Source: Phytophthora sp. 'mugwort' (taxonomy: Eukaryota; Oomycota; Peronosporomycetes; Peronosporales; Peronosporaceae). Taken from it: DNA of 64,000 nt. The stretch spans positions 7,316,001 through 7,380,000 of the forward strand of contig JAUCEF010000007.1 of the NCBI GenBank assembly GCA_033558025.1, given 5' to 3'. This document shows, in pieces, positions 1 through 64,000 of the stretch (position 1 is the first letter of the stretch; each line of letters starts with the position of its first letter). The notes under the pieces were generated by a model, which was not told the DNA's origin, made no database searches, and worked only from the letters and a program-made list of their open reading frames with translations. The position numbers and the translations under genes were made by a program.

Positions 1-3000
1 GCACAGCTTAATGTCACTCTCGGAAACGTCAGGCAGATCGAACTCATCGTGACACAGTTTCATCAGCTCGTGCTTCAGATCGAAAATGGTCGCTGAGATA
101 CTTAATCGCACGGACACCTTCATCGGAGTCACCCCGTTCGCAAGCATCAACTGCACCGTCACTGTGTTATGCTTGGGTTCCGGTAACGGTACCTGGAGGA
201 AGGTGAAGGGCTCAAATCGTGCCGACTTAAAGCTGCACACACTGCATGTCAGCAGCGACTTGTACTGGCCCGTGAACAAGGCAACAATGATTGAAACCTC
301 ACGCCTCAGATGATTGCGCCACCATTCATCCGCAAGGTCTGCATCGTAGCGGCCATCACTATCAGGCTGCTCGATATAAGGTTTGTCCTGAATGCGGTTC
401 AGGTCCTCGCTTAATCCGCTCAGTAAAAACGCAAGAAGCTCCTGAGCGTCTTGCTGGTCGTTGCCGCGAAATACTTCGTTGAATTTACCAATGGACTTCT
501 TGAAGTTTCGGGGGGAAATCGACTTCTGTTTCACACACCACATGTCTTCTGCGAGCTTGCCATACACCTCCGCCAGCTTACCTTGCAGTCCCAACGTGCT
601 GGTACGGTTAATGTCTTCTAAATACATTCCTGAGAGGAAGTATTCAGCCAACAGTTTCGTGTTAGTAAGGCACTGCAAGGCAGAGTTCATGTAGCATGTG
701 TTGCCAAGATTTGCTAACCCAACAGAGCCTCCCGATCGCATCCGACGTGGGAGGGCGAGTTCCTGTTTCCGACAAATTCCTTCTTCAGACGGTACAGAAG
801 ATAAAGCATCTTCCACATCGTCGATATCGTCTTCCACTTTAACATCCGTGTCATTTTCCTTTCCCTTTGATTTCTTCCTCGAAGTTTTCTTCTTTGTCTC
901 GGCTTTCCAGATGTCCAGGATAGGCTCACCGTCACCAGCAACTACAACCTGACGCTGCACTTCTGGACCACCACCGTACCATAACTTAAGCGCCATCCAC
1001 AACTGCTCGCAAATGATGACGTAGTGGCGGCCAAGCTTAATCTCATCGGATGTCTTCAGAATTCGGTCGCGACGATCACTCGTGAGCAGCGGGTAGTTAT
1101 TAATGCACTTCGGGCGGATAATCTCTCCCTTGAGATTTTTCATGTAGTTGTCTTTGTGGGCGGTGCTTCCACCATTGACCTGGATCTTTGACGTGCTAGG
1201 AGTGGAAGTAGCGCTCGTTGTAGGGTTCGTAACAGGAGGCGAAAGTAGTAGCGACTCCTTCACTTGAATCTTAATGTACCTGCACCAGTGAATATACCAC
1301 TTGCGTTCAAGCAGATACCACCGATCGTCCTCCACTAACGTAGAGGGGTCGTACGGGGTGTAGCAACCCGTTGCGATCAACAACTCTTCCTCCTTAGTTG
1401 CCGGAACGAGACCAAGATCGATAAATGCCACCTCGCGCATGATCCGCAACGTTGCCATCTCGTACGTCTGCTTGATTGTCCATGCAATAAACTCTTCCAG
1501 CGTTAGTGTAAGAACCTTGGTTTGCGTTGAAGACGAACTTGCGTCCCCTACGCTTCTCCTCTTTCCAAAGCCCTTCATGATGCCATCTACGAAAATGCCC
1601 AACTCAGAGCCCGAAACCGACGGTGTTCTTGCACCCATGCTCTCAATCAAAGATGACGACGACGAACTCTTCGTAGCGTTCAGCGCTGGGTGCTTCTTCT
1701 CAATAAGTGCCGTGATCTGACTCTCCAACTCCGGGTTCTGCGTAATGTCCAGCCGAAGCATAGCATAGATATCCTCTCGCGTCATGTACAAGCCATCCTC
1801 AATGCTCGCAAAAAGCTTGAACGCAAAGCCAGCCTTCTCCTTGGTGGTGCCTCGGCAAGCAATTGACAATGCACTAACGAAGCTGAACACGTCAATGTCA
1901 GATCCGTTCGCGCGCGAGCCAAAGCTGGTAAACACGCGACAAAACCGATCCTCTGACATTTCCAGCGGGAAATCACTGGTAAGCGCGTCCACATCCACCG
2001 CATCACCGCCTCCAGAGGCGCGGTAGTTGTTGAAGGCATCCTGTAAGACGGCTACCTCCTTCGCATTAAAGTGCGTCTCATTAGCAAGGATCTTCTGTTG
2101 TACTGCAGGGTTGAATTCCTCTTGCGATTCCAGAAGCTGCGGGTCCGCAGTCTCACACAAAATATCGGCAAAAGACGCCATCCAGTCCACAAGAGTATGG
2201 TATGCCTTGAGCTCCGGCACAATCTTAATGAACTCCTCACAGCTCATGCGCACGCGGCCCTGATCAAAGCCTTCACTCAGCAAACGACGGTATTCCGGCC
2301 GATCCAGCACGTGTCTTCCATGAAGCGATACCAGAAAGTTGCTGAGTCCTGTACTCTGCACTTTTCCTGCATGATCTAGATCGCACATGTTGAAGACAAG
2401 TTGAAGCTGGTCCTCCATCGTACCACAGCGTAAAATTGCCACTGCGCGCAGGAATTCGTCCATATTAATGTCAGATCCTTGACGGTCGGACACGGCTTTC
2501 ATAAAGCGCATTGCGAAGCTCGACGGCATGTCAGGAAAAACACCGAGGATGTCCCTACGAAAAGAAGCCCGGCTAATACAAATCTGCGATCCAGCCGTGT
2601 GCATAATGACACTATGACGGTTTCCAAGCTCATCTGTAGTACTGCCCTTCGAAGGTTCTCCAGCACTAGCTGAGGTCGTCGTCACATCCTTGACTGGAGA
2701 CGTAGGGGGTCGTCCGCTTGGCGCTCCCGACGAAGTTGGGGCGGCGCTACCCATAGAGTTGCGCGAATTCTCAGCATCCGTCTTATGTCCGCCGGAAGTA
2801 TTTCCATGGTATAAATATTTGGAGGAGCACAGTCGCTTGAATGCAGTTGAGAAATCCTCCAGTAGCTCTGGTGGTAGCATGTTTTTCATCCTCTCCGACT
2901 CAAGTTCCTTCTTGTGTCGCTGCAGCTTGCGCTCATACGACTCCATGTGCGCATACACCTCCAAAAAGTTGAACAGCGGTACACGGATCAGCGGTCGGAT

Positions 3001-3855
3001 GTCCAGCACCTCGTTGATATACTTTTCCAGCTCACTGCGTCGCTGTTCCACGACACTTTGATGACGATTGCGGAACACATGGCGCTTGGGAAAATACAAT
3101 TGCTTGACCTGCGAGCTGGTCCTCTTGAGGCGTTCGTGGAGCTCTCGGAAGTCCGAATAGCGTTTGCGGATGAGCCATTGAAGTCCTCCCCGCAGCCTCA
3201 CCTCGACCGAAAAGATCGTGTGTGTTGTCTTGTCAATCTCCGCCGCTGTGACTCCATCTGTGGGCAGCGTCACACTCTCGATCTCAAAAGATGGTGCGGA
3301 TCCAGACGACGGACTCGAGTAAGCCGACTCACCCGTTTCTCTCTCTCTTGAGCGTAGGCCAATTAGCTCGCTAGAAGTGTGGGACCGCTCCAATGTTGGG
3401 GCGGAGCGCGTGCTGCCGACCCTAAGTAGCTGCGGCATGGCGTCCTCCGCCCTGGGAGACGTGGCATTGTTGGCGCTGGACTCCTGTCGCTTCGTCGTGA
3501 CGATGACGCTCGGCATGTCATTGGCCACGCGGTCGCTAGAAGACGAGGAGGACGACGGGGACGGCGACAGGGCGGCGTCTAGCGGAGTGGGCGCGTTGGG
3601 GGCGGACGCGGAGGCCGCCGCATCCCCATTAGTGCCGCGCAAACTGAGCTCTGAGGCCGAGGAGAGCGACACGACGTCCTCTTCCTCTTCGGCGATGGAG
3701 GTCACGCGCGCGCTGTTGGCGCCATCGTCGTCGCCGCTGCTGGTGCCGGCGTCGTCTCGACGCAGAGTCAGATCGTACGCTGGCAAGCTCGCGGTCTTGC
3801 GCAGCGTCGGCGTCGCGGGCGGCGGCGCTGGCGGCTCCGTCGTCGATTTCTCCAT
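1..3855 (-). CDS. PX-EF-hand-DUSP ubiquitin-specific protease (C-terminus beyond window)
   Basis: Deubiquitinase of the USP (peptidase C19) family. The frame is open from the ATG at 3855 down to base 1 with no stop, giving 1285 codons, so the C-terminus with the catalytic His box lies outside. Domains in order: acidic Ser-rich N-terminus; PX phosphoinositide-binding domain (about 195-305, RKRYSDF at 230-236); EF-hand-like region (about 430-640, including DLDHAGK); DUSP domain (about 830-985, RWYLLERKW and WYGG motifs); then the USP Cys box ANLGNTCYMNSALQ with the nucleophile at about Cys1054 (codon 694-696) and the QQDAQELL box. EF-hand plus DUSP resembles human USP32; the N-terminal PX adds membrane-lipid targeting. 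No intron is needed across 3.9 kb. The family call is firm; the substrate is unknown. Confidence 0.93.
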   Translation of the reverse strand, partial: MEKSTTEPPAPPPATPTLRKTASLPAYDLTLRRDDAGTSSGDDDGANSARVTSIAEEEEDVVSLSSASELSLRGTNGDAAASASAPNAPTPLDAALSPSPSSSSSSSDRVANDMPSVIVTTKRQESSANNATSPRAEDAMPQLLRVGSTRSAPTLERSHTSSELIGLRSRERETGESAYSSPSSGSAPSFEIESVTLPTDGVTAAEIDKTTHTIFSVEVRLRGGLQWLIRKRYSDFRELHERLKRTSSQVKQLYFPKRHVFRNRHQSVVEQRRSELEKYINEVLDIRPLIRVPLFNFLEVYAHMESYERKLQRHKKELESERMKNMLPPELLEDFSTAFKRLCSSKYLYHGNTSGGHKTDAENSRNSMGSAAPTSSGAPSGRPPTSPVKDVTTTSASAGEPSKGSTTDELGNRHSVIMHTAGSQICISRASFRRDILGVFPDMPSSFAMRFMKAVSDRQGSDINMDEFLRAVAILRCGTMEDQLQLVFNMCDLDHAGKVQSTGLSNFLVSLHGRHVLDRPEYRRLLSEGFDQGRVRMSCEEFIKIVPELKAYHTLVDWMASFADILCETADPQLLESQEEFNPAVQQKILANETHFNAKEVAVLQDAFNNYRASGGGDAVDVDALTSDFPLEMSEDRFCRVFTSFGSRANGSDIDVFSFVSALSIACRGTTKEKAGFAFKLFASIEDGLYMTREDIYAMLRLDITQNPELESQITALIEKKHPALNATKSSSSSSLIESMGARTPSVSGSELGIFVDGIMKGFGKRRSVGDASSSSTQTKVLTLTLEEFIAWTIKQTYEMATLRIMREVAFIDLGLVPATKEEELLIATGCYTPYDPSTLVEDDRWYLLERKWYIHWCRYIKIQVKESLLLSPPVTNPTTSATSTPSTSKIQVNGGSTAHKDNYMKNLKGEIIRPKCINNYPLLTSDRRDRILKTSDEIKLGRHYVIICEQLWMALKLWYGGGPEVQRQVVVAGDGEPILDIWKAETKKKTSRKKSKGKENDTDVKVEDDIDDVEDALSSVPSEEGICRKQELALPRRMRSGGSVGLANLGNTCYMNSALQCLTNTKLLAEYFLSGMYLEDINRTSTLGLQGKLAEVYGKLAEDMWCVKQKSISPRNFKKSIGKFNEVFRGNDQQDAQELLAFLLSGLSEDLNRIQDKPYIEQPDSDGRYDADLADEWWRNHLRREVSIIVALFTGQYKSLLTCSVCSFKSARFEPFTFLQVPLPEPKHNTVTVQLMLANGVTPMKVSVRLSISATIFDLKHELMKLCHDEFDLPDVSESDIKLC

Positions 3856-3912
3856 GGCGAGAGGCGAGAGCCTTAGAGGCGGAAGATGATGCGCGCTGGA
3901 GTGCGGAATGCA

Positions 3913-3919
3913 AGAGTGA
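3913..3919 (-). promoter_or_regulatory. Initiator-like motif of the USP gene
   Basis: The minus strand reads TCACTCT, an exact match to the oomycete initiator TCAYTYY, 57 bp upstream of the USP start codon. The motif is short and will occur by chance, so the position relative to the ATG is the main support. Confidence 0.4.
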
Positions 3920-4511
3920 TGGTCGCGCGAGTTGAGGCTGAAGACTTCCGCGCGCACGCGCCGGTCTCTTCTAGTGTGTGAGCCTTTTGCTGTTGTTCGG
4001 TTTCCCCCTCCCTCGAGCGAAAGACCCCTGCTCTTGTCGTTCAAACGTCTTGTTTGGCCTCCTATTTTGGTAAATTTCAACATAACTTACCGAACAGCAT
4101 AATCGGCTCTGGATTTACGAGAGGTACAGAAAAGAGCACATTTCAACAACGCTACTGTAACATAGAGAGCTCTTCGATGTGTCGACGCCACGTTTGTCTT
4201 AAACTCTGTGGTCCCGCCACGTCTGCATTTAAGACGAGTTACGCGAAACGAGATTAATGTCGGGGCAGCAGCACGACAAATACACAAGATGCAGTACATA
4301 TATGCTGGATAAAAGGTTTCATGCTCTATTCTTCTTCAAGCTTCCGATTGGTCAATATCCGCCTTGTCGTCGATCGCAGTTGAAGCAAGCCTCTCTTGAT
4401 AGTCGCAGTTGGCAATCGGAGCCCAAGCGGAATTATTGCAGCTGGGGGGCAGCACGAGGACAATGGCGATGCTTTCAATGGTCTAACAGCAGAATTAGTA
4501 TTGAAATAGAA
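3920..4511. other. Intergenic spacer, no gene seen
   Basis: Spacer between the USP gene and the 3' end of the TBC1D31 gene, both on the minus strand. Short open frames on both strands show no recognisable domain and no homopeptide bias. Nothing else is supported. Confidence 0.6.
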
Positions 4512-7500
4512 TTACACGTCGTCTTCGCTGTCCGTGTCAAAGCTTGAAAGCTCCAGCAGCCGTTTGGCGCGCTGCAGGAGCTTGGCGCGGTCGTCTTCGA
4601 TGGTCTCGTCCTCCTCCTGGTCGCTGTCGTGGCGGACGTCGAGTGATTCGTCGAAGCTCTCCTCCTCCTCCTTCTCTTCGTCGCTGAAGTCGTCAAAACG
4701 GATGCCCAGCTTCTTCTCAAGCTCGGCAATCGGCCGCTGGAGAGCGTCCATCATGCTCGAGCTCGCGTACTCTTCGCTGTCGCAGTCAGAATCCTCATAC
4801 TGATTGGTCTGAGGGTCGAAATTCATTCGTGGAGTATATGCAGCCTCTTTCGCTGGGGTGAATTCTCGCGTAGCAGCTTGAGGTGTGGACAGATTTTCAC
4901 TCTTCGTCTTCGAGACGTTTCGGGCAGCTTGCGGTGTCAATCCACCTTCATTCTCTGCCAGTGAAAAGTTCCGCGCAGGTCGAGGAGTGGACAAGGCTTC
5001 CTCTTGCACCTGAGAAAAGTCGAGCGTAGCTCGTGGCGTGAACACTGCTTCTTCGCTCTCCACCGAGAAATTCCGGTCGAGTTGGGGTGTAGATACGCCT
5101 TCATCTTGAGGTTGTCGAGCTGCGAGAGGTGTCAATATCTCGTCATCGCGCATCTGTTCTTGCAAATCGTCTCGCATAAGCTGCGGCGTGTGAATAGCTT
5201 CGTTTTTATTCTTTGAGAACTCACGGACGACTTGAGGAGAGGGTCGTTGTGGGGTACTGAACCTCGCGGCATGTAGGTCTTGGTTTCTCGCTTCATCCCG
5301 GGTCTGAAAGATGCCCGTGTATTGCTTTGCTCCATCGCTGCGAGTGGAACTCGCCTCGCTAGCAGCAATCTCCCCTTCTGCATGTCCGTCCACGCTATGA
5401 CCACCGCTGTGACTAGTGCTCACGCTGCTGCTAACGTTGCCCAACGCCTTTTCCAGTAAACTCATTTCCGCCATTGTTCTTCGCATGGAAGCACTAACAA
5501 AGCTCATGTTGCTTCCACTGCTTGATGACTCCTGCTGTGGTGTGCCAGTGGCAAATTTTGCCGAGGCGTAGTCTGGAGTGTGTGGAGGAGATTCATTTCC
5601 TTCACTCGCGTTGTCTACGATGCCATCACTGGTAGGAAGATTCCAACGTCTAGGGACTTCCTCTCTGTCAGAATCAGAGCTGTCAACAAGAGAACGTCGA
5701 TCGTGGCTCCTATCGCCATATTCTCGTTCATTTACGGCCGCTGTTTCACGAGGAGCAAACTCTCTTGAGTGATGTCGAGAATCCCTGTCTTCCATTTCCG
5801 GAGCACGAGCATTAGAACTGCTGGGGGCGCGCTTCTGGGAAGACATGTGGGCATCTGTATTGCTGTTGATTTCATGATCCAACTCGACGTGCTCTTGTTC
5901 CTCAATCCGGCGAGCGCGTCTAGCAGTTTCTAGTTCCAGCAGCTCTTTGTCTTTCGCAAGCTGCTGATCCAATAGTCTATTCTCCAATTCCTGACGAACG
6001 CGCTTCTCTTGACTCAAAAGCGCGAGCTCCTCGCGCCGACGCAGCTTCAGCTTCGCTTTGCGCGCCTGCTCTTCATCCTCCCTCTTCCAGCTCTCAAATT
6101 TCAGCATATCTTGCAGTTCTTGTTGCTTCACTCGAGTCTCAAACTCTGTACGAATACGTGACAATCTCTCTTCCATTTCGCGCTGCTTGTGGATTCCTTG
6201 AACCCGATCGTGCGTCTCAAATTCAACTCGTTGCAAATCTTCTTCTTGCTTGCGAGACGAAATCTCAAACTCCATACGCTCCTTCTGCATTGCAAGGGTG
6301 CTTTCCAGACGCTGGTACTCCGTTTGAAGCATTTTTGAGGCCTCTTCCAGCGTCTCATGGGCTGATGTCTCCATATTGCTGAGATGCTGCAGCCTTCGCT
6401 TTCGAGTCTCATAGTCGAGCGTTTTAAACTGAAGTATCCTCTCCTTTTCAGCAGCTATGGCTTCTTTTTGCCGACGTTCTTCGGCCTCGAGAACCAATTT
6501 TCTTTCCTTCATCCATTTTTCATGTTTAGCCTTGAGCTTTCCCGATTCTTCTTCAATCTGATCGAAAAGTGTTTGTTTATGAGCCAGTTCGGCCTCCTCT
6601 AAAGCGATACGATTGCGTTCCTGGCATCATAGTACCATAACAATAAGTGAGTGCGGTACCCCCATTAACACCAGCCCAAACAGTTGACTTACGCTGATTT
6701 GAAAGTCCACAACAAATCTTGGGTAGTGCGCAAAAGCAGGGTACTGTCCTCTCGACAGTGGCCAATACGGTCCGTGACCTGGTGTGGTCTTCTCAGTGGC
6801 TGCTGGGTCTTCAATTGCTGTAAACTCGCTCAGATCCAGCTTTTCGCGCATGTTCATCATTAACTGAACAAATTTTTGAATGTCAATTGCATTCTGCTGA
6901 TGGAAAAACTGTTTAATCGAAAACCGATCGCAGGCAGCAAGGAGGGCTGTGCGGAAGTAGGACAGATACGCCAGGACAGCCAAATAGATCAGCTGAGGAG
7001 TGTCCGTGAATGTAAAAAGGTGGTCCCATAGACACATCCACTCGTCTTCGCTCAGCACTTCTGTGAAAATAGTCTTAAGTAAACTCCAAGCGAACGTTTC
7101 CGATGTCACTTGGTAGCGTGTAAAGTGATCATACAACTGAGCGTCGCGTCGAGCCAAGTGTTTTTCGATTGCACTCACGGCAAATACGGGTGGATACGGC
7201 AGACTGATGAGGAAATCGCCGCACCAGTGCAGCAGGACGCTGACGCTTGCTTCAAAAGCTGCCAGATCATTCTCCCGGAAGATTTTGACGAACGGATACA
7301 CAATAGCAGGCAGGTAACTGGCTTCACCAAAGGCTGGACACCAATAAACAATCGCCGAAAGAAGGCGGTGAAGACGCCGAAAGAGGCGGCCATCTTGTAG
7401 CGGATACTGGTCATTTAGTCGAACAAATATCGGATGTTTGCCTTTCGCCACCAATGAGCGAAAAGCTTCTTCGTTCTTGGGCAGGCGAAGAAGGAATCGC

Positions 7501-9269
7501 CAAACGAGAACGCGGTACTTTGAAGGGTACATGCCATTGCACTTCAAGCTCCCAACGAGATGCTTGCGATTAACTTCGATTTCTTGAGCTGTCAATTGAG
7601 CGGGTGGACGTGTTAAAGGACTCATGCGTCGAGTCCGGACTCTCCCCCGTAACGTTGAAGACTCAGTATTCTGCACTGGTACACTGAATGACCCTCCTGT
7701 CGCTTGAATTCGTGCTCGTGTGGCACGCGATGGTCGCTTGAGCGGCGATTCAGCTGCAGTATCACCTCGTGTCTGCGTAGGAGAACGACCGACACGTCTT
7801 GCGTAATTTACTCCAAACAAGCTATCAATCAGCTTTGAAGGGACTGGGCGGCTTTGGCCTGATGAATGTATCTCCACTTGATTAAAGTCTGCAGCTGGTT
7901 CATTATCGTAAGAAACTGTCACACCTTGCAAACCAGATCGAGTGCGTAAGCGAGCATGCTCTCCTAGCTCAACCCAACCTTCTTTTCTCCGACGTTCTTG
8001 AACACGAGCTGCCGTTTCCCGTGCGATCTCCATATCGTACAATAGCAGGAAACCGTCGCTACATACCAAGCACATTTAAATAAGCATCAATTAAAACATT
8101 GAACTCTGCCATAAAAAAAAAACTCTTGGTTTGTGTACCTTGTGGACGCCGCAAGATAGCGACCATGACATTCAGTATCAAATGCGGAAATCGTTCGGCC
8201 TCGATTGGAGATTTCTAGATTAATCTGGGGGTTCTTCGCAGCAATATCAAGGAAAAAGATCCCTCCATGATCGGCTAAGATGCTAAGCATAGTGTTATGT
8301 CCAGGTAGGAATGCGTGCTGCAAAAAAACACAGAAATAAACCCGCACAGAAAGGGTTTGAAACTCAGCACAAATTGAATCAAACACCAGTCCCTGTACCC
8401 ACTCACGCTGACGACTTGTTTGATTGGCGGAGGGAGTTCAATAATGCGAATAATTGTTTGCGACTCAAACTCCCACACGTAAATAAACGGCGCTCGTCCA
8501 CTGCAGCAATACCAACGTAACCCACCACATTAGCAATAACAACAATAATTTCCATTATTCAGAGCACAAAACCCCACCTGGCCACCAATACTTGATGGTC
8601 GTCTGAGACCGCGATCTTCTGCAGTCCGGGTGGCAGTTCCTTCTCGGGCAGTGAGAACCTGTACCTTAACGCGAGAGATTCCAGCTCCCACATCATGATA
8701 GTATCATCCTGGAAGCATACCGCGACGATCTCTCCGTTTGCCACGAACGTGGCCTCCTCCACCCCTGGACCTGCATTGAGCACTCGATACCTCGACCAGT
8801 CTTTGGTGTCCCAGAGGATCACCACGTCCTGCGAGGCAGTCAGCGCCAACTGACCCGACTTCTGGAACGATGCGCTCTTGGCCGGCAGGCGGTGGCCGCG
8901 GAGCGTGCTGATGAGCGTCTGTGACTGCACGTCGATGCAGCGCACGGTCCCATCATCGCAGGTCACGAGCAGCTCAGTCTTGCGCTGTGGGCTAAAGAAG
9001 CAACTGGTAGTGGGCACGCCGAGGTGCTGCACCAGCGAGTAGCGATTGGCCGTCACGAAGAAGACAAAGACGCGGCCGCGCTCGTCCGTGGCCGCAAGCA
9101 GTTCGCCCGACGCGTTGAAGGCCACGGCGCAGAAGGTCGTGGGCCGCTTGTCGTACGAGCTCAGAGGCAGGTTCTGCACGCATGAGAGTAGCCCTTTGCT
9201 ACTGACCAAGGGCCTGCGCGGCCAGATGACGCCGTCCTGCGTTGCGCGCAGCGCCAGCGTCTGCACCAT
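4512..9269 (-). CDS. TBC1D31: TBC1D31 (WDR67) homologue, five exons
   Basis: Exons on the minus strand: 9269-8578, 8500-8407, 8317-8139, 8058-6693, 6620-4512. The four introns are 72-89 bp, all GT-AG with matching phases, giving 1479 aa. WD40 repeats fill the first three exons and the start of exon 4; then a TBC (Rab-GAP-like) domain (KYRVLVWRFLLRLP; FVVDFQ at its end); then a long coiled coil (exon 5, residues ELAHKQTLFDQ onward) and a low-complexity acidic tail. The order WD40-TBC-coiled coil and the residue pattern match animal TBC1D31, a centriolar-satellite protein needed for ciliogenesis. Where active TBC domains have a YCQGM glutamine finger this protein has SYLPAI, so GAP activity is doubtful. 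I chose the Met at 9269 because the following residues (GVIWPRRP) align with the human N-terminus (GKIWHRKP); an in-frame ATG at 9398 is an alternative. Human TBC1D31 is about 1066 aa; the excess is in the C-terminal tail. Confidence 0.88.
4821..5262 (-). repeat. Degenerate Thr-Pro repeat in the TBC1D31 tail
   Basis: About nine copies of a roughly 14-20 residue unit centred on TPQ or TPR, often followed by A-R-N-F-S and an acidic linker (for example STPRPARNFS, FTPRATLDFS, LTPQAARNVS). Each copy offers a proline-directed phosphorylation site. Spacing varies, so the repeat is old. I know of no counterpart in the animal protein. Confidence 0.75.
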
Positions 9270-9536
9270 GACCCGCGAGGCCGAGACGTCGCGCCAAAAC
9301 GATTCAAAAAGTGCAGATTGGGCAGAAGAGCATGATCCTCTGATTAAGAGAATGCAGTCTACTAATGTATTAAGTATCGCATCGTTCTTAGTTGTCAATT
9401 GTAGTTAACCATGGTGTATATACATCATATATGACAGGCTATCAATTATACAGTGTTTATCAGTAATTGCTTGCAACTGTACTTCTCCTCGTAGAGCTCA
9501 GCACGGACACGTTGGCAAGTGAACCGATACGTGCCT
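9270..9536. promoter_or_regulatory. Divergent intergenic promoter region
   Basis: Only 267 bp separate the chosen TBC1D31 start (minus) from the transporter start (plus), so both promoters must lie here or overlap the 5' ends. The centre (about 9400-9470) is AT-rich. No clear TCAYTYY initiator was found. Confidence 0.45.
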
Positions 9537-11363
9537 ATGGCTGAGACCGTCGTGTCGCCGCGCAAGCGCCTGCCGCGCCTAAATCTGGAGGGGTCGATCG
9601 GCGCCGTTGCTCTGCAGGACGATGAGCGCGAGGTGACGTTGTCCATCGCGCCGTCCTCGCCGTCAACGGTGTCTACTTCCAGCTCCGCCGACGCCTCTCT
9701 AGCCGTCGTTAGTGCCAAGATGAAGAAGAGCAAGGCTCAGTCGCCCCCATACGAGCAGAGCCAACTGCACGGACGAAACACGTCGCGACTCGTGGCCAAG
9801 AACGGCGAGGCCAACGACGAAGAGCGCGTGAGCGACGTGAGCGACGTGAGCGACGAGAGCGTCGACGGCTTCTCGAGGTTGCAGCAGCTCCGCAACTGGG
9901 TGCGGCGACTGCGCCAGACTTTCGGTACATCGTTCCTGCTGCTGGTGGCCGCAGTATACGCAGTACAGGGCTTCACGAGCTTCAGTGCGTTGGCAGTCAA
10001 CTACTTTTTTAAGGACAACCTACAGCTGCAACCGGCCGAGTCGCAGTCCCTATTAACAGTCATGATGGTGCCTTGGGGTATTAAACCGCTATACGGCATA
10101 ATTTCCGACAGCTTGCCGCTCTTCGGATACCATCGCAAGTCGTATATGATGCTGTGTAGTGCCCTGGGCACGACTGCTACCTTGATATTAGCAATACCCG
10201 ACCTGATCACGACTCCGGTTGGGGCAGTCCTGGTGCTGATGCTGAATAGTCTGTCGACGGCGGTAATTGACGTGGTAATTGATGCAAGAGTGGTGGAGAT
10301 GTCAAGATTGGACCCCAAATACGGCGCGAACGATCTGCAATCTGTGTCGTGGGTGGCAATGTCGGTGGGTGGGGTGCTTGGGTCGTTCCTGTCCGGCCCC
10401 GCGACGCACAATCTGGGCGTCCGTGGCGTGTTCTGCTTGGCTGCGATTGGCCCACTTACGATTTTCGTCTTCTCCACGTTCATGCACGAGGCCAAGACGA
10501 CGGTGAGCAAACGCCACTGGAAAACTTCAGCGAAGAAACAGTTGCGACAGCTTAAAGGTGCAATCTGCACGCCTGTGATTTGGATGTGTGCGCTTTGGGT
10601 TTTTCTCTCGGGTGCAATAAGTCCCGGATATTCGCAAGTGTTTTTCTATTTCTCGACTGACGTGCTGCAGTTTACCCCCGAGTTTTTGGGAACCGTGTCG
10701 GCTTTTGGCTTTATTTTCCTCATGGTGGGCACAATGCTGTACAATGCGTGCTTCAAGGACATGTCATTCCGTCGCATCTTCTTTATCGCTCAGCTCAGTT
10801 TGGCTCTGGTGTCGCTCTTGGACATTGTACTGGTCACGCGTGCTAACCTGGACGTTGGCATCCCGGACAAGGCGTTTGTACTAGGTGACGCTGTTATTGC
10901 GGACGTCATCAGCCGCCTCAAGACGATGCCAGTCATGGTGCTCTGTGCCAAGCTCTGTCCCAAGGGCATTGAGGGCACGCTATTTGCACTTTTGATGTCA
11001 ATTTCCAATTTTTCTCGCAGTTTGAGTGAATTTTGGGGCGCTCTTGTGTGTGCGTGGTTGGGCATCGCCAAGGACGAATACGACATGTTGTGGCTCGCTA
11101 TTGCTCTACGCAGCGTGCTCAAGGTGGTTCCGATCTTCTTCCTCTTTCTGATCCCAGCGACGGATCCTCAGGAAATTGTGGACGAATTGGACTTTAGTTC
11201 GCCCGCACATGGCGAAGCAGCCAAGGATGGAAGTAAGTACGAAGATGAGGCGACAGAGGGCGATGACGAACACTCCGGCACGATTCGTGAAGACCACACG
11301 GTCAACGACTGCTCTCCGACTGAAGAGGCAGAGCTGAAAGGCACAGTCAACGCTGTTGTTTGA
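9537..11363 (+). CDS. Folate-biopterin transporter (BT1 family, MFS)
   Basis: Predicted pteridine or folate carrier in a cell membrane. The ATG at 9537 is used; an earlier in-frame codon at 9519 is GTG and unlikely as a start. 608 aa, no intron. A hydrophilic Ser/acid-rich N-terminus (about 120 residues, with a VSDVSDVSDES run) precedes many membrane segments beginning at SFLLLVAAVYAVQGF. BT1-family signatures are present: LAVNYFF, then VPWGIKPLYGIISDS and YHRKSYM after the second segment, and a mid-protein stretch with VVIDARVVEMSR. Length and the acidic C-terminal tail are normal for oomycete and trypanosomatid members, a family known to be expanded in oomycetes. The transported substrate cannot be told from sequence. 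It ends 184 bp from the convergent PP2C gene. Confidence 0.9.
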   Translation: MAETVVSPRKRLPRLNLEGSIGAVALQDDEREVTLSIAPSSPSTVSTSSSADASLAVVSAKMKKSKAQSPPYEQSQLHGRNTSRLVAKNGEANDEERVSDVSDVSDESVDGFSRLQQLRNWVRRLRQTFGTSFLLLVAAVYAVQGFTSFSALAVNYFFKDNLQLQPAESQSLLTVMMVPWGIKPLYGIISDSLPLFGYHRKSYMMLCSALGTTATLILAIPDLITTPVGAVLVLMLNSLSTAVIDVVIDARVVEMSRLDPKYGANDLQSVSWVAMSVGGVLGSFLSGPATHNLGVRGVFCLAAIGPLTIFVFSTFMHEAKTTVSKRHWKTSAKKQLRQLKGAICTPVIWMCALWVFLSGAISPGYSQVFFYFSTDVLQFTPEFLGTVSAFGFIFLMVGTMLYNACFKDMSFRRIFFIAQLSLALVSLLDIVLVTRANLDVGIPDKAFVLGDAVIADVISRLKTMPVMVLCAKLCPKGIEGTLFALLMSISNFSRSLSEFWGALVCAWLGIAKDEYDMLWLAIALRSVLKVVPIFFLFLIPATDPQEIVDELDFSSPAHGEAAKDGSKYEDEATEGDDEHSGTIREDHTVNDCSPTEEAELKGTVNAVV

Positions 11364-11547
11364 TGGATGATTACTGTAGTTCTATCATGATACTTTGTTG
11401 TTTAGATGATGGATCGAGGCTAGAGAAGATTGTGGATCTGCAAACTACTCGACCACCGTATAATATGGAGGTAGATTCTCTATTATATCTTGGCAAAGTC
11501 GGCTCTGACTGGCGAAGATTGTTTAAGCTTTGGCTTGTGCTTATGCA

Positions 11548-13186
11548 TTAGATGTTCTCTTCATCGGACAGCTCGGAGAACGAGATGACCATGGCCGTGA
11601 TGTTGTCCATGCTGCGCTTGAGGAGAGCAGCCTCCACCAGGGCGTTGGCAGCGAATTGCAGCGCCTCCTTAGTCACATCCTCGGAGCTTGTCGGTTCCTC
11701 TGACCACTGGAACTCGGCCACCTTGGCGCGCACGATTTTGGCGGCATCGTCGTCACTCAGACGGTCCCAAAGACCATCGCTTGCAAACACGAGATACTCC
11801 CCCGCTGCTTCCACATTGAGAACACGAACATCAGGAACCACTGACACCAGCGGAGCTGAACACGACGCCGGAAGATTCATCTTAAGCGGGTGGTCACCTA
11901 GCGATCGACTGATAGCCAGACGCAGAGGAATATGGTCATGTGCTACACGCCAGCATCCGGAGAAGATGATCTTCCCACCGGCTTCTTCGACGCGTTCTGT
12001 CTCCTTCTTCAGGTCAGGCTTGTGATCCACAGAGAGACGTACAACACCTGGTACATCTTCCTCGTCTTCGTCGTCACTTGTCTCACTGTTGTCTGCCTGA
12101 GCCAAGACACCGCGCGAGTCACCAAGGTTCGCAACAAAAAGCTTCCCTCCTACCAAAAGTCCCAGCAGGACCGTCGAGCCGTCGCGCTTGTTCAAAATGA
12201 CTGTGCGCTGCAAGATCTCAGCGTCAACGGTCGCAAATGCGTCGACCAGCAATGCGCGGATTTTGTCCACGTCGTCTTCTGTCAACTTCGTGTGTTGCGC
12301 ACGACGACTAATCTCCACCAGTTCTTCATTCTCGCCCAGCAGGTCCTTAAACCGACGACGCGCATACTCGGACGCATACGCACCGTTGTGTCCGTCATAC
12401 ACGGCCAACAAACTCGGTGACGACTCGGCGTCCTGTTCGTCACCAAGCAGACGCTCTATCACCGAGTAACGATCTTCCATGTACGGGCGCGCGCCTTGAG
12501 CGAGCGACACTCCGACCTGCACGCGCATCTTAACGGCCTCTCGTCTCTTATTCCTGTCCCTGCTGTCGCTGTATTTCGGGTGGCAGATGGTCGTGAACTC
12601 GACGCAGCGCGGGGTCTTGGTCTCCTCTTCATGGAACCGCTTGAGTGCTTTTTCAATCACGTCCACTTTGCGCCGCTTGCGCTCTCTGCCCTTGGCCACA
12701 AAGCGTTTGACAGGCGGCGAGGGTGCCACCTCGGTCTCCTCGAGCAGAGGCTGTGACGGCTGCGAGTCTTCCAGCTCGTCTGGGCTGGTCTCGGGGCCTT
12801 CACTGTCTAATGCACCTGCTGTGATCAATACATAACATCACACCCGTGAGCATTCCATCTATCTCGTCGTTTAGCAACCAAGTGCAGAAGCGCTTACCGG
12901 ATGTTGTAGGTGACTGCGACTGCCGCTTGCGCTTGGCGACGGTGAGCGACGTCTTGGACGACATCGGTGACGTGGCCGACGTCCCCGCTCCAGCTTCTGC
13001 TGCTTGGTGTAGCGTTGCGGCGTCCGTCTCGTCTGCAGCAATCTGTTCGAGGGCGCGCATACCGGCGCGCTGCAGCACGCGCGGCGTGAGCGGTGACTTG
13101 CAGCTGTCGGGCGGCGTGGCCGAGCACATTTCGAGCCCAACCATGCCATTGACAGGAGAGGCCACGAGGACGTCAGCAGGGGCCAT
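11548..13186 (-). CDS. PP2C-type Ser/Thr protein phosphatase
   Basis: Metal-dependent phosphatase. Exons 13186-12898 and 12818-11548 with a 79-bp intron give 519 aa. All core PP2C motifs are in order in exon 2: ARPYMEDRY, LAVYDGHNGAYAS, DGSTVLLGLL, VANLGDSRGVL, DHKPD, LAISRSLGDHPLK, FASDGLWDRLSDDDA. The metal-binding Asp residues in MEDR, DGH and SDGLWD are kept, so the enzyme should be active. Exon 1 and the start of exon 2 encode about 170 residues of low-complexity N-terminal extension with basic patches (KRKRQ, RERKRRK) that could serve nuclear import. The acceptor is a tandem CAGCAG; either choice keeps the frame and differs by one residue. Substrate unknown. Confidence 0.92.
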
Positions 13187-13662
13187 CGGTGCGTGCGTAG
13201 AGATGGTGAATGAGACGAGATAGAGGAAGCGAGATGGAGAAGTCGAACGAAACGACTCGAGACGGAGAAAGTGGTCGGACGTTGCTCTGCTTCAATGAGG
13301 CGCTGTCTCGCACCTCGCAATGCACTTTAAGAGCCCTGGATGCCTACTATTGGTCTGCCAGCCACAGCGCCAAATGGGAAGTGCGGAGTGCAATCTCCCG
13401 CGCTTTTCCAGCGAAACCGACTGTCGGACCACATTAGAATCTAATTGGTCAATTCAAGCCTACCCCGTGTCGATTCGCATATGGCCTGTGGGATTACATA
13501 TCACTGTGTTAATGTATGAAGGATAAAGCGTTTCCTCAAGCAATATTGCATCTTGAGATCTGATTTATCTGCAGTTCTGATGTGTACTATGAAATGCGCA
13601 CTATGCGTTAACACAGGATCGTCCTCGACGTATGCTGTTAAGTGATATTACGGCGGGGTCCG
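13187..13662. other. Intergenic region between divergent genes
   Basis: 476 bp between the PP2C start and the next plus-strand start. It probably carries both promoters. No initiator consensus, RNA gene or repeat was recognised. Confidence 0.5.
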
Positions 13663-14670
13663 ATGGAGCACGACGCTGCAGTGAGGACGGCGCAGGAAGC
13701 GCTGGCGCGCGCCGACGCCAACGCCTCCTACTGGATGCAGCAGTACAAGCAATGCGTTGAGAACGTCCGCAAGTGGGTGGAGGTTGCCCCCATCGAAGAG
13801 GCGGAATCAGCGCCGCGCTATTGCCTGTTACAGCAGATGCTCCAGGACACGCGTTATGGACTCGACTACGCCGTGCGCAGCGCTTCCGACGCGCGACAGG
13901 AGCTGGCCAACGCAAGGCAATTCTTCCTCGCAATAAGGACCATCACTCCTGAACCCGGAACCACAGCGCCCGCTACAGCTTCACTACAGTTCCGGATTCG
14001 GCCCAGCCCTTCGGCTAGCTCCTCACGGCAGCTGACGTGTACGCGACAATCTTCTTCACCTGCTGTCGGCCCTGTGCGAAGGTCCCGGAGTGCTACTAGT
14101 GATACTGGTGTCCCTGTGCAGCCCAACACGGAGAGACAGGGCTTGACGACACGAATCGTTCAAATGTCTCCGCTAAAGCGAGCTGTACCCGAGAATGTCT
14201 ACATCGTCCCTGTTGTTAAGCGTACCAAGTATCCGCGAGCCTTCAAGTGGGACGACAATGTGATGCACCTTTTCCCCAAGGATTTCTCGATCCCAATATG
14301 TCCATTGGCGGCCATGTGGCAGTATTGGATGTGCGGCGATGAGATGGCCAAGTATCCGCCGTTCCGCATCTTGGTCGCCTCGGAGCTGGAGGATCCCAAG
14401 ACGAAGCGAGCGCTGTCCTCGCTTCGCTTTGTGATGCTCGAGATCGAGTCGAGAGTGCTAGCGCAAGGCGTGTGGGTCAACAACCCCAATCCGGGAGAGG
14501 CCACCGGCATGCTGGAGGCTGTGAAAGCGAGCCTTGCGGCTCGTCCCGCTGCGAGGCGAGGAGAGTTGCAACGTGTGGAGCAGCTGCAGTGGACATCGCT
14601 GGGTCGGATTCTTCGTGATCAGAAGAAGATGACGCAAGAGGGGGAAGACGATGAAGAAGAATTTATGTAG
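13663..14670 (+). CDS. Unrecognised protein with conserved-looking C-terminal domain
   Basis: 335 aa from the ATG at 13663; the in-frame codon at 13642 is GTG. Single exon. The N-terminal third is Ala-rich and helical (AQEALARADANASYW), the middle is Ser/Pro/Thr-rich, and the C-terminal half looks folded: KRTKYPRAFKWDD, LFPKDFSIPICPLAAMWQYW, then a Lys-rich end. The FPKDF-x-P-x-CPL-xx-MW-xx-W pattern resembles a domain I associate with oomycete-specific proteins of unknown function, possibly DNA-binding; that is recollection, not proof. The stop is followed by an A-rich stretch. Confidence 0.65.
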   Translation: MEHDAAVRTAQEALARADANASYWMQQYKQCVENVRKWVEVAPIEEAESAPRYCLLQQMLQDTRYGLDYAVRSASDARQELANARQFFLAIRTITPEPGTTAPATASLQFRIRPSPSASSSRQLTCTRQSSSPAVGPVRRSRSATSDTGVPVQPNTERQGLTTRIVQMSPLKRAVPENVYIVPVVKRTKYPRAFKWDDNVMHLFPKDFSIPICPLAAMWQYWMCGDEMAKYPPFRILVASELEDPKTKRALSSLRFVMLEIESRVLAQGVWVNNPNPGEATGMLEAVKASLAARPAARRGELQRVEQLQWTSLGRILRDQKKMTQEGEDDEEEFM

Positions 14671-14753
14671 CCTACAAGTCCGTTCTATTAAAAAAACGAC
14701 CCATCGGTCACCGTACCTTTAAGAAAACACACACAAAAAAAGATCTGGGAAAG

Positions 14754-15707
14754 ATGAACACGGCGCTTCCAGTATTGACGACGGCTTTCGTCGTGTGTCG
14801 TGGGTGTCTAAGCGCACATGGAGTGGAGTCGCTGGCCCATGTTGTGAGCCGCCTTGACGAGTATCTCAACACGTTTGCGTTGTATTGGACGGTACCGCGA
14901 GCCTGCCAAGCCGGTCTTTCGCGTCGAGGTCTCGAGTACCTTGCTATACGAGATGCAGACTGGGGAGACGGCCAGGATGCTGCTTACATCGCGGTCAAGA
15001 AGAATTTCCTGCATGTGTTGCAATGACTGAATGAATGTTACCCTGATCGCACGTCGTGGGGTAGTCGACAAGGCCGCTGTCTCCTCAACACAGCGGCCGA
15101 ACGTGGTCATCTTGCAGTGCTTCTATATCTCCACGTTAACCGCAAAGAAGGATGCACGACGTTCTCTATGAAAATTATTTAATATTGAGAATGTTTCTTA
15201 ATATGCAAATGGACAACTAGAAATGGTGCAGTGGTTGCATCAGAATCGCCGTGAGGGATGCACGAAGCAGGCGATGGACGATGCCGCGGAGAATGGCCAT
15301 TTGGCGGTGGTGATGTGGCTTCACAACAACCGGCGTGAAGGCTGCACAAAGGACGCTATGGATGACGCGGCTGGAAATGGGCATCTGGACGTCGTACGCT
15401 TTCTGCATGAGCATCGTCGTGAAGGTGTACCAGTGCTGCATTGAATCTCGCGGCTGCGCATGGACACTTGGAGGTAGCGCAATGGCTGTGCACTAATCGC
15501 AAAAAAGGTCAAGCAGCGACGTCGTTGCGTTCTGCCGCTGAAAATGGGCATCTTGACGTGGTAGAGTGGCTTTATGGGGAGGTACGTCGCCAGCAACGTC
15601 GAAGTGAGTCAAGTATACGTAATGCCGCGCGTGCAGCAAAGGAAGCGGGTCATACTGATGTGGCTAAGCTACTTGAACGTAAGTTGAAGCGACAACGGGT
15701 TGAGTAA
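14754..15707 (+). pseudogene. Decayed ankyrin-repeat gene, copy 1
   Basis: Begins with a good ATG and an N-terminal region shared with copy 2 downstream (C-L-S-x-x-x-V-E-S near the start; GLEYLAIRDADWGDG here, ALEFLAARDPDWENG there). It then hits TGA at 15024-15026, where copy 2 has TGG (HVVQW). Repeats resume in frame, break again in an AT-rich patch at about 15175-15215, run cleanly over 15223-15425 as 28-residue EGCTxxAMDDAAxNGHL units, and lose one base at about 15424, after which the frame at 15441-15707 carries the end (KLLERKLKRQ). Products of this type are oomycete ankyrin-like repeat proteins of unknown function. At least three breaks make this a pseudogene. Confidence 0.85.
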
Positions 15708-15814
15708 TGGAGGGATTGGATACCTTTGATGTAAAATGCCTGTTGGTCTTCTCCCATCAGATAGTTTCTGTGAGTGGAAGCGTCAGTCGTAAACTTTCTC
15801 GGTAGACACAAAGG

Positions 15815-16782
15815 ATGGCAGTATAGCCCGTGTGACATCGGTGCTATTTGTTAGTCGTGAGTGTCTGTCGTCTTGCCAGGTCGAGTCGCGGTCGCTTATC
15901 GAGAGACTCGTTGATGCGTATTTGGACACTTTTTCCTCACGTTGCAATGTGCGGCAAGCCAGCAGGTTGGGACTCCCAAGGCGGGCGTTGGAGTTTCTCG
16001 CTGCTCGAGATCCCGACTGGGAAAACGGTAACGACATCGCGGAATACGCTGCAATTCGAGGCTTTCTCCATGTCGTTCAATGGATTGGCGAGTGTTATCC
16101 CGACCGCACTTTATGGGAGTCAGAGGACGGTGGGTCGCTCATGGACATTGCTGCTGAGTTTAAGCAGCTCTCGATTTTGCAATGGCTTTTTGTCAACCGC
16201 GACGAAGGATGCACCACGAAGGCTATGGATCGTGCCGCCGCAGTCGGCCACCTTGAGATTGTGCGGTGGCTTGACCGTTATAGTGACGAAGGATGCACCA
16301 AGCGAGCAATGAACGACGCTGCCGCTCATGGCCACATTGCAGTGGTCGAATGGCTCCATGAACATCGTAGCGAAGGATGTGACAAGTCTGCGGTAAGCAA
16401 TGCCGCAGCGAACGGACATCTTGCGGTAGTGCGTTTTCTTCTCGAAAACCGTCGTGAAGGTTCCACTGGCGATGCATTAAGTCAAGCCGCTGTTAATAGC
16501 CATTTGGAGATAGTGCAATGGCTGTATGTGAATCGCGGGGATAGTCACATGGGAAATGCATTGTGTTGCGCCGCTGCAAAATGGACATGAAGCGGTCGTT
16601 GAGTGGCTGTACTGGATCGTACGAGACGAACGCAGAGGGATCTCAATTATTCGTGATGCCGCTCAAATCGCGTTGAAAGCGGGTGATGCGAAGTAGTACG
16701 ACAACTTGAACAGAAACTGAAGCGACCTCGGGAAACGAAACCCAAACAACCGAAGAAGAAGCGCCGACGCCGGCGGTACTGA
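15815..16782 (+). pseudogene. Decayed ankyrin-repeat gene, copy 2
   Basis: Tandem paralogue of the preceding pseudogene. The long frame 15832-16590 has no ATG at its expected N-terminus (it opens on GTG); an ATG at 15815 is out of frame. It encodes four clear 28-residue units (EGCTTKAMDRAAAVGHLEIV and similar). An extra A near 16575 shifts the frame after CCAAAK, and a missing base near 16692 shifts it again, before a basic tail (KKKRRRRRY) and stop at 16780. The two 3' frameshifts compensate each other, so loss may be recent. A sequencing error cannot be excluded, but the missing start supports a pseudogene. Confidence 0.75.
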
Positions 16783-17071
16783 GGCGCGTGTCGCCTTTAT
16801 GGTTTGAATATATTTGTGCGGTTTGTCAGGACGACATGAGGACCGTCGACATTACTGGTAGATGTCCACCAAACGTTGTTGGAAAGGGGCTGTCGCTGTC
16901 CATAATGTTCAGAGCAAGAATTAGCCCCCCCCCGCCCATATGAAGAACGTCTAGGGCGTCTAGCCCGCGCGCGGGTCTCCGAGTACCAGAATGCGGTGTG
17001 ATGAACTCGAAAGAGCCATGCTCTCACGATCCATTAACCAGAGTTGCCAGTGACGGAGCTTCTCAATCTAC

Positions 17072-17683
17072 TGTAAAACCTGGGATTGTGCCCAACCCCT
17101 CGAGTGGGGCCTTGCGATACATGTAAACGTAGTGACCCACTCTTCTTAGTCTGATTATAATTATCAGATCGGAGCCAGCATAAATTAATAGCCATTGGCG
17201 AGTTGCTCCCGTAGGTCAACATCAAGTGGCGACGCTGGTCGAGCTCAGGGAGCAGCTTTTCACTTTCTATTGTCAATTTCGAGTCGTGCTGATGAACTCA
17301 AGTTCATGATGGAAAAGAAGCTGCTGTCTGTAGTCCACGAACTGGAAGGCTTCGAGCGTCCGGTTATTAAGAAACATAAGCTCGACAGGAAGACATCGAG
17401 CGCGTGCAGCATGTGATCAAGGAGTACAGTACAACATTTAGTACTCGAACATTTACAACAAGAATGATACTGCTATGTTTCTTTGTCACAATCGCAACAC
17501 GAGAATCGAATTCCCCCCCCCCCCCCCCTTCCGTGGGGCCAACAAGGACGTCAACGTGAAGTCGTTCATCTTCGCGAAGGGGTCAAGATTCAATACCCTC
17601 ATCCCTTTAATAGTGCCCCACCTGTAACAGTGCCCCATGTAGCTAACGTAGTGCCCCATGGGGCAGTATCGCAGGTTTTACAG
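17072..17683. mobile_element. Mariner-like MITE, 612 bp
   Basis: Both ends begin CTGTAAAACCTG in inverted orientation (17072-17094 and 17660-17683, about 23 bp with a few mismatches) and each is flanked by TA (17070-17071 and 17684-17685), the target duplication of Tc1/mariner/pogo elements. The interior has no convincing frame; it contains a C15 homopolymer at about 17514-17528. Pieces of the same family recur at 40740 and 46810. Confidence 0.8.
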
Positions 17684-17685
17684 TA

Positions 17686-18256
17686 CAATATTGGACGTTG
17701 TATATATCTACCTTATAATCACCATTGTTACGACCTTATCCCAGCCTAGCCCCACGAATAATGGCGAATCCTTCACCGTACCGCCTTGCTAACCCTATAT
17801 ACTTCTTTTCCCACATGGGGGGTATTTAATGACTTTTTGAGCTAAGAATACTTAAAGTTGAAACCAAGTGCGAAGCAAAACCCTTATCTGTAAATGTTTT
17901 TAAAGTCATACCCACCCGGGACACCACGGCCGATCGCAGGTCCCAAGTCCTCTGTGTAGCGACTCGTCCTAACCCTGTCCAGCTTTGGGAAATTGACATG
18001 CTGTGAAAATTCGCCGCTGAGGGAAGACTGGCGAAACGACGCGACACAGTATGCGTGGTTCCCATCTTGAGCGGCATCTTGGGGAAGGCAAGCGGATGTG
18101 CTCATGGTCCATGTACAGTATCAAATACACGCTCAGGATGATTGGCTTCTGACACAAGCTTGAGCCCGTGTGTTCTCCACCGGCAAAGCCTCGTGTCGCT
18201 CTTCGTCGTCGGACAGGCGGCTCCCTCCCTCCTTCGGCTTGGCCAGTCGTCGTTAC
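17686..18256. other. Intergenic region upstream of the effector
   Basis: No gene recognised. It holds the upstream region of the RXLR-like gene. Short frames on both strands are biased neither in composition nor in domain content. Confidence 0.5.
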
Positions 18257-18263
18257 TCACTTC
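18257..18263 (+). promoter_or_regulatory. Initiator-like motif of the effector gene
   Basis: TCACTTC, an exact TCAYTYY match, 61 bp upstream of the effector ATG and followed by a TCTCTTG stretch. This placement is typical of oomycete core promoters. Confidence 0.45.
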
Positions 18264-18324
18264 TCTTGACCACCATAGGCCGTCCTCACTTGTCAAGTCT
18301 CGTTCGAATCGAAACCTAGCTCCC

Positions 18325-18738
18325 ATGCGTCTCGGTTGCCTTGTGCTCGTGACGGTGTTCACCCTTGTAGCATGCTGCGTCCATCTTGCTAATGCTGAGC
18401 GCACCAGCCTCGTCAAGAACCCAGACACAAGCTACAAGTACAACCACAAGGTCACAACCGCTGAAAAGGTGAAGCACTACCTCAAGGGCAGCAAGATGGC
18501 GACCGCGGCCGACGAAGAGAGGGCGTTTCCTATGATGACTCAACTCAGGGGCTTTTTCGACAAAATAGCCAAGGGTAGCAACGTTAAAATCGCTGTGGAC
18601 AAGGTCAAGAAGATCCTGAACAAGGAGACTAGACATCCATCGATATCCGTATTGATCAGCTTATTGAAAATGCTCGCGGTAGTGGGCGTGATCTCGGTCG
18701 CGAGCGGCTATATCATCTATCGCGTGAGCAATAGTTAG
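18325..18738 (+). CDS. RXLR-like secreted effector candidate with C-terminal membrane segment
   Basis: 137 aa, no intron. The ATG at 18325 starts a strong signal peptide (MRLGCLVLVTVFTLVACC, cleavage likely after HLANA at 24). A DEER motif at 63-66 is followed by a short helical, Lys-rich domain. Where RXLR effectors have RXLR, about 10 residues before the dEER, this protein has HYLK (51-54), so the cleavage/translocation motif is degenerate. There is no clear Trp-containing WY domain. Residues about 106-133 form a hydrophobic helix (LLKMLAVVGVISVASG) that could anchor the mature protein in a host membrane. Gene-sparse, transposon-rich surroundings fit effector genes. It could instead be an unrelated small secreted protein; signal peptide plus position of DEER is the argument. 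Confidence 0.72.
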   Translation: MRLGCLVLVTVFTLVACCVHLANAERTSLVKNPDTSYKYNHKVTTAEKVKHYLKGSKMATAADEERAFPMMTQLRGFFDKIAKGSNVKIAVDKVKKILNKETRHPSISVLISLLKMLAVVGVISVASGYIIYRVSNS

Positions 18739-19202
18739 TGAGTGCAGAATGGAAACCACGTTATGACATTTGGTTGCATCTCTGGATTTAGAATGAATTT
18801 AGGAATTCAAAGCAAACTCAAAATCGTTGTGATAGTGTTGGATCTGAGCGAAGGGTTTTCAGTCAAGTCACGCTGGTACTGCAGTGTCGTGATTTACCAC
18901 TGCATGTATACGGAGGTCGGCATGTTCTCGAGTGGGACCACGATTGCCTTTCGGCATTTCCAACGTTGTCATACTGACAATATTTTGAAGTACAGAGTGG
19001 GGCAGCAAGTGGCTCAGTAATGAGGGCGCTCAATTTCCGCGCAATGAAAATCAAGTAAGCAACTGAGACGTGCCGAGTTTCTTCGAGATGTTACTACAGT
19101 AGTAAATTACAGTTGACGACCGAAGACATTGTGAATGTAACGCGGGTCACCACCTAACAATAAGAACTAGAATTTGTTCTGCTTTGTCCAGCTTCATACC
19201 AG
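18739..19202. other. Intergenic region, no gene seen
   Basis: Separates the effector gene from the 3' end of the convergent ZNF598 gene. No domain-bearing frame, repeat or RNA gene was recognised. Confidence 0.55.
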
Positions 19203-21615
19203 CTACTCCCATTCCTCTGCGTCTATCTCGATCGCGGCAACTTTCGCTTTGAGAGCTTCCATTTCAGCGGAATCTCGATGGCCATTGCTGTGCTCAGCAC
19301 CAGCAAGAGTAGAAAACGGCTCTGCAGACGGTTTATCCTCTGTCTCCTCGTTGTGTTCGTGTGAATCCGCGCTGTCTGCAGTACCTTCCTCCTCGGTTCC
19401 ATCTTCACCTTCTTCGTCACTCCAGGCATCTGCAATAACGGGAGCGCGGCGAGGTTCAATGTGCTCCCAGCCGCGGTTAACAGGAACAGGTGGTCTCGCT
19501 GGCACCGGAGCAGCCTGTGGAGGTGGCGTACTTCCTCGCAACGGGAGGAACTTCAGCCGACTCGAAGCTTGAGCTGCTCGCGCCTGCTTGTGGAGATTGC
19601 TAATGTATGCAGATAGCGTGACGCTCGGCACACGTGCACCCTCTCGCTTGAAAAAAGAAATTCGGCGATGCGGATCTTCGCCGAACGACTCCGAGACCAC
19701 ACCGTAGAATGAGGCCAACTGATGCATTAACGATCGCTGTAAGGAGTAAGCAATGGATTAGCATCTAGTCGCATTATAACCTTGAGAATACCGCAATCCA
19801 ACAAACCTCTTCTCCCGACATCACTCGCAGGCTGACACTATGGCAAGATGACTCCTGTACGATCCGCTCCAATCGACGCTCAACCACCGTTAGGTAACTT
19901 GTGTTTGCTTTACCCCACGCAATCAAATCTTCCGGGTAACTGGGTGTCTTCATCTCTTCTTCAAAAGCTGCAGTATCCCCACTAGCAAGTACGGGTCTAT
20001 TGACCCCAAGCGCTTGGGCCAGTCTCTGGTTGCGCACAATCTGCCCCCGAGGAGGAGTAGGCATGCGTCTAGCTGGAGGCGGTCCCTGACTATGAGCACT
20101 CGAAGGCCGAGCAATCGCTGGTCTCAGCACTGGAGCCGGGGAAGGTCCAGCAGGCGTGGGCAGTGCCGGGAACGCTTCCTCGAGTCGCACTGGAGGTGAC
20201 GGTGGATGGTCACTGACGCCGTAATTCCAATGATCTGGTACTTCACTCGCGTAACTTGGATTAATTGGTCCACTAACGGGGTTGCCGCCACCACGTGCGA
20301 CCTGGAAATTGAATTGTAGGCGATTGTGCACACCGTGGACAGAGCTCATATGCGCTTGGTACTCGACATCATTCGGGAAAACCACGAAGCGCATCTCAAG
20401 ACTGCAACATGACACACACGTGTCAGCATCACAAAGAACTATATAAACGCATAAAGCGTGGGTATTTACCATCTTCGGTCCTCACATAAATGATGTTCTT
20501 GGCGGAAATGTGTTTCCAAACTTGCGCTGCAATAAAATAAAGTGTTAGCCATGCAAAACATAGTAATGAGACACACGAAATAAGGTGACGTACTAGTTGC
20601 GGAAGTATTCGTTCTCCACCTTGCAGAAATGACACTTGAAGTGGTCGCGTTCCAGATGCTCATACAGCTCCTTGTCTCCGTAGAACCGTTTCCGACAGAA
20701 TTGGCACATCGGGTGGAAGTCTTTGCCTGTATTGGCGTGCTTCTGTGGTGCAGGGCCAGCACGAGTGCGTCCAATGTTGTGTCCTTTCAGAGCGCCCTTG
20801 GAAAACACCTCCTGCTCCTGAATAAAAAACGATTGGTGGGTCAAGCAGAGCTCGCAGAACTCGACACCGTGTTCATGGCGCAAGTGTTCCTTGAGCTGGC
20901 CCAGCGAGTGCTTCACCTCTCGACAGCACTTCATCCTGCACTTAAACTCGCGCAAGCTGCGCAGCTCGTAGTAGTGCGCTCGACAGTCGACAAATATCAT
21001 CTCGGACGGCTCGTCCAGCACCGACTCGGGCCCCGCTGCGTCACCCCACAGCTCAAAGCTCTCGTATGACCGTGGGGCGTTACTGACCACCACGCGCTCG
21101 AGCGGCTGCTTGCACATGGGGCAGTTGCGGTCATCCATAAGGAGTCGCATCCGCATGGAGCATTTGCTGCAGATCCCGTGGTGGTTGCATTCGCCCACGG
21201 CGTAAAAACGGATGGGATCTGCACAGAGCAGGCAGAACTCGGGCTCGTCGTCCTCCTCAGGCGTCGAGGCAGACGTCGCCGTTGCCTTTTTAGTCGTTGC
21301 AGTGGACATAACATTCTTCTTCCTCCTTCTCTTAGGCTTGTGCTTCTCTTCTGCTGGTGCTGGAGGTGGCACAATCTCAGTTTCATTATGCTCAGACGGT
21401 TCTTTCTTCTTGCGGTGGCGAGGCCGCGGACGGCGCTTGCGTTGGCTTGACGCGCGCTCTTGGTCGTTGGTAGCTGGTGCAGAGCTGCTGGTGTGGGCGC
21501 TGGCGCGACGACGGACGGAGCTCGGCACCATCGTGAAGGCCGGTGTCAATGCTGATAGTGTGGATGCCGTGGGGACGCTACTGGCGGCGGTGGAGCTGCT
21601 CGCCACACTCGTCAT
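19203..21615 (-). CDS. ZNF598: ZNF598/Hel2-type RING E3 ubiquitin ligase
   Basis: Sensor of collided ribosomes that ubiquitinates small-subunit proteins to start ribosome-associated quality control. Exons: 21615-20594, 20526-20470, 20401-19807, 19736-19203; introns of 67, 68 and 70 bp; 735 aa. The order is a basic Ser/Ala-rich N-terminus with KPKRRRKKN, a RING finger (about 128-170: CLLCADP, CNHHGICSKC, CPMC), then C2H2-like fingers (CELC, CQFCRKRFYGDKELYEHL, CHFCKVENEYFRN joining exon 2, and LEMRFVVFPNDVEYQAHM in exon 3). The splice at NEYFRN/Y and C/LEM restores family residues exactly. Exons 3-4 are Pro-rich and acidic. The in-frame start 32 codons upstream is TTG, so the ATG at 21615 is used. 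Confidence 0.92.
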
Positions 21616-22379
21616 GGATAAGGAGCGCCTATTAGTGGCTGCCCGGTCGACGGAATGCTGCTGACAGTGCGGTCGGTTGAGATATGAGCAGGATGAAGCG
21701 GACCCATCCAACTGGAATCAGATAATGGTATCAGAATATGAGTGATGGTCATCTCTGATGATATGGTCTGAGTCCGACACCGAAAGGAACGCGCGCGGAA
21801 AGCTTGGATGATACCGTATGATAACATCGGGTACACTGATTGTAGTATATTTCTTCAAGAGTACTATTCAGAAACGCAATTTGAATTATTTTATTGTTTA
21901 GATATTACTAATCTGAGTTAAAAATATATTAATTACGATAACAATGTTATAATTAATAACTAAACAGTAAACTAATATCGTCTACCATGGGTTTCGCTTG
22001 CTCTCGTCCGTGTCCAGACATTATTTCCATTTGCTCGAGGTATTGATAGCTTCCCAAGACAGCATTGCGTTAGTCCATATTTGTGTACGGACAACAATGG
22101 CCCCCATGAACAGCATCCGTTATATATAACGAGACGGTGCGCCGCGACAGTAAACTCTCCACCCTCAGAGCTAAATATACATGTAAAGATATAATTTACC
22201 GAAACAAAGCAAATAAAACAAAAAAGGCGAAAGCTGGAATGTTTTTACATGATTACAGATACCGCCCACTAACTTGAACACACGAGCGATGATATATATG
22301 TCAAATCGATATGCTACACTGATCTGCTTTTAATGAGGCTGATTTTAATTCAAATCTCCCGCCCAAGTTCTACTCAAGC
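21616..22379. other. AT-rich intergenic region
   Basis: Strongly AT-rich around 21840-21970. It contains the ZNF598 upstream region on the left. No gene, terminal repeats or RNA recognised. Confidence 0.55.
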
Positions 22380-23300
22380 AGATCATCATAAAGAAAAACA
22401 CCAGAACAAAGCGACGCCGATGACAGCCAAGACGAAGCAAACCAAGGGCAAGTGGCTCACTCTCGACAGAAATGGCAAGTCGTCCAAGAGTATCGGCGCG
22501 TCTAGCCACCACCATCGCTGTCAAAACTGACTCGTTGGTCCGAGACAGCCTTCAAGCTCTCTCATCCCCCGGCTAGGACCACCATCCTCAACATCTTCAA
22601 GGTGCCGCTACCGTCGGCGCGAACGGAACCTCGCCGCAACCACGAAGGGGGAACCAACGCAAACGTTGCGTTGCCCTGAGCTCGACAAGCAGCTAACTGC
22701 GTTTATCGATTCATGCCTTTCCAGTCATGCATGTCTCTCTCAACGCCTCATAACCTGGAATGCCAAGTGATCATGGCCACCCTTCAATTTCCGCCTTCGC
22801 TCAAACTTTCAGATGGATGGATGTCACGCTTTATGAAGAGACATGATCTCCGCTTCCGTGAGAGGCACAACGAGGCTGGATTGGTGGATCCTGCTTCTGT
22901 TGAAGAAGGTCGTTTAGCGATGCAAGTCATACACGGCACTACTCACCGCGTGGTATCTGGAATATGGACGAAACTGGACTCTTTTATCGCTCAGCAAAAA
23001 GCCGCGATATTTTTATGTCAAAATCGAAGGGGTTAAAAAGGATAAAACCCGCATAATACTAGCCCTGGCTGCAAATGCAAGTGGTTCCGAGAAGCGAGAT
23101 GTATTGAATTGGGAGCGCGTACCGCCCTCATTGCTACAAGGGCAAGACGGCCGAAAAGCTTGGATTTTACTACCGAAACAACCGCAAGTCGTGGATGACC
23201 ATGACTCTGTACAGCGAGTGGATTCGGAACTTTGACAGCGACATGAGGCAAGCATCGAAAAATATCTTGCGTTTGGTCGGTTGCGCGTCCTCTGAGCTGA
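22380..23300 (+). pseudogene. Pogo/Tigger-type transposase relic
   Basis: Broken coding sequence of a pogo-family transposase. In order across shifting frames: an N-terminal helix-turn-helix region (TRWSETAFKL, near 22530), a CENP-B-type DNA-binding region (ELDKQLTAFIDSC at about 22680 and LSDGWMSRFMKRHDL at about 22810), and a DDE catalytic core start (GVKKDKTRIILALAANASGS at about 23030, NNRKSWMTMTLYSEWIRNF at about 23175). Several frameshifts and a stop separate these. The 3' half with the second catalytic Asp is missing. The CENP-B region closely resembles that of the HTH-SDR gene at 58157. Confidence 0.82.
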
Positions 23301-23309
23301 TGTAGAGGT

Positions 23310-23863
23310 TTTTGCATTCAGTGTGCTTATAGTGCTATCTACGTGGCTTGCCCACGATTCACCTTCGTACATGAGTCGCGTGGCTTTAGCTTGTTGAACA
23401 CGTCGTTGAAATCGTTCAAGAAGCTCTTGTCGCTTTTGCTCTCTCTGAGCGAGGGCTGATAAATTTGGAAACACTGTGCCTGTATCATGGATATTATAAA
23501 AAATGAGTAGTCATAATTATCGATCGACGATCACGCCCAACTCTCGGTTGCTACCTGTAGCTCGGCAGAACTGATTCGTGGCGAAATGTTGCATATGAAT
23601 GACAAATATGATTTCTTTCATTTAGTATGTTGAAATATCTTGATGCCATGAAACGGAACACCAAAGATTGCTTCTAATTCACGCTGATACTTGCGATTTA
23701 CAACCGTTTTACGGAAATTTGATTCTGCATCGAGATTCATCAGCTCCTTCTCGATTCTGCTTACTTCCTGAAGGACCCACTTCTCTCGCCGTAGCTTTCC
23801 AAGCTCACGGTCTTTTAGTAAGCAGTTCTGGCACATTCTTACGGATCGGTGTCTATATATCAA
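23310..23863 (-). other. Possible gene fragment, charged helical peptides
   Basis: Two adjacent minus-strand frames (23863-23618 and about 23474-23310) encode Lys/Glu/Arg-rich helical peptides (LGKLRREKWVLQEVSRIEKE and LSALAQREQKRQELLERFQR). Composition looks protein-coding, and the second frame stops making sense where the pogo relic begins. It may be a host gene truncated by that insertion. No family recognised, and a joining intron could not be fixed. Confidence 0.3.
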
Positions 23864-24398
23864 GTGAGATATTTACAAAAAAATCTGAATATAATAGTGG
23901 AAATAATATACTTGAGTCAAAGCTACAGAGGATGTATCTACCAAATTTATTATCTAGCTAAGTATGTCTCACTTTCTGCGTCAGCCATTACTCCTTTTCA
24001 AGAGTCGATCTTCTACTCTTATTAACTAATCTGAGATTATCTTGCGGCTCCCAGGTATCAGGTCCATTTCCCAGCCACCGAATGAAGTACTTGAACTATC
24101 AGTTCGCATCTTTTTGTGATCTAAGATCTTCTCAGCTTCAAGGATATCGCCTCGATTTTGATTGTAGCCTCAGCGGTCTCTGATTGAACCTTCTTGAGGT
24201 CATTTGGAGCTTTGTACAGCGCATGACCATTATTTGAGCGAATTTGGACTCGATAGCCATCAATCCCTACCACTGAATATACAACCTTGCTCCAACGTGC
24301 AGCCTCCTAGTCAAACGTTCCCTTCTTGAGTCGATAGAGTACATTGATCCCAACGCTGAACTCGTTCTCAATCTTATCAGCTTCACCTTGGTTATCAG

Positions 24399-25064
24399 TC
24401 AGATCTGCTCCATTACTTGGCATTTGGCTTCATTTGGCGTCATTCCAATCGATCGATGAACAGTGCTGTTGTAGTTGCCAATAACGTCGCTGATTAGCTT
24501 TTGTGTAATCCTCTTAGGAGACATCTTGGTTAGTCTCTGCTTTATAGTTCGGTTGAATCGTTCAATTTTGCCCATAGTTCCATGATCACCAGGCTCGTTG
24601 TTGAAGTGCTCGATCTTTTTTGCTTTAAACAATTCTTGAGCTTGTGCATTCATATCGCTTATTAAAATATCAACTTTGTGTAGTCGAACAAACGCTTTGA
24701 GGGCTGTCGAAACAGTAGGCGCAGTTTTATTCTCCAAAACCTTTGCATAGTCGATGCGGGAGTGATATTGATAGCAGTCAGAATCGGTTGTTTCCCCCCA
24801 GAAAGCAAGATCTATTTACCAGGCGTTGGGGTTGTGAGAGGCAATCGTGAACCCATCAAAACTCTTCTTTTGCTCTTGAAATCGCTGAATATCTGACTGA
24901 GTAACATACCATTCCTTCACATTTTTTAACGTTATTTTAGGATCTAGCTCCCGAGCCTTATGATAAAGCGCTTGTGCCCCAACATAACCAGTTTTGGCGT
25001 TATGGTAGAGTTTGCTTAGTACGTCGCTCGCACTTGTGCGTGTGGTCAGCGCCCTCACCTTCAT
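24399..25064 (-). pseudogene. Polinton integrase, broken
   Basis: One frame from 25064 to 24399 with a single in-frame TAA at about 24816. The N-terminal part (LSKLYHNAKTGYVGAQALYH, DPKITLKNVKEWY, HNPNAW) precedes the RNase-H-fold core: LAFW after the stop, ISDMNAQAQELF, then GTMGKIERFNRTIKQRL with the E-x-x-x-R-x-x-R/K pattern of retroviral-like integrases. The acidic residue expected before N in SDNG is present as SDMN. It would insert the element's DNA. Residual chromodomain-like coding may continue to about 24160 with further stops. Confidence 0.75.
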
Positions 25065-25114
25065 GAATCATATATAATATATAGACAAAAAACATATGAT
25101 AGGTAGAAGAACGT

Positions 25115-28100
25115 CTAAATATCGAGTGCGATGGTACTTATTCCATCCTCAAGCACTTGTCGCTTGTCGAACAAATATGATAGGGCAGTTTTGGTCCGAC
25201 TGTATGTGATGATTGATTTAGTTTCTTTTGACAGTCTAAATCCCTTGTTATTACCTCGAAGGGTGATGCGGTCGCGAACAACAGACTCAAAACTCCGAGG
25301 GTTGAGTACATCCTCATTACGACCACGACTGTGTTGCACACCCTTAGCTGAAACCTTCACCTTGTATGGCTCATCAGGAAGATAGCAAATATAGTTCTTA
25401 CTCGAGAGTGAGACCATGGCATCGCCTGATCATTCATCCTTGAACAGACCAGGGGTACGACGGTCAATCTTAGTTACTTCCGTGTTATAGTCGCGCGGGA
25501 ACCAATCGTACTTGTGCTGTTTGAAGTGATCATGTAGCTCAGGTTTGACGCACTCCTGGAATGGATGATTGCAGCTGAAAGCGATGTAGGCAACGTCCGT
25601 ATCCATCTCTTGATATTGGAAGTCGGATCGATCGAAGTAGAAGTCAATGCAACCGTAGTAGAACTCGAGCATGCGTAGCTTGGCAAGCTGATAGATGGCA
25701 ATCGACAAATGGATTGGGTTCTTGTTATTGAGACGACGCTTCTCCATGGTTATCTCACATGAATTGTTCAGCTCCTCTAATCCATGAAACGTGAAGTGCT
25801 CGATACGCGACTTGATCTTATCCTCATCCGACTCATACTTGACTTGTTTGTGCTTACTCATGTCCATGCCCGATCGCCCAAACGCCGAGTTGCCAACCAA
25901 TTTCATCATCTCAGCAAGCATGGCCTTGCTCTTATCCTCATCTCCGACACGACGTGCGCTCGAGACAGCCTCCATGAATGGAGCAAAAGTCTTGTGAGCG
26001 CTGGCTTAATGAAGCTCTAAGTTTTAGTAATTACTATTCCATGAGACAGCTACCACTTGAGTAGGGGAGTGTAGATGAGAATCTTTTCACCAAAGTAGCT
26101 TCCAATCAACTTGCGAGCAGGCTTGGATTTGTTCTTTTCTCGTGCCTCGTTGTAATCAAACATATGATCACCAATGATCTTCTCGTTAGAACAGTCGATC
26201 AGCGTATTTTTGAAAATCGGAGTCATTTTACTAAAATATCCTTTCAAGCGATCTGGAGTTCGAATATCACACTCAAGAAAGCCAAAGATGTAGTCGTTCT
26301 GAATGTCCTCAACAATATTTGGATAAGCATCATAGTGATAAGGCGTCCGCAAGGCATGTTATTCCCAAGAGCCCAGAGGTATAGAACGTTGGCGTCATAG
26401 CCGATGATCTTTTTCACGAGCTTACCATCACGAATCTTCGTCTTGTTGCGTTTAGCGTACCGGTTGAAGATGATTGATGGTCCGCCAGCAATGCTTTCCT
26501 TCATTTGCCGTAGATGTCCTTTTCCTCCCTGTCAATCGAATAGACAAATTTGTCCGAGTTGAAATCCAGTAGCTTCTTGAATCGAAATCCACCGATCGAC
26601 ATGTTCTTGCGGTCGACTTGCATTGGACGCATGATATGAGGACATTACCGTCAATATGCCCCAAATTGTTATTGATACGATCGGCTGATCCAGTATCGAC
26701 AGTCAGCTGGCACCAGCACAGACCACACAGATATTTTGCTTTTTTAGGAGCGCGTCCAAGTGATCGAGAGTCATATTGAACTCACACTTTGCATCTGCAT
26801 CCTGGTGCTTGTAACCGCTCATACGCATAGCTGGAATCTGAAAGCCTTAGCAGGTGCTTGTTTAGGGTGTTGAGGCTCGCTAAAGCAAGTTTGATACATA
26901 ACCTTTTCCGAGAGGCCCGGAAGCGAGACACGATCAGCAAACATGTCGAGATCAAAACGCTTGAATAATTCACGCTGAGCCTCGATAGTCTTGATGAACG
27001 GTACCACATCTAAGTTATTGTACCAAATGAGTAAGTCTTTAATAGACTCCATCTCATAGTGCTTCCATACGAACTTTACTCGCTCGTAGTCAGAATTGGT
27101 AATACTGGTGCCACGACGCGCACTGTCGAAGGCTGATTTAGGAGGGATGTCGGTCTCGTTGATCACCTCGAAAGCTTTGAGATATTCGTATGGAAATAGC
27201 CCCTTACCAAGACCACAGACACATCGAATCTTGTTACCACACTTGCATCCACCGAAATATGTAGTATGAAATTTCTCATAGCTTGTTCCAGCAGGAACAT
27301 AGTTGCTAATGTCGAGCATCTTCATGTCTGGAGTAGCGATGCACATGTAGTTAGGATTCTGGATCACAGGTTTGATGTTTTTGGTGCCGATGGCGGCGAA
27401 CAGGTCGCTCCTAATCAAGTTGATATCGTATCTACCAGAATTAAACCCCAATACTGGTACTTGATCGAGCCGCTGCTTCGTTTTGCCCAGACCTCTCCCT
27501 CCCAAAGGAAATTCTGCTATGAAAATCGAAGAAACTGGCATAAGTCCCATCCTTGGTCCGGTTATCAACATCATCCAATGAGTACTTCTTCCCAAGCTTT
27601 AACTCACGGATCTCCATACCGCTAATGCCATGAGCATTGATAATCTTCTTTAGAAGTGGGTCATACTTTTGTACATTGTACTGCTGAATCTTTAAACCAA
27701 CTTCGCTGATGTAACTAAACATATATTTTAGCAACGCTTTCGGCTCAGCATTCACAAAGCATCGTACTTGCCCGAGCAGACTGTCAGCTACGATACCGAA
27801 ACAGGAATGTGCTTATTCGTGAAGACAGTGCTTTCACCGTGCTGGATACCCGTCGGCTTTAGAATGGCCTGAAAGTCATACACGATGAAGTGATCAGTGT
27901 ACTTATCAATCTTTTTGATAGAGTACTTCGTTAGCACTGATTTGATAGTGTTCTGAGGCGGTCTGTAGATAGTTGGCTCAGCTGGAAAAGTATCAATATT
28001 CACAAGCTCGCATTGATGCTTCTTACGGTTGCTAAGCTTGTCAGCACAAAAACAAACGAAGACCATTGCGCATTTAGGACATTAGTACTTGTTTTGAAGC

Positions 28101-28771
28101 ATACCGATGCTCTTAATGTATAAAGCGTGGTTCTCGTGAGATAGAATGTCTATGGATTCATACTCTTTGTCCGATCGACGAATGCATTCAACGTCTCCGG
28201 AAGCAACATCCATTTGATAAACGCTGATAGGGAGCTCAAAGCAGTCCTCAAGCTCATCGAAACTGTAGGATATCAATAGGCTTAAAGCTTCGGAATAGAT
28301 TCAGAGTGTAGTTAACACCCTTGAAGGAGCAGTAGCGCTTGAACGCATCCTTTACTTGAGCCTGAATTCTGCGAGGGTCCTTCTTAGGGTCGTGTATCGA
28401 ATGCCATGCAATACAATGGAAGACGCAATTGTTGTTCGTCTAGGAAAGTTAATGACACGTTTGTTTTCGCGAATAATCTTAGGGATGACAGCATCGCTAG
28501 CAACGAGAGCATGGTTGCGATGGTAGATGAAAATCTTGAAGCTAGTAATCGCTTTGACCTTATATCCAGAGCCGGGATAGTTAAGCTTGTTAGCCAGCTC
28601 CATGAATCTGATTTCCGAAATAATTTTCTTACGGATATCAGCCTTACTATTGACAGCAACTGGAGTATTGAACATATTGGTATTACCCAGATTCGGGTGA
28701 AAGTACCGTGTTTCATTTTCATCGCTCAGGCTAATCAGGTCGGGGGGGGGGTACCCGAGAGCGACATTCAC
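25115..28771 (-). pseudogene. Polinton family B DNA polymerase, broken
   Basis: Traces run for 3.66 kb across several frames. From the N-terminus: ITSFKIFIYHRNHAL and REMKRVINFP-like start near 28500; exonuclease region with YDFQAIL at about 27865 (Exo I normally has DFE, so the catalytic Glu is Gln here) and GFNSGRYDINL at about 27440 (Exo II); polymerase motif A YDANVLYLWALGNNMP at about 26370; motif B KLVGNSAFGR at about 25890; motif C MDTDVAYIAFS at about 25595; and the conserved end KTALSYLFDKRQVLEDGIS finishing at 25115. Frameshifts and stops (for example TGA near 25430) disable it. Confidence 0.78.
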
Positions 28772-29260
28772 CTTGAACGCATTGGTTTGTGTGGAGAGAA
28801 CGTGCTCAAGCTTGTCGTAGACTCAGACGGCTGAATACCTTCGTATAGATGAGACTCCATATGCTGACCGCTGTAGAAGCGATACTTGGAGTCGGTCTTA
28901 TAGTCCTTAGATATGTGCTTCGTTAAGTCTTTGCTAGAAACCTTGTATTGCTTGCGACCAATGCTTGATTGCTAGGGTGGGAAAGGTTGCTCACATATTC
29001 CGGTTTGCCTCGAACCTTGACACGATAGTCAGTACCCCATCGGATTACATTTATATTTAATCGCATTAGTCCGTCACGTTTGTAACCAGCATATTTGCTG
29101 TATATTTGTGACTATATTATTCTCGTGGAGATGACTTTATAATTATTATATGCTGTATGAGGATTGACTTTATATCATGGTCTCATAGAAAATTGAATTT
29201 TAATTAATTAATTCAGGTGTGTAAGTTCCCGCCTATTCACTTTTTATGTGAAAAAAAAAA

Positions 29261-29473
29261 TTAGTTAAGTTCGCTTTCGGTATTAGGTTCGCTATCGCTT
29301 GAGTTAGGTTCGATTTTTGGTTTCCGATTACGAGTCCGAATCTGATCTCTATTCTTGTCGTCATACACCTTTTGATAGTCTAAGCGAGCTTCGCGTATGG
29401 GCTGATAGTAGCGCTTCTGCGCCACCTTAATGCGCTCTTTGTTAGCCAGGTATTGCTCGGGAGAGTACGTCAT
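29261..29473 (-). CDS. Small Tyr/Lys-rich ORF at the Polinton edge
   Basis: 70 aa beginning MTYSPEQYLANKERIKVAQK, with a repeated Y-x-x-N/x-x-E-R-I pattern and an acidic Ser-rich C-terminus. I recall similar short basic proteins near the ends of Polinton-like elements, but cannot assign a role. Intact but short, so it may be chance. Confidence 0.35.
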   Translation of the reverse strand: MTYSPEQYLANKERIKVAQKRYYQPIREARLDYQKVYDDKNRDQIRTRNRKPKIEPNSSDSEPNTESELN

Positions 29474-29621
29474 CTTTGCATATTAATAACTTTATATTTG
29501 TTAGGATAATAAAAACATCAATGATCCCAGTCTTTCATGTAGCTCTAGAAAGTTTGTCTATTCAATGATAATCCACCTCAACAGTCGTGTATTAAACGGG
29601 ACCACCAGCGAATTAACTAGC

Positions 29622-31517
29622 TTAACAGTTTGACACTGACAACGGACTTACCAGTGCTGAAAACCAGTGCTTGGTGTAAGAATCCACAAACGGCACGTAC
29701 AGAAACCCATGCTTCTGATGCCGAACGCCCTTACTCTGACGAAAATCGATGAGCACATATTTAAAACTTCCAGTTAGGCTTCCATGGTACTTCCCCCCAG
29801 TTTCAAATCGATTTGAATGGCCGACAGCATCATCACCATTCACTAGCAACTCCCAAAACCAAAGAATGCTCGAGCCACGATCATTAAATCAAGGTATCCT
29901 TTGCCATCGTTCGTGCGCCATTATGGGGTAACCAACACATCTCGAGGCAAGCATGATACTGTGGCGCCATATAGCTCCATCTGAATTTGGCGTTCCCGAG
30001 CAATGCCGCTGGTATTTTCGTTCGCGAACTATTGCAGTCGCAAAGCACTCATTAGCTGTACGCACGCGACAACAAAATTTTCGTGTGAGACATCTGATAC
30101 CATGTACCCAATTGAATCTGTTCGATTTGAATACAGCTAAATCTTGAGGTGCATGCTTGAAGCGAAATGAAGCTACTTCGCCTGATCCTCATACAAGAAC
30201 CCGTACTTTGTCAACAATCCAAGGCAATCTGGCTTCTAGGAGTTCGCTGTCCATCGGATACAAGCATAACCTTGCCAGAAGCAACACCATCAAGATTCCA
30301 ATCATCTTCAGCACTGCCTCATCCGACAGCTTTTATTAGCATTTTTCACTCGCTGGAAAGCATCAGCATTCGGGATACCCCGATAACTGAAGCGAATTTG
30401 TTGCAGCAGCCCCAAGGAGCGAAGTTCCAGCTCAACGTCTTCATCGTTTGGCATTCCAGAACCAAACTTACGATGCAAAAAGATGAGGATAGCTCGAGCA
30501 ATTCCGATATGACCCGAGCACAAGATCCAGATGAGATCGGAGGCTGATGCGCTAATGCTGTTTTGAGCCACTTCTTCCAACTCCTCACGTGAAAGCTGCA
30601 GGCCAGGCTTGTATGGTGTCGCATTCAGTCCAAAAGTATCTGAGGAGGCACAAGGATCGGAGTTCCAGCGTGTTCGTGTTTGCGGTAGACATTAAAGCTG
30701 CCATACGACGAAAAGAGAACGAAGCGTAGGCCTGGTATTTGCGAGTCCAATGTGTCTTTCACGTATCCCCTCCAGAGCTGCTCGTCGCTATACGTAATTT
30801 GGGCTTCATCTATCAGTACCACCCGATCGCCTTTGTGTGCGCAGAATGCTTCAAAATCACAGCCATACAACAGCTTGAAAAACTCAGCAGACTTGCCATC
30901 TTCACTCATTCTATTTGCCCGAATGCGGGAAACGAGCGCATCAGGCTTGGAGCGAACAATGTGATCGTAGAGTAGATCCCACATGGCCGTCTTGCCGGAC
31001 AAAGGGGGAGCGCGGATGAATATCACTGGTATGCGATCTAGAAGACTTGCAAATGCGGCGACGGTGGCTTTTCGCAACGTCCTGAATGTTGCAGGAACTC
31101 CACCTTCAGGTTCCAACTCGGAATCCTCAAGTGGTTCGTTGAACTTCCGAATGCTTCGTCCGTCGTTATCCCCTTATACACCACCCACCGGAGCCACCAG
31201 TGATGCCACAGTGCGAGGAACAAGATGCTGCGTCGGCACTTCCACGGTGAGCGTCGCTTGCGTGTCAAGATCATTCAACAATGACCTCGGATCCAAAGCT
31301 GGGCATTCTCATCGTCGAAGGCTGCTCTGTTGGCGTAGGCTCGCAGGTTGGCTGCAATCACATTTAAGGGTAGAAAGGACTTGACTTCGTGCAAGATTGC
31401 CTTGCAGAGATCATCAATATCACTGATACCGTCAGGTGACACTGATGCTGTCTGGGTATCCGCGTACGCGCCGCGAGTTGCTGCATCCACTAGCTGGAAC
31501 CACACTTTTCGGGCCAT
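29622..31517 (-). pseudogene. Crinkler (CRN) family gene, decayed
   Basis: Minus-strand remains of a Crinkler, a family of oomycete host-translocated effectors. The ATG at 31517 opens a ubiquitin-like header (KVWFQLVDAATRGAYADTQ). A frameshift at about 31295 and a stop at about 31170 follow. Next is a P-loop NTPase on 31116-30308: Walker A FIRAPPLSGKTAMWDLL, Walker B VVLIDEAQI, sensor-like FVLFSSYGS, and the helical part ICSGHIGIARAIL-like downstream. A last block (29849-29622) contains IDFRQSKGVRHQKHGFLYV, which fits the C-terminal restriction-endonuclease-like domain of CRNs; between 30300 and 29850 the frame is scrambled. Several independent lesions make it a pseudogene. Confidence 0.78.
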
Positions 31518-31886
31518 CTCTTCTTTATTAAAGAGAAGGGAGAGAATTTGCAAGTGGGAAAATGTTGTGGTCCACATCGGTTGCAGGACTGCAATGAAGG
31601 TTTAACCTTCTCAGGCCTGGTTCATATGCTTTGGATGACTCCTAACGCTCTGAGGCTATCGATTGGTTGTCTGGTTAGAAACAGCAGCTGGGTATTAGAA
31701 ACGATTAAACCTACTCTCCTTGTTAAAATATGTTAAGAAAAAAACTGCCGGCGTAATCTTCCAGTATATATACTTACGTCCGCGAGATGACAGCGTTCTT
31801 GCCAGCCTATCAATCTAAAAAAATGCACGAGCATGGCGTATACAACCACTTGCTTATCAAAAACCAAATAATGTAGCACATCAAAC
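31518..31886. other. Spacer, no gene seen
   Basis: Region between the CRN pseudogene and the next minus-strand gene. Nothing recognised. Confidence 0.5.
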
Positions 31887-32819
31887 TCAACTCAAATATT
31901 CATACTTCTCGAAGCAGCAGCCCGACAATCCCACAATTCCACTCGTGACGACAGGTAATTGTGGCCTACTCATCGCTCCAAACGTAGCATTTCGCACTAC
32001 ATCCGCTTCATCATACAGCACGCCCGACCGTAAAAGATCGCTCGCTGTCGTCCGGAACAGTTTCTCTCTCAGATGCCGCTCCTCTAGTCGTTCAAGTGGC
32101 CCCCTAGGGCGGTTTGACGGGTCCTGTCGAGACTGCACCCACTTGGCATTAAGTTGCTTCCTCACCTTCCTCTCACTAGCACGAGCCAATGCACTGGGCA
32201 TCACTCCATTCATCACTGCTCCATCATTCTCTCCATCATCACCGCTCCATCTACCCTTACTCGCAGCTTGTCGAGCAGCTTGCAGCAGCTCGTGGCGTCT
32301 CGCACTTGCCTCTGTAGCCGCGATGGTCTTCTCCTGTTCATCTAGCGGCGCCACCAGCGGCGCCTTCTCCATCTCTTCTGCTTGCCGCTGCAACTGCAAT
32401 GCAATAGCTCGACTGGAATGCTCCGTCTCGACCGCGAACGGATTGTCACTTTGTTGCGGTTCCTCCTCTTGTCGGTCTGTAAACGCCTTGATGCGACCAC
32501 GACTTAGGAAAGTCGGGTCCAGTCGCTTGCCGGTGACAATCGGGTGGTGCTGGGACAGTCTTTGGCTGCTGTGAATGGCCATGCCGCCTCTTTCGCGCTG
32601 GAGCTTGACATTGCGCGCGCTCTCGTCGCTTAGTGTCATCCATGGGTGCGAGTGCGGGACAGGAGGAGACTGTGGCGCCAAACGCTCGTCGGCATCGCTT
32701 ATACCGTTGTGGAGACTTCGCGGATGTGGCGAGCGTATAGCGCGAGTGTCTGGATGGGCCTTGGGGGCTGATGGCGGCGGCAACGGCTCCAGCTTCTCCT
32801 CGTCATCACGCCACTCCAT
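31887..32819 (-). CDS. Unrecognised charged protein
   Basis: 310 aa from the ATG at 32819 (MEWRDDEEKLEPLPPP). The open frame extends 41 codons upstream through a TTGCTTTCAG that looks like a splice acceptor, so a short 5' exon or a 5'UTR intron is possible. The N-terminal half is Pro/Ser/His-rich and disordered; the C-terminal half is Arg/Glu/Leu-rich and probably helical (RAIALQLQRQAEEMEKA, RGPLERLEERHLREKL). No family recognised. Codon use looks like neighbouring core genes, and it lies just downstream of XRN2 on the same strand. Confidence 0.6.
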   Translation of the reverse strand: MEWRDDEEKLEPLPPPSAPKAHPDTRAIRSPHPRSLHNGISDADERLAPQSPPVPHSHPWMTLSDESARNVKLQRERGGMAIHSSQRLSQHHPIVTGKRLDPTFLSRGRIKAFTDRQEEEPQQSDNPFAVETEHSSRAIALQLQRQAEEMEKAPLVAPLDEQEKTIAATEASARRHELLQAARQAASKGRWSGDDGENDGAVMNGVMPSALARASERKVRKQLNAKWVQSRQDPSNRPRGPLERLEERHLREKLFRTTASDLLRSGVLYDEADVVRNATFGAMSRPQLPVVTSGIVGLSGCCFEKYEYLS

Positions 32820-33165
32820 TTTTATTTTGTGAATGTCATTACCGTAGTCTGAAAGCAAATTGAAAAGTTGCATAATTAGGGCCTGTTTGGATCTAAAATT
32901 CAAGATAAAACATAGCATAGTACATATAGTGGTTCTGTACATTAAAAACTTTTAAGTTTAAGAGAAACCAAACCGTAAAATTGCAAAGATGAAAAATTGA
33001 AAAGAAATGAAGAGGATGAAACTTGAAGGTGGTGATGCAAAAAGGAAAACATAGTATGTCGTCGGGTGCTTTGCGCGCTGTTGTTTTTTCTTCCTAGCGT
33101 CCGTCACGGAACTCTACACTATTAGGCCGCAAGTCGCAGCACACGATAACTGGCGTACGTTTGGC
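32820..33165. other. Intergenic spacer downstream of XRN2
   Basis: AT-rich between 32860 and 33050. It presumably holds the XRN2 3' end signal and the next gene's promoter. No other structure seen. Confidence 0.5.
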
Positions 33166-36100
33166 TTAGCGGTCGTAGCGGGTGGCGTCACCATGGGGTG
33201 GGCCGCTCGCGTTGTTCTGGCGCTGCTGATGCATGTTGCGCAGTCCAGCCTTTAAAGCTTCGAGACCGCGCGGTGCTGGAGCAGCGGGCGGAGCAGAGCC
33301 GATGTGGTCCGATGAGTACGCCTGCGCAGACTGCAGGCTGCCTCCGAATGCTGACTGGATAGGTGCACCACGTCCTCCTCGGCCTCCAAAACTACCCTGG
33401 TATCCACGACCACCGAAGCTGCCCTGATACCCACGGCCGCCAATGCCATTGTAGCCGCCACCATAGCTACCATTATAGCCTGCATTTCCACCGCGGTAGT
33501 CCGAGCTTGGCCGGCCGTACGCCGACTGGCCTCCATTGTACTGGCTCTGTGATTCGCTGTACTGGCCGCGCTTATTCCGTGGCTCCTGGGAGCCCCAGTT
33601 GCCGTAGCCGTTGGCCATATACTGGTTGTACTGCTGTTGCTGAGGCGGGCCACCGTAACGATCCACGTTCAGATTATTATTCACAAAACGCTGGTTACCT
33701 TGTTGGTAGTCCTGACGGCCACCGTAGCCGCGGCCACCGTTGCCACCACGACCACCGAATCCACCACGGCCACCGCCATTGTGGCGCGACATGTAGTTCT
33801 GACGCACATTTGTATGGTTTGAGGCATCACCAGCCAGATCCACGATGTTGATGTTGGCTTTGCCAAAGAACGGAATAGTGATCCGCTTGTCGTTTTCTGT
33901 GATCAACACAGGGCTGGGAGGCTGAGCATTGTCCAAAATTTTAGACAAGTGCGGCCGTGTGGGCGGCAAGTGGTACTGGAAACTGTAGCACTGGTTGTTG
34001 GGGATGTCAGCCAGATGCCTCTGGGACTTCTCTGGACTCGGCACAATCCCGCCGATGGGGAAGTAAAGCGCCTCAATGTAGATGAGTGTTCCGTTGAAGG
34101 ATTGAGAAATTTTGGGGTCGGCTTGCACCTCTGCAAGCTCCGTTGTCGGGAAGTTGCTGGCCACGGGACACTTGGAGTGGAAGAAGGCCACCTCCTTACC
34201 GAAACGTGCGTTACGCTTCTGTTCAGCTTCGGTCAATTTCTGGTTAGGCTCCTTCATAGCCTCCAATAACCGCTCTTCGTCAATGAACGGCAGCAAAACC
34301 ACCCACAGCCACGGCATCGCCTTGCCATTGGGGTCAACTGGGATATCCTTCGGGTAGAAGTCAATGATGGGCGACTCCGGATCGGACATTAACCACCGAT
34401 ACGGCTTCGGAATCGCGTGAGCACTTCCCGAAGGAAACACGCCCATGAGCTGCTCGAACGGGTGGAACGGAAGACCTTCTTCAAATTTGATGTCAAACCG
34501 GTCAATGTTGCGCAAATCCGAAGCGAAGGGGGCGTAATGGAATGGGTAGAACCACTGCCACGAGGCACAACCAGTGTAGTAGTATCGCATCACCCAGCAC
34601 AGTCCCTCAATGTACGCGTGGAAAACACGTTCACGACCACCTCCAACCTCGATATCATCTGCCTTGAGCTTGTCGCTGTAATATCGAGTCTTCCATCCGG
34701 GCTCACCCAAGCGAACTATATCCTGAATCTCTTCGCGGTACTTCTCCAGTTTCTGCTCCACACTCTCCTTGACACGTGCTTTCACGGCCTCTTCCGCCGA
34801 CATGCCGCCGTACTTCTTGTCTGCCGCAATAATATCCTTATCGATGCGGCGCTTCTTCAATATCTCAAAGGCCGAGTCCTTCGCTGCCGCAGCAGCAATC
34901 TGATCTTTCTTCTCGTTCGACAAGCGCGACTTCCGTCTCCTTTCGTTCTCAGCCTGCTTAAGAGCACGACGCTGGAAGATCACGTCTTCCACCTGACCAA
35001 CCTCCGCGAGAATCACATCCACACGAGAGAGGTTCACGTGGCCTCCATCTGTGAGATATCCACCCATAGCAGGCAGCAATTTTGCGTAGATTAAGATCAA
35101 AAAGTCCAGAGCGCCATCACGAATGTCCAGAGACGGCAGATGCGGCAAGAAATCGTTACCGACGAAGAAACAGAGGAACACAAAGTCGTCGATCACGCGC
35201 TCGAAGTCGTAATCGAACGGCAACACACGCGACAGCGGCTCAAACTCGACCTGCAGATACTCGCGCAGTGTGGCGATGTGCAGGTACTGCAACGGCTTCA
35301 AATCCGAGGCAATCAGATCAGCATCGTGCTCGCCAAACTCTCCACGTTTCCGCTTGCTTAGAGTGGTTCCATTGGCATCAAGCACCATTTGCTGCTCCTT
35401 TTGACGTTCTCTTTCATACTTCTGCTTGCCAAACAGCACTTCCTCGCGTAGAATCGAGAAATTGACTTCGTGAGTAGCGAGACCCAGCATGATGAGATCA
35501 GCGTCAAGACCGTGGAGAACGTGGTGCTGGTTGGGGTCGTACCCGGGCTGCGAACGCTGCACGCGGATGTACTGCATGAGTTTGTGCTCTCCCTCTCCAG
35601 GCACACCTGCGTCGGACAAGATGACCTTGATGCTCTTCCACGCGGCGTTATTGTTGACGCGATCCCGGATGTAGAAGCGCAGGTGCTTGGCCAGCTTGGC
35701 CATGAACTTGGTGCCAGGCGTGATGACGTTCGAGTCCCAGGGCTTCTCCTGCTTGCTCGGCACCTTGTGGCCCAGTGCGCTCATGTACTCGAGAGCCTCC
35801 TTCTCCACCTCCACGCGCTGCTCGGCCTCCTGCGCCGCGCGGAAACGACGCGCACGCTGCTGGTTCATCTTGGCGCGTGGAGCGACGCCGTCGATGGCCA
35901 GATACAGCACACGGCGCGGGCGTACGGCGGCCACGAGGCGGTCCACGTAGGCCATAACGCGACGGTACATCTCCTCCTCGGTCTTGGGCGCCTCGCCGTT
36001 CTCCGGGTGTGCGCACGGGTGGATGAGGCCGTTCATATCTACGTACAGATTGTCGACCTCGAAGCCGTTCGGGTTGGGGCCAGTCGTGTCCGTAAGCTCG

Positions 36101-36204
36101 AAGTGACGCTCACCCTCGAGCACCACAGCGCGGCTTTCTACACAGTCCACGACGCATTTCGGATACTTCTCCTGCACCCAGCGGTAGAAGGCTGGCACGC
36201 CCAT
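33166..36204 (-). CDS. XRN2: 5'-3' exoribonuclease XRN2/Rat1
   Basis: Processive 5'-monophosphate-dependent exoribonuclease; the nuclear form trims rRNA and ends transcription. 1012 aa, no intron. The N-terminus MGVPAFYRWVQEKYPKCVVD is the XRN signature. The catalytic acidic centre is in NLYVDMNGLIH, AIDGVAPRAKMNQQRARRFR, SDAGVPGEGEHKLM, LDADLIMLGLATHE and FVGNDFLPHLPSLDI. The second conserved region (WVMRYYYTGCASWQWFYPFHYAPFASD) follows at about 540-570. Residues about 805-975 are a Gly/Arg-rich tail (RGGFGGRGGNGGRGYGGR) with Tyr/Gln/Asn repeats. The size and lack of the long XRN1 C-terminal SH3-type domains favour XRN2. No CCHC zinc knuckle was seen in the insertion before LQYLHIATLREYL. 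Confidence 0.93.
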   Translation of the reverse strand: MGVPAFYRWVQEKYPKCVVDCVESRAVVLEGERHFELTDTTGPNPNGFEVDNLYVDMNGLIHPCAHPENGEAPKTEEEMYRRVMAYVDRLVAAVRPRRVLYLAIDGVAPRAKMNQQRARRFRAAQEAEQRVEVEKEALEYMSALGHKVPSKQEKPWDSNVITPGTKFMAKLAKHLRFYIRDRVNNNAAWKSIKVILSDAGVPGEGEHKLMQYIRVQRSQPGYDPNQHHVLHGLDADLIMLGLATHEVNFSILREEVLFGKQKYERERQKEQQMVLDANGTTLSKRKRGEFGEHDADLIASDLKPLQYLHIATLREYLQVEFEPLSRVLPFDYDFERVIDDFVFLCFFVGNDFLPHLPSLDIRDGALDFLILIYAKLLPAMGGYLTDGGHVNLSRVDVILAEVGQVEDVIFQRRALKQAENERRRKSRLSNEKKDQIAAAAAKDSAFEILKKRRIDKDIIAADKKYGGMSAEEAVKARVKESVEQKLEKYREEIQDIVRLGEPGWKTRYYSDKLKADDIEVGGGRERVFHAYIEGLCWVMRYYYTGCASWQWFYPFHYAPFASDLRNIDRFDIKFEEGLPFHPFEQLMGVFPSGSAHAIPKPYRWLMSDPESPIIDFYPKDIPVDPNGKAMPWLWVVLLPFIDEERLLEAMKEPNQKLTEAEQKRNARFGKEVAFFHSKCPVASNFPTTELAEVQADPKISQSFNGTLIYIEALYFPIGGIVPSPEKSQRHLADIPNNQCYSFQYHLPPTRPHLSKILDNAQPPSPVLITENDKRITIPFFGKANINIVDLAGDASNHTNVRQNYMSRHNGGGRGGFGGRGGNGGRGYGGRQDYQQGNQRFVNNNLNVDRYGGPPQQQQYNQYMANGYGNWGSQEPRNKRGQYSESQSQYNGGQSAYGRPSSDYRGGNAGYNGSYGGGYNGIGGRGYQGSFGGRGYQGSFGGRGGRGAPIQSAFGGSLQSAQAYSSDHIGSAPPAAPAPRGLEALKAGLRNMHQQRQNNASGPPHGDATRYDR

Positions 36205-36265
36205 AGTACAAGCTGGGGTACTAAACGTCTAGCGGTCCTATGTCCTAGCTTACACTGTGGGGAGA

Positions 36266-36272
36266 AGAATGA
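36266..36272 (-). promoter_or_regulatory. Initiator-like motif of XRN2
   Basis: The minus strand reads TCATTCT, an exact TCAYTYY match, 61 bp before the XRN2 ATG. A CCAAT sequence lies just upstream (about 36284-36290). Confidence 0.45.
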
Positions 36273-36423
36273 AACAAATCGATTGGTCGGTGGAACAGTC
36301 TGGTGTAAGGCACATAAGATCACCTATCGAGAATAATAGTATGACATTGCACAGTGTAATTGCTCAGGCCTCCTACCTTGCTAGCAAATAAGGTCTGATA
36401 GCCATTAAGCTGAGCATCTCGTC

Positions 36424-39322
36424 ATGATTCCCGGGAGTCAAGACGGGCAGCGCCAGCTTGAGGTGCTGCTGACGCTGCACGACGATGAGCGCTCGTTCGG
36501 CATGTCTCTGGCGCAGAAGAACCCGGCGCTCGGGCCCAAGTACACGGTTGTCTCTAGCGTCTTCGCCAACTCGTCCGCTGACCGCGCCGGCGTCTGCAAA
36601 GGTTTCTTCGACCCTTGATCGTGCGCGTCGATGCTCACACTTGGAGTCAATGAAATGTAGAAAGCTGATTGTTGTTGTCTGCGGTGTGGCTAATTCTGTG
36701 GTGACAGGGTATGTTGTGCGGTGCATTAATGACGAGCCCATGGGCGGTCTGGCGGTTGGGCAGGTCGCAAATTACTTCCGCAACGTGGAGCAGGTACGCA
36801 ACTGGCTCTACGGAGGGCAATTGCGTCGCTGAGTGACTCATGAGGTTGATGGATGGCGACTTTTCCAGGTGAGGATCACGCTGGACATTGTGGAGAGCGC
36901 AGTGTCGCCGCTGCCTTCTGCTTTTACAGCAGCGGCGTTCGGAGGAGTTTCAACGCTGCCACATAGACTGATTGGGTCGGGTGATGACGTTGAGCAGCGA
37001 GCAGCAGCTACATCGGCGGGGTGTTCTGCTGTGTCGTCTGTGAGGGCGATTGCAGCGCCAGGGTCGGCGTTGGCGGTTCCGAGTGTTGCGGCTTCCAAGC
37101 AGCCAGTGATGAGGCTTGGTACTAAGGCTGCTGCAAAAGCGCTTGGGCTGCAACCACAGGGTGGAGTAAGTGGTTCTGCGTCTGCTAGCCCGGTAAAAAC
37201 TAACGCCCTTTCATCTGTACCAAGTGCCATCGCCAAAGCAGTGAGTGGCTCAGATTTAAAGTGCAAGGCGGTGACCCCGATACTCCGGCCAAAGCCAAGA
37301 CCCGTGCAAACTGAAAAAGCTGAAGAGAAGGCGCGAACCGCGACAGTTAGGGCCGACCTCAGACCAGCAGCAAAGAGTGTCCAGGAAATGCCCAGTAGTG
37401 CACCCTCAACAGGAAGGCAACCTGCTAGTAGTAGAATACCGCAAGATCCTGTTCAAGCGATTGTCGGCTCCGCACATGTTGCAAGCGGTTGCGTGACCCG
37501 AGGTGAATGGACCACTAATGTTGTTGCCTTCTTCTTTACAGGGGGGCTCCCACTAACATGTGGCTGTGCTACTAAAATTTTTGTTACAGATCGGGAGAAA
37601 ATAGCCACTGCAGCTGCACAGCCGAAAAGCTCACCATCTCCGATTATACCTGCCAAAGCTGTGGCTCCTGTGTTAACGTCACCAATAGCACGATCATCTA
37701 AGGCACCAGCTCCGACTTCAGCATCGCCTTCTTCAGTTGCAGCGAAGAAACCGAGCACAGTTTCAGCTACACGTCCCGCGGAGGCAGTGGTGTCCACCGG
37801 GAACGCCACGTCGCAGCCTCCATCCACCCCATTATCTCCTGCCAAGTCGTCTGTATCAACGCCAACTACTGCTTCTCAGACAGCGGCGATGGCACGTAAT
37901 AACACACAGGTATCTACGGCGACGTCGGTAAGCACAGCCAAGTTACCAGTTGGTTCATCACGCGGTTCGAACTCAAAATCACCAGTAGTTGCGGCAAAGC
38001 CTGCAGCAACTACATGTGTAGTCTCAGCGCCAGCAGTACTTTCATCGAAACCAGCAGCGGCGTCAGCTAGGAGGAAGGAGTTCCCATCCCCGGTGGTAAT
38101 TCCACATACATCTTCTGGTGATTCAACAAGGAGTGCAATTCCAACGCGAAGTCCTGCCAGATCAACTGGAGATGTTCAATCTGCGCCTGAGGCAACCCAA
38201 GCACCTATCACTAGAAAGGCTGGTAAGAAGCGCGGAAGACTACACAAAAACCAAGCAGCGTCAAGTGGCGCAACAAGTAGCAAAAGAAAAGTCAAAGCAA
38301 AGAAGAGCTCAAAGCACCATCAGAAGAGTGATGGGGTGGATGCATTTTTTTTGGATGACGGTACGAGCACGTTCTTGCACAAAATATGCAGCGGAGTTGT
38401 GGTCACTAACGTTTAATTCTTCTTATTGTGGTCATGCAGACGACATGATCGAGTTTTATGCCTTTTCTTCCGACTCGAATTTAGAGGAATCTCCGTCCAA
38501 AAAGGCTTCGCGTCGGACGACTAAAGGTCGACGCCGAGGAGTTACCGACCGCACTCGTCATAGCCTTACCATCGACCGGTTGGTGGGGATGGGATTCACA
38601 CAGGAAGATGCAGAGGCCAGTGTGAGAGAAATTGGCGATGATCCGGATGCCTGCATGGTTTGGATCATTTCAAAGATTGAAGAGAGACAATTTACGGAGG
38701 ACCTTAACCGGGCGTCAATTCAATCCGAGCAGTCGAAACGTGACGAAGAGAAGCGGGTAAAGACGATGGAGAAGGAGACGCTCGTCCATGCTAAGAAATT
38801 TATGGCCCTGTTTCCGACAGTGAGTACGATTTTTGTGGGTTTCTGTACAATCCGAACTCACCTTTTGTGTTTTTATCCTTGTTCCAGTCCTATATAGTAT
38901 GTCCCGAATCTACTGCATCGAATTTAAAGAAGTTGTTGCAGTTGACGATTGATCATGTAGAGGGAGACGCCTATCTTCGTGAGGTTCTTTCGAAGCTCCT
39001 GACTCTTGAAGGCAAATCGATCAGGTGGTACAAGGAAGCTTCAAGGTCGTATATGCTGGAGCTTGCGGGACGCCTGGAAACTGCATTGGGAACCCACGAT
39101 GTGTTGTCGTGTTGTGCGCGTGTATTCGCTAGCGACGTTACTTCTGATAGATCATGCGCTTTCGTGCGAAAAGTATTTGACGAGGTGAATGCGCTGACGA
39201 AGGCATTGTTTGAGATGCCTACCAACCAGGGGGGTGTGCCCCCGGTATTCCTCGAGTGTGACGAAACGACGAAGTTTGATCTTGAAGGTGATGGCTTCGA
39301 AGTCATTGAGCTTAGTGATTGA
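36424..39322 (+). CDS. PDZ-domain and UBA-domain protein, six exons
   Basis: Exons 36424-36601, 36708-36793, 36869-37502, 37590-38360, 38440-38819, 38888-39322; introns 68-106 bp; 827 aa. Exons 1-3 assemble a PDZ domain (SFGMSLAQ; FANSSADRAGVCKGYVVRCI; NDEPMGGLAVGQVANYFRNV; VRITLDIVE), a peptide-binding module. About 400 residues of Ala/Ser/Pro/Thr low complexity follow, ending in a basic block (SSKRKVKAKKSSKHHQK). Exon 5 carries a UBA domain (LTIDRLVGMGFTQEDAEASV), which binds ubiquitin. The C-terminus (exon 6) is helical and unassigned. Intron 3 is inferred: its 87 bp are divisible by three and could be read through, but the peptide is hydrophobic and unlike its surroundings. Likely a ubiquitin-linked adaptor; partners unknown. 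Confidence 0.8.
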
Positions 39323-39484
39323 ACCGAGTAGTAAAGCGACGTACACCAGACAACCTGTAAGAAACTCTTAAGAAATTGCAGCAAGTACGGGATGTCGCGT
39401 TTAATGTTAAAGGACCGTATTGTCGGATCGTTCTACTTCGCTTTCCCTATCACTTTCTTTATTTTTGTTTTCGGACATTCTCGT

Positions 39485-40465
39485 CTATTCCGTTACGTAG
39501 ATGCCCTCTCCAGCGAACCAGAGTGTGTCCTCATCGCGCATGGAGCTGGCACTCACTTCCTGCTGGCCGTTGATGGGGCAGCGCGGGCAGTTATTGTCAT
39601 CAAACCGCGACCGCGAGCTGGAGTACAGCAAGTGGCTCGTGGACCGGTGGCGCAGACGCACAAGTTCTCCTCGTTTCCAAAGTCCGTCGTCTTCACATTT
39701 TCCTTCAGCCGAGCACTGCTGGTTCTCCTGGCACTCAACGACCCACGAGTCCATCCTGTCTCCCTCTCCTGCCACGCCAAAAGCGCTCACTTCTAGATTT
39801 TGCGGCGACAGTGGCGCTTTGAACATATGCGAGTGCAGATTGCGTCGTGTCGACATGTGTTCCAGACGGATCGTGGCTCCGCACTCAATGGGCTTGCCAA
39901 TCTCACACACGGGCTCGCCGTCTCCCTCCTTGATGAGCCAGTAGCTGTTGACGTCGTTGCGCGCCATGTGCGTGGTGATCGACTGTTGGCCGCTGCCGCT
40001 GCCATACGCGATCTCGTGCGAGTGCAGGCGGTAACGGCTCGGCTCGTGCACCAGCTTGATGGAGCTGCCGCACGTCACGTGCTCGAAGCCCTGCGGGTCT
40101 GCAATGAATAAGCGAAAGAGTGTCAGTAGGTTGACTAGTCATCAAGAATGCGTCAAACAAACGCGGGCGGGCGTACAGCTGAGGTCGGCAGATGAGTCCT
40201 GCATGCAGGCCTCCTCGCATGTGAATTCGTGGTGGTCGCAATTCACCTCGCGCACGCGGCGGCGACCATCACACTCGCAAAAGCCCGAAAGACCCGACGC
40301 AATGCGGGTCGAGCACGCGGCGTCGTTCTTCGGTTCGCGCATGCCATGCGGGTCGCAGCTGGAGGTGGCGCGCCACTTGACGCAGTAGGTGGACGACTCG
40401 GCCGAGCTTGACGGCAGCGCGCTCAGCAGCGCGGGCAGCAGCAACAACAGACTGGGAGTGCGCAT
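39485..40465 (-). CDS. Secreted or ER-luminal MIR-domain protein, SDF2-like
   Basis: Exons 40465-40177 and 40098-39485 with a 78-bp intron; 300 aa. A signal peptide (MRTPSLLLLLPALLSALPSS) leads into a Cys-rich segment of about 75 residues (SCDPHG, CECDGRRRVREVNCDHH, FTCEEAC). Three MIR repeats follow: SIKLVHEPSRYRLHSHEIAY, then TIRLEHMSTRRNLHSH, then LVRLRHRSTSHLLYS. The GSGSGQQSIT stretch between the first two is typical of SDF2, an ER protein-quality-control factor. SDF2 proteins usually lack the Cys-rich segment. No KDEL-type ending is present (it ends YVTE), so secretion is possible. Confidence 0.87.
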
Positions 40466-40488
40466 GACGGCGATCAGAAAAGTGAGGT

Positions 40489-40495
40489 AGCTTGC
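40489..40495 (-). promoter_or_regulatory. Initiator-like motif of the SDF2-like gene
   Basis: The minus strand reads TCACTTT (TCAYTYY) 23 bp before the ATG, followed by TCTGATC. It would give a very short 5'UTR, which is common in oomycetes. Confidence 0.4.
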
Positions 40496-40739
40496 GTGGC
40501 AAGCGTATCCAGCCTAGTCGGTTGGGCGAACATTCAAGCCACATTATATTAATAGGAGTTTACTAGTTAAACGGAGAATGTAACACGTGGTGTAACGTAC
40601 ACTAGTTCCGGCCTGCTGCCTGGAATTCACCACGCACATACATTTCGACCCCATCACTATGGCGACCAAAACTGTTGTGATCACTACAGTGGTTACAGTA
40701 ATTAGTCTTTAATGAGGTCATTTTCTGCCGTTGATCATA

Positions 40740-40850
40740 TTGTAAGACCTGCGATACTGCCCCGTGGGGCACTAACGTAATGCCCCACGCCTTACATGGG
40801 GCACTATTACAGGTGGGGCACTATTAAAGAGATGGGGTATTAAAACCTGT
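40740..40850. mobile_element. Fragment of the CTGTAAAACCTG MITE family
   Basis: About 110 bp, inverted relative to the MITE at 17072, matches its right end: TGTAAGACCTGCGATACTGC at 40741, then GTGGGGCACT and GGGGCACTATTAAAG motifs. It starts after a TA. The left half of the element is absent. Confidence 0.7.
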
Positions 40851-41716
40851 TAAATTATCAGTGTGAGTCATGCTCAGTTAGAGAGTCCTAGTTCTCGTGC
40901 TTCGAGAATGCCGTTAGAGATCGATCTCTGCAATCGTGCCGACAAAAGCATCGCCATCGTCGGAGTCGCTGCGTCTCGATCATCTCCAGCAGCGTGAATC
41001 GACCTCGTACAAATCGGCCACAACTAAGGAGACGATAGTGTCCGCTGTGACAAACTGGAGCTCAATCTGCTTACCCTCCACTTGTGAGCAGTATCCATGT
41101 CGAGCTTTGCTAACTGGCAAGCACTCGGCTCGAAGCCTCCAGCTGTTGGGCTACAGACAGCTTCTCTTCCACACCGTGAACTTGCGCTTCATCGCCACGA
41201 CTAGAAATTGACAATGAAAGGTGAAATCTGTTGGAGTGCGCTGCTAACACAGAAACAGACATCAGCTTCTATGTGACTTCAGTAAATTTACGTGAGACTT
41301 CGGTGTACAAAAGAGAGCCGTTTTTCCTGTTTCGGGTTGAACTTCCGGCCAAAGGAATATGAATAATTTTCGTTTGGAGCGAGAGACTGATTATTCAACT
41401 TTCGAAGTTGGCAAACCATTGGCAGTTATGACCCCCCCCCCCTTTGACATCAAGCGCGGCTTGGTTGAAATGTCGAGGCCCCAGTGTCATAGCATGGTAA
41501 AGTCCATGGCGTCCTACATCGTAGCTTGCGTTTGTCCTAACTATCATCTGCTTGGGCTGACTAGCAGCTCGGAACTCCGGCCGTTCACTGGGCACGGAAA
41601 AGTATCAACAGCACAGCGGAGCAGCACGAAACTGGAGCGTATCCGGCTTCGAGAGCATGGCCTGAAAGACCCACGCTGACGTCCTCTCCAATCAACCAAA
41701 CGCCGATCGTTCCAAG
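40851..41716. other. Unassigned sequence left of the MULE
   Basis: Open frames here (for example 40936-41211 and 41359-41679) show no recognised domain. It may belong to the MULE's 5' part. A C11 run lies near 41431. Confidence 0.4.
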
Positions 41717-44290
41717 ATGATTGTACAACGCGAGGAGTCTATCGGACGGTTGCGCCAAGAGCAAGAGTTTCGGCTGGTAGTGAAAGGCGGGAAGAAGCTC
41801 ACTCGAAATGTCGCGGCCCAGCTGCGCAAGAAACTGGATGCTGGACATGGCGCTGGCGGAGCCCAAACATGCAGCTGACGACCGCTGGGAAAGCGCTGTC
41901 TGAATGATTTATTTGGATTTCGCCTGATACTAGTGAAGACGAAGTCACGCACCAGTCCAATAACGCATACAGTGTTCCTGCTTCAGAGGACGAGGAAGCC
42001 GACGAGGGCAATGCGGACGACGACAATGCAGACGACGACGAGAACAAAAGCGACGAAAACGACGCGGTTAGAACAGCGAGATGAAGGACAGTGATGAGGA
42101 AGAGGCAGATGGTGGATGCGATGACAACAGTGATGGAATGGGCGACGATGCAAGCGACGAAAAGGGAGACGACGAGGATGAAAATGACAATGACGGTCTA
42201 ACACAGACATCCCCTCTTATTCCAAAAGTTCACGACCATGTTCAACTCGTGGGAGGAGTTTCATGAAGCTTTTGCCAAGTATCAGAGGCGTTGTTTCAGC
42301 TTTTCTCCAAGCGCACGAGTACTTCTATCGCAGCGCGGAACAACCAAATCAAAAAAGCGGCCGCAGCACTGAAGCGCGCTGGGAAAAGGAAGCGCAAGGG
42401 CGTCTCGTTGGCCCCGGAGGACTGGGAAACATACTCGAAGAGGCTCGTGCGCACGCACGGTCAACCGTTTAGGGCACGCGGGGAAGGAAAACGGAAAAAC
42501 AAGAAGGTGCGCGAAAGGAAGTGTTCAGCCCGTGTCAATTCGCGTGTTACGGAGACGCTGAGCGGGTCTTGGATACTGCGAGTGACAGCTTCTGGAAATC
42601 ATAACCACGACTGAACGAGCACCACTGACACAGCTACGCGGAGAACAGGACTGTGGAGGACCCAAGGTTAAAAAAGTATGTAGCAGTACTGCACAAGGCT
42701 GGTGGGGCATTCTGCAGTATCCCCGAGAGCGAACAGGTAAATCATTGGGTGATATTTTATATATCTTTGCTTAAGTTTAAGTTTGGTGTACGTTCTGTAT
42801 GTATTCGGGGGCTGACTACTTTATATCGATTCTGACTGTTTTCGCTTTGCAGGCAAGAAGAAGACCCTGAAGGATGTCCACAATGCGGTCCAAGAAGTCA
42901 AAATCAAGGAGAAGGCGGGACGGAATGATGCCCAACGAGCTCTGACGGGTTTGGACGAGTTCTGCAAACAAAACGGTGGAAATTCGGCCGATGTGTTGGT
43001 GGACTGTGATTCAAATATCGCGCGCGTCGTGACGTTCCAGACGGCTAGGATGAAGCGTCTATTCACGGCGTTCCCGGAAGTGGTTATGGTGGATTCAACG
43101 CATAGCACCAACGCTAATCGTTATGAGCTATTTAGCTTCGTTGTACACGACGTATTTGGAAAGGTATATCTGTGGAGCTTTTCATGTGATTTAATATATA
43201 TATATCCTAAATCTAACACAACCCATAGGGTCAATATTTTGTCCACCATGCATTTGTTGGGAGCGAGCATAAGGGAAGCCCTCGCCGCGTGATTGAAATT
43301 TCAAGAGGGACAACCCCGAATGGAGAAAACTCCGACTTATCATGACCGACAAGACCATTCGTGAAAAAGCTGTGCTCGCGAGCAGTTCCCCGATGCTCGT
43401 CAGCTTCTGTGTCAATGGTATGTACTGACATGACTGAAGAAATAAGCTGTTCGACCTGCGCCGACGGTTAAGAAGGATGTTAAGGAAATCATGGGCAGTC
43501 TCGTCAACGCGAAAAGCAAACCTGATTACGACGACGCCAAGGCCTGCATGTTGGAACTACTGGGTGGTGAAACCTCCCATCCCCTTTACAGCACTTTTTC
43601 ATGGAAAACTGGGATACTACTTAAGATGAGTCAGTGCTGTACCAGCGAAGACGTACCCCATCTTACAAACAACACGAACAACATGATTGAAGCGAAGTGG
43701 GACAAGATGAAGGATGTGATCAATGACTCGTTTACCATTGACCAAGTCTTGTCGACCCTCATTACGCTACAGGCGTACGCTGAAGAGCAGAATCTCGTCG
43801 AGTGTCATCGCGTTAGAGGTCGTCCGTGCGATCCGAGTGAAGATCCTGAGTTGGCGTCACTGGCGGGACAGATGAGCGAATTTGCATTCAATTTGCTATC
43901 GAAACAGTATGCACTGGCAACAGCAGCTTTGCAGATTACATCGTTGAGCTTGGAGCGTCAGGCAAGGCTACCGTAATGAGTCTGAATACAGGAAACTCGT
44001 TGACGTCCACGTACCAGAAAGTCTAACACTTTGGTCTAATTTCGGTATTCTGTGTATACTGTGTATGTTTCTAACTTGCATGTTTCTTGTGTCCCTTACA
44101 GCTCAGCGATTGCATGTGTGCGTTCAGGAAAACCTGCTTGCTGCCTTGCCGCCATATCATGCACATCAGAATGGAGTGCAGCTACGAGACTGCAGCGGGA
44201 CTGCGTAGCGTAGTGCGTCAAAGGAAGACGTATGGCTCCCGAATCTTAGCTGTGGTTATCCTAACCCCTAAGGTATCCACAGAGGCTTAG
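41717..44290 (+). pseudogene. MULE transposase with SWIM zinc finger, decayed
   Basis: Remains of a Mutator-like (ZSWIM3-type) transposase. Order: possible N-terminal coding at 41717; a Lys/Arg-rich DNA-binding region (ETYSKRLVRTHGQPFRARG, CSARVNSRV, ASGNHNHD) at 42291-42614; an intron-like GTAAAT...TTTGCAG at about 42737-42853; the catalytic core start FPEVVMVDSTHSTNANRYE at about 43070 (D-S-T-H contains the first catalytic Asp) continuing over a second intron-like gap into QYFVHHAFVGSEHKG; then 43491-43976 (helical); then a SWIM finger, CMCAFRKTCLLPCRHIMH, at about 44110. Frameshifts and a stop near 43290 break it. Confidence 0.78.
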
Positions 44291-45689
44291 ATCACTCTAG
44301 TTATATCATTATACCACTAGAGACTCAAAGAGTCAGTATTCCTAAACCTAGGGCAATACTCTCTTTGATGCTAAAACTGAACTGCTATTTGTTTGCTTAT
44401 CTGCGGCAAAGCCGCCTGTGGTGTAAATGTATGAATCTACCTATCTACCATAGTTTAACCTAGTCAAATGCATATCGTGTGGCCCTGTGTCCACGTACTG
44501 AATCCCGTTAATCTAAGTGGTATCATGTACCACTTACTATAAGGTGACACATATCACAGCTACACTCGTGTTACCTTCGTGTAACCCCCGTTACAGAGAC
44601 AGTGGTTCCTCCATTTCCAGCGAGATGGCTTGTATACAGCCTTGTGAACAACATTAAGCACGGTGACCTGTGTGCAGGTGGACTCAAACAGAATATGTGT
44701 CCTCCACTACCCAAGGCGAGCGCGCTTTCAGGGACTGATATGTACATCGAGACCAAAACCTTAACCGAGAGAACTATTGGCAGAATGGCGCTGCAGTCTA
44801 CCCCTACTATCGAGTTGCGCATCAGTGGCTTGAAGATTTTTACGATGCACTTAACAAGATAATGTCGTCGACTTCGCCGAAAAACGCGTTGCGTCCTTCG
44901 TCGACAATCCAGTCTTCACCGGACTGTCGCAAGTGGCGTCCGTTGGAGAGGCTAGAGTATCCCAAATGTCGTTTGCTTATGAGCCCTCTCCCCCGCTCGC
45001 TCCAGAGATTGTTTTGGCTAACGCGAAGCAGAATTTCTATGTCGACGTTGAAGTTGGCAAAACAGATCTTGATGCAACGGGGAGTAGCAGACCAGATGTC
45101 GAGGTTGGCATTGCACTTACTGAAGCTAAAGCCGACACCAATGTCAGTAGCGATGAAGTCACGCAACCTCACGGTGCGAACAAGGAATTGGATGGTAAAC
45201 AGAAAACTACCAAAGGTACACACAAAACAAACATAAGTGGGATGATCAGGTTATGTGGCAGTTTTCGGAGAGTCTCTCGCTTCGTGGCATGACCAAGGCA
45301 CAAAAGAAGAAAAGCGAAGGCCATACAAGAACAGAAGCGGGGGTTGGAACTTGCAGAAAAGTCCGTTGGGGAAAAATATCCAAGGCATGCACTCTTGAAG
45401 ACGTTGCCGTTGTACTCGACGGCCCATACAGCATGCTTCATGCTAAACCAATTGTCGACGCGCTGATGTTGCCTTTCGTCGACAAAAGTTGAAGTGCGTA
45501 CCTTCAGCCCCGGTCAAAGCGTCCCACTGGTCAAGACGATCCACAACTCGACAAACTCATGGAGAGGATCAACGCTATTAAGTTACATCAGAATATCGAC
45601 CGCTAGTGTACTGGTCTGACTACGGATACGCTACATTCAACCAGCTCGACGCAATGGTAGATATTATCGAAAGCGCGCGACTACTTCTG
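44291..45689 (+). other. Degenerate coding traces between MULE and Ulp1-like relic
   Basis: Short plus-strand frames with protein-like composition (AAVYPYYRVAHQWLEDFYDA near 44800; VWQFSESLSLRGMTKAQKK-like near 45255; LEDVAVVLDGPYSMLHAKPI near 45400). No family recognised. They lie in the same orientation as the flanking relics and may be the N-terminal part of the Ulp1-bearing protein. Confidence 0.4.
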
Positions 45690-46376
45690 GCTGGTGATGC
45701 GCACAACTGCATGGCTTGATCAAGTGGAATGGAACGTGGGTGATCTTTTCGAGATCCATTCCAAGATACTCGCGGCGTTATTAAGGTATTCATGGCTCTC
45801 ATTATTTGGGCATAATGGACTGATGACTAACAATGGTTTCTGTGTTGTATTGCAGTCAGAGTACAAAGGCTATGTAGAAAATCTTAATTTGCGAGCGACT
45901 CAAGTTGGCAAAGAATGTGTACCTGGCCACAAGCTTTTGGACTTTCGTGAAAACCTTTGGCTGCACTCTACGTGTATTCTGATGTCATTGTTAGCGCTTA
46001 TGGATGAATATGCGGACGTTACAATTGTGGACCCTAGCTATCATGGGTCGTAGCAGAAACGACGGGTTGCAGGAGGATTCGGTGCTAGCAACCCCATTTC
46101 CAACGCGTGGCTGGAATATTCAACATAGATCTTCATTGCGTTGCTTTCGTGGTGAAGAAGGAGGATAAAGTGTGCTACATGTTCGATCCGCTTCAATCCC
46201 ATAATAACTACAGGACTATTGAAAAAAAAAGCATGCGCAAGGTGGTTGAGAAGGTGCTGAACCTGGAGGGACAGTTGGAGTACAAGGTGATCAATTGGTG
46301 CACTCAGCAGGATGGAAGCTCGTGTAGAGTATGGTGCATCGCGATTATTGAGATGCTGCTTGCAAGGGCATTGTGA
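45690..46376 (+). pseudogene. Ulp1-like C48 cysteine protease relic
   Basis: Fold of SUMO-type proteases. The first block (45694-46053) contains an intron-like GTATTC...TTGCAG (about 45786-45854) and LWLHSTCILMSLLAL. The second (46107-46376) holds the catalytic triad pattern: His in LHCVAFVV, Asp in MFDPLQSH, and Gln...Cys in TQQDGSSCRVWC. The usual SCGVWC reads SCRVWC, replacing the Gly after the nucleophile. A frameshift at about 46050 separates the blocks. Ulp1-like proteases are carried by some MULE and other DNA transposons, which fits this context better than a host desumoylase. Confidence 0.65.
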
Positions 46377-46809
46377 GACGACTGCATCTACAGGTTGCGA
46401 CGTATCTGCGTCTGCGCTATCTATATCTGTCTGTTGACGAAGCCAACGGATGGGTAAGGTACCAAAAAGTGATAGCAACGATGAACAGGCAGATAAGACA
46501 TTTGAATGCATTTGAATGCATGTCAGTTTATCACCGAAAAACATACACAGATTGGTTTTGGTGTTACCAAATATACCTAAAATACACACGCTAAGTCCCA
46601 CATTTCCCGAATTTAGACTTGTCAATAAAAGATAGAGTCATTTGGTGTGCAAGCTCCCACACCAAAATCGAAGATAAAATAATATACGTAAATGTTGATG
46701 GGCAATGTTATCCCAGCTGTGTGAACTTGAGCCAAAATCAGTACAGCATTATTGGTATATGTCAAATAATGTCCGTCTACTTTCTGTGGTAGTAGCATCG
46801 TCCGATTTA

Positions 46810-46904
46810 TGCGGGCTCCGATCTGACAACTGTGATAATTCTGATAATTAAAATCAGAGGTGGGGGATTATTAGAGGGATGGGACACAATCTCAGGTTTT
46901 ACAG
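46810..46904. mobile_element. Right end of a CTGTAAAACCTG-family MITE
   Basis: Ends CAGGTTTTACAG followed by TA (46905-46906). The preceding 90 bp, reverse-complemented, match the left part of the MITE at 17072 (AATTATCAGA, CAGATCGGAGCC, GCATAAAT). The other end was not found. Confidence 0.65.
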
Positions 46905-46959
46905 TATATTAGTATGACCTTGATCTGTACGATCCACCAAAAGTAGTATGAAATTTAGT

Positions 46960-49216
46960 ATTTACTGCTGCGATTCAGGTCTACACGAGTGCCTCCCCAA
47001 CCACGTCCATCGTCGTTGTTGACTCCTGGTCATTCGACGAATCTTCGTTCTTGTCGTCGTTATCCTGATAACCTGCAAATTCCAACGAATACTTTTTGAT
47101 GATCTCCCGCAAGTGTGGGAAGACTTACTCTGTGGTCCAGAATCCATCAACACCCAATGACATAACGCAGCGCATCATAGCTTTTCGAGCGTAGTTGATA
47201 CCGTTTTTTATCGCATTTTTGGTTATTCTTCAACTTACCAGAATAAGATCCGTCCCTGCGCGACTTGTTTTGCCACTCGCCTCCTTCTGTCAGGTTGATC
47301 TTCTTTTCATTCCACATACGGGACCACACGTTTTTGATTTTCGTGATCACGAAGGAGTCCGCGGGCTGACAAAGGTCGGTGGCGTGCGGCGTTTGTTGGC
47401 AAAAATCGTAGCGTGGAGTTCAAGAGCTATGGAACGCACTCGGACTCATCTAGATGACCTGAGCAGTTGTCTAAGAACACCGCCTTCTTGCGGCCTCGAG
47501 GATTGAAAGCCATCGCCCGCCCTTCGTTAAGATACTCGCGAAACAACCTCTGATCCATCCAAACCTTGGGTCCCTGTGGTAACAAACGCCATCCATATTT
47601 TCAGCTACATCCCGAATAAGATAGCTCCGGGTAGTGTTTGTGAAAATCATCATCGACGAGTGTATGTACCCGCTGGCTCCGCCAGAGATACGAACAACCA
47701 TTGTCATACTCTCCCCCCCGGAGACGACATCAGCATACTTCACTTGCTTTTCTCCACAAACTGGAGTGTGTTCCCATTATCGAGTCGATGACAAAGTGCG
47801 TTTCATCGATGTTTTCACAGTGTTCTCATTAAGAATCCCGCTGAGGAAGTCGCGTTTCAGCTGACCCAGGTGCTCAGCAATCTCACGCTCAATCTGTGCT
47901 TGCTTTTCTTCACTGAACTGACGTTTTCCAGCGTATGCTCGAAGTACGATCCGATGATTCTCCATGAACACCCGCACCCATTTCGGAGTAATTTTCGACA
48001 CTAGAAGATCGCCATTTCACATCTGAAGAATTGACATCGAATGGGGCCGATGGGTTGCGAACTGTTTGACAGCAACTTGCAGGAGTAACGCGGCATCGAA
48101 CTTCGGTCCTGCCTTTCGCAGGCGATCGAGAGCTTTGGATACAGCCATGTCACCAATTTACTAGGCGGACGTCCTCTGCCTTGAAGCCACTTGCGGTTGG
48201 TTCAAACACGACAATGCTTCCGACGCCCTGAAATGACTGTGACCCACGCGCTCTTTGCATAATCGTCTCTCGTTTACGCCGCCAGTAAAAGGTTTTCACT
48301 ATATTGGCCTGACGGGTACGAGATATGAAAATAGTCCGAACTTGTCGACTGCCTTTGAGTTAAGCAGCTTATCTCTGTGCGTGTCCACAGTCTTCACCAT
48401 CCGCCTGATCATCTGTCGACGTTGAGTTATGCTGATCACTACCTGAAATGTTAGAGCGATCGAAAGGCTTGACACATGCTTGCTGTATGCAGTCGAGGGG
48501 GCAACAGACTCAACTCCTGTGGCCTTAGCAGCAGTAGACGAATTCGGCGATCCCACGTCAGTCACGGATGATGGAGCAGCATTGTCGCGAGAGCTGCACT
48601 CTTTCCGTTTAGCCGCTGCTATTTTCTCTGCTCGTGCAAATGCGACCATAATCAGAAAAAGTCGAAGCGGCGCGAGCCTTTTGCTAACTTGCGTTTTAGT
48701 GGGAGCGGGCAGAGGTTGCTCATGATCCACCTTAGTCGAAGCACACTTGTCACCAGCGGGGAAGGTTTCAGATGTGCGGGTGCTCGAGCTGCAGCGAGGG
48801 CACTGAATTGCCTGACCATAGCCTTCCGCTTCGACAGGAGCGCCGCAAAACGAGTGCAACGATGCATTGGAGCCCGGGCATTGATGCACACTTCCCACAT
48901 TCTCTCCACACTCACCGCATGGAGACTTGTTGTTGGTGGATGTGTGCATCTGGTGCGTTAGCTGCATTCGTTCAAATTGCAAAGTGAGTTCATTTTTCCT
49001 AAACACTAACGAACGTCGTCTATACCAGGTCAGATTAAGGAGATACAATCTAGTAACAGTGCGGTTGCCGTTGCAGGGTTTGCTGTACAGGTCATGCAGT
49101 TCATTCATCTGCGAGGTTAATATATTTTTATGATAATATGGGTCTGAGTCGTGTAATATAGGCAATTGGGCAAAAAAAGAAATATAGGCAACCGCCTGTT
49201 CATCCATACGGCACAC
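46960..49216 (-). pseudogene. Second pogo-like transposase relic with Cys-rich N-terminus
   Basis: Minus strand. The long frame 49216-48299 encodes a Cys/His-rich module (CGECGENVGSVHQC, LHSFCG, IQCPRC) and a Ser-rich linker. Downstream, in broken frames, is a DDE core: ENIDETHFVID at about 47805, YADVVSGGESMTMVVRISGG at about 47735, and LDNCSGH at 47454-47474 with the second catalytic Asp. This arrangement (zinc-binding head followed by a DDE-superfamily endonuclease) is typical of oomycete pogo-like elements. Multiple stops lie between 48000 and 47000, and the 3' end fades out near 46960. Confidence 0.72.
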
Positions 49217-49254
49217 CCTCTACCCAAACGAACTGTTGAAAGAAATAACTATCC

Positions 49255-49370
49255 TTTGCGTTTTCTTCCATCTGGTGCCGAATAATCATCACACGTAGGG
49301 ACTCGAACTCAGGTCATGGGAGTGGACGGGCAGAAACCAAACCACTTTACCAACTTAAGCCCGATGTAGC
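49255..49370 (-). mobile_element. tRNA-derived SINE head (candidate)
   Basis: The minus strand has a B-box-like GAGTTCGAGTCCC (49298-49310) and, about 35 bp upstream in its own direction, an A-box-like TTAAGTTGGTAAAG (49345-49358), the internal RNA polymerase III promoter spacing of a tRNA. Acceptor and T stems do not pair well and there is no anticodon arm I can fold with confidence, so a tRNA-related SINE is likelier than a functional tRNA. Confidence 0.5.
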
Positions 49371-49506
49371 ACAGACTAATTATGAACATGTGTGCTGAGA
49401 CTAATTTTGAACTCGCCCGATCTTGGCCACCGTAATTAGTCTGAATCAGACTAGTACAGATCCCAGGCTAATTTTGAATGCACACTATTTGCTGTAACCA
49501 CTATGC

Positions 49507-50035
49507 AGCAGCCGCGGTATCGGCTTTGCGTTCGCGCAATACTACACCAAGAAAGGCTGGAACATCATCGACACAGATCGCAACGTGGACATCGCCGAGG
49601 AACTCAAGGACATCAAGCCCAGAAAGGTCCTTGAGCTTGATACGGGAGACGAACAGTCGATCCCGGCAGCGGCCAAGGCGGTCGAAGGTGTGGCTGTCGT
49701 TCTTCCATTAATACCAGCGGCATCTCCATCGGCGGTGGCCTGAATGTAACCACGAAGGAGGACATGATGTGCCAATTCGATATCAGCACAATGGGCGTTT
49801 TCTCATGGCGCGCTTGCTGCCCAACCTGCGCCTCGCGGTGCTCTCTCGCAGCCGGGCCTTCGTAGTCTCGCCGATAGCGGCTCAGGCGGCTCGCACTATA
49901 CCGAGCGTCCAAGGCGGCGCTTAGCATGGTCAAGCAAAATCTGGCTGTGGATCTTCAGTCCGAGAAGATAGACCGCCTGCTGCCATACGCGGACTTCACC
50001 AATACGGCCATCGTTAACTACTCGGGCGTCGTCTC
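49507..50035 (+). pseudogene. SDR gene relic, 5' part
   Basis: Short-chain dehydrogenase/reductase remains: GIGFAFAQYYTKKGWNIID (cofactor loop), KVLELDTGDEQSI, then frameshifts near 49700 and 49785, MARLLPNLRLAVL-like, RASKAALSM in a shifted frame at 49902-49928 (keeps the active-site Lys), and AVDL onward to NYSGVVS. The beginning of the gene is missing. The frame is interrupted at 50035 by the Copia element; its end resumes at 56776. It is a paralogue of the SDR half of the gene at 58157. Confidence 0.8.
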
Positions 50036-50566
50036 TGTGAGGCATAAGCATGCTACGCGCTCTGATGTGGTACCTCGTGCTGCTACCGTCTACCGCCTTG
50101 TTTTACGCTGCTGCTCGGCGTCAACAGCTCATCATGAGATGCTGCGCGTCTATGGATTGGTAAGGCCAGCGGCCTTCCATGGTTTAGCGGAGTGCTTGCC
50201 ACTCGTGGCGCCAACAACTGCTATGACTACGAGACGCTGCGCGTAAATGGGTTGGTGAGGCCCGCGACCTTTCATGGTTGGGCGGAGTGCTTGCTGCTCG
50301 TGTGCGAGCTATCTTACTGTGCTTTGTATACATATTTATATGTGCTAATACATTTTTGCTCGGACGACGAAGCCTGGACGGAGAATCAACCAGTTTGTAA
50401 TGTGTTTTGCCTGGCGCAGGGCACTATCGCTGCCCCTCCTGAACGTCCGTGCTTCGTCCGTCCTGCTGCGGTATTTGACCAGCACTCACATGTTGCTTAT
50501 TTTCCTACGTTTACACTCTTACTCCTATATGCGGCTAAGGAGTGCAGACACTGCCGACAGCCCACT
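50036..50566 (+). repeat. 5' LTR of the Copia element
   Basis: Starts TGTGAGGCATAAG directly after the GTCTC duplication. It shares with the right LTR long near-identical stretches (for example from CTGCTGCTCGGCGTCAACAG, and CGGACGAC). The right end is blurred by substitutions next to the primer site; 50566 is approximate. Confidence 0.85.
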
Positions 50567-51281
50567 GGGTATGAGCCCAACAAGGATTGGCCTTTAAGGC
50601 GAAGAACCAAACGCAACTACAGGGGCAGGATGCTGCGCCTCGAGTGAAGGACCATTTGTCTTCACCTCGCCGCCTCAAATCATTGCTCGTTTTCATCTAG
50701 CATTGGACCGAATCGAGCAACAGTGCAGAAGTTCGAGAGGACCCGAACCCGCAAACCGAGGACCCGTTGCAGAGCCATTCTGCAAATAGAGACGACCCAC
50801 CCCCTTCGTCATCCTCAAACGGAGATTCGAGCCCGAGCAGTCACCACATCAGCGCAGAAGTTTGAATACGAGTGAGCAGGGTGACCGAGGTATGACAGGG
50901 CACTACGATGACAATGAGTTGGTGGTCTTCACCAGGAGCTTGCTGAATGTAAAAGAGCACGCTCCCGAAGTTCGCGACCAGGGCTGACTACAAGGGCTGG
51001 CTAGATGAAACCGAGCTGAGTTTTGGAAATCGCATGCTGGATAGTATTACCTTTGGTGGAGAGACGCGGGATGGCAATAAAGCCCTGCGCAGACCCAAGT
51101 ATGCTGACTGGTACACTCAGCGGAAGAAACTAGACTCCTCAGCGATTGTGCTGCCGCTGTCGTCGGACCTGCGGACGATGGTCAGAACGATGAGCTGAAT
51201 GATGAAATCGGGTCACCTTCCTTACTGTTAAAAAGGATTCGTGATCATTTTGATGCTGGCCGAGGTATCAACATAGTCTAT

Positions 51282-51860
51282 TTGAAGCGTGCGCTTCTGA
51301 ACCGCGAGATGCAGCCTGGAGAAACAGTTGACCAGCACACTCATGGCATCGAGAGACTCGTGCGCCGTCTCCGCGAAGAACAACCTAAGCATGACAAGCT
51401 ACCTGAATGGGAACATGCAGACATCCTACTGTCGAATGTGAACCTGGTATTTGAAGAAACTGCGCAGAAGGATATCTGGTGTAGCAAGCATGGCCGTACG
51501 TCGCTGACTGTGCAGGACGCGATGACAACGCTATATGCAGTTGAGCAGTCCAGAAACCAACTATTTCAAGTGAGCGATAAAGGTACTGGGGCAAGTGCAG
51601 CCCATGGACTAGGAGTCAACAATGTAAGCTCGAAGGAGGTGAAAAGAAGAAGTGAAAGAAGTATTTTACCTCAAAAGACCGACGATCTACGCCAGCAAAA
51701 GAACAAGTACAAATGCGCGAACTACAACATGCCCGACCATTGGTGTGCTGAATGTACTGTGACGCGATTACGTCCAGAACTTAGCAGCAAGGGATGGCTA
51801 GAGAACCTGAACGCAAGCGTAGGGGGCTGTCTCAACCAACGGCATAGATTAATCTGGTGA
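51282..51860 (+). pseudogene. Copia gag region
   Basis: 192 codons of a Copia-type gag: ETVDQHTHGIERLVRRLREE, LLSNVNLVFEET, then a degenerate zinc knuckle, KCANYNMPDHWCAEC, in which one Cys is Tyr. Gag coding begins upstream, near 50900, in other frames. Confidence 0.7.
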
Positions 51861-52399
51861 CTACGACATAGACTGAACACGCAACGGTTAACGATGAATC
51901 CAAAAGGACGGTGCAGCTACATCGACGTCAGGCAATGACAACTCAAGTGGACTTGTGGTCTCAGGACAGAATATCACTTGAAGTTATTCGTGAATTTATT
52001 ACACGGTCGCCACAGCAACTACAACAGGATTTACGTGGTGGGTTGGAGTGCAGTGCTGCATCCAATGCTCAACGGCCGACTAAGACCGTCCGAACGGAGT
52101 CGTGCAGTGCGCGCCAAAATGCTGCTTTTCGTCAGATGCGTGGCGATGCACAACGTGGAGGGACATGTAGGCGAAACAAAGTGCTGATACCATCGGAAGT
52201 TGGGTTGTTTACTGTGCCACTGGGCGCTATGGCAATCCATGTGTGCCGACAGGGCAGTCAAGAATCACGTACACAAGTAAACGAACACCGTCCATTTGCT
52301 AATGCTCCGTCAAGCCTGGGTGGCACATCGCGGCAGTGAAGTCCCGTCGTATGATCAACGTAGGCACGATGAAGGACCGCGACCACCACCACCACCACC

Positions 52400-55300
52400 A
52401 AAGAATTGGAACGAAGCACCGACAACAGTCAGTGTGTGCCATGGGAGGGACGCCAAGTTCATGCCGTGAACCGGATCTCATGTATGCATCCGCCTTCTGA
52501 AACTATTGAGTGGAAACTTGATTCTGGTGCACATATTAATGTATGCGGTAAGCTGGACCTGTTTGACAGCCTCCGCGATGGTACCACAAGCCGGCTTGAC
52601 TTTGCAAAGAACGTCAGTACATGCAACTACTTTGGTAATGTGGTTGTGTGTGTGTGATGAACGAGGCTACTGGTAAGGACGAAGGACGGATGCTGGAGGG
52701 CGTGATGTACGCTCCTACCGCTCTGATCAGCATTATTCATTAGCTTGGGCTATAGGCGAATGGCGGCTGGATTCCATTTTCGGTGCTCGCGGGATCATTG
52801 TACAGCCTGGCTGGAGAATCAAGCTCAAGTTTACGATGATCGATGGTATCTATCGTCTCCGTGTGAAACGTGCGAAGGCAGCGATGATGATGGGAGTAAT
52901 GATCCTGCAGTCAGTAGTGACTATGATGAAGTAATGGAGCTGCTTCATCAACGCTTTGGACACATGGGAATACGTACGATTAGGGCGATGGCGTCAAAGC
53001 ATTTGGACGTAAGGTGAATGAAGCCAGTCTGAAACCTTACGACTTTGTTGTGTGCATATCATCCAAGGCCAAGAAGATGGTATATCATCGAGTTGCAAAA
53101 CAAAGTGCAGAACTGTTGGAAACCTTGATGATGGACACTTGAAGTGTCGGAGACAGCATAATCGGCGATCAAACAATGTTCTATCTTATCGTTGATGAAG
53201 CTTCGCGATACAAGTGGACGTGTTTGCTGAAAGAGAAGGGCGATGCAATCGAACATATCATTGCATTGCTGAAGCGCCTAGATCGTGAATTTCGGCAACG
53301 ACCTGTCATACGGTTGCATTCCGATCAGGGACGTGTATTCTTAAGCAACGGATTCAATGGCTATTGCAGTTCGTCCGGAATTACGCTACACCTCATTAAT
53401 GTTTACTGTCCTGCTGAGAAAATGGCATAGCAGAACGTGCTAATGGTGTCGTACTTCCTAGCATTAGTGCTATGCTATTTGCCGAACTTACTGTGGAGTG
53501 GAGCTCTCTTCCATATGGTAGATACACTGAATCAGTTGTCCACCAAGAAGCTAGGAATTACGTCGCCATACGAGAAACGCTTCTCCAAGAAGTCCAAGTG
53601 AAGCGAACTACGCACCTGGGGGCGCTTATGTCAAGTGCGAAATCCCCCTGTATCTCGTCAGCGCAAGGAGAAACTCGAACAGCGAGCACGTTTGTGTTTA
53701 TTGTCGGGCTACAGCATGAACACCAAGGGATATAACTGGTCGGCCTAGCGACCGGCCAAGCGACGACAGCTCGTCGTGAGCATGTGTTTTCACGAGAGCT
53801 ACACTGCTGATGGAGACTATGTCCGAAAACGCTTGGAAACATGTTCTCGGCAATGGCACATGAGTTATCCACTGCTGTGTTTAGTTAATCGCATTTTTAG
53901 CGGACATGAAGTCATACTCGCTTATCGAGCTGCGACCAACTCACGACAAATCAAAGGTGCTGAAGTTACAAAGACTTGCTCAAGCTGCGAACATACCTTC
54001 AATTACTTCGAAACTAGTTCGTCCTCCTGCTGTGATAAATACTCTTCCTCTTCCCATGAGCCCAACAAGACAGGGAAGCGTCAGAAGAAGAAGAAGCGGG
54101 ATGATGATGCAGACTACGTTGATTCTGGGGTGATGATACCATCTGGTATCTCAAGTAATAAGCGACCTCGAATGATTACCAAGAGAAGCGTGCAACTTCG
54201 TGACTATGTCGTGAGTAACGTATATCATGACATGTAAGATGGGGTCGTGCCAACCACATTCAAGTAAGCCAAAGTATGTAATCCGTGGGCTCAATCGGCG
54301 GCTGCTATGCGAGAAGAATTGCATTTTCTTAGCGAACTTGCGGCTAGTGCGTCGCACTGAAGTCAAAGACCACAAGATCATCACGTGCAGATGGGTAATC
54401 GCGCTAAAACGAGATGCGGTGGACGCATCAAGGGGCTCGTCTGGCCATACATGGATTCATAAAACAACAGCTTGGGATTAACGACTCCGAGGCATATGCA
54501 CCTGTTGTTCGATTCGAGTCAATTCGGTTGCTGCTATCTACTGTGCTGTGAAGCATAGTTGGGCAGTGCTACCGTATTATGTAAAGACGGCATTTCTATA
54601 TAAGAGATCTTGAAGAGGTGATCTGTCTGGGGCAGGCTCCTGGTTTATAAATGGATGGACCTGGGCTAGAGCGCCGCTTGTTGAAGAGCCTATATGGTTT
54701 GAAGCAGGCTCCAACATTTGGAACAAGACTTTACATGCAACGTCGATGACTCAGGACTTCGTTCGCCTGGGTTCAGACTATAGATTATATGATCTCATCG
54801 AGAATGATGACGTCAAACTACTATTGGTGATGTACGTTGACGACCTACTGCTAATGGGCCCTCCAAGCCGGTGTGCAACGGTGGCTGCTTCGCTTAAAAG
54901 ACGTTCGAGCTAATCACACTTCGAGATGTAAAATTCTTACTCGCGGTGGAGATTTTTGATTGATCGTCCACAGCTCCAGCTTGCGTATGGATAGCATCAG
55001 TACATTTTGGAGGTTCTGAAACGTTTTCACATGGAAATTGCAATGGCTGTGCAACTCCGGAAGCAACAACTTCATCAACTGTGCCTGTGCAACCAACAAA
55101 GGAATATTTCTGTATCGTGAACTGGTGGGTGCTTTGCAATGTCTCATGAATACTTCGCGATCGACATTGTCCACTCAACGCGCAGCTTAGGCAAGCATCT
55201 TGCTGGATATGATCATATACATACAAATTCTTTGTCGACTGCAAGTACCTGGGCACGCTTTGCCTTTTGCGGAGGCAAAGCGTGCCCAGGTACTTGCAGT

Positions 55301-55560
55301 CGACAAAGAATTGCAGACTAGCGATGAATGCCGTGGACAAACAAGGTGGTGAGATCACAACTTACTCGGATGCAGACTACGCAAATGACCCGGTCGATCG
55401 TCGAAGCATCAGGTTACATGACGCTGCTTGATGGCAACATCATCTCTTGCTTCGCGCAAGCAAGTGATTAATGCGCAAAGTACCACTGAAGCGGAGTATA
55501 TTGCGATGGTAGAAGCTATAAAAGACATGATGTGGCCCACAGGACTGCGTTACAAGCTTC
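52400..55560 (+). pseudogene. Copia pol region (PR, IN, RT, RNase H)
   Basis: Protease active site KLDSGAHINVCG at about 52515; pre-integrase ELLHQRFGHMGIRT at about 52940; integrase core YLIVDEASRYKWTCLLK and RLHSDQGRVFLSNGF over 53176-53430; reverse transcriptase with the catalytic YVDD at 54833-54844; RNase H TYSDADYANDPVDRRS at about 55355 and SRKQVINAQSTTEAEYIAMV at about 55455. At least six frame changes or stops separate these blocks. Confidence 0.85.
55226..55312. repeat. 40-bp perfect palindrome inside Copia pol
   Basis: Bases 55226-55265 are the exact reverse complement of 55273-55312, with a 7-base loop (TTTGCGG). The right arm reads in frame as the normal Copia sequence RYLQSTKNCRLA, so the left arm is the copied, inverted one. 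The DNA or RNA could form a long hairpin. Confidence 0.93.
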
Positions 55561-56234
55561 GCTGGAAACACGACATGCCGTGCTGTGCGGAGATAACCAA
55601 GCGAGCATCTATCTGTCTGCCAAACTGGCAAGCATAGCAAGACGAAACACATCGACAATAAGTACCACATGGTTCAACGCAACGTTGAGCTTGGCAAGCT
55701 GAAGACGACACATGTAGATACTGAAAACACGATGCCGGATATAATGACGGAATGACGGAATGACTTAGTACTGTCAAGTTTGCGCGCTTTCGTACTGCCA
55801 TGAAGGTGCTTCCAATTGTCGATGCTGCAATATCACCTGCTGTTGATGATCAACAGATGAATGCAATGGTGACATGTTCACTGCGTTGGAACTCTTCCAA
55901 GAGCAAGTGAGAGAAGTGCTACGTATGAGCGAGTGTACGATCTGCAGCTTACCTGGTTGCAATGCTGTTACCAGTTGGCGAAGGGGTCGACCCTCCCCAC
56001 GCGGTGCCACTACTCGGCACCGGAGGCGTCTCAGCCGCTGCAACTTCGTGCACCGGTTCACACCCCCAGCGTTCATTGCACGACAAGCCGCGACGCGGGC
56101 CGAAGCCTCTGTCGCCCAAGCCGAGCCCCGTTTCGCTGCTTCAACGTCGCGTCGTTTCGCAACGACAGCGACCAACTTCGTCCCCCCGGGCCGTCCCATG
56201 GACGGCTCTGATATCAGTTCCGATCAAGTGGGAG

Positions 56235-56775
56235 TGTGATACCCAAGGATGCTACGAGTGCTGATGTGGTATCAGGGTCCGTACCTCGGCTGCTACCGTT
56301 TACCGCCTTGCTTCACGCTGCTGCTCGGCGTCAACAGCTCATCATGAGATGCTGCGTGTCTATGGATTGGTAAGGCCAGCGGCCTTCCATGGTTTAGCGG
56401 AGTGCTTGCCACTCGTGGCGCCAACAACTGCTATGACTACGAGACGCTGCGCGTAAATGGATTGATGAGGCCCGCGACCTTCCATGGTTGGGCGGAGTGC
56501 TTGCTGCTCGTGTGCGAGCTATCTTACTGTGCTTTGTATACATATTTATATGTGCTAATACATTTTTGCTCGGACGACAAAGCCCGGACCGAGGATCAAC
56601 CAGTTTGTAATGTGTTTTGCCTGGCCAGTGCACTACCGCTGCTCCTCCTGAACGTCCGTGCTTCGTCTGTCCTGCTGCGGCATTTGACCAGCACTCACGT
56701 GTTGCTTATTTTCCTGCGTCTACACTCTTACTCCTACATGCGGCTAAGGAGCGCAGACACTGCCACCATTCCACA
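56235..56775 (+). repeat. 3' LTR of the Copia element
   Basis: 541 bp from TGTGATACCC after the purine tract to CATTCCACA before the GTCTC duplication. It carries about 11 extra bases near 56265 relative to the left LTR and scattered substitutions, so the insertion is not very recent. Confidence 0.85.
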
Positions 56776-56883
56776 GTCTCACCAGAAAAGGTGACCGGCA
56801 TGGTGCGCATCATCGAACGCGCCAAGATTGGCAACAAGCTCCAGATGTTCCACTTCGAGAAGAGCGACGCGCTGCCGTGGTAA
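56776..56883 (+). pseudogene. SDR gene relic, 3' part
   Basis: Continues the SDR relic after the Copia element: SPEKVTGMVRIIERAKIGNK, then LQMFHFEKSDALPW and TAA. It aligns with the C-terminus of the gene at 58157 (RPEESVAGMAQVIARTRLGE, then LQLRHFGNGDPIGW). Confidence 0.82.
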
Positions 56884-56940
56884 GCTGGTACCGTACCTGC
56901 ACTTTTTTCAGAATAAGCGTTTGCACTTCTAGCAAATGTA

Positions 56941-57627
56941 CACATATCGACGGAAGATATGGTCTGTACGAAGCTAATGGTCTATACCACTCTTGTCAAA
57001 TCTTCCTGATCGTTCACTATGGAAAGTATTTTAACCCCCGTCACAGTCGGACAACACTTTTATGCGGCGAAGTAAAAGTTTCTAGATATTTTATCTTGTA
57101 TTTTGAGTACAGTATGTTAATGCTGACATGGTAAGAATTGGTGCTCACAATTGTTTTAACTCCATGTTTCTAACTGCCAATTGACATTAAATTTGATGCA
57201 GGTAAAAAATCTGCTTATTTTTTTTCATTTTGAAGGCAGTAGCGTACAGAATAATCGAAAAAAATGAGATTTCAGAATATCCGAAAGGTACGATTTTTAA
57301 GTTTAGGTACGATATTACTGTGAAAGAATACTAAATATGTGGAAAGTTGCTTGTATTGTGTACGAGTGCATGATAATGAATGACCCGATTTGCACCTGTA
57401 CGAGTATCTCCGAGATTGACTACAATAAAACAGTTTGTCATAGTCCTTACAACTTCGCCGTAAAAATAATTTTGAAGGAGGTCAATTTTGGTTGGCGCCT
57501 ATTTGTCAAAACAAATATAATTAATAACCAATCGCGATGATAGTCGTCCTTTGTAGTCTGCGGTTGCACTGAGATTTTGTATGGGATCGCATTTCTGTCA
57601 ACACGCCATATCTTCCGTCGATAAGTG
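56941..57627. mobile_element. MITE with 22-bp terminal inverted repeats
   Basis: The left end CACATATCGACGGAAGATATGG (56941-56962) pairs with the right end at 57606-57627 with one mismatch. Both ends are flanked by TA (56939-56940, 57628-57629). The 687-bp interior is AT-rich with no transposase. It is unrelated in end sequence to the CTGTAAAACCTG family. Confidence 0.82.
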
Positions 57628-57629
57628 TA

Positions 57630-58156
57630 TATCGCAGTACAGTACTATATCTAAAGAGTATACTACGTAGTACATTATTCTGCCTCAATAGATGTCACAA
57701 CAATTTATAACTATATCTGCATAGTATCGTTTTGTGATTTGTTGAGTTTGCTCTAGACGTATTATTGTATCCACTAAATTATCTTCAAGTCTTTATGCAG
57801 TGCACGATTTCTTGATTAAGGCAGAAAACTGTATATGTAGAGCACAAATGTACGTAGTACAGTTGTGCACCTCGTATTCAACAAGTTGGATCTTATCAAG
57901 TGAGCTCGTGAAGGAAGCTCAGACAAGTGAGCTCGTGAAGGAAGCTCAGACAGTTGAAGATTCATCATTGGTTTTTGCAGGTTATTGATTGGTGCCAGTG
58001 CCGAAAATGATGTGCACAACTGTAGTATGTAAATATAAAAAACATGCAGACTTCAGCTTAATGTGCTTGCAACATTCGTCCAACATCGGGTTTCTTCCTA
58101 TGAAACTGCGCTTTCATTTTCGCGCGCAACGGGTGTGTACCGTACCCCCCATCAAA
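57630..58156 (+). promoter_or_regulatory. Upstream region of the HTH-SDR gene
   Basis: AT-rich, about 530 bp, between the MITE and the gene, and therefore the only promoter space. The open frame of the gene extends upstream to 57989 with an in-frame ATG at 58007, so a longer protein is possible. No exact initiator motif was recognised near the ATG. Confidence 0.4.
57898..57951 (+). repeat. Two perfect 27-bp tandem copies
   Basis: The unit AAGTGAGCTCGTGAAGGAAG plus CTCAGAC is repeated exactly twice (57898-57924, 57925-57951) in the upstream region of the HTH-SDR gene. Confidence 0.9.
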
Positions 58157-59476
58157 ATGGTGCAATGGATGACCGTGGCGCAGAAGTTCGAGCTCATTCA
58201 GAAGCACCGACAGAACCCGTCGCTGTCCACGCGTAAGCTGGCACTGTGGGCGCATGAGGCCTTCAACCTGCCCACGGGCCCCACGGCCGCGACCGTCTCG
58301 CGCGTGCTGAAATCAGCCGAGGATATCGAGGACAAGCAGCGCCACGGCATCACGCGTAAGGGCCACGGCGTGTCGTGCCCCGAGCTGGATGTGGCGCTCA
58401 AGAGCTACGTGGACAGCTGCGCGCAGAACCAGATGCAGCTCACGCGCAGATTGTTGGTAGACAAGGCACGCGAAATCCTGGACACGATCCCCAACGCGCC
58501 AACGCTCAACCTGTCGGATGGATGGCTTACGAGCTTCATGCGCCGTCATGGGATGGGGCTACGACCGCGCTCTCTGCAGACGGACGGGGAGGGCGGTGAC
58601 GCCGAGATCCACATGGAGCCCATGCTGGCTGCAAGGGTCCAAGTGGCCGCGTCGTCCTCCCGTCCAGCAGTACGCCGAGCGACATCCAATAACAACCAGA
58701 GACGGGCTCGTCCCATGCAGTTGGGACTCGTGACGACCCCAACGCAAGCGGTTCAAGCGCCGATGTTCGTATATACGGGACCCAAGAGGACGGTGCTGAT
58801 CACAGGGGCTGACAATAGCGCGGGAATGGCGTTCGTGCAGCACTACATGAGGGAAGGATGGAACGTTATCGCTGCGTGTCCAGAAGGCGATATATGCATC
58901 AAGGTGACGCAGCTGGCTCCCTGGAAGGTGGTGTCAATGGACACAGGCAGCAAGGCGTCCGTCGATGCTGCTGCTGAAAAGCTGAAGGACGTGCCGATTG
59001 ACCTATTGATCAACAATGCGAGGCTCTTTACCAAGGGATACATGCACTCAACGACTGCGGAGGACTGCGTTCACCAGTACGAGGTGAACGCCTTGGGGCC
59101 TTTCATCGTGTCACGTGCGTTGCTGCAGAATTTGCGTCTTGGAGTCCGCGATCGCGGCATGGCGTTCGTGGCTAACATTTCGTCGCGTGTGGGCAGCATT
59201 TCGGAAAACATGGGCGGAGGCTCGTACGGCTTCCGGGCGTCCATGAGCGCGCTGCACATGTTCACCAAGACTTTAGTCGCGGATTTCTTGCCACACAAGA
59301 TTGGATGCGTGCTGTTGCACTCGGGGATTGACGACAAGCCAGAAGGAGTGCCCTCTGCAGCTGATGTTCGCCCTGAAGAGAGCGTGGCCGGCATGGCGCA
59401 AGTCATCGCGCGCACGAGATTGGGAGAACCACTTCAACTTCGCCATTTTGGAAATGGTGATCCCATTGGGTGGTAG
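58157..59476 (+). CDS. CENP-B/pogo-type HTH domain fused to a short-chain dehydrogenase-like domain
   Basis: 439 aa in one uninterrupted frame. Residues 1 to about 140 are a transposase-type DNA-binding region: MTVAQKFELIQKHRQNPSLS and LALWAHEAF (first helix-turn-helix), CPELDVALKSYVDSC, then LSDGWLTSFMRRHGM (118-132, CENP-B type). A linker of about 70 residues follows. From about 210 an SDR fold: VLITGADNSAGMAF (degenerate TGxxxGxG), DLLINNAR at about 284, VANISSRVGSI (Ser kept), SYGFRASMSALHMFTK, LLHSGIDDKPEG, and a normal SDR end. In the SDR signature YxxxK the Tyr is Phe359 and the Lys is Met363, so enzyme activity is unlikely; NAD(P) binding may persist. I chose the Met at 58157 because homologous domains begin MVxWMTVAQK; an upstream in-frame ATG exists at 58007. 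Function unknown; a DNA-binding regulator is the simplest inference. Confidence 0.88.
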   Translation: MVQWMTVAQKFELIQKHRQNPSLSTRKLALWAHEAFNLPTGPTAATVSRVLKSAEDIEDKQRHGITRKGHGVSCPELDVALKSYVDSCAQNQMQLTRRLLVDKAREILDTIPNAPTLNLSDGWLTSFMRRHGMGLRPRSLQTDGEGGDAEIHMEPMLAARVQVAASSSRPAVRRATSNNNQRRARPMQLGLVTTPTQAVQAPMFVYTGPKRTVLITGADNSAGMAFVQHYMREGWNVIAACPEGDICIKVTQLAPWKVVSMDTGSKASVDAAAEKLKDVPIDLLINNARLFTKGYMHSTTAEDCVHQYEVNALGPFIVSRALLQNLRLGVRDRGMAFVANISSRVGSISENMGGGSYGFRASMSALHMFTKTLVADFLPHKIGCVLLHSGIDDKPEGVPSAADVRPEESVAGMAQVIARTRLGEPLQLRHFGNGDPIGW

Positions 59477-59610
59477 AAGGCTGTACTGTATGTACCTAGA
59501 TATCAGATCTGTTTTTTTTAAGTGAAAGCAAGTCGTCTATATTATTATTTGGTGTCGTCCGTCGCGTTTAAAACTGCGCAAAAACACCCAAAGCCACTTT
59601 CGTCCTAAGC

Positions 59611-62262
59611 TTACCGTTTCTTGATGATAGCTTTGCTTCGGGTAGGAGCGCCGTGACTCTTGCCCTTAATGTTGCCCTTGCCACGCTTCGACCTCACGCC
59701 GGACGTGACCTTGACACCACGCGAGCGAGCCTTGCGCTTCTCCTCCTTGCGGATCTTGCCCTCGCTCATAAGTTCATCCTTGGCGAACTTGTTCACGCTG
59801 TTACGCTTTGCCATGACAGCACCAGCACGCGGCTTCCTACCATTACGGTAGTCAAGTCTGCGGCCACTGGCGTCGTCGTTGTCATCCACTTCCACTCCGC
59901 CGCCGGCCACGCGCTTGTGCTGCTTCTGCTGCCACTTGCGATACACCTCGCCAACCTGTTGTTTCTTGCGCACGTTGACACCGCTCTCGTTGCGGCGCTT
60001 AAGCGTACCTTGGCTAGTGAGTTCGCCTGCAGTCGTCTTGACGAATTTCTTCTTCCGCACATCCCAGTGCAGAATGCGTCGCTTCTTGTTCATTTCGATG
60101 GCCTCGTCAGGGTTCACATCAAGGATGGCCTCTTCCAGACGTGCCTCAGCAAACGCATTCACCTTGCCACCATCAGCATTCTTGGATAGGAAACCTTCAG
60201 TAGTGTAGTCTCCATCCTTCATGTAGCCAATGTAGTGATCGTCATCCTTGAACGACGTGCCATCACCCTCCTCTTGGTCCTTGCCACTAGCAAAGCTGCT
60301 CGCTTCCACTACTTTAGCTGCTGCGAACTCCTTCATGATATCCTCTTCCTTTTCACCACCAGCCACACGTTTCTTGAGTTGCTTGCGCTCGTGCTTGGAC
60401 AAAAAGAACGTTTTCTTGTTCTTCGATGCCGGAGCAGCCTCGTCCTCTTTATTTTCTCCATCACCCGCCTTCATCTTTGTAAGCGTCAGTCTATCGTCAG
60501 CAGCGTCCGCAGCTTCTTCCTTATCAGCCACAGCATTAAGAGCAGCAGCCTCTTCCTTGGCCTTGGCCTTGTCGGCAGCCTTCGTCGTCTCCGTCGCGAT
60601 GATTTTGCCGTGCAGCTTGCGCTTCTTCACCATCATTTGAACACCAGGCGACGAGCGCTTCGATGAAGAGTGAGCACCTGCAGCAATCTCAAAGATCGTC
60701 TGAGGTGGGCGGAATGTCTGAAGCGAGTCAATATAGGCAGCCTTGTCGGCTTTGCTCTTGTCAAGCACGTATTCCTGTTGGAACAGAGGATGTACCTTCT
60801 TCACAGCAAGCTCCTTACCACGATGAATAGAGTTTTTGGACGGATCAGCGCGAGTGCGTGCGTACGCCTTATAGGCATTGTCACAGACCTTAACAAGCGG
60901 TGACACGTGCGGGTGGCTGCGCATCAGCTCCTGGATGGCTTCGTTTTCCTGATCAATCAAGTCGTTAGGGAACGCACCGTAGTGCACGTCCTCAACACGC
61001 ATGGTACTCAGAGAATACGGTTTCGTACCAGCGCTCTCCTCCGGAGACGAGTCCTCAAGCCGACGTCCGATGTACAAGTGTAGGTCAACCATGAACGGCG
61101 TCTCATCCGGGTCCACGAAGCTGAAAGCCGTACCGCTTCGACCAGCACGGGCAGCACGACCGACACGATGCACGAACAGCTTGGCAGTGGGCGGGAACGA
61201 GTAGTTCAGCACATTGTTCAGAAGCGGGATATCAATACCACGAGCTGCCACGTCCGTCACAATCAAGAGGCTAGTCTTCTTGGCGCGGAATTTGCCCAGG
61301 TTAATCTTGCGCGAGGCTTGATCCATGTCACCGTATGCGCATGAAGCCTCGATGTGGTTTGCGGCCAGTAGGGCATGCAAAAACTCGACGTGGTGACGGG
61401 TAGCCGCAAACACAATCGTCTGATCATCCTTGGGCAGGAACTCACGCACCATGTACAAGAAGAGCGCGGGCTTGTCCAGCGAGCGCACGGTAAAGAATGC
61501 CATCTTCAAGTTCTCCGAGATCTTGTTCTCTACGTCCAGACGAATGAGTTCCGGTTCGCTCAGACCAGCACGCGCAAACTGCACCAGGGCCTTAGGAAGC
61601 GTTGCGGAGAACAGCAGCGTCTGTCGACTAGTCGGCATGCTCTTGAGAATCTCCTGCAGTTGCTCGGCAAAACCCATCTCGAAAATACGGTCGGCCTCGT
61701 CGAACACCACGTACTCGACGGCCTTCAAGTTAAAGTCAGGGATCTCCTGCAGGAGGTGCATGAGACGACCGGGCGTGGCCACCAGCACGTCCGGGTTGCC
61801 AGAGATCGCCTCGAATTGCTGGTCCATGCCCTCACCGCCGACGATCAGCGCCATCTTGAGCGACGTAAACTTGGACAGCAGCTTGGCGAAGCGCAGCGTC
61901 TGCACCGCGAGTTCGCGCGTGGGGGACAGCACCACGGCTCGCACGCCAATCTTGGTCGAGTGCTCCTTGAGCTTCTCTACCATGGGGATCAGGAAGGCAG
62001 CGGTCTTGCCAGAGCCTGTACGGGCCATGGCCACGCAGTCCTTTCCTGACAGCACAATGGGTAGCGACTTGCGCTGGATGGGCGTGGGCACCTTGTAGCC
62101 CATGGCCATGACACCGCGGAACACCAGCGGACTCAGCCCCAGGTGCTGGAAGCCGCCCACGCCTGCACCTTTTCCGTTGCTCTTGCCGTGCGTGGTGCCA
62201 GCATCCGCGCCGCCCCCTGCGCCCTTCTTCTTGCCTTTCTTGAGCAGATCGTCGCCCGCCAT
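59611..62262 (-). CDS. DBP10: DEAD-box RNA helicase Dbp10/DDX54
   Basis: ATP-dependent RNA helicase of large ribosomal subunit assembly in the nucleolus. 883 aa, no intron. The ATG at 62262 is used; the open frame runs 21 codons further to a GTG. Motifs: Q-motif region GFQHLGLSPLVFRGVMAMGY and PTPIQR, Walker A MARTGSGKT, PTRELA, TPGRLMHLL, DEADRIFEMGF, SATLPK, TDVAARGID, HRVGRAARAGR. The C-terminal half is Lys/Ala/Glu-rich with the Dbp10-specific DBP10CT-like segment (HWDVRKKKFVKTTAGELTSQ) and a basic tail (KAIIKKR). Order and the tail assign Dbp10 rather than another DEAD-box protein. Confidence 0.94.
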   Translation of the reverse strand: MAGDDLLKKGKKKGAGGGADAGTTHGKSNGKGAGVGGFQHLGLSPLVFRGVMAMGYKVPTPIQRKSLPIVLSGKDCVAMARTGSGKTAAFLIPMVEKLKEHSTKIGVRAVVLSPTRELAVQTLRFAKLLSKFTSLKMALIVGGEGMDQQFEAISGNPDVLVATPGRLMHLLQEIPDFNLKAVEYVVFDEADRIFEMGFAEQLQEILKSMPTSRQTLLFSATLPKALVQFARAGLSEPELIRLDVENKISENLKMAFFTVRSLDKPALFLYMVREFLPKDDQTIVFAATRHHVEFLHALLAANHIEASCAYGDMDQASRKINLGKFRAKKTSLLIVTDVAARGIDIPLLNNVLNYSFPPTAKLFVHRVGRAARAGRSGTAFSFVDPDETPFMVDLHLYIGRRLEDSSPEESAGTKPYSLSTMRVEDVHYGAFPNDLIDQENEAIQELMRSHPHVSPLVKVCDNAYKAYARTRADPSKNSIHRGKELAVKKVHPLFQQEYVLDKSKADKAAYIDSLQTFRPPQTIFEIAAGAHSSSKRSSPGVQMMVKKRKLHGKIIATETTKAADKAKAKEEAAALNAVADKEEAADAADDRLTLTKMKAGDGENKEDEAAPASKNKKTFFLSKHERKQLKKRVAGGEKEEDIMKEFAAAKVVEASSFASGKDQEEGDGTSFKDDDHYIGYMKDGDYTTEGFLSKNADGGKVNAFAEARLEEAILDVNPDEAIEMNKKRRILHWDVRKKKFVKTTAGELTSQGTLKRRNESGVNVRKKQQVGEVYRKWQQKQHKRVAGGGVEVDDNDDASGRRLDYRNGRKPRAGAVMAKRNSVNKFAKDELMSEGKIRKEEKRKARSRGVKVTSGVRSKRGKGNIKGKSHGAPTRSKAIIKKR

Positions 62263-62465
62263 CGCTACTGCAGTCCGTTGAGTGACGACGTCAAGTGTAA
62301 GCTGCTCTTGGTAGACCGAAAGCACTGGAAGGCAGGCATCATGGTATACCGATGGTAGATTGGATGAAAAGACAGTTAAATTGCTGCAATGATTGGCTTA
62401 GCGACATTGGCTGTCTGAATCATTTACGTATACCACACCAAGTTACAGTTGCGGAGAAGGCAAAT
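62263..62465. promoter_or_regulatory. Divergent promoter of DBP10 and the RING gene
   Basis: 203 bp between two divergent start codons. It contains CCAAT-like boxes (about 62372 and 62393 on either strand). No exact TCAYTYY initiator was found. Confidence 0.45.
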
Positions 62466-63359
62466 ATGTCGCTCGGGAACCGGTCGGACCCGGAGGCAGC
62501 GGCGCAGGACGAGGGCGACTGGGTCGCGCGGGGAGATGACGCTGCCGTATTGGCGTCATCCGACACTCAATACGCTGTATCTCCCCCAGCTTCTTCCAAC
62601 GGGCAAGTGGACGCCTCGAGAGACGAGGAGGAGGATTCCCACGCCGCGGACCTGGCAGTGCTGGGCGACGCCTGCCCGATCTGCCTGCAGACACTAGAGG
62701 ACCCTGTGATGCTCACGGCCTGCTACCACGTGTACTGTTTCGAGTGTCTGAGCACGTGGGCGCACAGTCTGGCGCTGCACGGCGTGGAGCTGCCCACATG
62801 TCCGCTGTGCAAGGCTTCGTTCCAGGACGTGTACACCAACGTGCGGAGCGAGACGGACTTCGAGGTTTTCCGCTTCCAGGGTCGGCGGTTACATGAGCAG
62901 GAAGGCAGGAGCAGACAGAGTGAGCACAATGAAAACGACCGGCAGAGACTGAGACGCCGCTCGCTCGTATACCGACGTCACATGCGCCTCGTCCGCGTGG
63001 CGGGTAAACACGTTGAAGAGTCGCACGCATTCCCAAAGATGCACAAAGTCGTCGGAGAGTACGAAGCCTGGATGGAGAGAGAATTGCACGCGTGTATTGG
63101 ACGGGATATTGATCTCACGGTGCTGCTCGCGATCATCCAGTGCTGTCTCAACAAGATTGGACTGTGTGGCACTAAGAAATGCTATGACGATCTGCAGCAA
63201 GCGCTTACGCCGTTTTTGTATGAGGATGCCAAGCATTTCGTGAGAGAGCTGGCCTTCTTTTTGGGCTCTCGACTGAACGTGGAGGCGTATGACGCTGTCG
63301 TTGAGTATCGATGTGAAAACGCTGCCGAGTGTACAAACGCGCTGTGCTGCGGCGGATGA
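62466..63359 (+). CDS. Topors-like RING-finger E3 ligase
   Basis: 297 aa from the ATG at 62466; an in-frame ATG at 62352 would add 38 residues lacking family similarity. After an acidic N-terminus comes a C3HC4 RING (about 69-117: CPICLQTLEDP, CYHVYCFECLSTW, CPLCK) followed by SFQDVYTNVRSETDFEVF, the post-RING pattern of Topors. A C-terminal helical domain contains ERELHACIGRDIDLTVLLAI and FLYEDAKHFVRELAFFLGSR, then LNVEAYDAVVEYRC, also as in Topors (F-x-M-E-A-Y-D). Animal Topors is far longer and adds SUMO-ligase regions; this is the short form with the conserved core only. Likely a nuclear ubiquitin ligase. Confidence 0.82.
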   Translation: MSLGNRSDPEAAAQDEGDWVARGDDAAVLASSDTQYAVSPPASSNGQVDASRDEEEDSHAADLAVLGDACPICLQTLEDPVMLTACYHVYCFECLSTWAHSLALHGVELPTCPLCKASFQDVYTNVRSETDFEVFRFQGRRLHEQEGRSRQSEHNENDRQRLRRRSLVYRRHMRLVRVAGKHVEESHAFPKMHKVVGEYEAWMERELHACIGRDIDLTVLLAIIQCCLNKIGLCGTKKCYDDLQQALTPFLYEDAKHFVRELAFFLGSRLNVEAYDAVVEYRCENAAECTNALCCGG

Positions 63360-63516
63360 GCAAATGGTCCTACAATGCAGATACGTGTAAAGAAAAAGGA
63401 TGCGCGGAAGCGCTTTGTGTTTATGAACTACATGTCGTACAACCAGTTGAAAGGGAAGTGATCTACCAATCAGAGCTCCGTTTTGCTGCCAGCTATTGCC
63501 CGCGTCACTCACAGGT
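63360..63516. terminator. Convergent 3' region
   Basis: 157 bp between the ends of the Topors-like gene (plus) and the aspartate carbamoyltransferase gene (minus). It must hold both 3' ends. No clear polyadenylation signal was recognised. Confidence 0.35.
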
Positions 63517-64000
63517 CTATGCCTTGCCCAGGACGAGAGCAAGGAGGGCCATACGTACATACATGCCGTTCTCCATCTGGCGGAAGTAGGCAGCACGCGG
63601 GTCGTTGTCGACTACCTCGGCGATCTCGCCAACACGCGGCAGCGGGTGCATGATGATCATCGTCGACTTGGCGTCCTTGATGGTGTCCAGGGTAATGCAG
63701 AAGCTATCCTTCACAGCGTTGTAGTCGGCCTCGTTCTCGAACCGTTCCTGACAATAAACATGCACAGAAACAGCAAGCAACGATGAGCATTAAGCACGAG
63801 TAGTTATCAGCCAACACGCCGCTTACCTTCTGTACACGAGTGACGTAGAGCACATCGGTCTGGTTAACGACCGAGTCCAGGTCAGTGGTCTCATTTTGCT
63901 GGATGCCCTGTGCTGCCAGCTCGTCGTATACATAGCGCGGCATCTTCAAGCTCTCGGGCGACACGTAGTTGAAGGTGGTGCCGTACATGGCCAGCAGCTT
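63517..64000 (-). CDS. pyrB: Aspartate carbamoyltransferase, C-terminal part (5' end beyond window)
   Basis: Second step of de novo pyrimidine synthesis: carbamoyl phosphate plus aspartate to carbamoyl aspartate. Visible exons are from beyond 64000 to 63827 and 63747-63517, with a 79-bp intron. The first carries [15 protein letters not shown] and [10 protein letters not shown]; the second continues ERF and contains the substrate-binding [16 protein letters not shown] and the family's end, [18 protein letters not shown]. The spliced RVQK-ERF matches the family exactly. It is a stand-alone enzyme at this end, with nothing of a CAD-type fusion after it. Confidence 0.93.

Follow-up and report, generated by a model that had tools for sequence, protein, structure and literature searches.

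The window analysed here, a 64,000-nucleotide stretch of the genome of Phytophthora sp. 'mugwort', contains a gene in which a CENP-B/pogo-type DNA-binding head precedes a complete SDR fold, and we have confirmed that this fusion is one real conserved gene and not a chance frame, since records from Phytophthora, Peronospora and Plasmopara share it. We think it probable, as judged from sequence and predicted structure, that this is a fusion domesticated in the Peronosporales and that it encodes a DNA-binding regulator with a catalytically dead SDR core. The presence of a pogo/CENP-B head and a complete SDR fold in one open frame had been proposed in a preliminary description of this DNA and is borne out both by Pfam and by the predicted structure; the interpretation put forward there is, as a whole, partly supported.

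The explanation that two adjacent genes have been misread as one is ruled out, because no intron interrupts the open frame and the relatives are annotated as single proteins. The preliminary description had treated the fusion as one open frame and suggested looking for the same domain pair in other oomycetes, where we find it in the three genera named above, such that sister species do carry the fusion; the linker is kept in frame in these relatives, with the exception that the P. infestans model P0007 is missing about 25 linker residues, still without a change of frame. GC content by codon position in the head and in the SDR part resembles that of two neighbouring genes and is unlike that of the non-coding upstream stretch, and this signal is less clear in the linker. 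Identity figures were computed on rows picked as near full length, 13 of them from the window clade and 11 from the paralogue clade described below. Among the 13 window-clade sequences 221 of 439 positions are identical; their mean pairwise identity reaches 87.6% for the head and 79.7% for the SDR part, against 57.7% for the linker (residues 139–207), as would be expected of two domains under constraint joined by a stretch that varies more freely. By composition the linker contains arginine-rich patches, possibly a putative nuclear signal. We also note an initiator-like TCATTTT upstream of the gene, a motif for which base composition predicts 0.7 matches by chance in the 2 kb scanned; in the portion of PMC3599244 available, the inferred start sites of high-confidence P. 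infestans genes lie at a median of 50 nt 5′ of the ATG.

Table 1. Features in and around the fused gene (window positions).
Feature	Position	Strand	Evidence
Decayed SDR-only gene, first part	49507..50035	+	tblastn; in-frame stops, frame shifts
Probable LTR retroelement, 6.7 kb, between the two pieces of that gene	50036..56775	+	TG...CA outer ends; GTCTC on both sides
Same decayed SDR-only gene, last part	56776..56883	+	tblastn, sequence
Initiator-like TCATTTT, weak	58114..58120	+	43 nt 5′ of the ATG
Fused gene, whole	58157..59476	+	intronless frame, 439 codons plus stop; full-length relatives; alignment A1
CENP-B/pogo-type DNA-binding head, residues 1–135	58157..58561	+	Pfam, AlphaFold, 1hlv match
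Disordered linker, residues 136–207	58562..58777	+	pLDDT under 50, composition
SDR fold, residues 208–439	58778..59473	+	Pfam, PDB matches
Altered dinucleotide-binding loop TGADNSAG, residues 216–223	58802..58825	+	relatives have TGxxxGxG
Altered active site FRASM, residues 359–363	59231..59245	+	relatives have YxxxK; alignment with 3wxb and 5tqv

A protein search recovers the fusion at full length and with 73–88% identity in Phytophthora, Peronospora and Plasmopara records; the fused relatives include P. nicotianae, P. pseudosyringae, P. idaei, P. citrophthora, P. lilii, P. infestans, P. fragariae, P. cinnamomi, P. ramorum and P. cactorum, and, beyond Phytophthora, Peronospora effusa, Peronospora belbahrii and Plasmopara. 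Alignment A1 has 27 members, 26 of them matching PF03221 and likewise 26 matching PF00106. A second fused clade, also present in Nothophytophthora, came up when the window protein and a Nothophytophthora protein were used as queries; its members are about 40–48% identical to the window protein in near-full-length pairs. The own-genome member of this paralogue clade is at G000:C7 7994635-7996023 and has an apparent intron in its SDR part, at the same place as a break in the own-genome SDR-only genes; the window gene is without this break. Our genome contains both fused clades, as do the named records from P. infestans, P. nicotianae, P. ramorum, P. cactorum, P. lilii and Peronospora belbahrii.

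The head has two helix-turn-helix units, the first formed by helices in residues 7–62 and the second, corresponding to PF03221, by residues 75–135 (Pfam and AlphaFold), and PF03221 scores 41.8 bits against a curated cut-off of 22.2. The predicted structure has the two-HTH fold of CENP-B. Comparison of the whole model covered the SDR part only and a separate head model was therefore used, for which the closest fold match is CENP-B on DNA (1hlv), with modest fold scores; comparison of the head sequence with the PDB gave no meaningful match, so that a fold search was needed instead. The best 60 of 577 rows of a search of the PDB with the A3 profile match the SDR side, a result that is uninformative for the head because full-length rows dominate that profile.

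Pfam detects no DDE domain (PF03184, E values up to 1) in the fused protein itself. Leaving the two fusions aside, we considered the 15 loci of our genome with the best matches to the head: at least 11 of them are closely followed, on the same strand, by a DDE_1 match, and a pogo-type transposase is thus the most likely origin of the head. Among the matches listed, protein searches with the head region gave members of both fused clades and, apart from these, a single distant transposase (P0089). No row from these searches, which need shared exact words, is named Pythium, Albugo or Saprolegniales, five rows (P0013, P0017, P0078, P0080 and P0089) being without a species label. The likeness of the head to CENP-B/pogo-type domains (PF03221; 1hlv) and to pogo-derived regulators lies in this bipartite HTH; the protein differs from pogo-type transposases in having an SDR core in place of the DDE domain. 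The CENPB-type transcription factors of P. infestans have the same HTH class as the fused head, and section 21 of PMC11267843, the part of that paper available, describes them as binding the palindromes GTTTAAC and GTTAAC on arrays, with motifs for five of seven, and names no SDR partner for them. In the window GTTAAC occurs nine times (10.5 expected) and GTTTAAC three times (5.3 expected), with none near the fused gene; auto-regulation through such sites is therefore unsupported.

The SDR part contains a Rossmann/SDR fold according to Pfam, AlphaFold and PDB matches, is 30% identical to 3wxb over the aligned stretch, and superposes on NADPH-bound structures. The tyrosine and the lysine of the YxxxK pair are central to SDR chemistry. 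We examined the active-site positions in 89 aligned proteins, with counts given for the rows that have letters at each column; the window clade comprises P0001–P0019, in which rows from the same species are not independent, and the gene models P0016 and P0018 have no HTH annotated. The YxxxK pair is absent from the fused protein, both residues being missing in all 18 clade rows: the tyrosine is a phenylalanine in 18/18 (F359 in the window protein), and the lysine is a methionine in 15, a leucine in two and an isoleucine in one (M363). The TGxxxGxG cofactor loop is not intact either, as its second glycine is replaced in 19/19 rows; the arginine after strand 2 (the NADP arginine) is a proline in 18 of 19 and a serine in the other, and NNAG has become NNAR (or HNAR) in 18/18. 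The catalytic asparagine and serine (N311 and S343) are kept in 18/18. On the basis of these residues the window-clade SDR is a predicted pseudo-enzyme.

In the paralogue clade the catalytic tyrosine is replaced by histidine in 13 of 18 rows and by glutamine in three (all P. ramorum), and is present in two (both Nothophytophthora); the lysine and the strand-2 arginine are each kept in 18/18 and the second loop glycine in 19/19. Among the SDR-only proteins P0030–P0077 the tyrosine is kept in 47/48 and the lysine in 46/48, and own-genome SDR-only exons have both in 8/8; the own-genome fused paralogue, L009, has the histidine. Loss of the catalytic tyrosine accompanies the fusion and is nearly absent among the unfused cousins sampled; a hand count from the alignment letters gives three changes in the tyrosine column. 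The adh_short score is 121 bits in an SDR-only protein (P0030), 105 in a paralogue (P0022) and 66 in the window protein.

A tree was built from 46 chosen SDR rows, without L016. All 26 rows that belong to the two fused clades (among them P0029, a model lacking most of the head) group together with support 100/99; the next branch is an own-genome SDR-only gene, L010 (100/97), and all of these lie inside the wider SDR-only oomycete genes. The simplest reading of this placement is that a single fusion, followed by duplication, gave rise to both clades. The head tree groups the two fused clades with an HTH-only frame (L011) and four pogo-type loci (97/90), with the branching inside this group unresolved, and a constraint uniting the two fused clades is not rejected (AU p 0.28; L033, which had no match, was dropped from this tree, and the AU test took 12 loci in addition to the proteins). 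On the best tree each fused clade has lost the tyrosine independently, with Nothophytophthora lying inside the paralogue clade (93/75); an alternative with Nothophytophthora outside both fused clades is not rejected (AU p 0.18), and tyrosine loss accompanies the fusion under both placements.

In the explanation that we favor, an SDR gene would have acquired at its front end the DNA-binding head of a transposase of the pogo type, most simply in a single event; the fused gene would then have duplicated, and the SDR would have lost its catalytic tyrosine in both copies while its fold was conserved. The resulting protein would be a sequence-specific DNA-binding regulator in which the head locates short sites, the flexible linker ties the head to the core, and the former enzyme supplies oligomerization together with a surface or pocket through which a ligand or a partner protein switches the regulator; we infer DNA binding, oligomerization, nuclear location and a regulatory role for it on this basis. 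SDRs are usually dimers or tetramers, and the fused protein may likewise form a dimer or tetramer through its SDR core, a proposal that fits the palindromic sites of the P. infestans CENPB-type proteins. The cofactor loop of the window clade being degraded too, its core is probably a structural or partner-docking platform or binds an altered ligand, while the paralogue clade, with its NADP motifs, could read NADP(H); it is a fair guess from these motifs that the paralogue senses NADP(H) without turnover. More tentatively, the two proteins may constitute a lineage-specific pair of transcription factors that arose when a transposase captured a dehydrogenase once; one of them would read NADP(H) with its cofactor site intact and its catalytic residue broken, and the other would be cofactor-blind and constitutive or partner-gated, perhaps sharing binding sites with the first and competing or forming mixed oligomers with it, and the Nothophytophthora fusion, whose catalytic residues are intact, would then be a living intermediate between enzyme and sensor; we offer this as a speculative extension.

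An alternative to partner docking is that the window protein is itself a redox or metabolite sensor, with its own SDR binding NAD(P)(H) and cofactor occupancy controlling DNA binding. Some observations would suit such a sensor, including the complete fold and its superposition on NADPH-bound structures, the retention of TGxxxGxG, arginine and lysine in the paralogue clade, a Tyr-to-Phe SDR mutant that crystallizes with NADPH (according to the title of 7xwj), and the regulatory function of NmrA despite a diverged loop motif (in the portion of PMC3314646 available). However, the second TGxxxGxG glycine, the strand-2 arginine, the lysine and the NNAG glycine have all been replaced in the window clade, and the adh_short score falls stepwise from the SDR-only protein to the window protein. 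We therefore find this alternative rather unlikely; with the cofactor site degraded, docking of a partner or an altered ligand seems likelier than plain NADP(H) sensing, which is doubtful for the window protein. The terms NAD(P)-binding and redox-responsive, as used in the preliminary description, do not hold for this protein as worded, since the tyrosine, lysine, glycine and arginine are gone and cofactor binding cannot be assumed; they would better suit the paralogue clade, in which the cofactor motifs are kept.

It is much less probable that the protein is an active enzyme with altered chemistry for which the HTH serves as a chromatin tether, a view to which the conserved asparagine and serine of the window clade and the full Tyr-Lys pair of the two Nothophytophthora rows lend something, but which has to contend with the absence of both tyrosine and lysine from every window-clade row scored and of tyrosine from 16 of 18 paralogue rows. 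Equally improbable is a decaying gene, or a transposon with a captured SDR, that has no host role: a probable LTR element does lie nearby in a broken SDR gene and a broken pogo head is present at 22467-22895, but orthologues of the same order and similar length occur across genera with the positional identity given above, one full-length window-clade copy (thus at least one) is found in our genome among the matches listed, and transposon cargo is held unlikely given this conservation and the missing DDE domain.

Domesticated transposase DNA-binding domains are well known, as in host-transposase fusions with KRAB, and the fused protein resembles these in that a transposase-derived DNA-binding domain is joined to another domain; the difference is that the partner is a metabolic-enzyme fold, here apparently turned pseudo-enzyme. 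A further fusion of this kind joins BTB/POZ with CENPB (in the excerpt of PMC10027918 available). With the carbonyl-reductase-like SDRs (3wxb, Sniffer 1sny and 5tqv) the window protein has the fold and the catalytic asparagine and serine in common, and it differs from them in the loss of the tyrosine, lysine, loop glycine and NADP arginine, and in its HTH head; related SDRs are labelled 'C-factor' in some records. NmrA, Gal80 and CtBP bind transcription factors or act as co-repressors. They are Rossmann-fold proteins acting on transcription, and NmrA has a diverged loop motif (both from the available part of PMC3314646); the fused protein is like them in the use of a nucleotide-type Rossmann fold on transcription, and differs in having a DNA-binding domain of its own. 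The analogy with NmrA and CtBP drawn in the preliminary description is thus apt in kind, but the protein is not a member of the NmrA family: PF05368 has no match in it at E values up to 1, and in the paralogue P0022 scores 19.0 bits, below the cut-off of 27.

The system had also been put forward as undescribed. Among the papers listed by a literature search, no title or opening of an abstract describes an HTH-SDR pairing or the domestication of pogo heads in oomycetes. The names of both domains do already appear in public protein records, one of which, from Plasmopara, spells out the two. The pair may be listed in Seidl 2011, which reportedly deals with domain pairs in oomycetes. The main text of Morris 2009 on oomycete fusions (PMC2705460), the part available, has no mention of DNA-binding, transposase, helix-turn-helix, CENP or SDR. 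Little is known about transcription factor binding in oomycetes, according to the available part of PMC11267843, and the two fused clades add two conserved candidate regulators. Catalytic residues have been lost in both daughter clades and are kept by nearly all unfused cousins, so that the turning of an enzyme into a likely regulator, once it had gained a DNA-binding head, is seen here with unusual clarity. The proteins form a graded series, from SDR-only through the Nothophytophthora fusion with a full site and the paralogue with the cofactor site only to the window clade with neither, and the step from enzyme to regulator is thus testable with natural proteins.

Upstream of the fused gene is a decayed SDR-only gene that is split by a probable LTR retroelement (Table 1). 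The inner copies of the repeats of this element are 95% identical over 486 columns, and the outermost repeat bases do not align; an RNase H-like frame at 55428-55637 was recognized by eye, and the element is probably copia-like. A P. cactorum model (P0012) opens with the C-terminal portion of such an SDR, insert-free at that place, and continues into the fused protein. Insertion of the head into a tandem SDR pair, as may have occurred here, would leave the fused gene next to an SDR-only gene.

Several other loci in the genome are related to one or other half of the fusion. The pogo-type HTH copy at 22467-22895 in the window has in-frame stops and is about 31% identical to the fused head. An HTH-only frame of 220 codons (L011:1372-2034; G000:C17:389105) has a head 47% identical to that of the fused gene, a charged tail and, by Pfam, no DDE domain, and is a candidate domesticated head. 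Our genome has at least 150 HTH_Tnp_Tc5 and at least 153 DDE_1 matches, with many of the HTH matches in frames of 100–290 amino acids. An array of SDR-only genes is present at G000:C4:3466297-3560506; three of the genes (L018) are tandem copies with equal scores, spaced by about 1.9 kb, and the exons of this array that were placed in the tree have YxxxK kept.
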